Virus record (IMG/VR): IMGVR_UViG_3300048912_000286
Coordinates: 1-45,083 of that record
Length of the DNA: 45,083 nucleotides
DNA from: a virus
Strand: one strand, 5' to 3'
Shown: in pieces, positions 1-45,083 of the stretch
How the letters are laid out: each line of letters opens with the position of its first letter
Position numbering within the stretch: position 1 is the first letter of the stretch
Notes under the pieces: generated by a model
The model's database searches: none
Seen by the model: the letters and a program-made list of their open reading frames with translations, nothing else
Told to the model about the DNA's origin: nothing
Program-made: the position numbers and the translations under genes

Positions 1-38
1 GCCGCCTTGCAACAACCACCGGGGTTTTTCACCAGCCC
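1..38. repeat. attL: Putative attL (left copy of 38-bp terminal direct repeat)
   Basis: Positions 1-38 match 45046-45083 at 35 of 38 bases. The first 19 bases and the last 9 are identical, and three mismatches lie in the central 10. The integrase gene lies about 350 bp inward, as expected for attL of a prophage using a tyrosine recombinase. The right copy shows a dyad, GTTGC-CGCCTT-GCAAC, and the left copy holds the same dyad cut off by the window edge. That dyad would suit a core site with a 6-bp centre. The att assignment is inferred from position and repetition. Confidence 0.7.
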
Positions 39-55
39 CCCCCCCCCCCCGCTGG
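32..55. repeat. 15-base C homopolymer flanked by a 5-bp inverted repeat
   Basis: A run of 15 C residues (36-50) follows attL directly. CCAGC at 32-36 and GCTGG at 51-55 can pair around it. Such a tract is prone to slippage and to sequencing-length error, so the true length may differ. It has no obvious coding role. Confidence 0.6.
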
Positions 56-86
56 ATAGGAACTCACGACGAACGGGGCCGCGCAG

Positions 87-392
87 GTGGAAATACAGGA
101 CAGGGCGATCGTGTTCACCCCCTCTACGGGCAACATCGCCGACCACGTCGACCGGTGCCTGGAGGCGTGCAAGCGCGAAGGGATCGAGGTGGTCGGCGTG
201 CTGCCGCCCGACCGGGACGACCTGGCCCTACAGATGTGGGCCGAGCGGAAGGCGAACATGATGGTCGTCGCCCGACGCGACCACATCCCCGAGAACTTCC
301 CGCGGATCATGGTCGCCGCCGAGCACCCGGCCGACGCCAAGACCCGGCACCGCAACCAGACGCCCGTGCACCGCCGGCCGCACCGCATCTAG
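87..392 (+). CDS. Hypothetical small protein convergent with integrase
   Basis: A 101-residue product starting at GTG 87. It ends 4 bases into the 3' end of the convergent integrase gene. Residues 5-70 read like an alpha/beta domain (IVFTPSTGNIADHVDRCLEA, then EVVGVLPPDRDDL), loosely recalling the N-terminal fold of serine resolvases, but no catalytic serine motif is evident. The C-terminus is basic and His/Arg-rich. Its place between attL and int suggests a link with recombination or lysogeny, which is inference only. The opposite strand is also open here but reads as low-complexity Arg/Ser sequence, so the plus frame is preferred. Confidence 0.55.
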   Translation: MEIQDRAIVFTPSTGNIADHVDRCLEACKREGIEVVGVLPPDRDDLALQMWAERKANMMVVARRDHIPENFPRIMVAAEHPADAKTRHRNQTPVHRRPHRI

Positions 393-1198
393 GCCACCTC
401 CGGCAGGTCGGTGACTCCGCGGCGCATGTTGTCGGTCGACGCCTCGATGTAGCCCTGGGTGGTGCTCACGTTGGCATGCCCGAGCAGTTCCTGCGTCGCC
501 CGGATATCGCGGCCGCTGGCCTCGTAGCTGGCGGTGGCGAAGTAGCCGCGCAGCCGGTGCATGCTCATCCCCTTCAGGCCCAGGGCGTCCTGCATGTGCG
601 CGGCGCCCTGGCGGCTGATGTAGCGGCGGTCGGCCGGCCGGCCGTCGAGGCGCAGAGCGAGCGGCCCCTCGGGCAGGTCCCGGACCTCTGCCCAGATGAG
701 CGGGTGGGTCGGCACCCACCGCTCCACGTCACCCTTGCCGATGATCGCCAGCTTGGTCTCGGTGACGTGCTCGCGTCGCAGCCCGGCGATCTCGATGCAG
801 CGCAGTCCGCCGTGAGATCCGAGCAGGTACCAGCGGCGGTACGGGTTGCCGGATGCCTTCAGGAGGTAGCGGACCTGGTCGACGGGGGCGACGCGGGGCT
901 TGCGGCGTGGCACCCGCAGTGGGTCGATGAGGGCGGCCGGGTTGAAGTCGAGCCGCTTCCAGCGGGGGTCGGTGGCCCAGCCGAAGAAGCCGTCCGCGAC
1001 GGTCCGGTAGTGCTCGCGGGTCTTGTTGCAGCGGCCGTCCGCGTTGATCCAGATCTCCAGTTCGGCGGTGGTCGAGTAGGGCAGGCCTGCGGCGAGCTCG
1101 CGGTCCATCCGCCCGAGGATCTCGGTGTAGTGCTCGATGGTGTTCGGTGAGCGGCGGCCCTCGAGGTGGGCGAGGTAGCCGCGGATCAAGTCGTCCAT
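389..1198 (-). CDS. int: Tyrosine-type site-specific integrase
   Basis: A 269-residue tyrosine recombinase that would insert and excise the prophage at the att sites. Residues 1-90 form a core-binding (SAM-like) domain with the typical start DDLIRGYLAHLEGR. The catalytic domain shows R133 (GGLRCIEIAGL), K155 (IIGKGDVER), H214 and R217 (HRLR), H241 (LLGHANVSTTQGY) and the nucleophile Y250. All expected catalytic residues are present and the length is normal for a short XerC/D-like phage integrase, so it should be active. It is transcribed leftward downstream of the repressor and lies next to attL. The cognate excisionase candidate is at the other end of the element (43461-43661), which becomes close by when the element circularises. 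Confidence 0.95.
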   Translation of the reverse strand: MDDLIRGYLAHLEGRRSPNTIEHYTEILGRMDRELAAGLPYSTTAELEIWINADGRCNKTREHYRTVADGFFGWATDPRWKRLDFNPAALIDPLRVPRRKPRVAPVDQVRYLLKASGNPYRRWYLLGSHGGLRCIEIAGLRREHVTETKLAIIGKGDVERWVPTHPLIWAEVRDLPEGPLALRLDGRPADRRYISRQGAAHMQDALGLKGMSMHRLRGYFATASYEASGRDIRATQELLGHANVSTTQGYIEASTDNMRRGVTDLPEVA

Positions 1199-1297
1199 GG
1201 GACCCCCGGTGTTCGGTGAAGGTTTCCGATCCTCGGCGGGAACGGCCTTGATCAGATCGGTCGACGGGGTGCACGCGCGCGGGCCTGCACGTTTGCG

Positions 1298-1714
1298 CTA
1301 CACGGCAAGCGGGCGGGCGGGGGGCCTGGTGGAGACGGGGCGGCGGTGCCGGTCCGCGATCGGGCTGGACGGCCTGGACGAGTCGTGGCGGCCGGTCATG
1401 ATCGGGCGATGGGTGATCGGCCGGACGACGTGACGGTCCGCCGGCTTGGCCGACTCGGACCTAAGCTCGGTTAAGAGCGCCGGCTTGGGGAGCAGGTCGG
1501 TGACCTCTACCTCTAGCACGACGGCGATGGCCTCGAGGTCGTCGAGGTCGAAGGCTGTTTCGCCGGTCATGCGCCGCGCCATGGTGCTCTGTTTGATGCC
1601 GGTCCGGCGGGCCAGCTCGGCCGCGCTCATCCTCTTGCGGGCGAGCAGGACGCGGATCTCTTCGGCGGCGAGCCCCCTGAGACGCCCTCGCGGTGGCACT
1701 CTCTCGTCACTCAT
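1298..1714 (-). CDS. XRE-family repressor (probable immunity repressor)
   Basis: A 138-residue protein with an N-terminal helix-turn-helix (AAELARRTGIKQSTMARRMTG, about residues 32-52) and a following helix typical of XRE/Cro-C1 proteins. The basic C-terminal tail is unlike a LexA/CI peptidase domain, so cleavage-based induction is not indicated. I chose ATG 1714 over ATG 1723 because a promoter with -35 TTGCAA (1746-1751) and -10 CAGTAT (1722-1727, minus strand) ends 7 bases upstream, as for leaderless actinobacterial mRNAs. It is divergent from the Cro-like gene at 1838, and operators lie between. The role as lysogeny repressor rests on this context. Confidence 0.8.
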   Translation of the reverse strand: MSDERVPPRGRLRGLAAEEIRVLLARKRMSAAELARRTGIKQSTMARRMTGETAFDLDDLEAIAVVLEVEVTDLLPKPALLTELRSESAKPADRHVVRPITHRPIMTGRHDSSRPSSPIADRHRRPVSTRPPARPLAV

Positions 1715-1721
1715 GAGGGAC

Positions 1722-1751
1722 ATACTGACCCGCCCAGCGGGTCAGTTGCAA
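1722..1751 (-). promoter_or_regulatory. Leftward repressor promoter with operator O1 in its spacer
   Basis: On the minus strand, TTGCAA (1746-1751) and CAGTAT (1722-1727) are separated by 18 bp, and ATG 1714 lies 7 bases past the -10. The spacer is occupied by a perfect palindrome, CTGACCCGC-N3-GCGGGTCAG (1725-1745), so a bound dimer would sit directly on the promoter. This is sequence-based prediction; autoregulation by the repressor is inferred. Confidence 0.6.
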
Positions 1752-1786
1752 CCCAGACTCTATGCCAACTCATCCGTTCAGGCATT

Positions 1787-1803
1787 AACCCGCTGAGCGG
1801 GTT
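1787..1803. promoter_or_regulatory. Operator-like palindrome O2
   Basis: AACCCGC-TGA-GCGGGTT is a perfect 7+3+7 palindrome of the same type as O1. Its right arm overlaps the -35 element (TTGACG, 1802-1807) of the rightward promoter. Confidence 0.65.
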
Positions 1804-1831
1804 GACGACCCGTCCGATGGGCGGGTAGAAC
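1802..1831 (+). promoter_or_regulatory. Rightward cro-like promoter with operator O3 in its spacer
   Basis: TTGACG (1802-1807), an 18-bp spacer and TAGAAC (1826-1831) precede ATG 1838 by 6 bases, which fits a leaderless transcript. The spacer holds a near-palindrome with ACCCGTCC-GAT-GGGCGGGT (1808-1826), related to O1 and O2 with slightly longer arms. The arrangement mirrors the leftward promoter. Confidence 0.6.
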
Positions 1832-1837
1832 AGTCAC

Positions 1838-2077
1838 ATGCAAGAAATCAACCCGCTCAGCGGGCCACGCGATGCGGTTGCCACCGCGATTCGCCTGGCA
1901 CTCGCCGCCGAGAAGAAGTCGGGGCGCGCGCTCGCCGAGGAGATCGGCATGCCGCAGTCCAACTTCTCCCGGCGCATGGCTGGTGAGGTGGCCTTCTCGA
2001 TCGACGAGCTGGCCGCGATCGCCGCGAAGCTGAACATGCCGCTCGCCGAGCTGGTCGCCACGGCCGGTGCGGCATGA
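1838..2077 (+). CDS. Small Cro-like XRE DNA-binding protein
   Basis: A 79-residue protein, almost entirely a single helix-turn-helix domain (GRALAEEIGMPQSNFSRRMAG, residues 29-49). It resembles the HTH of the divergent repressor: both carry a Q-S-x-x-x-R-R-M recognition helix, so they probably read the same operators. A fourth palindrome (O4, 1850-1866) lies inside codons 5-10 and could block elongation or initiation. Being first in the rightward early transcript and divergent from the repressor, it fits a Cro-type switch protein. It overlaps the next gene by 4 bases. Confidence 0.8.
   Translation: MQEINPLSGPRDAVATAIRLALAAEKKSGRALAEEIGMPQSNFSRRMAGEVAFSIDELAAIAAKLNMPLAELVATAGAA
1850..1866. 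promoter_or_regulatory. Operator-like palindrome O4 inside the cro-like gene
   Basis: AACCCGC-TCA-GCGGGCC is the same 7+3+7 motif with one base changed in the outer right arm. It lies 12 bp after the start codon and encodes N-P-L-S-G. Its match to O1 and O2 suggests an operator, not chance coding sequence. Confidence 0.55.
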
Positions 2078-2541
2078 CCGTCCAGGCCCAGTCCGAGTCG
2101 GTGCCGCCGAAGACGCCCCCGCCGTCGAAGCCCCCGAAGACTCCTCCCCCGCCGACCAAGCCGCCTGAGCGGTCGGCCTCGTTCTCCGGCGCCCGCGGTT
2201 CCGCCCGTGTCGCTACGCCCGTGGGCGCCGGCTCCTACCACCCGCTGCATTCGGGTGAGTGCCTCACGCCGGGCTCCGTAGCCGCTGGCCTAGCAGTGGT
2301 GACCGAAAGCGCTGGGGCTGTGGTGGCCCCCAGCGCAGGCGCAAACTCCCGCCGGTCCGGACCTGAAAGCAGCGGGCCTGGGTCGGCGGGCTCCATTCCG
2401 ATGCCGGGTACGGCCGCGGTCGCCGAGCTGGTCGTGCGGTCCACGCCGGGCAGCTACCTGTGGCAGGCGTCGACCCGGCCGCCGAACTATCCGGTCTCGC
2501 ATCCGCTGCGACCGCCGGGCGGCCCGAAGCCCGCGAAGTGA
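2074..2541 (+). CDS. Hypothetical proline-rich low-complexity protein
   Basis: A 155-residue frame opening with ATGA overlap on the cro-like gene. Residues 9-33 are a Pro/Lys/Thr-rich stretch (PPKTPPPSKPPKTPPPPTK), followed by Gly/Ala/Ser-rich sequence without a recognisable fold. No signal peptide or membrane segment is visible. Translation is supported mainly by coupling to the upstream gene and by the terminator-like hairpin starting 5 bases after its stop. Low-complexity composition means the frame could be partly fortuitous. Confidence 0.45.
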   Translation: MTVQAQSESVPPKTPPPSKPPKTPPPPTKPPERSASFSGARGSARVATPVGAGSYHPLHSGECLTPGSVAAGLAVVTESAGAVVAPSAGANSRRSGPESSGPGSAGSIPMPGTAAVAELVVRSTPGSYLWQASTRPPNYPVSHPLRPPGGPKPAK

Positions 2542-2545
2542 AAAA

Positions 2546-2571
2546 GGGGCGGGCCATGCCCGGCCCGCCCC
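2546..2571 (+). terminator. Terminator-like GC hairpin after the immunity operon
   Basis: GGGGCGGGCC (2546-2555) pairs perfectly with GGCCCGCCCC (2562-2571) around a 6-base loop, 5 bases after the stop at 2541. No U-tract follows, which is common for actinobacterial hairpin terminators. It could separate the immediate-early transcript from the next operon. Confidence 0.6.
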
Positions 2572-2613
2572 CAGCCCCAACCTCATCGCTCTGACCCGAG
2601 AGGCGGAAGCCTG

Positions 2614-3687
2614 ATGGAAACGGTAACCGAGAAGCCCTTCGAGGGCATCCACAAGCAGGTCGGCGGCAGCGTCGGCGCATCCGGTGAGTCCAGCGCCGAC
2701 TCCTCGTGCGGTGTGACCTTCGACGGCTTCGACACGCACGCCGAGGTGTTGGCCGTGCTGGACAAGCACATCGCCGACGCGAACGCCGGGCCGGACCCGT
2801 GGGCGGTGCTCGCCGCACGGATCGCCGACCAGCCACTGCCCGACTACCGCGGCGAGCTGTCCCGCATCGCCGCCGACGTGGACGCCCTCACTGGATCGGG
2901 CCTCGGCAGGCCGGGCTACTTCAGCCTCAAGACCGAACTCGTCATCGATATCCAGCCGGGCAACGGCCGGGACGACGAGGTCACCGCCCGCAGTGTCGAC
3001 GCGGTCGCACAGATGCTCCTCGGCCGCGACGGTGAGCCCAACCAGATGGTCGGCGGCAGCTGGCACTACAGCGCGTACGGCACCCGCGGGCCGATCCAGG
3101 TCAGGATCTACAACACGGTCTCCACCGAGTGGGCCGAGCGCCAGAAGGCCGCTGACGAGGTGGCCAAGCTGCGCGCCGAGCTGGCTACCGCCGAGGCCGA
3201 CGCGAAGCGGCTGCGCGAGCGTCTGGCCGAGCACGAGCAGCCGCCATGCGTTGCGTCGATGCACATCCCGGACCAGGGCGCGACGTGCTCGGTGTGTGGC
3301 GCGGCAGACGTGACGGCTGCTGACGCCGAGCCGCTGGTCTCCGAGGCGACGATCGAGGCGGTCGGCCGGTTCCAGGATCAGCAGGAGTTCGACCGGCTCC
3401 GCCGTGAGGCGCGCACCGAGGACGAGGTTGCCCGGCTGGCTGAGCTCGGCGAGAAGCTCGGCCTGGACTACCGCGTGTACGACCGGGCCACCGCGGTGGC
3501 CGCCGCGAAGCCGGACACGCTCGGCGTGCCGATGGGCCACCACGGCGGCGAGACGTGCCAGTACGTCGAGGACGGCCTGGGCGCTCCCCGGTGCGGCGCC
3601 GCGATCCGCCCGGCGTTCGACCCCCGGAAGGGCTGGGTGCATGCCGACGTCGGCCACGACCACATGGCCGTCGGCCCCGCCTCCTGA
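2614..3687 (+). CDS. Hypothetical early protein with central coiled coil and Cys pairs
   Basis: A 357-residue protein with GAGGCGG upstream of ATG 2614. Residues 1-170 are an unrecognised globular region. Residues 175-208 are a predicted coiled coil (EVAKLRAELATAEADAKRLR). A C-x2-C pair (CSVCGAAD, about residue 227) and later Cys/His residues (ETCQYVEDGLGAPRCGAA) suggest zinc-stabilised segments. It is the first gene after the immunity-region terminator and is followed by another hairpin, so it may be its own transcription unit. Function unknown. Confidence 0.7.
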   Translation: METVTEKPFEGIHKQVGGSVGASGESSADSSCGVTFDGFDTHAEVLAVLDKHIADANAGPDPWAVLAARIADQPLPDYRGELSRIAADVDALTGSGLGRPGYFSLKTELVIDIQPGNGRDDEVTARSVDAVAQMLLGRDGEPNQMVGGSWHYSAYGTRGPIQVRIYNTVSTEWAERQKAADEVAKLRAELATAEADAKRLRERLAEHEQPPCVASMHIPDQGATCSVCGAADVTAADAEPLVSEATIEAVGRFQDQQEFDRLRREARTEDEVARLAELGEKLGLDYRVYDRATAVAAAKPDTLGVPMGHHGGETCQYVEDGLGAPRCGAAIRPAFDPRKGWVHADVGHDHMAVGPAS

Positions 3688-3730
3688 CTTCCCCACCGCG
3701 GCGCGAGCTTCCTCCGTGTGAGCGCCGCCC

Positions 3731-3766
3731 CCGGCCGGGCCGTCAACTCGGGTCCGGCCCGGCCGG
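3731..3766 (+). terminator. Terminator-like inverted repeat
   Basis: CCGGCCGGGCC (3731-3741) and GGCCCGGCCGG (3756-3766) are perfect 11-bp arms around a 14-base loop, in the 122-bp gap between the genes ending at 3687 and starting at 3810. No T-run follows. Confidence 0.5.
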
Positions 3767-3809
3767 GACCCCCAGCACGCATTCGCTTCGAGCCTTTGAG
3801 GACATAGAG

Positions 3810-4166
3810 ATGACCGACCTGCTGGACCCGCCCACCGAGGTCCTGGACCACGTCGACGCGACCGTGGACCTGACCGCCTACCGCGAGCAGCTCGCCGCCC
3901 AGCCCCGGCAGCGGCCCGCCACCTACATCGTCGCCTCGCACGCCGCCCGGCCCGACCGCTACACGGGACGCCGCCGCCGCCCGAAGCGCATCCCGCAGCT
4001 CGGCCCGTGGACGGCGATCGTCCTGCTCGGCTGCTTCCTCCTGGCGTTCAGCATCGCCGGGTTCGTGATGATGCAGCACGCCGCCGACGCGGTCTACTCG
4101 CCGGCTCCCGCGTTCACGACGGTGCCCGCGCCGGCCCCGGGGCCGCAGCCGACGGTGGTGCGCTGA
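3810..4166 (+). CDS. Hypothetical single-pass membrane protein
   Basis: A 118-residue protein from ATG 3810 (TTTGAGGA upstream). Residues 1-60 are hydrophilic with a basic patch (YTGRRRRPKRIPQ). One strong membrane segment follows at about residues 68-90 (WTAIVLLGCFLLAFSIAGFV). The Pro/Ala-rich tail would be extracytoplasmic if the basic stretch stays inside. Its stop overlaps the next start (TGATG). It is expressed early, so superinfection exclusion or membrane anchoring are possible roles, but nothing in the sequence decides this. Confidence 0.65.
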   Translation: MTDLLDPPTEVLDHVDATVDLTAYREQLAAQPRQRPATYIVASHAARPDRYTGRRRRPKRIPQLGPWTAIVLLGCFLLAFSIAGFVMMQHAADAVYSPAPAFTTVPAPAPGPQPTVVR

Positions 4167-4954
4167 TGACTTCGATCGAGGTGACCACGCAGGCTGAGTT
4201 GAACGCGGCGTTGAAGCGCGACGACCTGGGCGACATTTTCATCGTCTCGCCGAAGGGTGTGTGGCTGGAGATTAGTTCGTCCGGCTCGGCCACGGTGACG
4301 GCGTACGACTCGGCCACGGTGACGGCGTACGACTCGGCCACGGTGAGGGCGTACGGCTCGGCCACGGTGAGGGCGTACGGCTCGGCCACGGTGACGGCGT
4401 ACGACTCGGCCACGGTGAGGGCGTACGGCTCGGCCACGGTGAGGGCGTACGACTCGGCCACGGTGAGGGCGTACGGCTCGGCCACGGTGACGGCCGGCAG
4501 TCACGTCGCCGTGCACCTGCACAACAAGCGCGTCAAGGTGACCGGCGGAGTCGTCATCGACGTGACCGACCTGGACCTGGACGACCCGGCCACGTGGTGC
4601 GCGTACGGCGCGGTCGAGGTGGCCGACGGCAAGGCGATCCTGTTCAAGGCCACCGACAAGGAGCTGACCGCCGGGCGCGATTACGACATGCCGACGGTCT
4701 ACACGCCCGGCACGACGGTGACGGCGGAGGACTGGAGCGACGAGGCCGAGTGCGGCCACGGCCTGCACCTGAGCCAGTCGCCCGCGCATGCCGAGGAGTA
4801 CCGGCCGACCTACGGCGGCAACCGGTTCCTGAAGGTCGAGGTGGATCTGGCGTCGGTGGTGGTGCTGGGCAACGACAAGGTGAAGGTGCCCTCGTGCCGG
4901 GTACTGGCCGAGGTCGATGTTCACGGCCGCGACGTACCGCAGGCGGTGAAGTGA
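4166..4954 (+). CDS. Octapeptide-repeat protein with DUF7666-like C-terminal domain
   Basis: A 262-residue protein. Residues 40-111 are nine consecutive 8-residue units of the form (G/D)-SATV-(T/R)-AY, which should stack as a solenoid with one turn per unit or pair. Residues 112-262 resemble the phage DUF7666-type domain (AECGHGLHLSQSPAHAEEY, then a beta-rich end with VPSCRVLAEVDVHG). Similar octad repeats occur in other bacterial and phage proteins, but the function is unknown. The repeats vary only at two positions (T/R and D/G), each a one-base change, which suggests recent expansion or gene conversion. It is translationally coupled to both neighbours. Confidence 0.75.
   Translation: MTSIEVTTQAELNAALKRDDLGDIFIVSPKGVWLEISSSGSATVTAYDSATVTAYDSATVRAYGSATVRAYGSATVTAYDSATVRAYGSATVRAYDSATVRAYGSATVTAGSHVAVHLHNKRVKVTGGVVIDVTDLDLDDPATWCAYGAVEVADGKAILFKATDKELTAGRDYDMPTVYTPGTTVTAEDWSDEAECGHGLHLSQSPAHAEEYRPTYGGNRFLKVEVDLASVVVLGNDKVKVPSCRVLAEVDVHGRDVPQAVK
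4283..4498. repeat. 24-bp tandem repeat, nine units, in frame
   Basis: Nine units of 24 bp begin at 4283. The unit reads approximately GGC/GAC, TCGGCCACGGTGA, C/G, GGCGTAC. Copy-number change would add or remove 8 residues without a frameshift. The last unit diverges at its end. Confidence 0.85.
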
Positions 4955-5214
4955 TGACCGCCCAGGCCAAGCCGATCGCCGAGGCGGGCCACATCGTCAA
5001 CGATGCCCCGCGCTGGTTTCTGCCTCTGCCGAAGCGGGAGCGGGTGTTGCGCTGGGTGTGGCGGATCGAGTACGGCGCCGCGGTGGTCGCGTCCGGCCGG
5101 GCCTGGACTGAGCGGGGCGCGTTCCGTAAGCGGGCGAAGGCGTACGGGGTTGCCCTGTCCGGCAAGAAGGTCCGCGAGTCGGGGCTGCTGGACCGGACGG
5201 AGCCGCTCGCATGA
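4954..5214 (+). CDS. Hypothetical small basic protein
   Basis: An 86-residue protein starting at ATG 4954, overlapping the preceding stop (TGATG). It has a Trp-rich centre (WFLPLPKRERVLRWVWRIEYG) and a basic C-terminal half (FRKRAKAYGVALSGKKVRESG). No known domain is recognised. It belongs to the run of small early genes joined by 4-base overlaps. Confidence 0.6.
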   Translation: MTAQAKPIAEAGHIVNDAPRWFLPLPKRERVLRWVWRIEYGAAVVASGRAWTERGAFRKRAKAYGVALSGKKVRESGLLDRTEPLA

Positions 5215-5510
5215 GCACGTACAAGCTGCCCGAGTATGGCGAGCCGGACCGCTACGAGATCACGTGGATGACCGGCCACATCGAGACCGTGCTGGCGCAT
5301 CAGGTGTCCTGGCCGCAGAACGGCAGCTACCTGATGCGCGGCGTGTTCGGCGGCGGCGTCGGCACCGAGGCGCAGCAGGAGAAGCGGCGCATCCAGTTCC
5401 ACGCCGAGATCGACGGCCGGTGGACGCTCACCCTGTCGGCGCTCGAAGAGGACATCCGCACGGTCCGCATGGTCACCGAGGCGGAGCAGATCCCGGGGGT
5501 GTCCGAGTGA
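5211..5510 (+). CDS. Hypothetical early protein
   Basis: A 99-residue acidic protein with ATGA overlap to the upstream gene. The sequence alternates beta-type stretches (YEITWMTGHIETVLAHQVSW, FHAEIDGRWTLTLSALEEDI), suggesting a small beta-rich fold. No motif is recognised. Function unknown. Confidence 0.6.
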   Translation: MSTYKLPEYGEPDRYEITWMTGHIETVLAHQVSWPQNGSYLMRGVFGGGVGTEAQQEKRRIQFHAEIDGRWTLTLSALEEDIRTVRMVTEAEQIPGVSE

Positions 5511-5734
5511 TCACCGACGAGCTTCAGAACGCCGTGCTGGCCCGGTTCGCCGAGGAGCTGGCCGAGGCCGACGAGCTTCAGCTGCGGCACCTCGCCGAGC
5601 GCGCCGAGGCCCGGTACGCCAGCGCCGACTTCGGCCAGCAGATGCGCGCGCTGGTCGACCACGAGAAGGCCGCGCGGGCGTTCGGCCTGACCGGCATCAC
5701 CGACCTGATGTTCACGAGGGGGGCGGCGCGGTGA
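5507..5734 (+). CDS. Hypothetical small helical protein
   Basis: A 75-residue, mostly alpha-helical and acidic protein beginning with GTG 5507, 4 bases inside the previous gene. It is rich in Glu/Ala (EELAEADELQLRHLAERAEA). The GTG start is chosen for its GTGA overlap with the upstream stop. No recognised domain. Confidence 0.55.
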   Translation: MITDELQNAVLARFAEELAEADELQLRHLAERAEARYASADFGQQMRALVDHEKAARAFGLTGITDLMFTRGAAR

Positions 5735-6324
5735 GCTACGTGGAAGAGCAGCTCGACCAGGACTACGACGACGGCACCATGCACGTCGTCGGCCACCGCA
5801 TCGTCTCCGCGGAGCGCGACGGCGGCACGTTCACCATCACCCTCGACAACGGCAACCGCGTCGAGCTGGCCGACACCGACGACTGCTGCGCATACACCGA
5901 TCTTGAGTCGTTCCTGCTGCACCCCGAGCGGGTCGACCACATCATCACGGGGATCGGTACGACCGACGGCTACACGACCTGGCACATCTACGCCGACATG
6001 GGCGACGTGCTGGAGCTGAGCGTCGGATGGTCGGCCGGGAACCCGTTCTACTACGGGTACGCCGAGCTGGGCGACACGGCCGACAAGGTCGCCGACACGC
6101 TGCGCGCCAAGGGCATCAAGGGCTGGCGCAGGTCCTCTTGCGCTTGCCCTGTGGCCAAGGTGCTCATCGCCGCGGGCTACCCCGATGTCGAGGTGGACGC
6201 GGGCTGGGTCTGGCCAGAGAGCACCAGGACCGACGACTTCTGCGTCACCGTCCCGAAGCCGGTCAGCAACTTCATCATCCGCTTCGACGAGGGCGTCTAC
6301 CTCGACCTGGTTGAGGTGGGCTGA
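5731..6324 (+). CDS. Hypothetical protein, DUF7448-like N-terminal domain
   Basis: A 197-residue acidic protein with GTG start at 5731. Residues 15-75 (TITLDNGNRVELADTDDCCA) carry the D-CC motif typical of the DUF7448-type domain of phage early proteins. Residues 120-197 look like a separate beta-rich domain with further Cys residues (SSCACPVAKVL). Its role is unknown. It sits in the block just before the recombination genes. Confidence 0.6.
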   Translation: MSYVEEQLDQDYDDGTMHVVGHRIVSAERDGGTFTITLDNGNRVELADTDDCCAYTDLESFLLHPERVDHIITGIGTTDGYTTWHIYADMGDVLELSVGWSAGNPFYYGYAELGDTADKVADTLRAKGIKGWRRSSCACPVAKVLIAAGYPDVEVDAGWVWPESTRTDDFCVTVPKPVSNFIIRFDEGVYLDLVEVG

Positions 6325-6629
6325 TGGAGCAGAAGACCATCATCCGCTGGGAGCAGCCGACGCCCAGGAAGGGTGGGCAGGAGCACGGCAGCAGCCCGGG
6401 TAGCCAGTGGGACACCGTCGCCGAGCAGCTGCGCGCCAACCGTGGAAGGTGGGCGGTCGTCGCCGAGGGCGACATGGAGCGCGTCACCGCGCTCGCTGCC
6501 ATCGCCACCCGCATCCGCCGCGCCGGGCTCAACTGCTTCGCGCCTGCCGGTGACTTCGAAGCCGCCGTACGCCGGGCCGACGGCCGGGCCACCGTGTACG
6601 CCCGCTACCTCGGCGACGATGCCGAATGA
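6324..6629 (+). CDS. Hypothetical small protein
   Basis: A 101-residue protein from ATG 6324, overlapping the previous stop (TGATG). The second half looks like a small alpha/beta domain (GRWAVVAEGDMERVTALAAI, then GLNCFAPAGDFEAAVRRADG) of the kind found in many actinophage early proteins. It lies directly before the exonuclease and overlaps it by 4 bases, so the two are probably co-translated. No function assigned. Confidence 0.6.
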   Translation: MEQKTIIRWEQPTPRKGGQEHGSSPGSQWDTVAEQLRANRGRWAVVAEGDMERVTALAAIATRIRRAGLNCFAPAGDFEAAVRRADGRATVYARYLGDDAE

Positions 6630-7483
6630 GCGAGCAGCAGACCATCCCGGGGCCGGGCGTCCACACGCTCACCGACGACGAGTACTTTGCCGGGCCGATC
6701 GCCCGCGAGAGCCTCTCGTCGACCGGCGCCCGCGAGATCCTCCAGTCGCCGGCCAGGTTCCGCTACAACCAGCAGTACCCGCGCGCACCGAAGCGCGCCT
6801 TCGACGTCGGGCACGCCGCGCACCAGCTCGTGCTGGGCGCCGGCCCTGAGCTGGTCGAGGTGCCGGGCACGGGCAAGGCGGGGCCGAACGCGTGGCTGTC
6901 CAACGCCGACAAGGACGCGGTGCAGGCGGTCCGGGATCGCGGCGGTGTGCCGCTGAAGCCGGTCGACTTCGAGGCCGTGCACGCCATGGCCACCGCCATC
7001 CACCGGCACCCGCACGCGCCGCGGCTGCTGTCGCGTGGTGAGCCGGAGAAGACGCTGGTGTGGCGCGACCCAGCGACGGGCGTGCTGTGCCGGGCGAAGA
7101 CGGACTGGCTGCGGCCGGACGGCATCGTCGACGTGAAGACGTGCGACAAGGCCGACGACGACTCGCTGTCGAAGGCGCTGCACAACTTCGGGTACGCGAT
7201 CCAGGCCGCCTTCTACCTGCGCGGGTTCCGGGCCATCCTGCGTGGCCACGGCGAGCCCGGCGCCGAGCCGTTCTTCGCGTTCATCGCCGTCGAGAAGGAG
7301 CCCCCGTACCTGCCGCGGGTCTTCCAGCTCACCGAGCGGGCGCTGGCCTGGGGCGACCGGAAGGTGTCCGAGGCGCTGGCCACCTATGCGGCGTGCCTCG
7401 AGGCCGACGACTGGCCGGGCTACCCCACTGACGAGATCCCCGAAATCGACCTGCCCGCATGGGTGCGGACGGAGGAGTGGTGA
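6626..7483 (+). CDS. RecE-like exonuclease (PD-(D/E)XK superfamily)
   Basis: A 285-residue nuclease that would resect double-stranded DNA 5' to 3' to give single strands for the annealing protein at 7707. Visible motifs are GHAAH (62-66), a conserved acidic position D160, the D169-x-K171 core (IVDVKT) and the Q193-x3-Y197 motif (AIQAAFYL) found in RecB/RecE-type nucleases. Length and motif order match phage PDDEXK exonucleases. The exonuclease, a small protein and the RecT-like gene follow in one coupled operon, a typical phage homologous recombination module. Assignment by motif and context. Confidence 0.8.
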   Translation: MSEQQTIPGPGVHTLTDDEYFAGPIARESLSSTGAREILQSPARFRYNQQYPRAPKRAFDVGHAAHQLVLGAGPELVEVPGTGKAGPNAWLSNADKDAVQAVRDRGGVPLKPVDFEAVHAMATAIHRHPHAPRLLSRGEPEKTLVWRDPATGVLCRAKTDWLRPDGIVDVKTCDKADDDSLSKALHNFGYAIQAAFYLRGFRAILRGHGEPGAEPFFAFIAVEKEPPYLPRVFQLTERALAWGDRKVSEALATYAACLEADDWPGYPTDEIPEIDLPAWVRTEEW

Positions 7484-7707
7484 CCGAGATCCCGACCGAC
7501 GCGTGGAGCCGGGAGCCGTGGGTTTTCGAGTCCATCGTCACCGACCCGGACCGGCGCATCCAGGTGCACGTGACCGTCACCGCCCATGCCCAGACCCGAC
7601 CGAAGCTGCTCGCCGAGGTGGGCGAGCTGACCCAGATGGCCGCCCAGCACGGCATGGACCACATCGCCAAGCGCGGCAAGGAAATCGACGAGGAGCCCCC
7701 GTTCTGA
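7480..7707 (+). CDS. Hypothetical protein between exonuclease and RecT-like gene
   Basis: A 75-residue protein; GTG 7480 overlaps the exonuclease stop and follows GGAGG (7471-7475). GTG 7477 is an equally readable alternative. It has a beta-type core (WVFESIVTDPDRRIQVHVTV) and a helical tail. Conservation of position inside a recombination module suggests an accessory role, but this is not shown by sequence. Confidence 0.55.
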   Translation: MTEIPTDAWSREPWVFESIVTDPDRRIQVHVTVTAHAQTRPKLLAEVGELTQMAAQHGMDHIAKRGKEIDEEPPF

Positions 7708-8555
7708 TGAGCACCAACGAAATCGCCGTCCGCGAGACCAACGTCGTCGCCGTTCCCGAGGTGCCCGGCACCGACCTGCGGGTGTGGGCCGAGCAGGCCA
7801 CCGCGGCCGCCGTCTACGCCGAGGCGATCTGCCGCACCTCCATGGTCCCCGCCGCCTACAAGGGCAAGCCCGAGGAGGCCACCGCCGCCATCCTGGCCGG
7901 CGCGGAGCTCGGTCTGTCGCCGATGGCCAGCCTCCGCGCGTTCCACAACATTTCCGGCACCCCGACCCCGTCGGCGATGACCCTGCGGGCCGTCGTCCTG
8001 GCCGCCGGACATCAGGTCGAGATCGTCGAGTCCACCAGCGAACGGGCCGTCGTGCGTGGCCTGCGCAAGGGCTCGACGGAGTGGCAGACCTCCGTGTGGG
8101 ATCTGCCCCGCGCCGAGCAGCTGGCGCAGTGGAAGAGCAACGCGATGTACAAGACCAACCGGGCGCAGATGCTCGCGGCCCGGGCCACCGCCGAGGTGTG
8201 CCGGTGGATCGGTGCCGACGCGTTGACCGGCATGCCGTACGCGGCCGAGGAGATGGACCACGAGCCTGCCGCCGCCGCGCCCGCGGTGCGCCGGCTCTCG
8301 GTGGCCGACCTCGACGCCCCGCCGATCGAGATCGAGGGCGACCCGATCGACCCGCCGATGACCGACGACCAGCGCCGCCAGATGTTCGCGCTGTGGGAGG
8401 ACCTCGGCTTCACCACCGCCGACGAAGGCCGGGCGCACCGCCTCGAGGTGACGTCGAACATCCTCGGCATGAAGGTCAGCTCGTGGTCGGAGCTGACCGC
8501 CGGCCAGGCCTCCGAGGTCATCGCGGCGTTCGTCCAGCGCAAGGCCGCCCAGTGA
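7707..8555 (+). CDS. RecT-like single-strand annealing protein
   Basis: A 282-residue protein whose first 185 residues resemble the RecT family: AILAGAELGLSPMASLRAF, SAMTLRAVVLAAGH and the conserved WKSNAMYKTNRAQMLAARAT segment before GADALTGMPYAAEE. It should coat and anneal single strands produced by the neighbouring exonuclease, for replication or recombination of the phage genome. Residues 200-282 are a separate C-terminal region (MTDDQRRQMFALWEDLGF) seen as a small helical module in actinophage RecT-like proteins. ATG 7707 overlaps the upstream stop. Family call by motif. Confidence 0.75.
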   Translation: MSTNEIAVRETNVVAVPEVPGTDLRVWAEQATAAAVYAEAICRTSMVPAAYKGKPEEATAAILAGAELGLSPMASLRAFHNISGTPTPSAMTLRAVVLAAGHQVEIVESTSERAVVRGLRKGSTEWQTSVWDLPRAEQLAQWKSNAMYKTNRAQMLAARATAEVCRWIGADALTGMPYAAEEMDHEPAAAAPAVRRLSVADLDAPPIEIEGDPIDPPMTDDQRRQMFALWEDLGFTTADEGRAHRLEVTSNILGMKVSSWSELTAGQASEVIAAFVQRKAAQ

Positions 8556-8845
8556 AGCGGGCCGCCGCCGAGGACCTGGCCGACCGGCTGAAGACCCTCT
8601 CCGACGCGAGCCGGCTGCAACTGCTGGACATGATCTGCACCTTCCCCGGCACCACCGCGGCTGTCCTGCGCCGCAAGCTCGCCGAGGGCGGCACGGAGCT
8701 GGGCCAGCCGACGATCGCGCATCACCTGCGGGTGCTGCTCGAAGCGGGCCTGGTCGAGCGTGAGCGCGTCGGCCGGTTCGTCCGGTACCGCTCGGACCAC
8801 AAGGTGGCCCGGGCCGTCTCGACCGACCTGGGCCGGTTCACGTGA
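8552..8845 (+). CDS. ArsR-type winged-helix DNA-binding protein
   Basis: A 97-residue protein with a complete ArsR-like winged helix: ADRLKTLSDASRLQLLDMIC, then the recognition region QPTIAHHLRVLLEAGLVERE and the wing RVGRFVRYRS. No Cys metal site is present in the recognition helix, so metal sensing is unlikely. It begins with GTG 8552 inside the recT-like gene and overlaps the LuxR-like gene by 4 bases. It may switch early to late transcription or act on host genes; the target is unknown. Confidence 0.7.
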   Translation: MKRAAAEDLADRLKTLSDASRLQLLDMICTFPGTTAAVLRRKLAEGGTELGQPTIAHHLRVLLEAGLVERERVGRFVRYRSDHKVARAVSTDLGRFT

Positions 8846-9084
8846 GCGGCCCGGGGCGGGCGGGCCAGTTGCGCGGGGATCTGTCCGGCAGGCAGCTCGG
8901 CGAGCGGGAGGTGGCAATCCTGCACCTGGTCGCCGAGGGCAGCTCGAACCCGCAGATCGCCGGGAAGTTGTACCTGTCCGAGGACACGGTGAAGACGTTC
9001 CTGATGACCGCCTTCCGCAAGCTCGGCGCGCGCAACCGGGCCCACGCCGTCTACCTGGCGCTGAAGTCGGGAGTCATCCAGTGA
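8842..9084 (+). CDS. Stand-alone LuxR/GerE-type HTH protein
   Basis: An 80-residue protein that is little more than a LuxR_C/GerE helix-turn-helix: LGEREVAILHLVAEGSSNPQ, then YLSEDTVKTFLMTAFRKLGA. It has no receiver or ligand domain, so its activity would be set by its level. It follows the ArsR-type gene with a GTGA overlap; two adjacent regulators inside the early operon suggest control of phage or host transcription. Confidence 0.75.
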   Translation: MSGPGRAGQLRGDLSGRQLGEREVAILHLVAEGSSNPQIAGKLYLSEDTVKTFLMTAFRKLGARNRAHAVYLALKSGVIQ

Positions 9085-9590
9085 CGGCCGTCGACTGGTC
9101 CCGCTACCGCAAATGCCCCGCGTGCGCGGCCGCGGTCGGCGAGCCGTGCCGCTTGGTCCTGGCCGTCGTGCCGGGCCAGGAACCCACGTACACCTCGGCG
9201 AGCCAGCCGCACGGCCACCGCCGACTCCGCACTGGAGGTGCATCGATGCCCAAGCAGGCCCGCGAGACCACCATCGCCGAGATCGAGGCCCAGTTCGAGC
9301 TGGCCTCCTACTGGATGGGCATCAAGTGGTGCCCGGCGGTCGCCCGCAAGGACGACGGCGGTTACAGCATCCGCACCGTCAAGGGCCGCCACACCTATCC
9401 CGGCGGCGAGAACGTCAGCTACGACTACTTCGAGCTCGATGCCGACGGCGTCGTTACCACCGCCCCGCGCGGGCACGCGAAGACGTACCGGCCCGGCCGC
9501 GTCGTGGACATCGCCGACGCCGCCCGGATTCTGGCCGAGGACGAGGTCGCCCAGGCCGCCGCCCCTCGCTACCAGGTCGGCGGGTGGTGA
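9081..9590 (+). CDS. Zinc-finger protein fused to an unknown domain
   Basis: A 169-residue frame from GTG 9081. Residues 10-50 carry a zinc-finger-like set common in actinobacterial DNA-binding proteins (CPACAAAVGEPCR, then PHGHRRLR). Residues 56-169 are an unrelated beta-rich domain (SYDYFELDADGVVTTAPRGH). An in-frame ATG at 9246 has a strong GGAGGT ribosome site 7 bases ahead, so the second domain may also be made alone. It could be two genes that lost the stop between them, or one gene with a nested product. Confidence 0.6.
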   Translation: MTAVDWSRYRKCPACAAAVGEPCRLVLAVVPGQEPTYTSASQPHGHRRLRTGGASMPKQARETTIAEIEAQFELASYWMGIKWCPAVARKDDGGYSIRTVKGRHTYPGGENVSYDYFELDADGVVTTAPRGHAKTYRPGRVVDIADAARILAEDEVAQAAAPRYQVGGW

Positions 9591-9898
9591 CGGTGAGTTT
9601 CTGGCAGGAAGTGTGGCTCGCCCTCGCCGGGCGCGTCGTCTACGAGCAGCCGACCACCACCGCCGAGCCCGAGCCGTCCGCCGAGGACCGGCAGATGCGC
9701 GCCAACCACCTCAACGCCCTGCGCCGCATCGACTCGCTCGTGCACGGCGAGCACCGGCGCGACTTCCCCGACCAGGCGGTCATCGATGCGCTGCTCGACG
9801 TCCGGTCCGCGATCGCGCCGGCTAAGGCGGGCTCGACGAAGCTGCTGCCCGGTGAGCCGCCCGTGGTCTCCGGTGACCGGGCGAGGTGGGCGCGGTGA
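9587..9898 (+). CDS. Hypothetical protein
   Basis: A 103-residue protein. GTG 9587 overlaps the upstream stop; GTG 9593 is an alternative. The N-terminus is short and hydrophobic (FWQEVWLALAGRVVYE), followed by an acidic linker and a helical region (LNALRRIDSLVHGEHRRDF). No domain recognised. Confidence 0.55.
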   Translation: MTVSFWQEVWLALAGRVVYEQPTTTAEPEPSAEDRQMRANHLNALRRIDSLVHGEHRRDFPDQAVIDALLDVRSAIAPAKAGSTKLLPGEPPVVSGDRARWAR

Positions 9899-10194
9899 GC
9901 GGCGCTCCGATCGATCTGGTGCCGGTGGGCGGCGAGTCCACGTCGGCCCGGCTGCGCCGCACCGAGGCCGAGCTCGGCTCGGCGCTCACCCAGCTCAACC
10001 GGGTCACCAAGCTCCACGACGAGCTGGCCGAGCGGTACGCCGAGCTGCTCACGAAGGTGATGACGACCCGCCTGCCGGTCACCGACGACGAGGTCCGGGC
10101 CTGGTACGCCGACCGCGGCCTGAACATGTCCTGCGGCGCTGGCGTCCTGTTCGCCGCGCTGCGCAAGGAGTACGGCTTCGGGGCGTCGTCGTGA
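9895..10194 (+). CDS. Hypothetical protein with coiled-coil segment
   Basis: A 99-residue protein from GTG 9895, overlapping the previous stop. Residues 17-58 are likely helical and coiled coil (ARLRRTEAELGSALTQLNRV). The end (TDDEVRAWYADRGLNMSCGA) is a short globular region. It overlaps the XRE gene by 4 bases. Function unknown. Confidence 0.55.
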   Translation: MSGAPIDLVPVGGESTSARLRRTEAELGSALTQLNRVTKLHDELAERYAELLTKVMTTRLPVTDDEVRAWYADRGLNMSCGAGVLFAALRKEYGFGASS

Positions 10195-10550
10195 GCCGCC
10201 CGGGTCCGGCCCGCACCGCGCGGATCGAGCGGCGCGCTGCCGCCCGGTCGTCGGCCAAGGGGAACGCGATGGTCGTACCCGACGCGATCGCCCAGCTCAG
10301 CCGCGACGACCTGACCGGCGAGATGCGGCTGGCCAGATCCGCCGACGTGGCCGCGCTCATCACGGCCCGCCGCAAAGAGCTGGGCTGGACGAGGACCGGG
10401 CTCGCCGAGCGGGCTGGCGTGTCCCATCCCACGGTCTCGATGGTCGAGTCGGGCAAGCGCAAGGCGGGCATGGAGACGACGCTGCTGCTGTTCGCCGCGC
10501 TCAGCCTGGAGTTGTGGGCGTTCCCCCGCGCCGTCGAGGAGACGTCGTGA
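10191..10550 (+). CDS. XRE-family DNA-binding protein
   Basis: A 119-residue protein with a textbook helix-turn-helix: ALITARRKELGWTRTGLAER, then AGVSHPTVSMVESGKRKAGM. The GTG start at 10191 overlaps the upstream stop; ATG 10269 with AAGGGG upstream is an alternative that would remove the basic N-terminal 26 residues. It is one of several small HTH proteins of the early operon. The single-domain form resembles the regulators found with actinophage early genes. Confidence 0.7.
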   Translation: MSRPGPARTARIERRAAARSSAKGNAMVVPDAIAQLSRDDLTGEMRLARSADVAALITARRKELGWTRTGLAERAGVSHPTVSMVESGKRKAGMETTLLLFAALSLELWAFPRAVEETS

Positions 10551-10693
10551 CGGCCGGGGCGTGGGTGCTGGTCGGGGTGGCCGTGGTGCTGTTGAGCACC
10601 ACGGCGGGGCTGGCGCTGCTGTTCGGCACCGGCCCTGAGTGCGACGGCTGCGACGACCCGGACTGCGACGTCTGCTGGCTGGGGGCGTGGTGA
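10547..10693 (+). CDS. 48-residue membrane protein with Cys/Asp-rich tail
   Basis: A short gene starting at GTG 10547 inside the previous gene and ending 3 bases into the next. Residues 4-28 form one membrane segment (AWVLVGVAVVLLSTTAGLAL). The tail has four Cys in a Cys/Asp cluster (ECDGCDDPDCDVCW), which could bind a metal or be oxidised. Overlaps on both sides (GTGA) support translation. Topology and function are unknown. Confidence 0.6.
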   Translation: MTAGAWVLVGVAVVLLSTTAGLALLFGTGPECDGCDDPDCDVCWLGAW

Positions 10694-11256
10694 CGGTCCC
10701 CTACGCGGTCGGCGTGTGCGGCTTCGGCCGGTGCGGCTCGACCATGACGATGCGGATGCTCGACGCCGGAGGTCTGCCGCCGGTCGCTGGGTCCTCATCG
10801 CGCTCGTACGAGCTGCACGGCGGCGTGCAGCGGGCATGGCACACCCAGCTGGTCGGCGGCGCAGTGAAGCTGCTGGACTCGGTGCTCTACTTCGGTGTGC
10901 CGCCCGCGCGAGCATGGCGCTTCGTGTGGCTCGACCGCGACCCGGTTCAGCAGGCCACCTCGCAGATCAAGCTCATCGGCGCGGCCGACCCGGGGGCGCA
11001 GTTCGCCGACGACGCGGTCGAGCGGCTGGCCCAGTCGTACGAGGCGGACCGGCCGCGAGCGCTCGGCGAACTGCGCCGCCACGGCGAAGTCCTCGTCATG
11101 CAATACGAGCGCGTGCTGGCCAATCCGCGGAAGGCGGCCAAGCAGCTACGGCAGGCCTTCCCGAATCTCCACCTCGAAGAGGCCGCGGCCGCCGTGCACC
11201 AGCGCGACGGCGCGTGTCGGCCTGACATGTCGTTCGAGTTGGGACGGACGGAATGA
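10690..11256 (+). CDS. Sulfotransferase-like protein
   Basis: A 188-residue protein with the hallmarks of PAPS-dependent sulfotransferases. A P-loop-like 5'-phosphosulfate loop lies near the N-terminus (CGFGRCGSTMTMRML, residues 10-24). The 3'-phosphate site FVWLDRDPVQQATSQ has R83 and S91. A C-terminal YERVLANP motif matches the family's E/N-P segment. It is shorter than most family members (about 250-300), so the acceptor-binding part is reduced. Acceptor unknown; it might modify a surface glycan, a metabolite or nucleic acid. It is embedded in the early operon, GTG start coupled to the upstream gene. Confidence 0.7.
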   Translation: MTVPYAVGVCGFGRCGSTMTMRMLDAGGLPPVAGSSSRSYELHGGVQRAWHTQLVGGAVKLLDSVLYFGVPPARAWRFVWLDRDPVQQATSQIKLIGAADPGAQFADDAVERLAQSYEADRPRALGELRRHGEVLVMQYERVLANPRKAAKQLRQAFPNLHLEEAAAAVHQRDGACRPDMSFELGRTE

Positions 11257-11642
11257 CGCGGGCGGTGCGGGTGTGGGCGGCCGAGGACGAGCCGCGCCGG
11301 GACTGGGTCCGCAGGACAGCCGACCAGTGGGGCTTCGCCGACCTGATCGCCGCCCTCGACGCCGACCTGGCCGACCACGACCGGCTCAAGGCCACCCCCA
11401 CCGCACCGCCCCGGCAAGACGCACTCATCCCCGCCAGCGAAGCCGGACCCTGCCTGCCCGCCACCAGCAGCCAATGCGCCTGCGGGCGTGAAGTCACCAC
11501 CGAGCTGTACCCGTGGGTCGGCGCCGACGGCACCGTCACCTGGCTCGGCCCCGGCTGCTGGCGCGACCGGGCCCTGCGCCGGGCCGACGAGAGAGCCGGC
11601 GACCAGCTCGAAGTGTTCCGCATCCCACCGAAGGAGGCCTGA
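11253..11642 (+). CDS. Hypothetical protein with Cys motif
   Basis: A 129-residue protein overlapping the sulfotransferase-like gene by 4 bases. The N-terminal half is helical (RDWVRRTADQWGFADLIAAL). The C-terminal part has three Cys in a possible zinc-binding arrangement (SSQCACGREVTTELYPWVGA, then GPGCWRDRA). Function unknown. Confidence 0.6.
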   Translation: MTRAVRVWAAEDEPRRDWVRRTADQWGFADLIAALDADLADHDRLKATPTAPPRQDALIPASEAGPCLPATSSQCACGREVTTELYPWVGADGTVTWLGPGCWRDRALRRADERAGDQLEVFRIPPKEA

Positions 11643-11644
11643 CC

Positions 11645-12481
11645 GTGGCCGACAAGAGCCGCATCGAATGGACCGAAGCCACCTGGAACCCGACCACCGG
11701 CTGCGACCGGGTTTCGCCGGGCTGCGACCACTGCTACGCCATGACCCTCGCCCCGCGGCTGAAGGCCATGGGATCCAAGCGCTACCAGCGCGACGGCGAC
11801 CCTCGCACCTCCGGGCCGGGCTTCGGCCTGACGCTGCACAGCGACACGGTCAGCCTGCCGATGCGGTGGACCAAGCCCCGGCGCATCTTCGTCAACTCGA
11901 TGTCGGACCTGTTCCACGCCGACGTGCCGGACCGGTTCATCGCCGACGTGTACGCCGTCATGACGATCGCCGAGCAGCACACCTTCCAGCTACTCACCAA
12001 GCGACACGGCCGGATGCGGTCGCTGCTGACCTCGGTGCGCTTCTGGCATGAGGTGAGCCGCGCCCGCAACGTTCGTGGTTTCCCGATGCTGCCGTCCGGC
12101 GGCGACTTCGAGCCGCCGCGCAACGTCTGGCTCGGCGTCAGCGTCGAGGACCAGCAGCGCGCCGACCTCCGTATCCCGGCGCTGCTGGACACCCCGGCCG
12201 CCGTGCGCTGGCTGTCCTGCGAACCGCTACTGGGTCCGGTGGACATCTTCCGCAGTAGCCTGATCGACCGCGATCCCGGGCTCGACTGGGTGGTCGTCGG
12301 TGGCGAGTCCGGCCGGACGGCCCGGCCAATGGAAGCGGCGTGGGCGCGCCTCCTACGCGACGAGTGCGTCGGAGCCAGCATCCCCTTCTTCTTCAAGCAG
12401 TGGGGCGGGCGTACCCCGAAGGCCAACGGGCGCGAGCTCGACGGCCGGACGTGGGACGAGTACCCGGCGGCGGTGGCCTGA
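11645..12481 (+). CDS. DUF5131 / phage Gp37-Gp68 family protein
   Basis: A 278-residue protein with the family's N-terminal signature IEWTEATWNPTTGC and three cysteines at residues 20, 27 and 30 (C-x6-C-x2-CY). These resemble the Fe-S ligating cysteines of radical-SAM-like proteins. Other conserved stretches are RRIFVNSMSDLFH, FQLLTKR, NVWLGVSVEDQ, WLSCEPLLG and WVVVGGESG. The family is widespread in phages and mobile elements; its reaction is not established. GTG 11645 starts 2 bases after the previous stop. Full length, no obvious defects. Confidence 0.85.
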   Translation: MADKSRIEWTEATWNPTTGCDRVSPGCDHCYAMTLAPRLKAMGSKRYQRDGDPRTSGPGFGLTLHSDTVSLPMRWTKPRRIFVNSMSDLFHADVPDRFIADVYAVMTIAEQHTFQLLTKRHGRMRSLLTSVRFWHEVSRARNVRGFPMLPSGGDFEPPRNVWLGVSVEDQQRADLRIPALLDTPAAVRWLSCEPLLGPVDIFRSSLIDRDPGLDWVVVGGESGRTARPMEAAWARLLRDECVGASIPFFFKQWGGRTPKANGRELDGRTWDEYPAAVA

Positions 12482-12687
12482 TGGCCAGCATCCGCAAGGC
12501 GCGCCGCCGCGTCGCCCGCTGGGAGCGATACACGGCCCGCTGCATGCGCGTCGCTGGCGAGCAGCACCTCGCCGTGCCCCACGGCGAAGACCGCGCCCGC
12601 GACGCCCTACAGGCCGCCCTGCGCTGCCACAACAGCTGCCGCTGCGACGGCTGCACCCTCTGGCGCCGGACGGCAGGTGCGGTGTGA
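12481..12687 (+). CDS. Hypothetical small basic Cys-containing protein
   Basis: A 68-residue basic protein with ATG 12481 overlapping the upstream stop. The N-terminus is Arg-rich (SIRKARRRVARWERY). The C-terminus has Cys in C-x4-C-x2-C spacing (LRCHNSCRCDGCTLWRR), a possible zinc knuckle. Probably nucleic-acid binding, by composition only. Confidence 0.55.
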   Translation: MASIRKARRRVARWERYTARCMRVAGEQHLAVPHGEDRARDALQAALRCHNSCRCDGCTLWRRTAGAV

Positions 12688-12971
12688 GCGGCGGCGACAA
12701 CGCGCTCGGGCGCATCAGCCCGCACCCACCGTCCACGGCGGAGAGTCGCGCCGCCGCACGCCGGTACCTGGAGCGGTCGGGGAACGCCGACGTGCTGGCG
12801 GTGCTCGGACTCGACGACACGGAGCCGGCCGCGCCGGGCCGCCAGCTGTGCCCGCGCTGCGGCGGGCAGCTGTCCGACCCGTCGGTGAACGGCGGGTTCG
12901 AGGCTTGCCGCCGCCGCAGGTGCGCCGAGTTGCGCACCACACCCGCGTCGGATGCGAGGTCCAGGCGGTGA
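12684..12971 (+). CDS. Small zinc-ribbon-like protein before the methyltransferase
   Basis: A 95-residue protein from GTG 12684, coupled by 4-base overlaps to both neighbours. Residues 55-82 form a probable zinc ribbon (CPRCGGQLSD, then FEACRRRRCAELR). The N-terminal half contains a short helical region (RAAARRYLERSGNADVLAVL). It may act with the downstream methyltransferase, which is only suggested by coupling. Confidence 0.6.
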   Translation: MSGGDNALGRISPHPPSTAESRAAARRYLERSGNADVLAVLGLDDTEPAAPGRQLCPRCGGQLSDPSVNGGFEACRRRRCAELRTTPASDARSRR

Positions 12972-14248
12972 GCGCAACCGTCCTGCGCGCCGACGCGCGC
13001 TGCCTGCCGCTGGCCGACGCCTCTGTCGACCTGATCGTCACCTCACCGCCCTACTGGGCGCTGCGCTCGTACACCGACGGCGGTGAGCACTACGACGGGC
13101 AGATCGGCGCCGAGCCCACCCCGGCCGCGTTCATCGACAACCTGATCGCCTGCACCCGCGAGTGGATGCGGGTGCTGAAGCCGTCCGGCTCGCTGTGGGT
13201 CAACCTCGGCGACAAGTACTCGACGTACGAGAGTCCGAATCGAACCCGATTCGGAGGTGAGATCGGCGAGCGGCAGGATGCGGCATCCCAGCGCGGCACC
13301 CGGTACACGCGATCGGCACCAGCGGCCTACGGCGTTCCCTGCAAGTCACTGTTCGGCCTGCCGTGGCGGTATGCCATCCGCTGCATCGACGACCTCGGCC
13401 TGATCCTGCGCGCCGAGGTGATCTGGTCGAAGCCGAACGGCCTGCCGGAGTCGGTGACCGACCGGGTCCGCCGCTCGCACGAGACGTGGTTTCACCTGAC
13501 CAAGGAGCCGCGCTACTTCGCCGCCGTGGACACCATCCGCGAGCCCACGTCGGCGATTGACCGCTGGCCCACTCGGGTCAGCGGAGGGGAATCTGCCCGC
13601 CGGGTCTCGGATGAGAACTACCGGCATGGGGCTCCCCGCGTGCCCGCGCTCCAGAACCACGCGCTCGGCAAGCTGCCTGGCTCGGTCTGGACCGTCGCCA
13701 CCCAGCCGCTCACCGTCCCGGCCGAGCTCGGCGTCGACCACTTCGCGGCGTTCCCGATGGAGTGGCCACGCCGCATCATCCAGGGCTGGTCGCCAGCCGG
13801 CATCTGTACGGCGTGCGGCGAAGGTCGGCGGCCAGACCTCGATGTCTCGAGACCTCGAGGTCAGACCCCGCGCCAAGCCCAACTCGCCGCGGCCCAGTCG
13901 ACCAGGGCGAGCCGAACCGACATCTCCGGTGGCACGGCGTCGACAACGCTCGGCCTCGCATCGGCACATGTCGAGCGGCGCATCGTCGGCGAGGCGTGCG
14001 CCTGCCCTGAGCCAACCGCACCCACCCGGCCCGCGGTCGTGCTGGACCCGTTCGGCGGCACCGGCACCACCGCGCTCGTCGCCCACGCCCTCGGCCGTCA
14101 CGGCGTCTCCGTCGACATGTCCGCCGACTACTGCCGCCTCGCCCGCTGGCGCAACACCGACCCGGGCCAGCTCGCCGCGGCGCTCGAGGTGCCGAAGCCG
14201 CCGGCGGAACGCGATGGGCAGCTGGACCTGTTCGGGGCCGCCTCGTGA
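12968..14248 (+). CDS. DNA methyltransferase (beta-class N4-cytosine/N6-adenine type)
   Basis: A 426-residue SAM-dependent DNA methyltransferase. Catalytic motif IV TSPPYW is at residues 25-30. The SAM-binding motif I DPFGGTGTT is near residue 360, after the catalytic motif, as in beta-class enzymes. S-P-P-Y is typical of N4-cytosine enzymes but also occurs in N6-adenine ones, so the base is undecided. Between the halves are WSKPNGLPESVTDR and a Cys-rich insertion (CTACGEG near 280, CAC near 340) likely to bind zinc. No restriction gene is next to it, so it is probably an orphan enzyme protecting phage DNA or altering gene expression. GTG start overlaps the zinc-ribbon gene. Confidence 0.85.
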   Translation: MSATVLRADARCLPLADASVDLIVTSPPYWALRSYTDGGEHYDGQIGAEPTPAAFIDNLIACTREWMRVLKPSGSLWVNLGDKYSTYESPNRTRFGGEIGERQDAASQRGTRYTRSAPAAYGVPCKSLFGLPWRYAIRCIDDLGLILRAEVIWSKPNGLPESVTDRVRRSHETWFHLTKEPRYFAAVDTIREPTSAIDRWPTRVSGGESARRVSDENYRHGAPRVPALQNHALGKLPGSVWTVATQPLTVPAELGVDHFAAFPMEWPRRIIQGWSPAGICTACGEGRRPDLDVSRPRGQTPRQAQLAAAQSTRASRTDISGGTASTTLGLASAHVERRIVGEACACPEPTAPTRPAVVLDPFGGTGTTALVAHALGRHGVSVDMSADYCRLARWRNTDPGQLAAALEVPKPPAERDGQLDLFGAAS

Positions 14249-14454
14249 GCCCCTCGAAGCCGATCGTCCCGCCGCGGTGCGGTGGCGTGTTCACGCCCGA
14301 CCCCGACGTGCCCGCCGACCCGCTGTCCACCAACGGCCGCACGGTGTGCCGCTGCGGGCTGCTCGGCCAGGCAGGCGACTCCCACCATCCGCTGCCAGAC
14401 GTCCCGGAACAGGCCGAGCAACGCGGCTGGTACGACCACGACGAGGAGACCTGA
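14245..14454 (+). CDS. Hypothetical small Cys/His protein
   Basis: A 69-residue protein from GTG 14245, overlapping the methyltransferase stop by 4 bases. The motif RTVCRCGLLGQAGDSHH may bind a metal; the rest is proline-rich. It is similar in character to the many short Cys/His proteins encoded in actinophage early regions. No function assigned. Confidence 0.5.
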   Translation: MSPSKPIVPPRCGGVFTPDPDVPADPLSTNGRTVCRCGLLGQAGDSHHPLPDVPEQAEQRGWYDHDEET

Positions 14455-14685
14455 ATGGCCGAGCTGCCCGCAGTTGTCGCCGAGCTTCGCCGCGCCTGGC
14501 TGGCGTCCGGCGAGACGCTGGCGTCGATCGGTGACCGCGCGGGCGGGTTGTCGCCACAGCAGGTCTCAGCCTCGCTGAACGCCACGTACGACATCCGGCT
14601 CAGCTCGCTCGTCCGGCTGGCCGATGTCCTCGGATTCGACGTGACGCTGACGCCCAAGAAAGGCGACGACACGACCGCTCAATAG
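14455..14685 (+). CDS. Small HTH protein (XRE-like)
   Basis: A 76-residue protein beginning at ATG 14455 right after the previous stop. It is mostly one helix-turn-helix domain: ETLASIGDRAGGLSPQQVSA, followed by a C-terminal helix-strand (LVRLADVLGFDVTLTPK) typical of antitoxin- or Cro-like proteins. No toxin partner is visible beside it. It ends the tightly overlapping gene block that began at 3810. Confidence 0.65.
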   Translation: MAELPAVVAELRRAWLASGETLASIGDRAGGLSPQQVSASLNATYDIRLSSLVRLADVLGFDVTLTPKKGDDTTAQ

Positions 14686-14720
14686 CGCACGGAATTGATC
14701 ACATAACTGCACAGCAAGGG

Positions 14721-14972
14721 GTGAGCGTGACCCACAACATATACGGCTACGGCGCGTCGGATGATCTATGTCCCGGCGCGCTTAGTCATGCCTTGGGACA
14801 ATTGCGGGGCTCAATAAAGCGGGCCGGAGAGGCGTTCGCAGCGCCCGTCCGGCCCTTGGTTCCCGTCCGCATCACCGGAAGGTCCCCCGAGGTCATGCTT
14901 GCATGCCCGCACGCCATGTCGCGTGCCAAGAACCCTGTGTCGTGCCCCACCACACCACCGGGTGTGCACTGA
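14721..14972 (+). CDS. Hypothetical protein upstream of the initiator gene
   Basis: An 83-residue frame from GTG 14721 with AAGGGG just upstream. Its stop overlaps the next ATG (TGATG). No domain is recognised, and the sequence mixes Gly/Pro-rich and basic stretches. The stop-start overlap is the main support. The 35-bp gap before it (14686-14720) is relatively A+T-rich and may hold a promoter for the replication genes. Confidence 0.45.
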   Translation: MSVTHNIYGYGASDDLCPGALSHALGQLRGSIKRAGEAFAAPVRPLVPVRITGRSPEVMLACPHAMSRAKNPVSCPTTPPGVH

Positions 14973-15715
14973 TGGGCGCAGGAAACGTCAAGCTCGCATA
15001 TGTCCGATGGGGCCATTTGCCCGACGGCCCATTCCGGATGCTCGCATATATGGCGGTCACAGCCCACGACGCCGATCGGCCGCGATTCTGGGGCGGCCGG
15101 GAAGCGCTCGCCTTGTCCATGGGCCGCCCGGTCGCCGACAAGAAGACCGAGGACCCCGAGGAGCAGGCACACCGCCGACGCGCCTTCAAGGCCGTCGACC
15201 GGATGCTGGCGACCCTCAAGGACGAGGGCGCGATCACCCAGATGAAGCCCGCGTCGCCCGGCCACAACGCGGTCTACGCGTTGAATCTGGACGCCGAACG
15301 GACCCCGCTAATCGGGGACCGTCCCAAGGGGAAACGCACCCCGGTAGCCGGGGAGCGTAAAGGCCCGAAGGGGCCCAAGAACCGACCCGCGAAGGACCGG
15401 AATGGACCCCGGTTAGTGGACACAACGCACCCCGGTTACTGGGGCGAATGCACCCCGATTACTGACCTAACGGACCCCGGTGACCGGGGTCCCGAGGAAT
15501 ACCAGGAAGAAGTAGGACTGAAGGTAGGAGAAGAAATGGCTGAGGTTTCACCTACCTCTCACCCTCCGCGCGCGACCGCCGGAGATCCGCCCCCGGACAA
15601 CGTCGTGAAGCTGCCGCTACGCCGGACCACGCGCGCCGCAGACGCCATCGCCGAAGCCATGGCCCGCCGCGCCGCCGCCGTAGCCGCACACCAAGCCACC
15701 AAGGAGGCGAACTGA
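14972..15715 (+). CDS. Replication initiator-like winged-helix protein with internal iterons
   Basis: A 247-residue protein. Residues 1-105 look like a winged-helix DNA-binding domain (VKLAYVRWGHLPDGPFRMLA, then RRAFKAVDRMLATLKDEGAI), the fold of phage O-type initiators and of many actinophage HTH replication proteins. Residues 110-173 are encoded by six iteron-like repeats and are probably a flexible linker. The C-terminal helical region (TRAADAIAEAMARRAAAVAA) may contact a helicase or loader. An initiator gene holding its own origin repeats is the lambda O arrangement. No helicase gene is recognised here, so host helicase would be recruited. Assignment is by architecture. Confidence 0.65.
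   Translation: MGAGNVKLAYVRWGHLPDGPFRMLAYMAVTAHDADRPRFWGGREALALSMGRPVADKKTEDPEEQAHRRRAFKAVDRMLATLKDEGAITQMKPASPGHNAVYALNLDAERTPLIGDRPKGKRTPVAGERKGPKGPKNRPAKDRNGPRLVDTTHPGYWGECTPITDLTDPGDRGPEEYQEEVGLKVGEEMAEVSPTSHPPRATAGDPPPDNVVKLPLRRTTRAADAIAEAMARRAAAVAAHQATKEAN
15301..15491. repeat. oriV: Six iteron-like repeats, candidate replication origin
   Basis: Six related 19-bp elements of the form (G/C)ACCCCGGTTACYGGGG start at 15301, 15337, 15405, 15428, 15451 and 15473. The last four are spaced 23, 23 and 22 bp, about two helical turns. Several are themselves partial palindromes. A purine-rich, A+T-richer stretch (15492-15560) follows, as expected for an unwinding region next to iterons. The elements lie inside the initiator-like gene. 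Origin function is inferred. Confidence 0.6.
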
Positions 15716-15936
15716 TGCCCTGCCGACCGACCTGCATCCAGCCCAGCCCGACCAACGCCCACTGCTCGGCATGCCACGTCACGTTCGGCTCGGTAACCGG
15801 CTTCGACCGGCACCGCCGCGGCGGCGAATGCCTACCGCCCCGCGCGCTCGGCATGCACGCTGACCGCAACGGCGTCTGGCGCATGGCCGCGCCGGACCCG
15901 ACCCAGCGCGCCGTCTGGCCGCAGGCGGTGGCCTGA
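15715..15936 (+). CDS. Phage-type single zinc-finger protein
   Basis: A 73-residue protein with the motif HCSACHVTFGSVTGFDRHRR ending in GGECLPP. This is the C-x2-C...H-x-R-x-G-x-C pattern of a small zinc-finger family recurring in actinophage genomes near replication genes. ATG 15715 overlaps the initiator stop (TGATG). Probable nucleic-acid binding; target unknown. Confidence 0.7.
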   Translation: MPCRPTCIQPSPTNAHCSACHVTFGSVTGFDRHRRGGECLPPRALGMHADRNGVWRMAAPDPTQRAVWPQAVA

Positions 15937-16187
15937 TGATCGTCACCGACCGCCACCAGATGCGCGCCGAGTTCCGCCAGATGCGGCTCAACCGCAAGCT
16001 CAGCCAGCGCGAGCTCGCCACCCGGCTCAACCTCAGCAAGAACGCGATCGTCTACCGCGAGAGCGGCCGGTTCCACATGGACCTCGACGCCGTGCTCCGG
16101 ACGGCCCAGGCCTTCGGCTACAACCTGGCGCTCATCCCGGCACGGCACCCCGGCGCACGCCCCACCGGAACGGGGTGGCCGGCGTGA
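15936..16187 (+). CDS. XRE-family HTH protein
   Basis: An 83-residue protein with a clear helix-turn-helix (RKLSQRELATRLNLSKNAIV, residues 25-44) and a following helix (HMDLDAVLRTAQAFGYNLAL). The stand-alone form resembles antitoxin/Cro-like regulators. ATG 15936 overlaps the upstream stop, and its own stop overlaps the next GTG. Role probably in early gene control. Confidence 0.7.
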   Translation: MIVTDRHQMRAEFRQMRLNRKLSQRELATRLNLSKNAIVYRESGRFHMDLDAVLRTAQAFGYNLALIPARHPGARPTGTGWPA

Positions 16188-16384
16188 GCGCCGAGTGCCC
16201 GCACTGCGGGAAGCCCAACGCGCGGACGGATCGCGGCCGCATCGACCGCCACTACCGCGCCGACCACCGGTCCGGCATCGACCCCGGCAACCAGCTCTGC
16301 GAGGCCAGCTTCACCCGCCCAGCCATCGGTGAGGCCTGCCAGCACCTCACGCCCAACCCTCACTGCGTCGGAGGCCCCGCATGA
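16184..16384 (+). CDS. Small zinc-finger-like protein
   Basis: A 66-residue protein from GTG 16184. It has CPHCGKPN with downstream HYRADH, a C2H2-like set, and further Cys/His residues (CEASF, CQHLTPNPHC). Overlaps of 4 bases on both sides place it in the coupled operon. Presumed zinc binding, function unknown. Confidence 0.6.
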   Translation: MSAECPHCGKPNARTDRGRIDRHYRADHRSGIDPGNQLCEASFTRPAIGEACQHLTPNPHCVGGPA

Positions 16385-16968
16385 CCGCCACCTACCGCAC
16401 CGTCGTCGACAACCAGCTCGGCGCCTGGACGCTGACCATCGTCCGCCAGGGCAAGCTGGTCACCCACGGCGACGCCCAGGTCCGCGAGCACGACGACCTC
16501 GTCGCCGTCGTGCTCAACCAGGACCAGGCCCTCGCCGAACGGATCTGCGCGCTGCTCAACGCGGACGGCGACGACGAGGTCGTCGCGCCGTGTCTCGAAC
16601 CTGCGCCCGACGCGGCCACCATCGCCAGCGTCATGGCCGCCGTGGATGGCCCGTACCGCGTGGGCGGCGAGGTGCGGCTGGAGGACGAGGACGAGCCCGA
16701 CGGAGATGCCCCGCCCACCGGGCGCATTCAGCCGCTCCCGGCCGAACAGGGGTCCGCTGGAGGGTCGGGAGGCACCGGAGGCGCTGAGGGCGTCTCAGAG
16801 GCGTTCTGCGTCCAGTGCGGCGGCCCGCGCGAATGGGACCGCGTCGACGTCACCACGGAGATGGAGTTCCCGTACACCGGCGAGCGGTCCTACATCGACG
16901 GGCGCTGGGACAAGTGCCCGGCCTGCGGAAGCATCGAGCAGCCCACACGCGAGCGAGGCGGCGCATGA
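16381..16968 (+). CDS. Hypothetical protein with C-terminal zinc ribbon
   Basis: A 195-residue acidic protein. Residues 1-62 are a compact domain (TVVDNQLGAWTLTIVRQGKL ... ALAERICALLNA). Residues 85-138 are an acidic/Gly-rich linker. Residues 141-188 carry two C-x2-C pairs (FCVQCGGPREWDR and DKCPACGSIEQP), a probable zinc ribbon. ATGA overlap with both neighbours. No specific function recognised. Confidence 0.6.
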   Translation: MTATYRTVVDNQLGAWTLTIVRQGKLVTHGDAQVREHDDLVAVVLNQDQALAERICALLNADGDDEVVAPCLEPAPDAATIASVMAAVDGPYRVGGEVRLEDEDEPDGDAPPTGRIQPLPAEQGSAGGSGGTGGAEGVSEAFCVQCGGPREWDRVDVTTEMEFPYTGERSYIDGRWDKCPACGSIEQPTRERGGA

Positions 16969-17252
16969 CCCCGACGTGCGTCGTCTGCGGCAAGCCCACG
17001 CCCGACGGGTACGCCTGCCAGGGCGAGATCACCCGGGCCGCCGGGCAGCTGCGCGAGATCGCCGAACTCACCGGACCCGCACGCGACGTCGCCCACGGGC
17101 AGACCTCGCGAGGCGGCACCGGCGGCAGCGGCAAACCCGGATCGCGGCTCCCGCTCGACCTCGGCGCCACCGCCCGCCTGGACGCCGTCGAGAACACCCT
17201 GGCCACCTGGGCCAGGCACATCGCCGAGACCCGAGGAGTGACCCTGCCATGA
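16965..17252 (+). CDS. Hypothetical small zinc-binding-type protein
   Basis: A 95-residue protein from ATG 16965. The N-terminus has CVVCGKPTPDGYAC, a zinc-knuckle-like motif. The C-terminal half is helical (LGATARLDAVENTLATWARH). This layout is common in actinophage early genes. Overlaps both neighbours by 4 bases. Confidence 0.6.
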   Translation: MTPTCVVCGKPTPDGYACQGEITRAAGQLREIAELTGPARDVAHGQTSRGGTGGSGKPGSRLPLDLGATARLDAVENTLATWARHIAETRGVTLP

Positions 17253-17641
17253 GCGATCGCTGCACCGACAAGACCTGCCCGATCACACACCTGCACCACG
17301 CCGACGCGAGCCCAGACCTACCGCCGGAGCAGCCGTGGCTGGATCGCGTCCTCGCCCGCGTCGACCAGCTCGCCGAGCTGAAGCACGGCTGGAACGAACC
17401 CGGCTCGGTCGGCACCACCCACGCCGCCGTCCACGTCGCCAAGGCGCTCGTGACCGCGATCGCCGCCCTACGCACCGTCGACCCCGCCCACGCGCCCCAG
17501 CTCGTCCCGGCCGACGACGGCGGCGTGACCTTCGCCTGGCGCGAGAACGGCTTCGAACTCGACCTCGACGTCAACGCCGACGGCCGCATCGAGGGCTGGC
17601 TGCACCGGCCCGCAGACGACGCCACCATGGAGTGGTCGTGA
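17249..17641 (+). CDS. Hypothetical protein of a family common on mobile elements
   Basis: A 130-residue protein. The core pattern L-x-x-GWNEPGS ... PADDGGVTFAWRENGFELDL ... GRIEGWLHRP matches a small beta-rich family seen in phage and genomic-island genes across bacteria, without known function. The N-terminus has Cys/His residues (CTDKTCPITHLHH). ATG 17249 overlaps the upstream stop. Confidence 0.6.
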   Translation: MSDRCTDKTCPITHLHHADASPDLPPEQPWLDRVLARVDQLAELKHGWNEPGSVGTTHAAVHVAKALVTAIAALRTVDPAHAPQLVPADDGGVTFAWRENGFELDLDVNADGRIEGWLHRPADDATMEWS

Positions 17642-18324
17642 CCGACCGGATCGTGACGCTGGCCCGCTGGCTCGACGGGCAGCTGGAGTGGATGAGGCAC
17701 CGGGCCGAGGTCGACGAGTTCCTGGGCGATGTGGAGCGGTGCGCGCGGGTCGTGCGGGGGCTCGCACGGGGGCCGGCCGAGCAGAAGTACCTCGGGCCGT
17801 GCGGGGCTCCCACGCCCACCGTCTCCCGGCTCGACGGCGAAGGGCTCGTCATGGACGGGCCACCCTGCGAGGGCGACGTGTACGGCCCGCGCGGCGGCTC
17901 ACGTGGCTCGTGCCGGTCCTGCGGCGCCGAGGTGGCGCAAAGCGAGCGCGAGGCGTGGCTCGACGGCGAGGTGCGCTCCCGGGCGTTCCGCATCGCCCAC
18001 ATCGCCGACGCCTACGCGGTCAAGGACAACACGATCAGCCAGTGGCACGCCCGCGGCAAGCTCACCGCCTACTGGGTCACCAGCGCCGGCCTCACCGTCG
18101 AGTGGACCGTCCCGCCCATCGACCCCGACCTCGAGGGTGACGAGCTGGCCGCGCGTCAGCGGGAGATCGAGCTCGAGCTGAAGGCGCGCGGGCCGAAGGT
18201 GTTCTACGTCGGCGACGTCCTCGACCTGGCCGCCGCCGACGCCATACGCCGCCATGAGGCGGCCACCAAGCGGAAACGACGTGAGGCTGCCAAGGCGGCC
18301 GAGAGCGAAAGGCTGAGCGCATGA
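17638..18324 (+). CDS. HTH protein with central Cys motif
   Basis: A 228-residue protein. Residues 1-45 are helical. Residues 60-102 include Cys residues with a final C-x2-C (SCRSCGAEV). Residues 118-150 form a probable helix-turn-helix (RIAHIADAYAVKDNTISQWH, then ARGKLTAYW) like MerR/AlpA-type reading heads. The basic C-terminal helix (HEAATKRKRREAAKAAESER) ends the protein. Probably binds DNA; partner unknown. Confidence 0.65.
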   Translation: MTDRIVTLARWLDGQLEWMRHRAEVDEFLGDVERCARVVRGLARGPAEQKYLGPCGAPTPTVSRLDGEGLVMDGPPCEGDVYGPRGGSRGSCRSCGAEVAQSEREAWLDGEVRSRAFRIAHIADAYAVKDNTISQWHARGKLTAYWVTSAGLTVEWTVPPIDPDLEGDELAARQREIELELKARGPKVFYVGDVLDLAAADAIRRHEAATKRKRREAAKAAESERLSA

Positions 18325-18704
18325 CCAAGCTGTTTGACCAGGTTGCCGACCGGGTCCGGATTGAGGTCGAGAAGGACGGCAAAGTCCGTTCAATCGAGCT
18401 CGTCGCGGCCCGGCTGACGCTGGACGTCGACACCGAAGTCGCCGAGAAACCCGCGCTGAACCTCTGGCGCGAGTTTGAGCCGACGGGGCGTCGGACCATC
18501 ACGCTGCTGGCATACGGAACCGACCAGCACGACGAACCCACGATCGGTGCGGACGACCATCGTCCGGTCGAGATCACGCCTGGGCAGGTGGTCTGCGGCA
18601 ACCCGCGGTGCGGCACCCCCGTGCCTGGCACATTCCAGACAGTCATCGCACCCTGGCCTTGCACAGGAGCGATAGAGCAGGGGCCGACCGGGGACAAGCG
18701 GTGA
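18321..18704 (+). CDS. Hypothetical early protein
   Basis: A 127-residue protein with ATGA overlap on the previous gene. It has a beta-rich N-terminal half (VRIEVEKDGKVRSIELVAAR) and a C-terminal Cys pair (VVCGNPRCGTPVPG). No known domain. A 12-codon frame at 18701-18739 lies between it and the next gene. Confidence 0.55.
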   Translation: MTKLFDQVADRVRIEVEKDGKVRSIELVAARLTLDVDTEVAEKPALNLWREFEPTGRRTITLLAYGTDQHDEPTIGADDHRPVEITPGQVVCGNPRCGTPVPGTFQTVIAPWPCTGAIEQGPTGDKR

Positions 18705-18744
18705 ACTGCTGGCTGTGCGGCGAAGCGATGGGAGGATGACCGCC

Positions 18745-19209
18745 ATGGACGACCTGGTGACCTGGCTGCGCGCCCAGCTCGACGAGGACGAGCGGGTGGC
18801 GCGGGCGGCGCACGTTTCGCGCCCAGGCCCTTGGGCAGTCCGCTCGGACAGCACTGGAGTGATCGAGATCTACTCGGTGGTCCGGGAAGAACAACGCGGC
18901 GGCGACTCAAACGTCTTTCCCGATGCGTGGCATCCAGAGGCCAGCGAGCACGCTGCGCGCTGGAACCCGGCCCGCGTGCTGGCCGAGGTCGAGGCCAAGC
19001 GGAGGTTGCTCGACCTTCACAAGCCGGTGCCCAGCGGATCGATTTACAAGCCAGGACCACTGGTGTGCACGCACTGCGCCGAGCTGTGCCACTCGCGAAG
19101 TGGCCTCGGTTGTGACGACCTCGACGGCGTGTACCCCTGCCCGACCGTGCGGCCGCTCGCCCTGCCGTATGCCGACCGTGCCGGCTACCGCGAGGAGTGG
19201 CGGCCGTGA
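18745..19209 (+). CDS. DUF6221-like protein
   Basis: A 154-residue protein with the opening MDDLVTWLRAQLDEDERVAR characteristic of the actinobacterial DUF6221 family, and later HEAARWNPARVLAEVEAKRR-like sequence with CTHCAEL. ATG 18745 is chosen because GGAGG (18731-18735) sits 9 bases upstream and the family starts at this residue; ATG 18736 is possible. The family is frequent in actinophages and actinobacterial genomic islands, with no known function. Confidence 0.75.
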   Translation: MDDLVTWLRAQLDEDERVARAAHVSRPGPWAVRSDSTGVIEIYSVVREEQRGGDSNVFPDAWHPEASEHAARWNPARVLAEVEAKRRLLDLHKPVPSGSIYKPGPLVCTHCAELCHSRSGLGCDDLDGVYPCPTVRPLALPYADRAGYREEWRP

Positions 19210-19370
19210 TCGGCGACGGCGACCCGACCGAGCACGGCTGGATGGACCACGCCCGCGGCCTGGCCTACCACCATCCACCATGGGGTCCAGGGCGCAGCCG
19301 ACGCACGCCCGTCAGGCGCAAGCGCTCGCTGTGGTGGGCTCGGTTCTGGCGCCTGCTTGACGCTGGCTAG
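19206..19370 (+). CDS. 54-residue basic Trp-rich peptide
   Basis: A short gene from GTG 19206, 4 bases inside the previous gene, ending at TAG 19370. The sequence is basic and aromatic (RRKRSLWWARFWRLL at the end), possibly membrane-associating. It is the last gene before a strong terminator at 19411, so it closes the early operon. Confidence 0.5.
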   Translation: MIGDGDPTEHGWMDHARGLAYHHPPWGPGRSRRTPVRRKRSLWWARFWRLLDAG

Positions 19371-19410
19371 ATCGTCTGTCACCATCTGGTGCGAGCCGAT
19401 CACCGACCCT

Positions 19411-19435
19411 AAAAGTCGCCGTGACGGCCTTTTTT
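19411..19435 (+). terminator. Rho-independent terminator of the early operon
   Basis: AAAAG-TC-GCCG-TGA-CGGC-CTTTTTT: a GCCG/CGGC stem extended by AAAAG/CTTTT pairing and followed by a run of six T. It is the clearest U-tract terminator in the window and separates early genes from packaging genes. The rest of 19371-19514 holds no gene that I can support. Confidence 0.75.
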
Positions 19436-19514
19436 GTGCCCCCAGAACGCCAGCTGGCCTCGGACCGCCACAGTCCGGGGCCTTCGTGCACCCGACCTCA
19501 GGAGTCGAGCACCC

Positions 19515-19619
19515 ATGCCCCAGCGTAAGGGCCGACGCGCCAGCCTCCCGGCTCCCGAGGTGCTGGCCTACGTCAACGGCCTGCGCGAGCAGCTCGGCGT
19601 AGAACCCATCGCAGCCTGA
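19515..19619 (+). CDS. 34-residue hypothetical peptide
   Basis: A small frame starting at ATG 19515 with AGGAG 10 bases upstream. It has a basic N-terminus (PQRKGRRASLP) and a helical end (VLAYVNGLREQLGVEPI). It is placed just before the HNH gene in the packaging transcript. Support is limited to the ribosome site and position. Confidence 0.4.
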   Translation: MPQRKGRRASLPAPEVLAYVNGLREQLGVEPIAA

Positions 19620-19630
19620 GTGCCGATGCC

Positions 19631-19966
19631 ATGGCCGCGGTCGCCCGATGGGCCGGACGCAAGGGCCGGCCATGGCGCACGCTCTGCGCCAAGGTCTACG
19701 CCGACACCGACGAGACCCGCTGCGTCAGGTGCAGGCAGCCCGTCGACAAGACCCTCACGGTCAAGGACGCACCACCAGAGCTGAGACCCAAGGCCAGGTC
19801 AGTCGACCACATCATCGCCATCGAGCAAGGCGGCGCACCCCTCGACAGGGACAACGTCGGCATCGCCCACTACGGATGCAACAGCAGGCACGGGGCGCAC
19901 GTGCGATGGGCCAAGCACAAGCCAGGGCACGTGCCGCCACCTCAGCGCATGACCTGCGAGTGGTGA
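19631..19966 (+). CDS. HNH endonuclease
   Basis: A 111-residue HNH nuclease. Cys pair CVRCRQPV, catalytic-type motif RSVDHIIAIEQGG, then LDRDNVGIAHYGCNSRHG complete the DH...N...H order with the second structural Cys. HNH proteins next to terminase genes are a common feature of HK97-like phages, where they help the terminase cut the genome at packaging. ATG 19631 follows 11 bases after the previous stop. Confidence 0.85.
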   Translation: MAAVARWAGRKGRPWRTLCAKVYADTDETRCVRCRQPVDKTLTVKDAPPELRPKARSVDHIIAIEQGGAPLDRDNVGIAHYGCNSRHGAHVRWAKHKPGHVPPPQRMTCEW

Positions 19967-19994
19967 CACAGAGTCACTGACGCATAGGCCCCCC

Positions 19995-20031
19995 GGGGTC
20001 AATGTCCGTTTCGAGTCCTTTGGCTGACCCC
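19995..20031. repeat. Inverted repeat upstream of small terminase
   Basis: GGGGTCA (19995-20001) and TGACCCC (20025-20031) form 7-bp arms 23 bp apart in the 117-bp gap between the HNH and small-terminase genes. A preceding CCCCCCGGGG adds GC-rich symmetry. This is a reasonable place for a terminase recognition (cos or pac) site, but that is inference from position. Confidence 0.4.
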
Positions 20032-20083
20032 AACGTTCCTTCCTCCCAATTTCTCTCGCGGGACTGAGCGATTGGGGCTGGTC

Positions 20084-20659
20084 ATGACGACTCGGGTGAC
20101 GGTCAGTGACCAGATCGCTGGTCGGGTGCGTGACCTGCGCAAACGCGCGGACATGAGTCGAAGTGACCTGGCCGGGGCCGCCCAGGAACACGGCGCGGCA
20201 CCCGATTTCACTGAGGTCGTCGTCGGCCACCTGGAGAACGGGCGCCCGCGCAACGGCGTGCGCACCCGGCTCTTCGGCCTGGACGAGGTGTTCGCACTCG
20301 CCGGCGCTCTCGAGGTGTCCCCGGTGGAGCTGCTCGGCGATACCGCGCAGCTGTTCGTGGGCGACACCACCTCGATCCAGGTGGAGTGCCCGAAGTGTGC
20401 GGCCGGGCACGGCGAGATGCAGCGGGTGACCCGCGCGGACCTGGCCCGGCTCGGCGACCTGTCGCCGACGGAGAGCACGCTCGCGGAGACCGCGTACCGG
20501 CTCGCCGAGGCGATCGACGAAGCCGCGGACCCGCGGGCTCTGCCGGCGCTGACGAGGGAACTGCGCGCCACCGTCCAGGAGTTGCGCGCCGGCCGGCGCC
20601 GCGTCGAGAAGCCGGCGTCGGATGACGACGACTTCGACGACCTCGATGTGCCCGACTGA
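20084..20659 (+). CDS. terS: Terminase small subunit with N-terminal XRE domain
   Basis: A 191-residue protein. Residues 8-70 are an XRE-like helix-turn-helix (IAGRVRDLRKRADMSRSDLA ... VVVGHLENG), suited to recognise the packaging site. Residues 95-110 hold a Cys pair (VECPKCAAGHG). The C-terminal part (TLAETAYRLAEAIDEAADPR, then LTRELRATVQELRAG) matches the helical end common in actinophage small terminases. A very acidic tail (DDDDFDDLDVPD) ends it. ATG 20084 is preferred over TTG 20072. It overlaps the large terminase, supporting the pairing. Confidence 0.7.
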   Translation: MTTRVTVSDQIAGRVRDLRKRADMSRSDLAGAAQEHGAAPDFTEVVVGHLENGRPRNGVRTRLFGLDEVFALAGALEVSPVELLGDTAQLFVGDTTSIQVECPKCAAGHGEMQRVTRADLARLGDLSPTESTLAETAYRLAEAIDEAADPRALPALTRELRATVQELRAGRRRVEKPASDDDDFDDLDVPD

Positions 20660-22283
20660 CGCCCGGCTGCTCTACGAGCACTACGGGCTGACGTGCCCGC
20701 CGCGCTGGGGCACGATGCGCAACTTCGACCGGCCGACGTACGGCGGCAAGGTCGCGAAGATCGCCCGGGCGCTGGGTACGCCGCTGATGCCGTGGCAGCG
20801 CTACGTCGCCGACACCTCGCTGGAGGTCGACCCGGAGACGGGGCTGCTGGTCTACCGGGGCGTGGACACGACGGTCCCGCGGCAGTCCGGGAAGACGTCG
20901 CTGATCCTGCCGACCGCGGTGTGGCGGGCGCTGCGCCGGCCGCGGCAGCGGATCGTGTACGGCGCGCAGACCGGTGTGGCGGCGCTGGAGAAGTGGGAAG
21001 ACGAGCACCTGCCGATGATCGAGTCGGCCAAGGCGCTGAACGGGAAGTTCCGGGTCCGCAAGGGTGCGGCCCGGCAAGGCATTCTCTGGGGCAACGGCAG
21101 CATCCACGGACTGCTGGCGAACACGCAGATCGCCGGCCACGGCAAGGTCCTGGACGCGGCGTTCCTGGATGAGTACTTCGCCCAGGTCGACCACCGCTCG
21201 GATCAGGCGGTCGGCCCGGCGATGATCACCCGGATCGACGCGCAGAAGTGGCGGCTGTCGACCGCGGGCACCTCGGCGTCGGTGCCGTTCAATGCAATGC
21301 GCAAAGCGGGCCGGGAGCGGCTGGAGGCGGGCGCGGCGTCGACGACCGCGTTCTTCGACTGGACCGCGCTGGCCGGCGCGCCGCGGGATTCGTTCGAGAC
21401 CTGGCTGTCGTGCATGCCGGCGCTTTGCCCGGCGCCGGTGCGGGGGCGATGCCGCTGCTCGAAGGAGTGGCGGCACACGACCAGCGAGGCGGCGATCCGC
21501 TCGGAGTACGAGTCGTTCGAGGCGGGCGGCGAGCTCGAGGAGTTCGACCGGGCGTACCTGAACATCGGCCGGGACGACGGCGAGCTGGACCGTGACCCGA
21601 ACGTGCCGACGCCCGAGGAGTGGGCGCTGCTGGCCGACAAGTCCGTCGAGGGCGGCGACCTGGTCGTGCTGGCGCTCGACATCACGCCGCGGCGTGACTA
21701 CGCGGCGATCGTCGCGGTCGGTGACACGGCGCTCGGCCTGCCGCGGGTGCGGATCCTGGATCACGGCGCCGGCGTGGAGTGGCTGCTGCCGCGGATTCTG
21801 GAGCTGCATGAGCGGCTGAAGCCGGTGTGCTGGGTGCTGGACGACAAGTCGGCGGCCGGGACGCTGGTGCTGCCGATGGAACGCAAGGGCATCGTGCGGA
21901 TGCCCCCGGAGACCGACGACCGTGACGCGCGTAAGGGCCCGCAGCGCGGCCAGCTGTGGATCCCGACGGTCGGCCAGTACGGCGCCGCGTGCGGCACGTT
22001 CACCGACACGGTCCGCCAGGGCGGCCTGGTGCACTCCGGGCAGGACGGCCTGACGGTGGCCATCGAGGGCGCCGCGACCCGTCCGCTGGGCGACGGCCTG
22101 TGGGGCTGGGGCCGCAAGATCGGATCGGCCGACATCTCGCCGCTGGTCGCCGCGACTCTCGGGCTGGCCGGTCTGGATCGGTGGCGGCACCTGGCTGAGA
22201 AGCGCGTCGTGATCGGCGCTGTCAACACGACCGTCCCGTCGAGTGCGGGGATGTTCCGGCCCGGTGGCCGGCTGAGCCTCTGA
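20646..22283 (+). CDS. terL: Terminase large subunit
   Basis: A 545-residue genome-packaging motor. The ATPase domain shows the Walker A-like TVPRQSGKTS (residues 77-85) and Walker B VLDAAFLDE (168-176). The C-terminal nuclease domain has acidic stretches VLALDITPRRDYAAI and CWVLDDKSAAG. It cleaves concatemeric DNA and pumps it through the portal. ATG 20646 is chosen; ATG 20622 would add 8 Thr/Ser-rich residues encoded over the acidic tail of terS. Length and motif order are normal. The long open frame antisense to it is a coding shadow. Confidence 0.93.
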   Translation: MCPTDARLLYEHYGLTCPPRWGTMRNFDRPTYGGKVAKIARALGTPLMPWQRYVADTSLEVDPETGLLVYRGVDTTVPRQSGKTSLILPTAVWRALRRPRQRIVYGAQTGVAALEKWEDEHLPMIESAKALNGKFRVRKGAARQGILWGNGSIHGLLANTQIAGHGKVLDAAFLDEYFAQVDHRSDQAVGPAMITRIDAQKWRLSTAGTSASVPFNAMRKAGRERLEAGAASTTAFFDWTALAGAPRDSFETWLSCMPALCPAPVRGRCRCSKEWRHTTSEAAIRSEYESFEAGGELEEFDRAYLNIGRDDGELDRDPNVPTPEEWALLADKSVEGGDLVVLALDITPRRDYAAIVAVGDTALGLPRVRILDHGAGVEWLLPRILELHERLKPVCWVLDDKSAAGTLVLPMERKGIVRMPPETDDRDARKGPQRGQLWIPTVGQYGAACGTFTDTVRQGGLVHSGQDGLTVAIEGAATRPLGDGLWGWGRKIGSADISPLVAATLGLAGLDRWRHLAEKRVVIGAVNTTVPSSAGMFRPGGRLSL

Positions 22284-22293
22284 GGAGCCCCGC

Positions 22294-22542
22294 ATGACCG
22301 AGATCCGCATCCCGGTGCCCCGGCTGCCGCGTGGGTTGTTCGCGAACCTGGCCGGGCTGCTCGGCCTGGTCGCGGTGGCACTGGCCGTCGGTGGACTGAC
22401 CGGGAACTGGTGGTGGTCGGCGCTGGTCGGTGGCGTGTTCGCGGTGGGCTTGTCGTACGTCGCGCAGACCCACGCCGCGCCGGCCGAGACGACCGAAGGC
22501 GAAGCGCGGCCGCGGCTGGTCGCGGCGGCGAAGAGCGCGTGA
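22294..22542 (+). CDS. Small membrane protein (two segments)
   Basis: An 82-residue protein between terL and portal. Two hydrophobic segments lie at about residues 18-36 (LAGLLGLVAVALAVGGLTG) and 40-56 (WWSALVGGVFAVGLSYV). The C-terminus is hydrophilic. GGAG precedes ATG 22294. Small membrane genes at this position are seen in several actinophages; role unknown. Confidence 0.6.
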   Translation: MTEIRIPVPRLPRGLFANLAGLLGLVAVALAVGGLTGNWWWSALVGGVFAVGLSYVAQTHAAPAETTEGEARPRLVAAAKSA

Positions 22543-22721
22543 CCGTCCTGACTCGCCCGCGGGCGTCCCGTTGGCGGCACTTCCAGTTGCGGGGCCGGGG
22601 GTACGCGTGGCGCGCCGGCGTGCGCACTCATGAATGGACGATCGGCGTCCGCTACGAACTTGCGCCAGACGTCTGGTTGATCACGTTCCTGTGCTTCGCG
22701 CTCGCCATCGGCCGGAGGTGA
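22539..22721 (+). CDS. 60-residue hypothetical protein
   Basis: A short basic protein from GTG 22539 overlapping the previous gene by 4 bases. It is Arg/Trp-rich (RPRASRWRHFQLRGRGYAWR), with a hydrophobic end (PDVWLITFLCFALAIGRR) that could insert in a membrane. It ends 5 bases before the portal start. Confidence 0.5.
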   Translation: MTVLTRPRASRWRHFQLRGRGYAWRAGVRTHEWTIGVRYELAPDVWLITFLCFALAIGRR

Positions 22722-22726
22722 CTTTG

Positions 22727-25501
22727 ATGCGCCCATGGCTCGTTCCGGCGCGCCGGTCCCGCACGACCGAGGCCCGCGTGGTCGAGGCGATCGCCGACCA
22801 GGTGATCCCCACCGGCGGCGGGTTCGGCACGTACGGCGCGTACGGCCGCGACCCGGTCGACGGCGACGTCGGCTACCGGCGGGCCGGGTCCGCGGGTAGC
22901 CGCGAGGTGCCGTACTGGACGCGGGAGAAGGCTCGGGACTACTCCGTGACCGCGTACCGCAGCAACCCGATGGCCACCGCCATCATCGACACGTACACGG
23001 CGTTCTGCGTCGGCGACAGCGGCATCTCCTGGCAGGCGACGAACCCGCAGGTCGCCGAGGTGGTCCGGCAGTTCTGGGACGACCCGGCGAACCGGGTCGG
23101 CGAGATCCAGGAACTCGGCCTGCGCTCGCAGCTGCTGCTCGGCGAGAAGCTCTACGAGCTGCTGGTCGGCGAGCAGGGCGGGATGGTCCGGTTCGCGCCG
23201 GTCGAGCCGGCCACCATCAAGGACATCCGCTGCCGGTTCGGGAACCCGCTCTGGCCGTCGCAGGTTGTGCTGCCACCCGGCCCGGGCGGCGAGGACGACC
23301 GGGTGTGGGACCTGGTGCAGGTCGACGACGAGACCGGGCTGCGCGCCGGGCAGGCGATGTTCTGGGCGCCCTGGCGCACATTGGACACCGATACCCGCGG
23401 GATGCCGTTCCTCACGTCGGTGCTGGACTGGCTCGACTCGTACGACACGGTCCTGTCGAACCTGATCGACCGCACGGCGCTGGCCCGCTACATGGTGTTC
23501 GACGTAACCGTGCAGGGCGGTCAGACGGAGGTTGACGCGTTCGTCGCCTCCCGCGGTGGCCTGCACGTGCCGCCGTCCGGGTCGGTCGAGGTCCACAACG
23601 ACTCGGTGACGTGGGACGCGAAGACCGTCTCAACCGGGGCGATGGAGGACACCGCCGCCAACCGCAGCGTGCTGACCAACATCGCGTCCGGCACCGGGCT
23701 GGCGAAGACGTGGCTGGCCGAACCGGAGGACGCCAACCGGGCCACCTCGCTGACCATGGCCGAGCCGGTACGCCGGCGGGTCGGGTCGGTGCAGAAGGTG
23801 TGGCTGGCCCAGCAGAACGAGCTGGTGCGGTTCGTCGTCGACCGGGCGGTGGCCGCCGGCCGGCTGCCGAAGCTGGTCGACGCCACCGATCCGCGCACCG
23901 GGGAGAAGACGCAGATCCCCGCGTCGCAGGCCGTGATCGTGACCGGGCCGGAGATCGCCGCGTCGGACTCGCAGCTGACCGCACAGGTGCTGCTGAATCT
24001 GTCGACCGGCCTGGAGAAGCTCGTCACGATCGGCGCGCTGTCCAAGGAGGCCGCGGCGACCGCGGCCCGCAAGGCGTGGGAGGACTACGTCGGCGTGCCG
24101 TACACCGCCGAGCTGGACCGGCCCGACGCCAACCCCGACGACGTGGCCACCGCGGTCGCCGAGGCGGAGCGGGTCAAAGAAAGGCACCGCGCCGGCGGCG
24201 GCCCGCGGGACTACGTCCGCGACGAGGACGGCAAGTTCGCGCACACCCCCGGTGTTCACCTCCCGGATCTCGACGTCAGCGGCAAGACGCCCGCACCGGC
24301 CCCGGCGAGTGACCCACTGAAGCTTGCAGGCCGGATCCGCCTCGGATCGGACGAGCGTTTCACCGGCAGCGCGAAGATCTTCGACGGCGTCGGCGACTAC
24401 ACGATGGTGATGGCCGGGATCGACGGTCCCAGTGGACCGTCCCTGCGGCTGGACATGGTCAATCCGTTTGAGACGCGGGGATGGGACGGGGCCGACCCGG
24501 GAACGGTTGAGCTCGACGCCGCTGGCGCGGGCGAGCTTCGCAAGGTCCTCGCCCGCGCGGTCACCGACGGGAAGGCGAGCGTTACCGACTTCCGAAAGCA
24601 GCTGCGCGACGCGCGCGCGGCTGGGATCCCCGAATCGCAGTGGCCGAATGCCGAACTCGGCGGGGGCATCGCCAAGGGCGTGATCAAGGGCAACGGATCC
24701 AGTGATCTGCACTGGACCCTGGGCCGGGAAGAGGGCGAGGACTACTCAGCTGGCGGCCACGACTACGGCCCCGGCGGTGCCTGGTTCCTCACCCTGACAA
24801 CCCCTGATGCCAATGGCAACCCGTACCACCATTTCAACATCGGCAGCACGGCCCAGATTCGGAAGATCGACAAGGCGGTCAACAACTTCGTCACGATCGG
24901 CGCGCTGTCCAAGGAGGCCGCGGCCACCGCGGTCGCCGAGTCGACCCGGGTCCGCGAACGTCACCGGGCGTTCGACCCGACCGAGCCGCGCGACAGCCGT
25001 GGCCGCTGGACCGGTGGACCGGACGGCATCGGCGACACGATTCCGTCGAAGTTCTACAAGGCCGCGGCCCCGGCCGCGAAGCCGGACCTCCGGAAAGACG
25101 TGCCGGCGAAGGTCGCCAAGAAGGCCCCGGAGCCCGCGCCGGTCAAGGCCCCCGTTTCCGCCGGGAAGGATCTCACGCCCGCCGAGACCAAGACCCATGA
25201 CGCCATCCTGAAGACCCTGCAAGACGGGGGTGGCAGTCCCGGCGATTGGGCCAAGATCGTCGACCTTCGCAAGAACATGCCCGGCATGACGCGCCGCGAG
25301 CAGGACCAGGCGATCGTCAGCCTGGCCAGGAAACGAGTCGTCACCCTGACCGGGGATCCGGACCGGCGGACGTTGACTCAGGCGCAGCGCGACGCCGCCG
25401 TCGAGTTCGGCGGCGAGGACGCCCACATCGTGGCATTCATCGATCCGCCGAAGTCGTTCAAGAGCGCTGCGACCGGCGGGAAGTCCGACAAAACCAAGTA
25501 A
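22727..25501 (+). CDS. Portal protein with long duplicated/inserted C-terminal region
   Basis: A 924-residue protein. Residues 1-440 are a phage portal of the HK97/lambda kind (YWTREKARDYSVTAYRSNPM, MFWAPWRTLDTDTRGMPFLT, LAKTWLAEPEDANRATSLTM). It forms the dodecameric DNA gate at the head vertex. The rest is unusual. The segment around VTIGALSKEAAATA occurs at residues 433-445 and again near 722-735, from 36-bp identical DNA (24022-24057 and 24889-24924). Between them is an extra region of about 289 residues. Two linkers like RDxxGRW/KF follow the copies (near 500 and 764). A winged-helix-like end (LRKNMPGMTRREQDQAIVSL, GEDAHIVAFI) closes it. GGAGG precedes ATG 22727. Confidence 0.85.
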   Translation: MRPWLVPARRSRTTEARVVEAIADQVIPTGGGFGTYGAYGRDPVDGDVGYRRAGSAGSREVPYWTREKARDYSVTAYRSNPMATAIIDTYTAFCVGDSGISWQATNPQVAEVVRQFWDDPANRVGEIQELGLRSQLLLGEKLYELLVGEQGGMVRFAPVEPATIKDIRCRFGNPLWPSQVVLPPGPGGEDDRVWDLVQVDDETGLRAGQAMFWAPWRTLDTDTRGMPFLTSVLDWLDSYDTVLSNLIDRTALARYMVFDVTVQGGQTEVDAFVASRGGLHVPPSGSVEVHNDSVTWDAKTVSTGAMEDTAANRSVLTNIASGTGLAKTWLAEPEDANRATSLTMAEPVRRRVGSVQKVWLAQQNELVRFVVDRAVAAGRLPKLVDATDPRTGEKTQIPASQAVIVTGPEIAASDSQLTAQVLLNLSTGLEKLVTIGALSKEAAATAARKAWEDYVGVPYTAELDRPDANPDDVATAVAEAERVKERHRAGGGPRDYVRDEDGKFAHTPGVHLPDLDVSGKTPAPAPASDPLKLAGRIRLGSDERFTGSAKIFDGVGDYTMVMAGIDGPSGPSLRLDMVNPFETRGWDGADPGTVELDAAGAGELRKVLARAVTDGKASVTDFRKQLRDARAAGIPESQWPNAELGGGIAKGVIKGNGSSDLHWTLGREEGEDYSAGGHDYGPGGAWFLTLTTPDANGNPYHHFNIGSTAQIRKIDKAVNNFVTIGALSKEAAATAVAESTRVRERHRAFDPTEPRDSRGRWTGGPDGIGDTIPSKFYKAAAPAAKPDLRKDVPAKVAKKAPEPAPVKAPVSAGKDLTPAETKTHDAILKTLQDGGGSPGDWAKIVDLRKNMPGMTRREQDQAIVSLARKRVVTLTGDPDRRTLTQAQRDAAVEFGGEDAHIVAFIDPPKSFKSAATGGKSDKTK
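24022..24057 (+). repeat. 36-bp direct repeat in portal gene, copy A
   Basis: Identical to 24889-24924, in the same frame and 867 bp (289 codons) apart. It encodes the end of LVTIGALSKEAAA. Together the copies bracket an extra domain in the portal. Confidence 0.9.
24889..24924 (+). repeat. 36-bp direct repeat in portal gene, copy B
   Basis: Identical to 24022-24057. Downstream of this copy the sequence resembles the region 24146-24200 downstream of copy A (ATAVAE-x2-RV-x-ERHRA), so the repeat probably arose by duplication with later internal loss. Recombination between copies would delete 867 bp in frame. Confidence 0.9.
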
Positions 25502-25513
25502 GGGGAAAGCCCG

Positions 25514-25768
25514 ATGAAGGACGAAGAGGCCCTCGAGCAGGTCGCCCACCTGATGGGCATGAAGCCCTCCGAGGTGCGGGAGGTCGTCGAGGTCGGCGAC
25601 GGCGTCAAGGCCCGCACCCACGACGGCCGGTGGACGCTGATCCGGGACGACGGCACGTTCGAGCTGACCGACGCCCCCGCGGTGACCGTCGAGCGCGACC
25701 ATGGCGTGGCCGAGCCCGACGCCGAGGCCAAGCCGGCGGCCAAGCCCGACCCGAAGCGCCGGAGCTGA
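25514..25768 (+). CDS. Hypothetical protein between portal and capsid polyprotein
   Basis: An 84-residue acidic protein with AAGGGG upstream of ATG 25514. It has a short helix (EALEQVAHLMGMKPSEVREV), a beta hairpin (ARTHDGRWTLIRDDGTFEL) and a charged Ala/Pro/Lys-rich tail. Its position suggests a head-assembly accessory such as a scaffold or morphogenesis factor. No family recognised. Confidence 0.55.
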   Translation: MKDEEALEQVAHLMGMKPSEVREVVEVGDGVKARTHDGRWTLIRDDGTFELTDAPAVTVERDHGVAEPDAEAKPAAKPDPKRRS

Positions 25769-25770
25769 AC

Positions 25771-28700
25771 ATGGCCTGGCTGGACGACGCGGCCGTGCTC
25801 GTGCGTGAGGCTGCGCCCGAGCACGCCGACGCCATCCTGGGGCAGCTGGCCGAGGCCGTCGGTGACGCCGAGCTGGACGACGACTGCGTCGGCGACGCGG
25901 TCGCCGTCGCCGTCGAGTCGTGGCTCGGCGAGGCCGAGGAGACGGCGGAGTCGTGGGACGAAACAGCGCACCCGCGCGCCGCGGCCGGCTCCGATGCCGG
26001 CGGCCAGTTCGCCGCCGGCGGTGGCGGCGCGTCGTCGGGCAAGCCGGCGCCGACCAAGAAGCGCATCGGCGGGGAGGCCGTCGGGTACGACGGCAAGTCC
26101 GGCCGCGGCACCGGGTACGGCCGAAAGGGCGGCGACCCGCGCGTCCAGCAGCTGCAAAAGGCACTGATCCGGCTCGGGTTGACCGACGCGAACGGCCGCA
26201 AGCTCGTGGTCGACGGGAAGCTCGGTCCTCGGACCGACGCGGCGGTCAAGGCGGCCCAGCGGCTGCTGGGCCTGAAGGCCGACGGGAAGGTGACCCCGGG
26301 CCTGCTGGTGAAGCTGACCGCAATCAAGTCGCTGTCCCACCAGAAGCACGTCGCGCATCAGGCCCATGTCGCGCATCAGGCGCACGTCGCCCACAAGGCC
26401 CACCAGGCTCAGGCGCACAAAGCGCACGTGGCCCACCAGGCGCATCAAGCGCACCAGAGCCATCGGGCACACCAGTCGCACGTCGGTCGCCAGGCCCAGG
26501 GGCACCAGGCGCACCTCGCGCACGGCGCACACCAGGCCCATCAGGCGCACGTCGCGCACCAGGCCCGCAAGCGGTCACGGGAGGCCGACATGACCACCGA
26601 AGCGATCGCCGGGCAGCGCTCTGCCAGCGACACCCGGGCCATCCTGCAAAACGCCGTCGACGCGATGGTCCGCGGGCGGTCCGGCCGGGAATGGGCTTAC
26701 TCGGAGGTCCTGGACTACACCGACGACTCGGTCGTCTACCGGGCCGACAGCAAGACGTGGCAGGCGACCTACACGCTCACCGGCGAGGGCACGACCGGCA
26801 CCGCCGAGCTCGGCGAGCCGGTCGAGGTGGTCGCCCAGACCTGGTACGTGGCCGCGCCCGCCGGCGGCGAGGCCGAGCCGGCCACCGAGAGTGTCGACGG
26901 TGCCGCCGCGGTCGAGGGCATGGAGCGCATCGAGGGCCGCGTCCTCGAGGCGAAGGGCTCGGCCGAGGACGGCGGCCGGGTCTTCCGGGTGCAGATCATC
27001 GCGGCCGGCGACTCGAAGAACGGCCGCCGCTACCCGGCGCAGATCCTGCGCGAGGCCGTGTCGCTGTACGAGGGCGCGAAGGCCTACGACCACCACCGCA
27101 GCATGGAAGAGCTGCGCTCGTCGACGATCACCGGCCTGGTCGGCTACTACCGCAACGTCGAGGCGACCGACGGCGGTCTCGACGGGGATCTGTGCCTGCT
27201 GCCCGGTGCCACGCACACCGCGGAGGCGCTGGACGCGACGATCGCCGCGCAGGCGGCCGGGTTGCAGCCGCTGGTCGGCATCAGCCACGACGCGATGACG
27301 GTGCTCAAGCCGATCGTGTCCGGCGGCCGGCGCATGCAGGAGGCCGTCGCCATCACCAAAGTCAACTCCGCCGACGTGGTCGCCGACCCCGCCGCCGGAG
27401 GTAAGGCCACCCGCGTGCTCGCGGGTGGTATCGAGCCCGAAGAGAGCAAGGAGTCCGACGTGGTCACGACCACAGACGTGCTCGCCGCGCTGAAGACCGC
27501 CACGCCCGAGGATCTCGCCGCGGTCGGTCTCCAGCGCTCGAGCGAGTCCACCACGACCGAGCGGGAGCCGGCCCCGGCCGTCCAGACGCAGGAAGCGGCG
27601 AGCCTGGAGAAGGCGTCGTTCCTCGGCGGCCTGATGATCAAGGAGAAGGTGACCGCGGCGGGGCTGCCCGCCCAGGTCGCCGAGAGCCTCGCCGAGAGCC
27701 TTCCGGACCGCATCACCGAGTCCGACGTGGACGCCCAGGTGGCCAGCCTGAAGACCGCGATGGGCATGGTCGAGCGGTCCGGGCTGGCGCCGACGGCGAC
27801 CGCCCAGGTCACCCAGGAGTCGCTCGACAAGAAGAAGGCCGCGCTGGATGCGTTCTTCTCCGGCGACTTCAACACCGGCTACCGCTCGTTCAAGCAGGCC
27901 TACCTCGACTTCACCGGCTACCGGCCGCAGTCGTGGGACGACGACCTCAACAAGCGGATCATGCGGGAGTCGGTCGGCAACCTCTACGACTCGGGCGACC
28001 GGGCCACGGAGTCGCTGACCTCGAGCTCGTGGAACCTGGTGCTGGGTGACTCGATCACCCGCCGGCTGGTCGCCGCGTACTCGCACCCGTCGTTGCAAAC
28101 GTGGCGGCAGATCGTGTCGTCGACGATCCCGGTCTCCGACTTCCGCACCCAGCGCATCGACCGCGTCGGCGGTTACGGCACCCTGCCTCAGGTCAACCAG
28201 GGCGCCCCGTACCAGCCGATGACCTCGCCCGGCAACGAGGAAGTCACCTACGCGCTGACCAAGCGCGGTGGCACCGAGGACCTGACGCTGGAGATGATCG
28301 CCAACGACGACGTGCGGGCGATCTCCAACATCCCGAAGAAGCTGGGCCTGGCCGCCGCCCGGACCCTGCACAACTTCGTGTGGGACTTCATCCTCACCAA
28401 CCCGACGGTCTACGACGCGGTCGCGCTGTTCCACGCCACCCACAACAACACCACCGCGGTGGCGCTCGGGCAGTCGACGCTGTCGCAGCTGCGGGCCAAG
28501 ATGCGCGACCAGACCTCGTACGGCGACACCGCCGACATCCTGTCGCTGGTGCCGAAGTACCTGATCGTGCCGAACGAGCTGGAGGAGCTGGCCTACCAGA
28601 TCTGCACCAGCGCGGTGGCGATCCCGTCCACCCCGGCCGGTGCGTCGAACACCCCGAACCTGCACCAGGGCACGACGCCCATCGTCCTGGACTACGACAC

Positions 28701-28914
28701 GGACGCCAACGACTGGTTCGTGGTCGCCGACCCGGACATGTGCCCGACCATCGAGGTCGGCTTCTACCAGGGCCGTCAGGAGCCGGAGCTGTTCACCCAG
28801 TCCGACCCGTCGGTCGGCTCGATGTTCAACGCCGACGTCCTCACCTACAAGATCCGCCACATCTACTCCGGCGCGGCCCTCGACTTCCGCGGCTTCCAGC
28901 GCGGCACCCAGTAA
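25771..28914 (+). CDS. Head maturation protease-major capsid fusion with PG-binding domain and His-rich tract
   Basis: A 1047-residue polyprotein. Residues 1-60 are acidic helices. A GSDAGGQFAAGG linker is near 74. Residues 121-182 are a peptidoglycan-binding-1-like domain (DPRVQQLQKALIRLGL, DGKLGPRTDAAVKAAQRLLG). Residues 189-268 are a His-rich tract of HxxH triplet repeats with about 23 His. Residues 274-545 resemble a prohead protease (GDSKNGRRYP near 413, AYDHHRSME near 437, PLVGISHDA near 505). Residues 560-1047 form the capsid subunit (SSSWNLVLGDSITRRLVAAY ... FNADVLTYKIRHIYSGAALD). An internal ATG at 26590 with GGGAGG 5 bases upstream could make the protease-capsid part alone. Protease-capsid fusions are known; the PG-binding and His-rich front is not usual. 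Confidence 0.85.
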   Translation: MAWLDDAAVLVREAAPEHADAILGQLAEAVGDAELDDDCVGDAVAVAVESWLGEAEETAESWDETAHPRAAAGSDAGGQFAAGGGGASSGKPAPTKKRIGGEAVGYDGKSGRGTGYGRKGGDPRVQQLQKALIRLGLTDANGRKLVVDGKLGPRTDAAVKAAQRLLGLKADGKVTPGLLVKLTAIKSLSHQKHVAHQAHVAHQAHVAHKAHQAQAHKAHVAHQAHQAHQSHRAHQSHVGRQAQGHQAHLAHGAHQAHQAHVAHQARKRSREADMTTEAIAGQRSASDTRAILQNAVDAMVRGRSGREWAYSEVLDYTDDSVVYRADSKTWQATYTLTGEGTTGTAELGEPVEVVAQTWYVAAPAGGEAEPATESVDGAAAVEGMERIEGRVLEAKGSAEDGGRVFRVQIIAAGDSKNGRRYPAQILREAVSLYEGAKAYDHHRSMEELRSSTITGLVGYYRNVEATDGGLDGDLCLLPGATHTAEALDATIAAQAAGLQPLVGISHDAMTVLKPIVSGGRRMQEAVAITKVNSADVVADPAAGGKATRVLAGGIEPEESKESDVVTTTDVLAALKTATPEDLAAVGLQRSSESTTTEREPAPAVQTQEAASLEKASFLGGLMIKEKVTAAGLPAQVAESLAESLPDRITESDVDAQVASLKTAMGMVERSGLAPTATAQVTQESLDKKKAALDAFFSGDFNTGYRSFKQAYLDFTGYRPQSWDDDLNKRIMRESVGNLYDSGDRATESLTSSSWNLVLGDSITRRLVAAYSHPSLQTWRQIVSSTIPVSDFRTQRIDRVGGYGTLPQVNQGAPYQPMTSPGNEEVTYALTKRGGTEDLTLEMIANDDVRAISNIPKKLGLAAARTLHNFVWDFILTNPTVYDAVALFHATHNNTTAVALGQSTLSQLRAKMRDQTSYGDTADILSLVPKYLIVPNELEELAYQICTSAVAIPSTPAGASNTPNLHQGTTPIVLDYDTDANDWFVVADPDMCPTIEVGFYQGRQEPELFTQSDPSVGSMFNADVLTYKIRHIYSGAALDFRGFQRGTQ
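26335..26574 (+). repeat. His-rich coding repeat (Cxx-GCN-CAC triplets)
   Basis: About 80 codons built of degenerate 9-bp units encoding x-A-H (VAH, QAH, KAH). The DNA copies have diverged at third positions, so the peptide pattern seems to be maintained. The opposite strand is also open across it. Confidence 0.85.
26579..26592 (+). promoter_or_regulatory. Internal ribosome binding site and in-frame ATG in the capsid polyprotein gene
   Basis: GGGAGG (26579-26584), a 5-base spacer and ATG 26590. It lies exactly at the junction between the His-rich tract and the protease domain, so a nested product lacking residues 1-273 is likely. Confidence 0.55.
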
Positions 28915-28931
28915 GCCCTGCCCGACCCTCT

Positions 28932-28955
28932 GGGCCCCGGCGTCCGCCGGGGCCC
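28932..28955 (+). terminator. Terminator-like hairpin after the capsid gene
   Basis: GGGCCCCGGC (28932-28941) and GCCGGGGCCC (28946-28955) are perfect 10-bp arms around GTCC, 17 bases after the capsid stop. No U-run follows. It may attenuate transcription after the highly expressed capsid gene or stabilise its mRNA 3' end. Confidence 0.6.
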
Positions 28956-28982
28956 TCGTCATACCCAGAAGGGAACGCTGCG

Positions 28983-29387
28983 ATGCAGTTCAAAGAGCTG
29001 TCGGGCGACCTGATGTTCTCGGCCTACATCCCGGCCACCGCCGCCGGCACGGCGGTGGAGGTGCCGGTCGTCCGGCTCCCGTTCGCCGTGACGATCACCG
29101 AAATCACGTGGATCCCGGGCGCGGCCATGACCGCGAACGGCACGAACTTCTGCACGCTCACCCCGCGCAACCGGCAGTCCGGTGCGGGCACGGTCGTGCC
29201 GGCCACGGCCAGGTCGTGGGCGTCGACGAACTCGGTCGCGACCACGCCGGAGACGCTGACCCTGTCGGCCACCGCGTCGGACCTTCAGGCCGCGGCGAAC
29301 GACGTGCTGACCGCACACTTCACCCACACGGCGTCCGGCCTGGCCATCCCCGCCGGCATCGTGCAGTTCAAGGTCCGCGTCCGCTGA
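28983..29387 (+). CDS. Probable head decoration or fibre protein
   Basis: A 134-residue, nearly all beta-strand protein (AVEVPVVRLPFAVTITEITW, then TPETLTLSATASDLQAAAND). It follows the capsid gene directly, with GAAGGGA upstream of ATG 28983. Small beta-rich proteins in this place often decorate the capsid or form head fibres. No specific family is recognised. Confidence 0.55.
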   Translation: MQFKELSGDLMFSAYIPATAAGTAVEVPVVRLPFAVTITEITWIPGAAMTANGTNFCTLTPRNRQSGAGTVVPATARSWASTNSVATTPETLTLSATASDLQAAANDVLTAHFTHTASGLAIPAGIVQFKVRVR

Positions 29388-29659
29388 TGAGCGCGCAGGC
29401 CACGGCCAAGGACATGACGACCTCGGGGGTCGTCCTGGCCGTCCGGGGCACCTTCCGGGGCCTGACGCTGTCGTCGGTGGCCGGCGCGACCGTCACGGTG
29501 TACGACAACGCCTCGGCCGCGTCGGGCCCGGTGCTGGCGTCGTTCGTGCTCGCCGCGAACGGCTTCCAGCACATCGACATCGCCGACGGGGTGCACGTCG
29601 AGAACGGCATCTACCTGAACACCACGGCCACCGTTTCGGGGAACGTGAGGTTCGGCTGA
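29387..29659 (+). CDS. Hypothetical small beta-rich structural protein
   Basis: A 90-residue protein with ATG 29387 overlapping the previous stop (TGATG). It is beta-rich (SSVAGATVTVYDNASAASGP, then QHIDIADGVHVENGIYLNTT). A paired role with the preceding protein in decorating the head is plausible from coupling and size. Not recognised by family. Confidence 0.55.
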   Translation: MSAQATAKDMTTSGVVLAVRGTFRGLTLSSVAGATVTVYDNASAASGPVLASFVLAANGFQHIDIADGVHVENGIYLNTTATVSGNVRFG

Positions 29660-30648
29660 TGGCCACGCTGACCCGCATCGCGAAGAGCACCGCGGGGACG
29701 CTGTCGCACACCTTCCTGGTGGACGAGACGCCGACCGACTCCACGACGACGGTCACCTACGCCATCGTGGACGCGGCCGGCGTCTCGGTCGCCTCCGGCA
29801 ACGCCACGCCCGGCGCGGTCAACAGCGGCACGTACTCGTTCGTGCTGGCCGCGCAGTCGGCGCTGAAGGCGCTCACGGTCACCTGGTCGGCGACGATCGC
29901 CGGGTCGGCCACGACCGCGACGACGTACGCCGAGATCGTCGGCGGGTTCTTCTTCACCCTCAAGCAGGGCCGCGACTCCGACGCCACCCTGGCCGACACG
30001 AGCATCTACCCGACCACCGACCTGGTGTCCGCGCGCCTCGAGGTCGAGTGGGAATGCGAGCACATCTGCGACCGGGCGTTCGTGCCGCGGTACGCGCGCG
30101 TGGTGCTGGACGGCACCGGCGGCGACCAGCTGCTGTTGCAGCACCCGCAGGCCGACCGCAGCATCGCCGACGTCCGCACCATCCGGTCGGTGCGGATGGC
30201 CGACAGCCCGGACGGCACGTTCACCGCGTTCAGCGTCGCCGAGGTGGCCGACCTGGCGGTCACCGACGACGGCACCCTGATCCGCACCGGCGGTGACTTC
30301 TTCACCGAGGGCCGCCGCAACGTCATCGTCGAGCTGGAGTACGGCCTCGACGCGCCGCCGCCGGATCTGGTCAAGCAGGCGTTCGTGCGGCTGCGGACCG
30401 CGCTGAACACCACCAAGTCGGGGGTGCCGGACCGGGCGAGCTCGTTCACGATCGCCGACGGCGGCACGTTCCGCCTGGACATGCCGGGCCCGTTCAAGAC
30501 CGGCGTGCCCACTGTCGACGCCGCGTACGGCCGGTATTCGCGCCGGCCGACCGGGACCGGGGCGACCGGCCGGGCCGTGCCCGCGTCGCGGACCCTGACC
30601 TACTCGCCGCAGTTCGGGTCGCTGTTCCACCGCGGGCGCTCGCGGTGA
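29659..30648 (+). CDS. Head-tail connector with N-terminal Ig-like domain
   Basis: A 329-residue protein. Residues 10-95 look like an Ig-like beta sandwich (SHTFLVDETPTDSTTTVTYA, FVLAAQSALKALTVTWSATI). Residues 110-329 resemble actinophage head-to-tail connector proteins (LVSARLEVEWECEHICDRAF, RRNVIVELEYGLDAPPPDLV). It should fill the gap between portal and tail. The Ig-like addition may protrude from the neck. Overlaps its neighbours by 1 and 4 bases. Confidence 0.65.
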   Translation: MATLTRIAKSTAGTLSHTFLVDETPTDSTTTVTYAIVDAAGVSVASGNATPGAVNSGTYSFVLAAQSALKALTVTWSATIAGSATTATTYAEIVGGFFFTLKQGRDSDATLADTSIYPTTDLVSARLEVEWECEHICDRAFVPRYARVVLDGTGGDQLLLQHPQADRSIADVRTIRSVRMADSPDGTFTAFSVAEVADLAVTDDGTLIRTGGDFFTEGRRNVIVELEYGLDAPPPDLVKQAFVRLRTALNTTKSGVPDRASSFTIADGGTFRLDMPGPFKTGVPTVDAAYGRYSRRPTGTGATGRAVPASRTLTYSPQFGSLFHRGRSR

Positions 30649-31082
30649 CCGTCGTCGCGTCCGCGAAAGCCGCCCTGCTCGGCGCTTCCAGCGTGCTGGA
30701 GCCGCTGCTGCCCGGGGTGACCGTCTCCTATTCGCCGCCGCGGGACCTGCTCCGTGAGTGCGTCTACGGCGGGCAGGTGTCCGGCCCGGTCGAGCTGAAG
30801 GCCATGGCCGCCGGCGGGCGGGTCAAGCGCAGCGAGGAACTGGCCCTGCGGCTGTACGTGCGGGTGTGGAAACCGGGCGGGCAGACCACCGAGACGGTGG
30901 AGGCCCGGGCCGCCGAGATCGGCGACGTGATCGCCCTGTACATCGCCGCCAATTGGACCCTCGGCCTGCCCGAGCTGAAGTCCGCGGCCGTGACCGCGCT
31001 CGACCTGGACAGCTGGACCGACGACGACGGTGCCGGCGCGGTCCTGACCATGACCGTCGGCCTCATGTCCTACCTCACCTAA
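30645..31082 (+). CDS. Probable neck/tail completion protein
   Basis: A 145-residue protein from GTG 30645. The pattern of a short helical start, a beta region (EELALRLYVRVWKPGGQTTE), a helix (VEARAAEIGDVIALYIAANW) and a final strand fits tail-terminator-like proteins that cap the tail tube. The assignment rests on gene order between connector and tail tube. Confidence 0.55.
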   Translation: MTVVASAKAALLGASSVLEPLLPGVTVSYSPPRDLLRECVYGGQVSGPVELKAMAAGGRVKRSEELALRLYVRVWKPGGQTTETVEARAAEIGDVIALYIAANWTLGLPELKSAAVTALDLDSWTDDDGAGAVLTMTVGLMSYLT

Positions 31083-31091
31083 GGAATCGCG

Positions 31092-31412
31092 ATGTTCAGA
31101 TTCTGCAAGAACGGCGACAAGCGGATCGCGATCGGCACGGGCAAGCGGCCGATCGAGTTCTGCCGCCCGTGCTACGTCAAGGAGTACGGCGACCAGTTCG
31201 AGGCCTGGAACGTGGTCATCCCTCACCGGGAGATGGGCATCGAGCCGGAGGAGATGGCGATCGCCTGCGCCAAGACCGGCGAGGACATCTCGGCCGGCAC
31301 GGTGTGGCTGGACCCGGTCGAGACGAACATCCCGGCGCTGGTCTACGGCGGCCTCATCGAAGCCATCCCCGCAGCCAAGGCGAAGGCCTCCGGCGGGGCG
31401 GACAAGGCCTGA
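31092..31412 (+). CDS. Hypothetical structural-region protein with Cys residues
   Basis: A 106-residue protein with AAGGA ahead of ATG 31092. The front has FCKNGDK and EFCRPCYVKEYG, a possible zinc site. Later residues are mixed alpha/beta, with an Ala/Lys-rich end. It lies between the neck gene and the tail-tube genes. Function unknown. Confidence 0.55.
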   Translation: MFRFCKNGDKRIAIGTGKRPIEFCRPCYVKEYGDQFEAWNVVIPHREMGIEPEEMAIACAKTGEDISAGTVWLDPVETNIPALVYGGLIEAIPAAKAKASGGADKA

Positions 31413-31413
31413 G

Positions 31414-32163
31414 ATGGGCTCGTTCGCCGCGAACAACGTCACGACGTGGTTTTCGGGCTTCGACATGACCGGCCAGGCCAACAGCACCGGCCTGGCGATG
31501 AGCTACGACGCCATCGACGCCACGACCTATCAGCCGGCCACCGTCACCAACCCGTCCCGCGTCCGCGTGGCCGGACTGGAGGACACCCAGCTGGACGAGA
31601 TGGGCTTCTGGGAGTCGGGCGTCGGGCTGCTCGACCCGACCCTGTTCACCGCGCTCGGCGGTCCGTCGCAGGTCGTCAGCGTCTCCAACGACGGCGCCGA
31701 GACGAGCCCCGGCTACATGTTCCGGGCGCGGCAGTTCAACTACGAGACCTTCGGCAAGGTCGGCGAACTGATCCCGTTCCGGCTGACCGCCCAGTCCGCC
31801 CGCGGCTCCGGCCTCGCCTCGACATCGGCGGTCCGCGGCCGGGTCATGAAGACGAAGGCGGTCGTCTCGGCGACCGGCGCGACCGGCACCGCCCAGCAGC
31901 TCGGCGCGGTCGCGGCCGGGCAGTACCTGTACGGGGCGTTCCACGAGTTCGTGGCCGGCACCACCATCACCGCGGTGCTGGAGTCCGCCGTCGACAACAC
32001 GTTCGCGGGCGCCACGACCCGCATCACGTTCGGCCCCATCACGGCCGTCGGCGGCACGTGGGGCACCCGGGTGGCCGGGGCGATCACCGACACCTGGTAC
32101 CGGCTGCGGGTCACCGCGGTCACCGGCAGCCACACCATCGCCTGCACAGCGGGCATCAGGTAA
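31414..32163 (+). CDS. Tail-tube-like protein 1 (long paralogue)
   Basis: A 249-residue protein. The N-terminal half is related to the next gene: SYDAIDATTYQ ... SRVRVAGLEDTQLDE here against EYEALEDTAFG ... SRVAGLGDSTLSAE there. Such proteins make the tail tube in siphoviruses. The second half is an extra beta-rich domain (ATGATGTAQQLGAVAAGQYL ... YRLRVTAVTGSHTIA), which could lie on the tube surface. The pair may form a mixed tube, or one may be a neck or tip form. Confidence 0.65.
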   Translation: MGSFAANNVTTWFSGFDMTGQANSTGLAMSYDAIDATTYQPATVTNPSRVRVAGLEDTQLDEMGFWESGVGLLDPTLFTALGGPSQVVSVSNDGAETSPGYMFRARQFNYETFGKVGELIPFRLTAQSARGSGLASTSAVRGRVMKTKAVVSATGATGTAQQLGAVAAGQYLYGAFHEFVAGTTITAVLESAVDNTFAGATTRITFGPITAVGGTWGTRVAGAITDTWYRLRVTAVTGSHTIACTAGIR

Positions 32164-32173
32164 GGAGCATCCC

Positions 32174-32593
32174 TTGTCGTCATACGCTCTGATCGACTGC
32201 CGGGTCGAGATCAACTCGGTGGTCATGTCCGCGTTCTGCACCGGCGTGACGCTGCCGATGGAGTACGAGGCCCTCGAGGACACCGCGTTCGGTGACACCG
32301 CCCGATCGCGGGTCGCCGGCCTGGGCGACAGCACGCTGTCGGCCGAGTTCAACCAGGACCACGCCGCGTCGGCCACCGACATCACCCTGTACACGGCGCA
32401 CGCCACGCGGGCGCCGGTGGTGGTGAAGGTCCGCCCGACGACGGGGTCGATCACGGTGACCAACCCCGAGTACGTCGGTAGCTACTTGCCGAACCAGCAC
32501 AACCCGTTCGGCAACAAGGTCGGCGAGCTGGCCAAGACGCAGATCTCGTGGCCGCTGTCCGACGCCGACGGCATCGCCCGCAACACGACCTGA
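32174..32593 (+). CDS. Tail-tube-like protein 2 (short paralogue)
   Basis: A 139-residue protein with a TTG start at 32174 preceded by AAGGAG. The core shares the R-V-A-G-L-(E/G)-D-(T/S) motif with the previous gene. The compact size and single domain resemble classical tail-tube subunits. Start by TTG is unusual in the window, and it is supported by the ribosome site and the lack of a better codon. Confidence 0.65.
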   Translation: MSSYALIDCRVEINSVVMSAFCTGVTLPMEYEALEDTAFGDTARSRVAGLGDSTLSAEFNQDHAASATDITLYTAHATRAPVVVKVRPTTGSITVTNPEYVGSYLPNQHNPFGNKVGELAKTQISWPLSDADGIARNTT

Positions 32594-33084
32594 TGCAGGT
32601 CACGGTCACCGGCCAGGAGAAGCTGCGGGCGCTGGCCGCGCACATCCGGGCGGAGGCCGACAAGGGGCTGGGCCGGGAGCTGTCGGCGGCGCTGAAGCGG
32701 GCGGCGAAGCCGGTGCAGGACGCCATCCAGGCCGAGTTCACCGCGGTGCTGCCGCAGCGCGGCGGGTACCGGGCGGTCGCGTCGAAGTCCGTGCGGTTCC
32801 GCACCACGCTGCGGGCGAACGCCCGGGCGGGCTCCTTCCGGATCACAACGTTCGCCGTGGGCAAGGCGGAACGCCGCGACATCCGCCGGCTGAACAAGGG
32901 CGAGCTGCGGCACCCGGTCTACGGCCGGTCGCGGAACACCCGCCACGGGCGGATCCCGAACCCGTGGGCCACGACCCGCATCGAGCCGAACTTCCACGAC
33001 CGGGCCATCAGCCGATCGGCGGGCGCGGTCGAGAAGGAGATGGTCAAGGTGCTCGACGAATACGCCGCAAGGCTGAAGGGCTGA
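32593..33084 (+). CDS. Probable HK97 gp10-like tail protein
   Basis: A 163-residue protein from ATG 32593, which overlaps the previous stop. The start QVTVTGQEKLRALAAHIRAE followed by LKRAAKPVQDAIQAEFTAVL matches the pattern of HK97-gp10-like tail-completion or minor tail proteins (short strand, then a helix with A-K-P). A basic middle and a final helix complete it. Placed before the chaperone pair. Confidence 0.6.
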   Translation: MQVTVTGQEKLRALAAHIRAEADKGLGRELSAALKRAAKPVQDAIQAEFTAVLPQRGGYRAVASKSVRFRTTLRANARAGSFRITTFAVGKAERRDIRRLNKGELRHPVYGRSRNTRHGRIPNPWATTRIEPNFHDRAISRSAGAVEKEMVKVLDEYAARLKG

Positions 33085-33086
33085 GG

Positions 33087-33479
33087 ATGGACGCCGACAA
33101 CTACGGCCGCCTGCGGGTGTCGTTCCGGTTCGTGCGCAAGCAGGACGTCGAGACGTACGGCCGCGCCGACGGCGAGCCGTGGGTGTACGACGAGGCCGTC
33201 CTGTTCGAGCTGCCCGCGCAGCAGCTCGTCGCGCTGGAGAAGGCGATGGGTGGCTACTCGGTCCTGGATCTGGCCGCCGACTTCCGCGATGACCGGATCA
33301 TCGCCCGGCATGCCGCGTCGTGGCTCGCGATCCACTTCGAGGCCCCGGAAGTCGCCGGCCCGTACGAGACGTACGCGCCCGCGGTGATGATGATGAACTG
33401 GGATTTCGGCGCGCAGGACGGCGAGGAACCCGTCCCTTTGGACTCTGGGGAGTCGGCGAGTTCGCCCCCCGAGGGCTAG
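33087..33479 (+). CDS. Tail assembly chaperone (gpG-like)
   Basis: A 130-residue protein whose gene lies directly before the tape measure and is followed by a -1 frame extension, the hallmark of the gpG/gpGT pair. The chaperone binds the tape measure protein and guides tail-tube polymerisation. The last 12 codons overlap the frameshifted product. The sequence (VYDEAVLFELPAQQLVALEK ... SVLDLAADFRDDRIIARHAA) is alpha/beta and not otherwise diagnostic. ATG 33087 starts 2 bases after the previous stop. Confidence 0.7.
   Translation: MDADNYGRLRVSFRFVRKQDVETYGRADGEPWVYDEAVLFELPAQQLVALEKAMGGYSVLDLAADFRDDRIIARHAASWLAIHFEAPEVAGPYETYAPAVMMMNWDFGAQDGEEPVPLDSGESASSPPEG
33434..33440 (+). promoter_or_regulatory. 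-1 ribosomal frameshift site CCCTTTG
   Basis: The heptamer C-CCT-TTG is in the correct zero-frame register (codon starts at 33435 and 33438) and fits the canonical X-XXY-YYZ rule. After slipping back one base, reading continues from 33440 in the frame that ends at 33640. It lies 40 bases before the zero-frame stop, a usual place for gpG-gpT slippage. Confidence 0.7.
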
Positions 33480-33640
33480 AGGCCGCCCTGCGCGAGCACG
33501 AGCCGTTCTTCACCTTCGAAGCCCGCATCCCGCCGCACGAGCTGGGCCGGCTGACCCTGCCGCAGATCCTGGCGCACATCGCCTACTTCAAGCAGACCCG
33601 CGCGGCGGAAGGGGGCGACGATGGCGTTCGGCGCCGATAG
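33440..33640 (+). CDS. Tail assembly chaperone, frameshift extension (gpT-like)
   Basis: The -1 frame after CCCTTTG encodes 66 residues (GLWGVGEFAPRGLEAALREH ... LPQILAHIAYFKQTRAAEGG), joined to the first 118 residues of gpG to give a 184-residue gpGT. This frame has no ribosome site of its own, and its C-terminus overlaps the start of the tape measure gene by 20 bases. The L-T-L-P-Q-I-L-A-H-I pattern is typical of gpT ends. Confidence 0.65.
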   Translation, partial: GLWGVGEFAPRGLEAALREHEPFFTFEARIPPHELGRLTLPQILAHIAYFKQTRAAEGGDDGVRRR

Positions 33641-35621
33641 CACCGTCACCGTCGACCTGCTGGCCCGGGACAAGTCCGAGCGGGACACCAAGTCGTTCGC
33701 CAAGAACATCGACAAGGTCGCCGACTCCGCCGACAAGGCGTCGAAGAAGACCGACAAGTTCGGCGAGTCGTCGGACAAGGCCGTCGGCCGGATCCAGAAG
33801 ATGGACCACGAGATCGCCGTGGTCCGGCAGAACCTGGCCTTCCTGCACGAAGCGTTCGGTGACGCATCGGACGCCGCCGAGCGGATGGACATCTCCAAGG
33901 GCATCCGCAAGGCCGAGGCGGACCTCAAGCGCATCACCAAGTCCCGCGACGCCCTGAAGGACCTGCTGCCCGACCCGGAGCCGGCGGCGAAGAACTTCCT
34001 TCAGCGCTTCAGCGCCGAACTCTCCGATGGTCAGAGCACGATCGGTGCGGGCCTGGCGAAGGGGCTGCGCGGCGCCGGCTCCGCCGCAATCCCGGTGCTC
34101 GCGGGAATGGCGATCGGCGCCGCCCCGCTCATCGGCGGCACGATCGCCGGGGCGATCATCGGCGGCGCCGGGGTCGGTGGTGTCGTCGGCGGCGCCATCC
34201 TCGCCGCGAAGGACACCCGGGTGAAGGCCGCCGGCGAGCTGCTCTCGCTGCATCTGCTTTCCGGCTTGCAGTCCCGCGCGGGGGTGTTCGTCGAGCCGAT
34301 GATCAAGGCCAGCAGGCAGATCAGCTCCGCCTTCGACGAGTCCGCCGACGACATCAACCGGATCTTCAAGAACAGCGCCAGGTTTGTCGAGCCGCTCGCC
34401 AAGGGCGCGACGTACGCGCTTACCCGGATCACCCGCGGGATCGCCGACCTCACCGACGGCGCCGGACCCGTGATCCGGGAGCTGTCCGCCGGTATCGGCG
34501 GCGTCGGCGACGCCATCGGGCAGACCTTCAGCATGCTGAAGGACAACGGTGTCGAGGCGGCGCTGGCGCTGCGCACCACGTTCGGCGCGGTCGCCGAAAC
34601 CATCAAGGCGGTCGGGGGCGCGATCAACCTCCTCACCGAGTCGTACGGCTTCCTCGCGAAGGTCGGCGCTTTCGGGCCGGAGGTGGCGCAGCAGTACATC
34701 CAGATCGAGGCGTCCGCGAAGATCGCCGCAGCAGGAAACCAGAACTTCGCCGGCTCCCTCGGGCTGGTCCAGGGCGCCACCGGCGGCGCGGCGGCAGGTA
34801 TCACCAACGTCAACAACTCGATGTTGAACCTGAACAACACGATGCGGGCCGCGACTGATCCGCTGTTCGGCTTCCTGGACGCGCAGGTCAAGGTCTGGAC
34901 CTCCCAGGGCAAGCTGGACAAGGCGATCAAGGAGCACGGGTCCAGGTCGAAGGAAGCTGCCGCCGCCACCCGCGAGCTCGCCGCCGCGGCGCTCGAGCTC
35001 GACGGCAGGGCGGCCGAGGTCGGCACCACCGCGGACGGCAAGCTCACGCCCGCGTTGCGCCGGACGCTCGTGCAGGCCGGGCTGACCGAGAAGGAAATCC
35101 GCGGCGTGGAGGCGCAGCTGCGCGCAGCCAAGCGCGCGGTCGACAGCTACAACGGCAGCAGCGGGCGCGCACACGTCAGCCTGGACACCGGCAGCACGGA
35201 ATCCAAGATCGAGGCGCTGAAGAAGAGGCTGGCCTCGATCAAAAACCGGACCGTCTACGTGACCACCGTGTTCAACGAGGGCCGGCGGATCGCGGTCGAG
35301 GATCGCCTGGGCCGGACGAACCCCGGCGAGTTCCGCGCAACCGGTGGCCCGGTCCGCGCCGGCAAGGCGTACGTCGTCGGTGACGGCGGCCGGCCGGAGG
35401 TGTTCGTGCCGGACCGCGACGGCAAGATCGTGCCCTCGATCGAGCAGTACGCCCGCAGCAACATGTCTGGCGGCGACTGGTCGCGGCCCGGCGCCGCGGC
35501 CGGCGGCACCATAGCCGTGACCGTCTCGGTGGCCGGCGGCGCCGACTCTAAGGTCGCGGACCTGATCAACAACCTGATCCGCAACGGCCAGATCCGGATC
35601 TCAGCGGACGCGGTCGCATGA
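33621..35621 (+). CDS. Tape measure protein
   Basis: A 666-residue protein that sets tail length and is carried inside the tube. The N-terminal 130 residues are charged and coiled coil (DKVADSADKASKKTDKFGES, RMDISKGIRKAEADLKRITK). Residues 150-195 form a Gly/Ala-rich hydrophobic stretch (GMAIGAAPLIGGTIAGAIIG) usual for tape measures that may cross the membrane. The rest is helical with an Ala-rich region (EAAAATRELAAAALELDGRA). It ends with FRATGGPVRAGKAYVVGDGG, a motif common at the C-terminus of tape measures. By the usual 0.15 nm per residue it predicts a tail of about 100 nm. ATG 33621 overlaps gpT. Confidence 0.9.
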   Translation: MAFGADSTVTVDLLARDKSERDTKSFAKNIDKVADSADKASKKTDKFGESSDKAVGRIQKMDHEIAVVRQNLAFLHEAFGDASDAAERMDISKGIRKAEADLKRITKSRDALKDLLPDPEPAAKNFLQRFSAELSDGQSTIGAGLAKGLRGAGSAAIPVLAGMAIGAAPLIGGTIAGAIIGGAGVGGVVGGAILAAKDTRVKAAGELLSLHLLSGLQSRAGVFVEPMIKASRQISSAFDESADDINRIFKNSARFVEPLAKGATYALTRITRGIADLTDGAGPVIRELSAGIGGVGDAIGQTFSMLKDNGVEAALALRTTFGAVAETIKAVGGAINLLTESYGFLAKVGAFGPEVAQQYIQIEASAKIAAAGNQNFAGSLGLVQGATGGAAAGITNVNNSMLNLNNTMRAATDPLFGFLDAQVKVWTSQGKLDKAIKEHGSRSKEAAAATRELAAAALELDGRAAEVGTTADGKLTPALRRTLVQAGLTEKEIRGVEAQLRAAKRAVDSYNGSSGRAHVSLDTGSTESKIEALKKRLASIKNRTVYVTTVFNEGRRIAVEDRLGRTNPGEFRATGGPVRAGKAYVVGDGGRPEVFVPDRDGKIVPSIEQYARSNMSGGDWSRPGAAAGGTIAVTVSVAGGADSKVADLINNLIRNGQIRISADAVA

Positions 35622-38383
35622 CCAGCAACGACCGGCCGTGGGACATCCGCTGGTACATCTACCCCGGCGCGAACCCGGCGCTGCCCGCCTACCAGTGGGG
35701 CCTGGACGTCGACGTGTCGTCGCGGATCCTCTACCCGGAAGCTGAAGGCGGCCAGGAGATCACCTACTCGGGCGGGAAGCGGCCCGAGTCGGTGACGGCG
35801 GACTACTCACAGATGAGCCTGTCGGCGGCCAACTCCGACGGCTACCTGTCGTCGGACAACTCGCTGTCGACGCTGTGGCCGAACCTGGACCTGAACACCC
35901 CGAACCGGCTCGGCGTCGTGTCCGGGTACGACGACTTCGGCCGCACCGTCTCCCCCGGCCTGGGCACCTCGAGCTCCGGGCAGACCTGGTCGGCGGCGGC
36001 CAGCTCGGTGTGGCAGGTGAACGGGTCGGCGGCGCTGTGCACGCTGCCCGCCGCGAACACGGTGACCCGGCAGACCCTGGACGGGTCCGGGTCCGCCGAT
36101 TTCGACTTCCGGTTCACCTGCTGGAACCCGGTCGCCTCGACCGGGACGTCGCTGGTGTTCGGCGGGATCCAGTACGTCGACGCCAACAACTATCTGATGT
36201 TCCGCGTCGACTTCGGCATCACCGCGGGCACCATGTCGGCCCGCATCTACCGGATCGTCGCCGGATCCGGCGGGTCTCTGGCCACCGTCGACCCGCTGGC
36301 GTTCACCTACGCGCCGGGCGACAAGTTCCGGTTCCGGTGCCAGCGCGACGGCGCCACCGTCGCACTGAAGGTGTGGAAGCCGGCCAACCCGCTGCTGCCC
36401 GACGCCGACGAGCCGGCCGCGTTTATCGTCGCCGCGCAGGACACGGTGACCGCCCCCGGGGATGTGGGGATCGTCGCGTGGCGGTTGACCGGCAACACCA
36501 ACGCCAACGCCCAGTTCTTCTTCGACGACTTCCAGTCCATCGACATCGAGCACACCGGCACCGTCGTGAAATGGCCCGTCGAGTGGGACACCACCGGCAG
36601 CCTCAGCTGGGCGTCCATCGAGTCCGCGGGCATCCTGAAGCGCCTGCGGCAGGCCAAGACCGGCGCCCTGCAGTCGACGCTTCGGCACCAGCTGCCCTAC
36701 TACAACCCCGTCGGATACTGGTCGCTCGAGGACGGCCCGCGGGCCACCGGCGGCGCGTCCGCGATCGCCGGCGTGCAGCCGGCCAAGTTCTCGAAGGTCA
36801 CGCCCAGCGCGGACACCACCCTGGCCGGCACGGACGTCGCGGTCACCTTCAACGACCCGGCCGCGTCGGTCACCGCCTATGTGACCAGGGCGCCGACGAC
36901 CGGCACCGGATTCTCGGTGATGTGGCTGATGAAGGCCGGCACGAACCCGAGCTCGAAGACCCGCGTCGCGACCATCACGACGAGCCGCGGACCGGTCCAG
37001 AGGTACGAGCTGTCGCTCAACGTGATCGCGTCCGTCGGCGTGCTATACGTGGACGGGTACGACGGCGACAACACGCTGGTGATGTCGGCCAGCAACTCCA
37101 GCGGCTCGGTGACCGACTGGTCGGCGGAATGGAACGCGTTCTGCCTGCTCACTCATGTGTCCGGCGCGAACGTGCTCGGCACCTTCCTGCACGTCGAGGT
37201 GGGCGACACGGTCGCCTACTTCACGCAGGGCACGGTGGCGTCGACGACGGTGCCGACGCCGAAGGTCGTCACGATCGGCGGCACCAACTGGAACGCCTCG
37301 TCCGTGGCGCACCTGTTCGTCGGCGACAACCTGCTGCCGTTCGTCTCGTTCGACTTCTTCAACGCGGCCTCGGGCTTCGACGGCGAACTGGCCTCCGACC
37401 GCGTCACCCGTATCGGCCTGCAGGCGGGCATCCCGACGACGGTCGCTGCGGGAACTTCGGAGGCGTGCGGCCCGCAGCCGAAGGGCCGGGCGGTCGAGAT
37501 CCAGGAGGCCGCAGCGCTCACCGATGGCGGCCTGTTCTACGAGCGGGCCGCCGGCGTCGCGTTCCTGCCGCGGTCGGCCCGGCTGAACCAGGCGGTGACC
37601 ATGGCGTTGTCGGTGGCGTCGCGGCACATCGACCCCGGCCTGAGGCCGGTGCGGGATGACCAGCGGGTCCGGAACAAAATCATCGTGACGCGCGACGGCG
37701 GCTCGTCGATCACCGTGCAGGACGACACGTCGATCGCGAGGGTCGGCGAGTACGAGTACCCGATCACGATCGGCGCCGAGACCGACTTGCAGTTGCAGCC
37801 CTACGGGGAGTGGCTGAGGTTCCTCGGTACCCGCCGCGGCATGCGCTGGCCGTCGTTCGTCATCGACTTCGCCCGCTCGCCGTCGCTGGTGCCGTTCTGG
37901 CGCAAGCGACCGCCGACGCCGCGGATCACGATCGCGACCGGCCGGTCGCAGGTGACCGGCAACGAGCCGGATCTGCTGGCCGAGTCGTTCACCGCCCGGC
38001 TCACCCCGCAGCAGTGGTCGGTGGAGCAGGCCGGCTCGGACGCCACCGTGTGGGATACCGGCGTCTGGGACGACCCGGTCGCGGGCCGCACCAAGTGGGG
38101 TCCGACCGGCGCGGTGCTGAATACCGGCGGCATCAACAGCAGCACGCTGTCGATCCCGGTCCTGTCGACCGAGGTGTGGACGACTGGCGCCGTGTCGTAC
38201 ACGATCGCCGTCGGCGCCGACCGGGGGCGCGGCGGCGAGTTCATCCCGATCACCAACGTGGCCGGGCCCGTCGCGAACGTCTACACGCTCACCGCGTCGT
38301 CACGCGGTTCCAACGGCGTGAACCGGACGTGGCCGACCGGCGCCGCGGTGACGATCGCCAATCAATCTCGGTGGGGGTTCTGA
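35618..38383 (+). CDS. Large minor tail protein with concanavalin-like domains
   Basis: A 921-residue protein. Residues 1-110 are tail-associated (YIYPGANPALPAYQWGLDVD ... SLSAANSDGYLSSDNSLSTL). Two jelly-roll, LamG/concanavalin-like regions follow, about 110-310 (DFDFRFTCWNPVASTGTSLV, NANAQFFFDDFQSIDIEH) and 380-600 (PVGYWSLEDGPRATGG, FSVMWLMKAGTNPSSKTR, DGELASDRVTRIGLQAG). The end (SFTARLTPQQWSVEQAGSDA) is typical of distal tail hub proteins. It probably combines baseplate and sugar-binding roles. It overlaps the tape measure by 4 bases. Confidence 0.8.
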   Translation: MTSNDRPWDIRWYIYPGANPALPAYQWGLDVDVSSRILYPEAEGGQEITYSGGKRPESVTADYSQMSLSAANSDGYLSSDNSLSTLWPNLDLNTPNRLGVVSGYDDFGRTVSPGLGTSSSGQTWSAAASSVWQVNGSAALCTLPAANTVTRQTLDGSGSADFDFRFTCWNPVASTGTSLVFGGIQYVDANNYLMFRVDFGITAGTMSARIYRIVAGSGGSLATVDPLAFTYAPGDKFRFRCQRDGATVALKVWKPANPLLPDADEPAAFIVAAQDTVTAPGDVGIVAWRLTGNTNANAQFFFDDFQSIDIEHTGTVVKWPVEWDTTGSLSWASIESAGILKRLRQAKTGALQSTLRHQLPYYNPVGYWSLEDGPRATGGASAIAGVQPAKFSKVTPSADTTLAGTDVAVTFNDPAASVTAYVTRAPTTGTGFSVMWLMKAGTNPSSKTRVATITTSRGPVQRYELSLNVIASVGVLYVDGYDGDNTLVMSASNSSGSVTDWSAEWNAFCLLTHVSGANVLGTFLHVEVGDTVAYFTQGTVASTTVPTPKVVTIGGTNWNASSVAHLFVGDNLLPFVSFDFFNAASGFDGELASDRVTRIGLQAGIPTTVAAGTSEACGPQPKGRAVEIQEAAALTDGGLFYERAAGVAFLPRSARLNQAVTMALSVASRHIDPGLRPVRDDQRVRNKIIVTRDGGSSITVQDDTSIARVGEYEYPITIGAETDLQLQPYGEWLRFLGTRRGMRWPSFVIDFARSPSLVPFWRKRPPTPRITIATGRSQVTGNEPDLLAESFTARLTPQQWSVEQAGSDATVWDTGVWDDPVAGRTKWGPTGAVLNTGGINSSTLSIPVLSTEVWTTGAVSYTIAVGADRGRGGEFIPITNVAGPVANVYTLTASSRGSNGVNRTWPTGAAVTIANQSRWGF

Positions 38384-38874
38384 TGGTCGCTGTCGGCGAT
38401 GACGTCCTGGCGTCGCAGTACAACGCGTGGGCGCAGTCCGCGATCGTGCGGCTGATTCAGCAGGCGGCGCAGTCGATCCCGACCGGGGTGCTGACGGCGA
38501 TCCAGTACGCCGCCGGGTCGGAGGACCAGGACACGCTCAACTTCCACGACCCGACGACGAACAACACCCGCATCACCCCGAACATCGCCGGCTACTACGG
38601 CTTCCGGGCCTGCTACTTCACGTCGGGCATGACGACGCCGTCCAACCGGTCGACGTACTTCCGCAAGAACGGCTCGATCACGATCGCGCCGGGCCCGCGC
38701 GACGGCGGCCTGACGATCACCTCGTCGGTCGAGACGTTCGCCGGCGGCATCTTCTTCAACGGCTCGACCGACTACATGGAGCACATGGCGCAGCAGGCCA
38801 GTTCCGGCGCGGTGAATACGTCCGTGACGGCCCAGCAGGCGAGCGTGTTCGAGTGTTACTTCATTCACCCGTAG
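38383..38874 (+). CDS. Minor tail protein, C1q/TNF-like fold probable
   Basis: A 163-residue protein following the tail hub gene. The helical N-terminal part (SQYNAWAQSAIVRLIQQAAQ) precedes a jelly-roll-like domain (ITPNIAGYYGFRACYFTSGM, RSTYFRKNGSITIAP, VFECYFIHP) of the type found at the ends of C1q-like tail fibres. A role in receptor binding at the tail tip is plausible. ATG 38383 overlaps the upstream stop. Confidence 0.65.
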   Translation: MVAVGDDVLASQYNAWAQSAIVRLIQQAAQSIPTGVLTAIQYAAGSEDQDTLNFHDPTTNNTRITPNIAGYYGFRACYFTSGMTTPSNRSTYFRKNGSITIAPGPRDGGLTITSSVETFAGGIFFNGSTDYMEHMAQQASSGAVNTSVTAQQASVFECYFIHP

Positions 38875-38884
38875 GGAGCTGACG

Positions 38885-39193
38885 ATGGCGTGGACCCAGC
38901 TGGCGGAGGACCGCTGGTCGCACGAGGACAAGGGCAGGGACAAGGCGCGGCACCTGCTGCTGAAGAAGGGCCGCCGCTACATCGAGCTGCACGGGTCGGC
39001 CGTGCACGTCTACAACGGCCCGGCCGAGGTCGCCGACCCGGCGCTGCCGCTGCCGCATCCCGACGACCCGGACGAGACGCCGGACCCGGCCGAGCACGCC
39101 GTCTGGGCGCACACCGGCTCCGTGAACGTCGCCGACGACGACGAGGCCTGGAAAGCGATGGAGGAGTACAGCGATGACCGAACCGACACCTGA
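38885..39193 (+). CDS. Hypothetical tail-region protein
   Basis: A 102-residue acidic protein with AGGGAGCTGACG before ATG 38885. Mixed charged sequence: HEDKGRDKARHLLLKKGRRY at the front, DDPDETPDPAEHAVWAHTGS near the end. Similar short proteins accompany minor tail genes in actinophages. It overlaps the next small gene by 20 bases. No function assigned. Confidence 0.55.
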   Translation: MAWTQLAEDRWSHEDKGRDKARHLLLKKGRRYIELHGSAVHVYNGPAEVADPALPLPHPDDPDETPDPAEHAVWAHTGSVNVADDDEAWKAMEEYSDDRTDT

Positions 39194-39287
39194 GCCGCCA
39201 CCCGGCCCGCCGCAGGCCGCCACCCCGCCGCCGCCACCTCCCCCGCCGGTGGAGGAGCCGCCCCCGCCGCCGATGGACACCCCGTAG
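39174..39287 (+). CDS. 37-residue polyproline peptide
   Basis: A short gene starting at ATG 39174 with GGAGG (39161-39165) upstream. Nearly half the residues are proline (PPPPPPPPVEEPPPPP). A polyproline rod might join structural proteins. Tiny Pro-rich genes between tail and lysis modules are easily missed. Ribosome site and spacing to the endolysin support it. Confidence 0.45.
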   Translation: MTEPTPEPPPGPPQAATPPPPPPPPVEEPPPPPMDTP

Positions 39288-39295
39288 GAGGCATC

Positions 39296-39991
39296 ATGCC
39301 CGCCTGGATTCTGGTGCCGTGCCTCGTCTCGCTGCGCAACGAGTTCAACGTGCTCGCCCCGCACCGGGACAAGGCCAGCGACGGGTCGATCGGCGACGCC
39401 GCGCACCAGGCCGAGCCGTCGGACCACAACCCGGACGAGACCGGCAACACCCCGTACGAGGACGCCGACAACACCAACGAGGTCCACGCGATCGACGTGG
39501 ACTCGGACCTCAACCAGCCCGACTGGACGATGGAACGCGCCGTCCAGATCGTCGTCGGCCGGCACCGCCGCGGCGAGGACGACCGGCTCAACTACGTGAT
39601 CTACCGGCGCCGCATCTGGGCGTCACCGGACTGGGCCGAGCGCGAGTACACGGGCGCGAGCCCGCACACCGAGCACGCCCACTTCTCCGCCCGCTACACC
39701 ACCGCCCAGGAACGCGACACGAGCGCGTGGGGCCTTCTGGAGGACGACATGCCCAGCGCCGAAGAGATCGCCCAGGCGGTCGCCAGCAAGCTGCACGCGG
39801 ACCTCACCGACCCGAACTCGGGGATCTCCAAGGCCCTCGACGCCAGGGACGCCAAGAACCAGAAGGCGATGCCGGGCGTGCTCTACAAGGACATGGCCCG
39901 CGGACCCGGCTCGCCCGAGGGTCAGTCGGGGCTGAACAAGCTCTTCACCGACTGGATCGCCGCGGCTGCCGGCAAGCTGCCGAAGAACTGA
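39296..39991 (+). CDS. Endolysin, peptidase M15-like
   Basis: A 231-residue cell-wall hydrolase. The opening WILVPCLVSLRNEFNVLAPH with RDKASDGSIGDAAHQAEPSD is characteristic of the actinophage M15-type peptidase family. Probable metal-site residues are H44 (SDHN), D67/D69 (EVHAIDVDSD) and H127/H129 (TEHAHFS). It would cut peptidoglycan stem peptides at lysis. Residues 150-231 are a charged C-terminal region without a recognised wall-binding domain. AGGAGG precedes ATG 39296. Followed by membrane proteins as in a lysis cassette. Confidence 0.85.
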   Translation: MPAWILVPCLVSLRNEFNVLAPHRDKASDGSIGDAAHQAEPSDHNPDETGNTPYEDADNTNEVHAIDVDSDLNQPDWTMERAVQIVVGRHRRGEDDRLNYVIYRRRIWASPDWAEREYTGASPHTEHAHFSARYTTAQERDTSAWGLLEDDMPSAEEIAQAVASKLHADLTDPNSGISKALDARDAKNQKAMPGVLYKDMARGPGSPEGQSGLNKLFTDWIAAAAGKLPKN

Positions 39992-39996
39992 CGCTG

Positions 39997-40380
39997 ATGC
40001 TGGCCCGCATCGGCTGGCGCGGCGCGGCCCTGCTGTTCTTCGCCCTTGTCGGCGGCGTCTACAGCATCGCCCTGGCCACCGCGCCGCAGCCGTTGCCCGA
40101 GGCGTACGTGTGGGCCGACCGGGTGCTGCCGCTGCCCGCATGGGCGGCGATCTGGGGCATCACCGGGGCGGCCTGCCTGGTGTGCGCCTTCCTGAAGCAC
40201 GACCACACCGCGTTCGTGGTGTTCGCCTTCGTGAGCGCCTGGTGGGGGCTGCTGTCCCTGACGGGCTGGCTCTGGGGCGGCGTGGAGCGCGGCTTCCTCA
40301 ACGCCGCCATCTTCATCCCGCTGGCCGGCCTGATGTACGTGCTGGCGGCCGGCCTGAAACCGAAGGCACGACCGCGGTGA
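39997..40380 (+). CDS. Membrane protein, holin candidate (four segments)
   Basis: A 127-residue protein with four likely membrane segments (AALLFFALVGGVYSIALATA; AWAAIWGITGAACLVCAFL; AFVVFAFVSAWWGLLSLTGW; LNAAIFIPLAGLMYVLAAGL). ATG 39997 is 3 bases past the endolysin stop. In actinophages such proteins next to the endolysin act in lysis. Whether it is a pore-forming holin or an accessory is not decided. Confidence 0.65.
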   Translation: MLARIGWRGAALLFFALVGGVYSIALATAPQPLPEAYVWADRVLPLPAWAAIWGITGAACLVCAFLKHDHTAFVVFAFVSAWWGLLSLTGWLWGGVERGFLNAAIFIPLAGLMYVLAAGLKPKARPR

Positions 40381-40649
40381 GCGCAATTCAGTCGGCGATC
40401 ATCACCGCGCTCGGGGCGGTCCTGGTCGGCTACCTGACGTATCTGGCGTCGCGCCGCAACGGCCGGGCCGACAGCGCGCAGAAGATGATCGACCAGCACC
40501 AGGAAGACATCAAGGAGTTGCGGCAGGAGACGGCGGATCTGCGGCGCACGCAGCGGATCCAGGGCGACTACATCGGCGAGCTGCGTCGTCACATCGTCGA
40601 CAACAAGCCTCCCCCGCCGCCGCCGTACCCGTCGGGCCTGATCACGTGA
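40377..40649 (+). CDS. Membrane-anchored coiled-coil lysis-region protein
   Basis: A 90-residue protein from GTG 40377 overlapping the previous gene. One N-terminal membrane segment (IQSAIITALGAVLVGYLTYL) is followed by a coiled coil (AQKMIDQHQEDIKELRQETA, DLRRTQRIQGDYIGELRRHI) and a polyproline end. This layout is common for second holin or holin-regulator proteins in actinophage lysis cassettes. Confidence 0.65.
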   Translation: MSAIQSAIITALGAVLVGYLTYLASRRNGRADSAQKMIDQHQEDIKELRQETADLRRTQRIQGDYIGELRRHIVDNKPPPPPPYPSGLIT

Positions 40650-40695
40650 GGGGGTTTCTGGAGCTGGTCGCGTCCGTGTAGCTGCGGGCCGGGGC

Positions 40696-40768
40696 TTTGG
40701 GGTAGCTCAGTCCGGTAGAGCACCCGGCCCAGGCCGGGCGGTCGCGGGTTCAAATCTCCGCCCTCGGC
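40696..40768 (+). tRNA. Degenerate tRNA-like sequence
   Basis: The D-arm (TAGCTCAG...GGTAGAGC, 40703-40720) and T-arm (GCGGGTTCAAATC, 40744-40756) match tRNA A- and B-box consensus very well. The anticodon arm is CCCGG-CCCAGG-CCGGG: only six loop bases and no U33. The T-stem needs one bulged T, and the acceptor stem pairs weakly (mainly GGGG with CCTC). It may be a decayed tRNA, a tRNA mimic or a processing signal. An anticodon cannot be assigned with confidence. It lies between two holin-type genes. Confidence 0.45.
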
Positions 40769-40848
40769 CCCGGCCCGCTTTGACGTGGTTGCGGCTGACG
40801 CCGTGCCCGGATTCCAACCTCGCCATAACCGGACTTAAGGAGCAAGCC

Positions 40849-41070
40849 ATGTCCACCGCGAACTTCTGGAAGCAGGCGGCCGAGCGTGCCGCCAAGTCCG
40901 CAGCCCAGGCCGTCATCGGGCTGCTGCCGCTGGACCACTTCAACGCCCTGGACTTCTCCTGGCCGCTGGCCGGAGGCGTCGCCCTGGGCGCCGCGGTCCT
41001 GTCGGTGCTGACGTCGATCGTCACGTCCGGCGTCGGCCCCAAGAACGACCCGAGCATGGTCGAGAAGTAA
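40849..41070 (+). CDS. Holin, r1t-like family
   Basis: A 73-residue protein matching the r1t-type holin pattern: STANFWKQAAERAAKSAAQA at the start, two hydrophobic segments (AQAVIGLLPLDHFNALDF; LAGGVALGAAVLSVLTSIVT) and a Pro/Ser end (GPKNDPSMVEK). It should form membrane lesions at lysis and release the endolysin. AAGGAG precedes ATG 40849 at 9 bases. Confidence 0.85.
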   Translation: MSTANFWKQAAERAAKSAAQAVIGLLPLDHFNALDFSWPLAGGVALGAAVLSVLTSIVTSGVGPKNDPSMVEK

Positions 41071-41102
41071 TCACGCACCCGGCAGGTGGCAGGCTGTGGC
41101 CA

Positions 41103-41125
41103 CCTTCCGGGCCCAACCCGGAAGG
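41103..41125 (+). promoter_or_regulatory. Hairpin covering the ribosome site of the neprosin-like gene
   Basis: CCTTCCGGG (41103-41111) and CCCGGAAGG (41117-41125) are perfect 9-bp arms around a 5-base loop. The right arm contains GGAAGG, the only ribosome-site candidate before GTG 41135. The hairpin could end holin transcription or hide the site until a separate transcript is made. Confidence 0.5.
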
Positions 41126-41134
41126 AACCGATCC

Positions 41135-41911
41135 GTGCGCCGGATCATCACAGCCATCACGGCCCTGGCCGCCGCCCTCGCCGTGCCCACCGCCGCCCAG
41201 GCGAGCACCACCACCTACTTCTACGGCACCGCCAAACAGGTCTTCACCGGCACCGCCACCGACGGCATCGCCGGGAACCTGGCCATGGCCAACCCGTACG
41301 TCGACAGCGCCAACGACCTGCACTCGCTCGCCGAGTTCGCCGCCTCCAACAGCACCGACACGAACTCCGTCGAAGCGGGCTGGATCAAGGACCCGGTCGC
41401 GTTCGGCAGCACGCCGGTGCTGTTCGTGTTCAACAAGCGCGGCGGCGCGGCCGGCTGCTACAACGGCTGCGGCTGGGTCGACTACGCACCCAACACCCTC
41501 AACGCCGGCGACCCCGTCCCGGCCGCCGACCTGGGCCTGTCGCGGCAGTTCATCGTGCAGCACTCCGGCGGCGCCTGGTGGGTGGCCTACAACGGCAGCT
41601 GGCTGGGCTACTACCCGGACAGCTACTGGACGGCGGTCGGGCAGACCTTCACGTCGGTGACCAACGGCCGCGGCTACGGCGAGGTCGCCGCGGGCGGCTC
41701 GGCGCCGTGCACCGACATGGGTGACGGGCTGCTGCCCTCTTCCGGGTCGGCCGCCTACGTGTCGTCGTGGCAGGCGCACACCAGCTCCGGCTGGGCCTCG
41801 GGCACCTGGGGCACCCCGCAGGTCCTGCCCGCGGGCACGTCGACGTCGGCGTACAACGTCGCGTCGGTCAGCGCCACGAAGTTCACCTACGGCGGCCCCG
41901 GCTTCTGCTGA
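41135..41911 (+). CDS. Secreted neprosin-like protein
   Basis: A 258-residue protein with a Sec signal peptide (VRRIITAITALAAALAVPTA, A-x-A site near residue 23). The mature part shows neprosin/DUF239-type features: SVEAGWIKDP, VLFVFNKRGGAAGCYNGCGW, SRQFIVQHSGGAWWVAYNGS, WLGYYPDSYW, YGEVAAGGSAPCTDMGDG. Neprosin-domain proteins include a prolyl endopeptidase from plants; bacterial members are largely uncharacterised. GTG 41135 is chosen for the clean signal peptide; a start at 41096 would add 13 residues over the hairpin. It is not needed for the virion and looks like cargo expressed in lysogens. Confidence 0.8.
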   Translation: MRRIITAITALAAALAVPTAAQASTTTYFYGTAKQVFTGTATDGIAGNLAMANPYVDSANDLHSLAEFAASNSTDTNSVEAGWIKDPVAFGSTPVLFVFNKRGGAAGCYNGCGWVDYAPNTLNAGDPVPAADLGLSRQFIVQHSGGAWWVAYNGSWLGYYPDSYWTAVGQTFTSVTNGRGYGEVAAGGSAPCTDMGDGLLPSSGSAAYVSSWQAHTSSGWASGTWGTPQVLPAGTSTSAYNVASVSATKFTYGGPGFC

Positions 41912-41950
41912 CAACCCGGCCGCGACCCAGCGGCACACCGCGGCAATCGA

Positions 41951-41976
41951 GCGCCCCCGGCTTCGGCCCGGGGCGC
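41951..41976 (+). terminator. Terminator-like hairpin after the neprosin-like gene
   Basis: GCGCCCC (41951-41957) pairs with GGGGCGC (41970-41976), with further partial pairing around CTTCGG; TTTGTCG follows. It separates the two cargo genes. Confidence 0.6.
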
Positions 41977-42014
41977 TTTGTCGTACCCGTGCCCCACCAT
42001 CGAAGGAGAGCACG

Positions 42015-42725
42015 ATGCGCAAACTGATCGCCCTCGCCGCGGCCGTCCTGGCGCTGGCCGCCACCGCGGTGGCCGCGCCCGCCCGGGCCGCCGTGCCGCT
42101 GCGGGTCATGCCGTTCGGCGACTCCATCACCGCCGGCATCGGCGACCCGGCGGGCAACGGCTACCGGTGCACCCTGAAATCCAACCTCGCCGCCCAGGGC
42201 CTACAGATCGACCTGGTCGGGTCGCTCACCTCCGGCACGTGCGGGGACATCGAGCACGAGGGGCACTCCGGCTGGACGACCGGGCAGCTGCTCGACATCG
42301 CCGCCGACCGGGTCACCACCTACCAGCCCGACGTCGTCATCCTGCTGGCCGGCACCAACGACCTCAAGCCGGTCAACGCGGGCACGGTCGCCGGCCTGAA
42401 CGACCGCCTGGCCGCGATCATCGACGCCATCCACACGGCCCGGCCGGAGACGGTGGTGATCGCGTCCACGGTGCCCGCGTACCCGGCGGCCGACCAGGTG
42501 GTGTGGCGGGCGTACCGCGGTGACGTCCCGACGATCGCCCTCGAGCACGGCGCGTACGCCGCGTACGGGCACAACGTCCGCGCGAGCGAGCTGGCCGACG
42601 GGATCCACCCGAAGCCGTGCGGGTACGTGAAGCTGGCGTTCTACCTGGGCGACGCGGTCACCCGCGCCGAGCCCAGCCCGAACGGGCGCACCTGGGCGCC
42701 GGTGTGGCCGTCCGGCGGCTGCTGA
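42015..42725 (+). CDS. Secreted SGNH/GDSL-family hydrolase
   Basis: A 236-residue protein with a Sec signal peptide (MRKLIALAAAVLALAATAVA, site after residue 26). The hydrolase shows block I GDSIT (35-39, catalytic S37), G77-type block II region, block III GTND (113-116) and block V DGIHP with D195 and H198. It probably hydrolyses an ester or acetyl group outside the cell. It could be a carbohydrate esterase or lipase. GAAGGAG precedes ATG 42015. Like its neighbour it appears to be cargo and not a virion part, though a tail-associated role cannot be excluded. Confidence 0.85.
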   Translation: MRKLIALAAAVLALAATAVAAPARAAVPLRVMPFGDSITAGIGDPAGNGYRCTLKSNLAAQGLQIDLVGSLTSGTCGDIEHEGHSGWTTGQLLDIAADRVTTYQPDVVILLAGTNDLKPVNAGTVAGLNDRLAAIIDAIHTARPETVVIASTVPAYPAADQVVWRAYRGDVPTIALEHGAYAAYGHNVRASELADGIHPKPCGYVKLAFYLGDAVTRAEPSPNGRTWAPVWPSGGC

Positions 42726-42750
42726 GGCTCAGCGCCCCTACGCACGATCG

Positions 42751-42774
42751 GGCCCCCTGGCTTCGGCCGGGGGG
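42751..42774. terminator. Bidirectional terminator-like hairpin
   Basis: GCCCCCTGGC (42751-42760) and GCCGGGGGGC (42765-42774) pair around TTCG with one G-T pair, followed by GTTTC. It lies between convergent genes ending at 42725 (plus) and 42788 (minus). Confidence 0.65.
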
Positions 42775-42787
42775 CGTTTCATCGTGT

Positions 42788-43042
42788 TCAGGCGGCGGCC
42801 TTGCGCACGGGGAGCTTGCCGTCGTCGCCCGGGATGTTGGCGTACCGGTCGGCGTGGTGCGCGTGGTTGGTGCAGAAGTACATGGGGACCGTCCCGTCGT
42901 CCCATGTGAGGGTGACGGCGGGCACGCACTCGTGGAGTTCGGTGCGGCAGAGCTGCTGCCGGTTCGGGTTGTCGAGGATGCTCGGGATCGTGGCCCACAG
43001 GTCGGTGGTGGCCGGGGTGCTGGTGGCGATGTCCTTGCTCAT
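42788..43042 (-). CDS. Hypothetical protein under the second divergent switch
   Basis: An 84-residue protein. GGGAG precedes ATG 43042 on the minus strand. It has a helical start (TTDLWATIPSILDNPNRQQL) and Cys/His residues (LCRTELHECVPAV, MYFCTNHAHHADRY) that could bind zinc. It is divergent from the HTH gene at 43181, with two operator-like palindromes in its promoter. Function unknown; tight control suggests a lysogeny or host-interaction role. Confidence 0.65.
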   Translation of the reverse strand: MSKDIATSTPATTDLWATIPSILDNPNRQQLCRTELHECVPAVTLTWDDGTVPMYFCTNHAHHADRYANIPGDDGKLPVRKAAA

Positions 43043-43073
43043 GTCGTTCTCCCTGCTCGTCGCTCCGTCCTGA

Positions 43074-43113
43074 TGTAGACCACTCTACAGGCCGTGCTGT
43101 AGAGTTGTCTACA
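43074..43113 (-). promoter_or_regulatory. Leftward promoter formed by operators A and B
   Basis: Operator A TGTAGA-CCAC-TCTACA (43074-43089) and operator B TGTAGA-GTTG-TCTACA (43098-43113) are perfect 6+4+6 palindromes 24 bp apart. Read on the minus strand they supply TAGACA (43106-43111) as -35 and TAGAGT (43082-43087) as -10 with 18-bp spacing, so a bound regulator would cover both promoter boxes of the gene at 42788. Confidence 0.65.
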
Positions 43114-43142
43114 GGCTGGACCAAGATTCTTTGGGCCGGGCC

Positions 43143-43181
43143 TGTAGACCCCTCTACGTCAGGCCTGTAGACTCGCCTACA
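43143..43181 (+). promoter_or_regulatory. Rightward promoter formed by operators C and D
   Basis: Operator C TGTAGA-CCCC-TCTACG (43143-43158) and operator D TGTAGA-CTCG-CCTACA (43166-43181) each differ by one base from a perfect palindrome. They supply TAGACC (43145-43150) as -35 and TAGACT (43168-43173) as -10 with 17-bp spacing. ATG 43181 is 8 bases after the -10, so the mRNA is probably leaderless and operator D overlaps the start codon. Confidence 0.65.
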
Positions 43182-43366
43182 TGGAAGAGTTGGAGCGGGC
43201 CGCACGCAAGCGGCAGCGAACCAAAGCCGCCGCCGCGCAGGCCCTGGACGAGCTGCGCCAAGAGGTGATCAAGGCCGTCACAGAGCAGGGAGTGAGCGAG
43301 GCCGACGCCGCCCGCAGAGGGGGCATCGACCGGATGACCGTGCGGAAGTGGCTCGGCAAGCTCTAG
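43181..43366 (+). CDS. Small HTH protein, probable autoregulator of the right-end switch
   Basis: A 61-residue protein. Residues 1-30 are a basic helix (EELERAARKRQRTKAAAAQA). Residues 33-58 form a helix-turn-helix (EVIKAVTEQGVSEADAARRG, then GIDRMTVRKWLGKL) of the homeodomain/transposase-like type. Its own promoter is built from two of four matching operators, so it is the likely binder of TGTAGA-N4-TCTACA. Binding is inferred. Confidence 0.75.
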   Translation: MEELERAARKRQRTKAAAAQALDELRQEVIKAVTEQGVSEADAARRGGIDRMTVRKWLGKL

Positions 43367-43421
43367 CCGGCCCCGAACTTGTCGTACCCCCGTGGCACAC
43401 TGACCGCTCAGCGCAACACCG

Positions 43422-43451
43422 GCCCGTCCCCCGCCTCCGCGGGGGGCGGGC
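43422..43451. terminator. Strong hairpin between convergent genes
   Basis: GCCCGTCCCCCGC (43422-43434) and GCGGGGGGCGGGC (43439-43451) form a 13-bp stem with one T-G pair and loop CTCC, followed by GCTTTC. It can serve both the plus gene ending at 43366 and the minus gene ending at 43461. Confidence 0.7.
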
Positions 43452-43460
43452 GCTTTCGTG

Positions 43461-43661
43461 CTACTCCTGGCTGCGGTAGGCAGTGAGCCAGGCCTCGACC
43501 TCGTCGGCCCACCAGAACTCCCCCGCGGCGAGCTTCCATCGAGGCTCAGGGAAGTCGCGCCGGTGGGTGACGGTGTACGTCCACTGCCGAGACCAGCCCG
43601 TGAGCTGCCGAATCTCGGTCGCGCCCATGATCCGGACGTCCTCGATCCGCAGGCCAGCCAT
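43461..43661 (-). CDS. AlpA/excisionase-like HTH protein
   Basis: A 66-residue MerR/AlpA-type winged helix: ATEIRQLTGWSRQWTYTVTH, the wing-like DFPEPRWKLAAGEFWWADEV and a final helix VEAWLTAYR. Excisionases of actinophages have this form. It lies near attR, far from int on the linear map but only about 2.6 kb away across the att junction of the circular form. It could therefore be the recombination directionality factor; a plain regulator is the alternative. Confidence 0.7.
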   Translation of the reverse strand: MAGLRIEDVRIMGATEIRQLTGWSRQWTYTVTHRRDFPEPRWKLAAGEFWWADEVEAWLTAYRSQE

Positions 43662-43722
43662 GGTCTCACCGTAAGCAGCCGGTGATCATGACGTGACGTA
43701 AACGAAGGACATGCCTTACGCG

Positions 43723-43734
43723 AGGACATGTCCT
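43723..43734. promoter_or_regulatory. Palindrome AGGACATGTCCT upstream of right-end genes
   Basis: A perfect 12-bp palindrome in the 203-bp divergent gap 43662-43864. A related imperfect copy (AAGGACATGCCTT, 43705-43717) lies 18 bp to the left. They probably bind a regulator controlling the genes at 43661 (minus) and 43865 (plus). A hairpin GCGGCCAGT/ACTGGCCGC (43792-43815) lies further downstream in the leader. Confidence 0.45.
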
Positions 43735-43864
43735 GGCGTACAGTGCGGGATGCGAGGAGGGCGGCCCGACCACCAGGGAGACCTGTCTGTCGCGGCCAGT
43801 ACAGCCACTGGCCGCACCGCGAGTCGTCCTCCCCGCCCCGACGAGGCTGACGAGGGGCGAGCAC

Positions 43865-44050
43865 ATGCGATTCCCGTTCCGCAGGAAACGGCCAGACGAC
43901 GCCGAAGTGGCCGCACTACGCGCCCAGATCAGGCAACGGGAATGGGCCGCATCGCTCACTCCGCTGGATGCCTACCCGACCCCGCCGCCGCTCGAGCGGC
44001 AGCCCGCGCGCAACCGGCCGGCCACCTACGCCCGGGCGCCGCGGACATGA
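43865..44050 (+). CDS. Hypothetical small basic protein
   Basis: A 61-residue protein from ATG 43865 with GAGGGGCGAGC upstream. The N-terminus is basic (RFPFRRKRPDDAEVAALRAQ), the C-terminus proline-rich (PTPPPLERQPARNRPATYAR). It overlaps the next gene by 4 bases (ATGA), which supports both. Confidence 0.55.
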   Translation: MRFPFRRKRPDDAEVAALRAQIRQREWAASLTPLDAYPTPPPLERQPARNRPATYARAPRT

Positions 44051-44331
44051 CCAGGCCCAGAAGCATGACCTTCCTCGAGGTTCCGCTCGAACGCGGCCAA
44101 CACGTCACGGTGTTCTGGCCCGGCGGCCCGTACAACTTCGTCCTCGAATTCGACTGGGCCGAGCGGCACAACGTCGCCGAGGAGAAGTGGAAGGACTGGT
44201 TCGTCATCCACGGCCGCGAGGTCGAGCCCGACCCCAAGTACGGCGGCACCCGCGCCTTCTACGTCCACCCCGTCGACGGCGGGTACGCCCTGCTGCCGTA
44301 CAACGGTGCCGTGCAGCCGCGCTCGAGATAG
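44047..44331 (+). CDS. Hypothetical protein
   Basis: A 94-residue protein from ATG 44047, coupled to the preceding gene. It is a compact beta-rich sequence (FLEVPLERGQHVTVFWPGGP, NFVLEFDWAERHNVAEEKWK, AFYVHPVDGGYALLPY). No known family. A strong terminator follows, so it ends a two-gene unit. Confidence 0.6.
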   Translation: MTRPRSMTFLEVPLERGQHVTVFWPGGPYNFVLEFDWAERHNVAEEKWKDWFVIHGREVEPDPKYGGTRAFYVHPVDGGYALLPYNGAVQPRSR

Positions 44332-44347
44332 CCGGCCAGAGCAGCCA

Positions 44348-44379
44348 ACGGCCCGCCCCTTGCGTCAGGGGCGGGCCGT
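44348..44379 (+). terminator. Terminator hairpin
   Basis: ACGGCCCGCCCCT (44348-44360) and AGGGGCGGGCCGT (44367-44379) are perfect 13-bp arms with a 6-base loop, followed by TTCGC. It ends the 43865-44331 unit. Confidence 0.75.
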
Positions 44380-44411
44380 TTCGCTGTCGGCGACAAGGCG
44401 GTCGGGGGCCG

Positions 44412-44825
44412 CTACTTTCCGACTGCCTGCGCAATCATCCCGATCCCGCCGAACGCCAGCCAGATGATCGCGGGGATCATGACGGCGTAGCCGAGGATCA
44501 GGCCGGCGACCGCCTGGCCGTGTCCGCCGAGCTGGCCAGTGCGGGTCGCCTTGATCGCGCTGTGCCCGCACAGAACGGCAACGAGCGACGGGATGACCAG
44601 GCAGAAGAGGAACACCCCGACGATCCCGAAGATCAGGGACGCGGTCGCCAGGCCTGCGGTGGGGCGTACGAGGGGGCCGTACATCGGCGGCCCGTAGGGG
44701 CCGGGCGGGGGGTAGGCCTGGTAGGCGGCCGGCGCCTGCGGCGTCAAATCGTCGCCCGGCACCACCGGCGGCATGGGCGCGGGCCAGCGCGGATCCTGAT
44801 CGCCGGGGTTGGCGGGCGTGGTCAT
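44412..44825 (-). CDS. DUF4190-type membrane protein
   Basis: A 137-residue protein. The first 55 residues are Pro/Tyr-rich and hydrophilic (AYQAYPPPGPYGPPMYGP). Two membrane segments follow (LATASLIFGIVGVFLFCLVI; AVAGLILGYAVMIPAIIWLA) around the LCGHSAIKATRTGQLGGHGQ loop that marks the DUF4190 family of actinobacterial membrane proteins. AGGAGG precedes ATG 44825. It is expressed separately, next to attR, and could alter the lysogen surface or block superinfection; function is not known. Confidence 0.8.
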   Translation of the reverse strand: MTTPANPGDQDPRWPAPMPPVVPGDDLTPQAPAAYQAYPPPGPYGPPMYGPLVRPTAGLATASLIFGIVGVFLFCLVIPSLVAVLCGHSAIKATRTGQLGGHGQAVAGLILGYAVMIPAIIWLAFGGIGMIAQAVGK

Positions 44826-45023
44826 GGGGGGTTGCCTCCTTCAATTACTGCCGCGAGTGTCGGTCCAAAGTGGTGATCTAGCAACGGTGCGTCAGGTTGT
44901 TGATACGTATGGGTGATCGTCGGGCGATGATCGTCGATCTACCTAGGACGCTCGTCGGAGCGGGCCGACGAGGTGCGGGGTGATCACCCCGAGTCGGATG
45001 ATGAATCCTGCGTGACGACGGCG

Positions 45024-45083
45024 TTACATCAGGTGCTTGACCGTTGCCGCCTTGCAACAACCACAGCGGGTTTTCACCAGCCC
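45024..45083 (-). other. Short open frame crossing attR
   Basis: On the minus strand, reading in from the right edge gives GLVKTRCGCCKAATVKHLM and a stop at 45024-45026. The left att copy reads GLVKNPGGCCKA in the same frame. This would fit integration into the 3' end of a host gene whose end is restored by the phage. It is only 19 codons, so the coding claim is weak. The remaining interval 44826-45023 holds no gene I can support; it contains a GGGGTGATCACCCC palindrome (44978-44991). Confidence 0.25.
45046..45083. repeat. attR: Putative attR (right copy of terminal direct repeat)
   Basis: Matches 1-38 at 35 of 38 bases. The dyad GTTGC-CGCCTT-GCAAC spans 45043-45058 and looks like a tyrosine-recombinase core with a 6-bp centre. 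Mismatches lie beyond the 19-bp identical block, as expected where attP and attB arms differ. Confidence 0.7.

Follow-up and report, generated by a model that had tools for sequence, protein, structure and literature searches.

A predicted peptidoglycan-binding module at the front of a probably nested protease–capsid polyprotein in a virus of soil actinobacteria

Introduction

In a virus of soil actinobacteria, the shell protein is the last part of a long polyprotein that carries a predicted cell-wall-binding domain at its front. What does such a domain do in a head gene, and how would the shell subunit be made from it? The locus lies in a window of 45,083 nucleotides (the whole stretch of DNA that was analysed; IMG/VR record IMGVR_UViG_3300048912_000286). 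An initial annotation, made from the letters alone, proposed nested products and suggested that the front is a scaffold, a few-copy head protein displayed on the capsid, or a metal-responsive assembly factor.

Nested head genes, protease–capsid fusions and head passengers are each already known. Phage lambda C/Nu3 and Mu I/Z have an in-frame internal start within the head protease gene. In the Pseudomonas phage MD8, gp5 is described as combining protease, scaffold and capsid in one gene (PMC8508860). T4 packs the ADP-ribosyltransferase Alt and basic internal proteins in its head and ejects them (PMC9026906).

Results

Domain organization of the head polyprotein

The gene at 25771–28914 reads without a stop across 1047 aa from an acidic start, as initially annotated. 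The polyprotein is composed of a front module, a cystatin-like domain, a prohead protease, a delta/scaffold region and the major capsid protein, in this order (Table 1). In the PHROGs, a head maturation protease is matched at residues 395–576, and an uncharacterised family spans residues 238–1044.

Table 1. Coordinates of the head polyprotein gene, its parts and the portal gene in the window.
Feature	Position	Strand	Basis
Portal gene, long C-terminal extension	22634..25501	+	PHROG 10963; translation
Head polyprotein gene	25771..28914	+	1047 aa; 69 related loci
Acidic N-terminal helical domain, residues 1–66	25771..25968	+	predicted helices 2–59; conserved in close relatives
HPRAAAGSDAGGQF motif, residues 67–80	25969..26010	+	alignment of 11 modules
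PG_binding_1 domain and N-terminal extension, residues 105–186	26083..26328	+	Pfam, fold match, dN/dS
His/Ala/Gln tract, residues 189–268	26335..26574	+	23 His, period 3, acidic residues 0
GGGAGG Shine–Dalgarno and internal ATG 26590 (residue 274)	26579..26592	+	anti-SD energy -10.3
Cystatin-like domain, residues 277–354	26599..26832	+	AlphaFold and cystatin-fold matches
Prohead serine protease domain, residues 388–560	26932..27450	+	PHROG 15531; conserved H441, S505, D535
AAGGAG Shine–Dalgarno and internal GTG 27460 (residue 564), delta-capsid start	27448..27462	+	homolog comparison
Helical delta/scaffold-like region, residues 564–735	27460..27975	+	predicted helices
HK97-fold major capsid domain, residues 749–1043	28015..28899	+	Phage_capsid_4 E 8e-47

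The protease region, annotated as prohead-protease-like, matches its PHROG with E 2.9e-8. The catalytic residues are retained among 58 homologs (H441 in 53, S505 in all 58 and D535 in 57). In the same frame, the capsid domain adopts a predicted HK97-type fold (Foldseek E about 3e-7 to phage capsids), in line with the initial assignment. The gene is thus a protease–capsid fusion.

AlphaFold prediction of the front gives N-terminal helices (pLDDT about 82–91 over residues 1–50), a peptidoglycan-binding (PG) fold and, beyond the His tract, the cystatin-like domain (pLDDT 87–96 over residues 291–350; cystatin-fold matches with Z up to 7.5 in VIA-align). Foldseek with the entire front as the query gave no match with E < 0.001; VIA-align then resolved the two folded domains.

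Upstream of the polyprotein gene, the portal protein has a C-terminal extension of roughly 450 residues. The extension contains two PRxxxGxF/W-type motifs, PRDYVRDEDGKF and FDPTEPRDSRGRW, followed by a Lys/Ala/Pro-rich linker, as well as a partly duplicated 'VTIGALSKEAAATA' stretch. Elsewhere in the window are an N6/N4 DNA methylase gene (12677–14248), an HNH endonuclease gene immediately upstream of the terminase (19631–19966) and a tRNA-like element with an unusual anticodon reading (40696–40771; ARAGORN 'tRNA-???'; Rfam tRNA 29.7 bits).

The PG domain, the HPR motif and the His tract

The PG_binding_1-like domain, initially placed at residues 121–182, is matched by Pfam (PF01471) at residues 123–181 with E 7.7e-12 and 45.7 bits, against a curated cut-off of 23. 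The predicted fold superimposes on solved PG-binding domains of SltB3 (Z 7.9) and SleB (Z 7.8); these scores, below 8, are modest and agree with the independent Pfam match. The domain therefore belongs to the family by profile score and by fold, and peptidoglycan binding is predicted. In the preceding motif, the H, P, R and G are invariant across the 11 aligned modules.

Pfam and PHROG scans of residues 1–273 detected no catalytic wall-degrading domain, and the PHROG 'endolysin' matches are confined to the PG-binding part. A resident lysin was considered as the source of the front and rejected, there being no second PG_binding_1 domain anywhere in the window.

In the His tract, 20 of the 22 spacings between the 23 histidines are exactly 3, within 80 residues, as had been noticed. 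The codons are mixed (17 CAC and 6 CAT for histidine; GCG, GCC, GCA and GCT all used for alanine) and the longest exact repeat is 17 nt; the tract is therefore not a fresh DNA repeat. AlphaFold predicts a low-confidence helix.

The front is translated

The front is open and in frame in nine close relatives (L002, L003, L004, L074, L080, L084, L087, L140 and L149), with no stop or frameshift before 26590, and the acidic N-terminus is likewise conserved. Pairwise dN/dS among close relatives is 0.27–0.59 for the PG domain, similar in range to the protease (0.30–0.56) and the capsid (0.31–0.57), indicating that the PG domain is under purifying selection. Together, the open frame and the selection argue that the front is a genuine, translated part of the protein. 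The dN/dS of the His tract is mostly near or above 1 and the tract is barely alignable among relatives, indicating that it retains composition rather than sequence.

The view that residues 1–273 are an untranslated in-frame extension and that the gene begins at ATG 26590, which has the stronger ribosome site (-10.3, compared with -5.8 for ATG 25771), is almost certainly wrong, given the selection on the PG domain, the conserved N-terminus, the lack of a comparable ATG in several close relatives and the free-standing occurrence of homologous module genes.

Internal starts and probable nested products

ATG 26590 ranks second among the 47 in-frame start codons by anti-SD energy. The initial annotation was right about the strength of this site; it does not lie directly at the protease, however, as the cystatin-like domain (about 277–354) intervenes. 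A comparable ATG is present in L008, L009, L077, L078 and L080, and a weaker one in L079, L089 and L095. Six close relatives (L004, L074, L084, L087, L140 and L149) have no equivalent.

GTG 27460, missed initially, is far better conserved. The comparison covered 70 homologs, among them the two loci of the window itself and some near-identical sequences; 64 of these have a Shine–Dalgarno-led in-frame start at the protease/delta junction, compared with about 3% of control windows of the same length; counted per codon, the values are 91% and 2.4%. The Shine–Dalgarno sequence persists in homologs that encode other amino acids there, and even where it lies in another codon phase. An internal start conserved beyond chance, as in nested head genes, is thus found at GTG 27460, and in a subgroup only at ATG 26590. 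Therefore, the gene probably makes nested products, as the initial annotation had supposed.

Three ribosome-led starts in the gene are strongly supported by the sequence. ATG 25771 would give the entire 1047-aa protein. ATG 26590 would give a protein without the front; it is apparently the former start of the downstream gene, retained after fusion of two neighbouring genes. The product of GTG 27460 would be a delta-capsid unit of 484 aa, in which an HK97-type shell domain is predicted to follow the helical delta region; this unit is presumably the shell subunit made in abundance.

Seven of eight cultured protease–capsid genes inspected have an unannotated in-frame ATG at residue 204–221, with a ribosome site that ranges from weak to good and is weaker than the one in this gene. 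In these seven (L172–L176, L178 and L179: Fels-1, mEp043, S1, F10, RcKemmy, Gifsy-2 and Pd_22F), the ATG is at the protease/scaffold junction, the counterpart of the junction at GTG 27460.

The module recurs in head gene clusters

A module profile built from eleven copies was searched against viral loci and actinobacterial genomes, and matched 80 viral loci and three actinobacterial genome loci (two Actinomadura and one Nocardioides MAG). The module occurs in three arrangements. In the first, it stands ahead of, or is inserted immediately before, the protease in protease–capsid polyproteins. In the second, it is joined to Peptidase_S78 proteases (L083, L109, L116, L143 and L144); it is also joined to Mu-I-like proteases with DUF6582 in between (L085, L091 and L105). 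In the third, it is encoded by a gene of its own. For every free copy with an examinable downstream gene, the gene directly behind it encodes a protease, such as an S78-type one, or a scaffold. In L013 and L128, the module is an intact separate gene before a protease–capsid gene of the window's type. By these matches, 'HPRxxxGxxGGxF + PG_binding_1 + cationic low-complexity tail' forms a self-contained head module that is mobile and recurrent.

In four scaffold-type heads (L072, L130, L147 and L148), the free module has no recognised protease gene adjacent to it, indicating that the module is not a mere protease appendage. It is missing from about two thirds of the protease–capsid homologs, and is therefore dispensable for assembly as such. 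Some homologs bear other front modules at the same place, namely DUF6582 or Cys-rich pieces. The short Cys-rich piece is zinc-ribbon-like (CGGPGVCGQCNQEAATAAF...CPTCG) and is located near the polyprotein N-terminus in L005, L014, L017, L018, L019, L021, L022, L031 and L073.

The tails of the module are rich in K, R, A and P, and in the free genes acidic residues are scarce or lacking there. Four tails, in L007, L013, L015 and L110, are enriched in His, more mildly than that of the window. The window's His tract is thus an extreme form of a cationic tail that varies between copies and is in most of them rich in Lys, Ala and Pro. In one free module gene (L132:5995-6714), the tail is followed by an apparent second, shorter PG-binding-like repeat.

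In tblastn searches of 50,697 GenBank phage records, the front gave no match at E 1e-5. The consensus PG module matched lysins and other wall enzymes among the matches listed, and the S78-fused form of L111 was matched, among those listed, in its protease part alone. Scanning 395 genomes of the class yielded one full module (G001); the other matches listed were far weaker and mostly generic PG-binding.

HPR motifs next to ADP-ribosyltransferases

Between the portal and the protease–capsid polyprotein of L016, a gene (3429–4721) encodes AWDPAKHPRGPDGRF, a Lys/Ala/Thr-rich tract and an ADP-ribosyltransferase domain (PF03496, E 4.5e-22). A relative of this gene in L181 (4440–6128) has the same order of HPR motif, basic tract and ADP-ribosyltransferase. 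These two proteins are possible head-packaged effectors. Beyond the polyprotein, the PR-x-G-F/W motif is weakly enriched in general, and is therefore not claimed as a proven tag.

Discussion

A proposed prohead passenger

The observations of the initial annotation are confirmed, and its interpretation is partly supported. The HK97-fold subunit has its N-terminal side pointing into the prohead, and the module is encoded among the proteins that fill it. Dozens of uncultured phages have the module immediately before a head-building gene, either joined to it or free; the phage head is therefore its probable location, and it may aid DNA through the host wall. Most likely, the front is a low-copy internal head protein that is taken into the prohead, released by the protease and possibly ejected toward the wall. 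By analogy with T4, which packs Alt and basic internal proteins, and by way of L016 and L181, we read it as a head passenger whose payload would be the wall-binding domain. If ejected, it would belong with T4 Alt and the internal proteins, as suggested by genomic position and by the ADP-ribosyltransferase parallel, the latter from two loci.

We infer the following steps. The front would accompany the scaffold/protease core into the prohead as its low-copy passenger, and the protease would then cut the module loose. The cationic or His-rich tail would hold the module to the packaged DNA or the core. Once ejected, the PG-binding domain would engage the wall of the host cell close to the site of entry. 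A nested head polyprotein, with a front that is a prohead passenger, freed and later engaging the host wall, is the best explanation, and we give it roughly even credence.

Alternatively, the front may be an assembly or targeting factor, with acidic helices, HPR motif and cationic tail that draw the protease or the portal to the core of the prohead, and with a PG_binding_1 fold reused for protein or DNA binding with no wall role. The strict linkage of the module to protease or scaffold genes is consistent with this possibility, as are the scaffold-like look of the acidic helical start and the cationic tail, the different front modules that stand there in some homologs, and the reusability of PG_binding_1 folds as plain protein-binding or structural domains. 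However, the PG domain retains the family signature, its nearest structural matches are true wall-binding domains, and many homologs do without the module, so that no one front module is required. A scaffold role is a live rival; an assembly factor is the main one, possible but short of probable.

Display on the outside of the mature capsid, with the module adhering to cell walls or debris, is very unlikely: PG-binding domains can act as adhesins and phage decoration proteins with adhesive domains exist, but the module is N-terminal to the protease and delta region, on the interior-facing side in HK97-type heads, and also occurs free beside scaffolds. It is highly improbable that the front is an assembly switch that responds to metal through its His tract; this proposal draws on the regular period and mixed synonymous codons of the histidines and on the four mildly His-enriched tails, but metal binding cannot be the shared function of the module because nearly all relatives have Lys/Arg/Ala/Pro tails at the same place.

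Comparison with known systems

As in MD8 gp5, F10, Gifsy-2, Fels-1 and mEp043, the protease, a scaffold-like region and an HK97-fold capsid share one frame here. The MD8-type phages differ in that the protease is of the Clp type, the PG-binding front is absent and the internal start is unannotated; a term search of the MD8 paper (PMC8508860) found no mention of an internal start. The nested product in this gene would be delta plus the major capsid protein, whereas it is the scaffold in lambda C/Nu3 and Mu I/Z. Unlike these genes, ours also has a second start behind a front module.

As passengers of the T4 head, packed alongside protease and scaffold, the internal head proteins and Alt (PMC9026906) carry a short targeting/cleavage signal, and some are basic. 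Alt is an ADP-ribosyltransferase, like the L016 domain; the likeness is one of kind. Unlike in T4, the putative passenger here, in many cases joined to the protease, has a predicted wall-binding domain. MuF polymorphic toxins (PMC5576092) similarly place variable payload domains on a portal-adjacent head protein, but the payload here precedes the protease and capsid, and Pfam and PHROG searches of the polyprotein found no MuF domain. The endolysin PG_binding_1 domains (e.g. of mycobacteriophage lysin A) are of the same Pfam family as the front, which differs in its head-cluster location, its lack of a catalytic domain and an additional LSYDAKSGxGxGYG stretch.

The predicted wall-binding domain ahead of protease and capsid, which had struck the initial annotation as new, is real, and the libraries searched contain no description of it. 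Searches of open-licence literature found no report in which a PG-binding domain is joined to a protease or to a capsid protein. Neither the phage records nor the papers searched yielded the combination, the family of modules or the repeated joining of this family to unrelated proteases.

Implications

The conserved internal start suggests a route by which a protease–capsid fusion may yield an excess of the shell subunit, and the capsid unit's own start is unannotated in the cultured fusion phages inspected. More tentatively, and short of an even chance, phages of actinobacteria may carry an undescribed class of head-packaged, ejected proteins, made up of HPR motif, PG-binding domain and cationic or His-rich tail, that engage the wall and are repeatedly fused to unrelated prohead proteases as a means of delivery and release, with HPRxxxGxxGGxF as a general packaging/cleavage tag shared with ADP-ribosyltransferase effectors. 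If true, actinophage heads would have a passenger system of which tblastn found no instance among the 50,697 GenBank phage records searched. It would also provide a candidate packaging tag to load proteins into phage heads, and would add a wall-binding step to DNA entry across thick actinobacterial envelopes.
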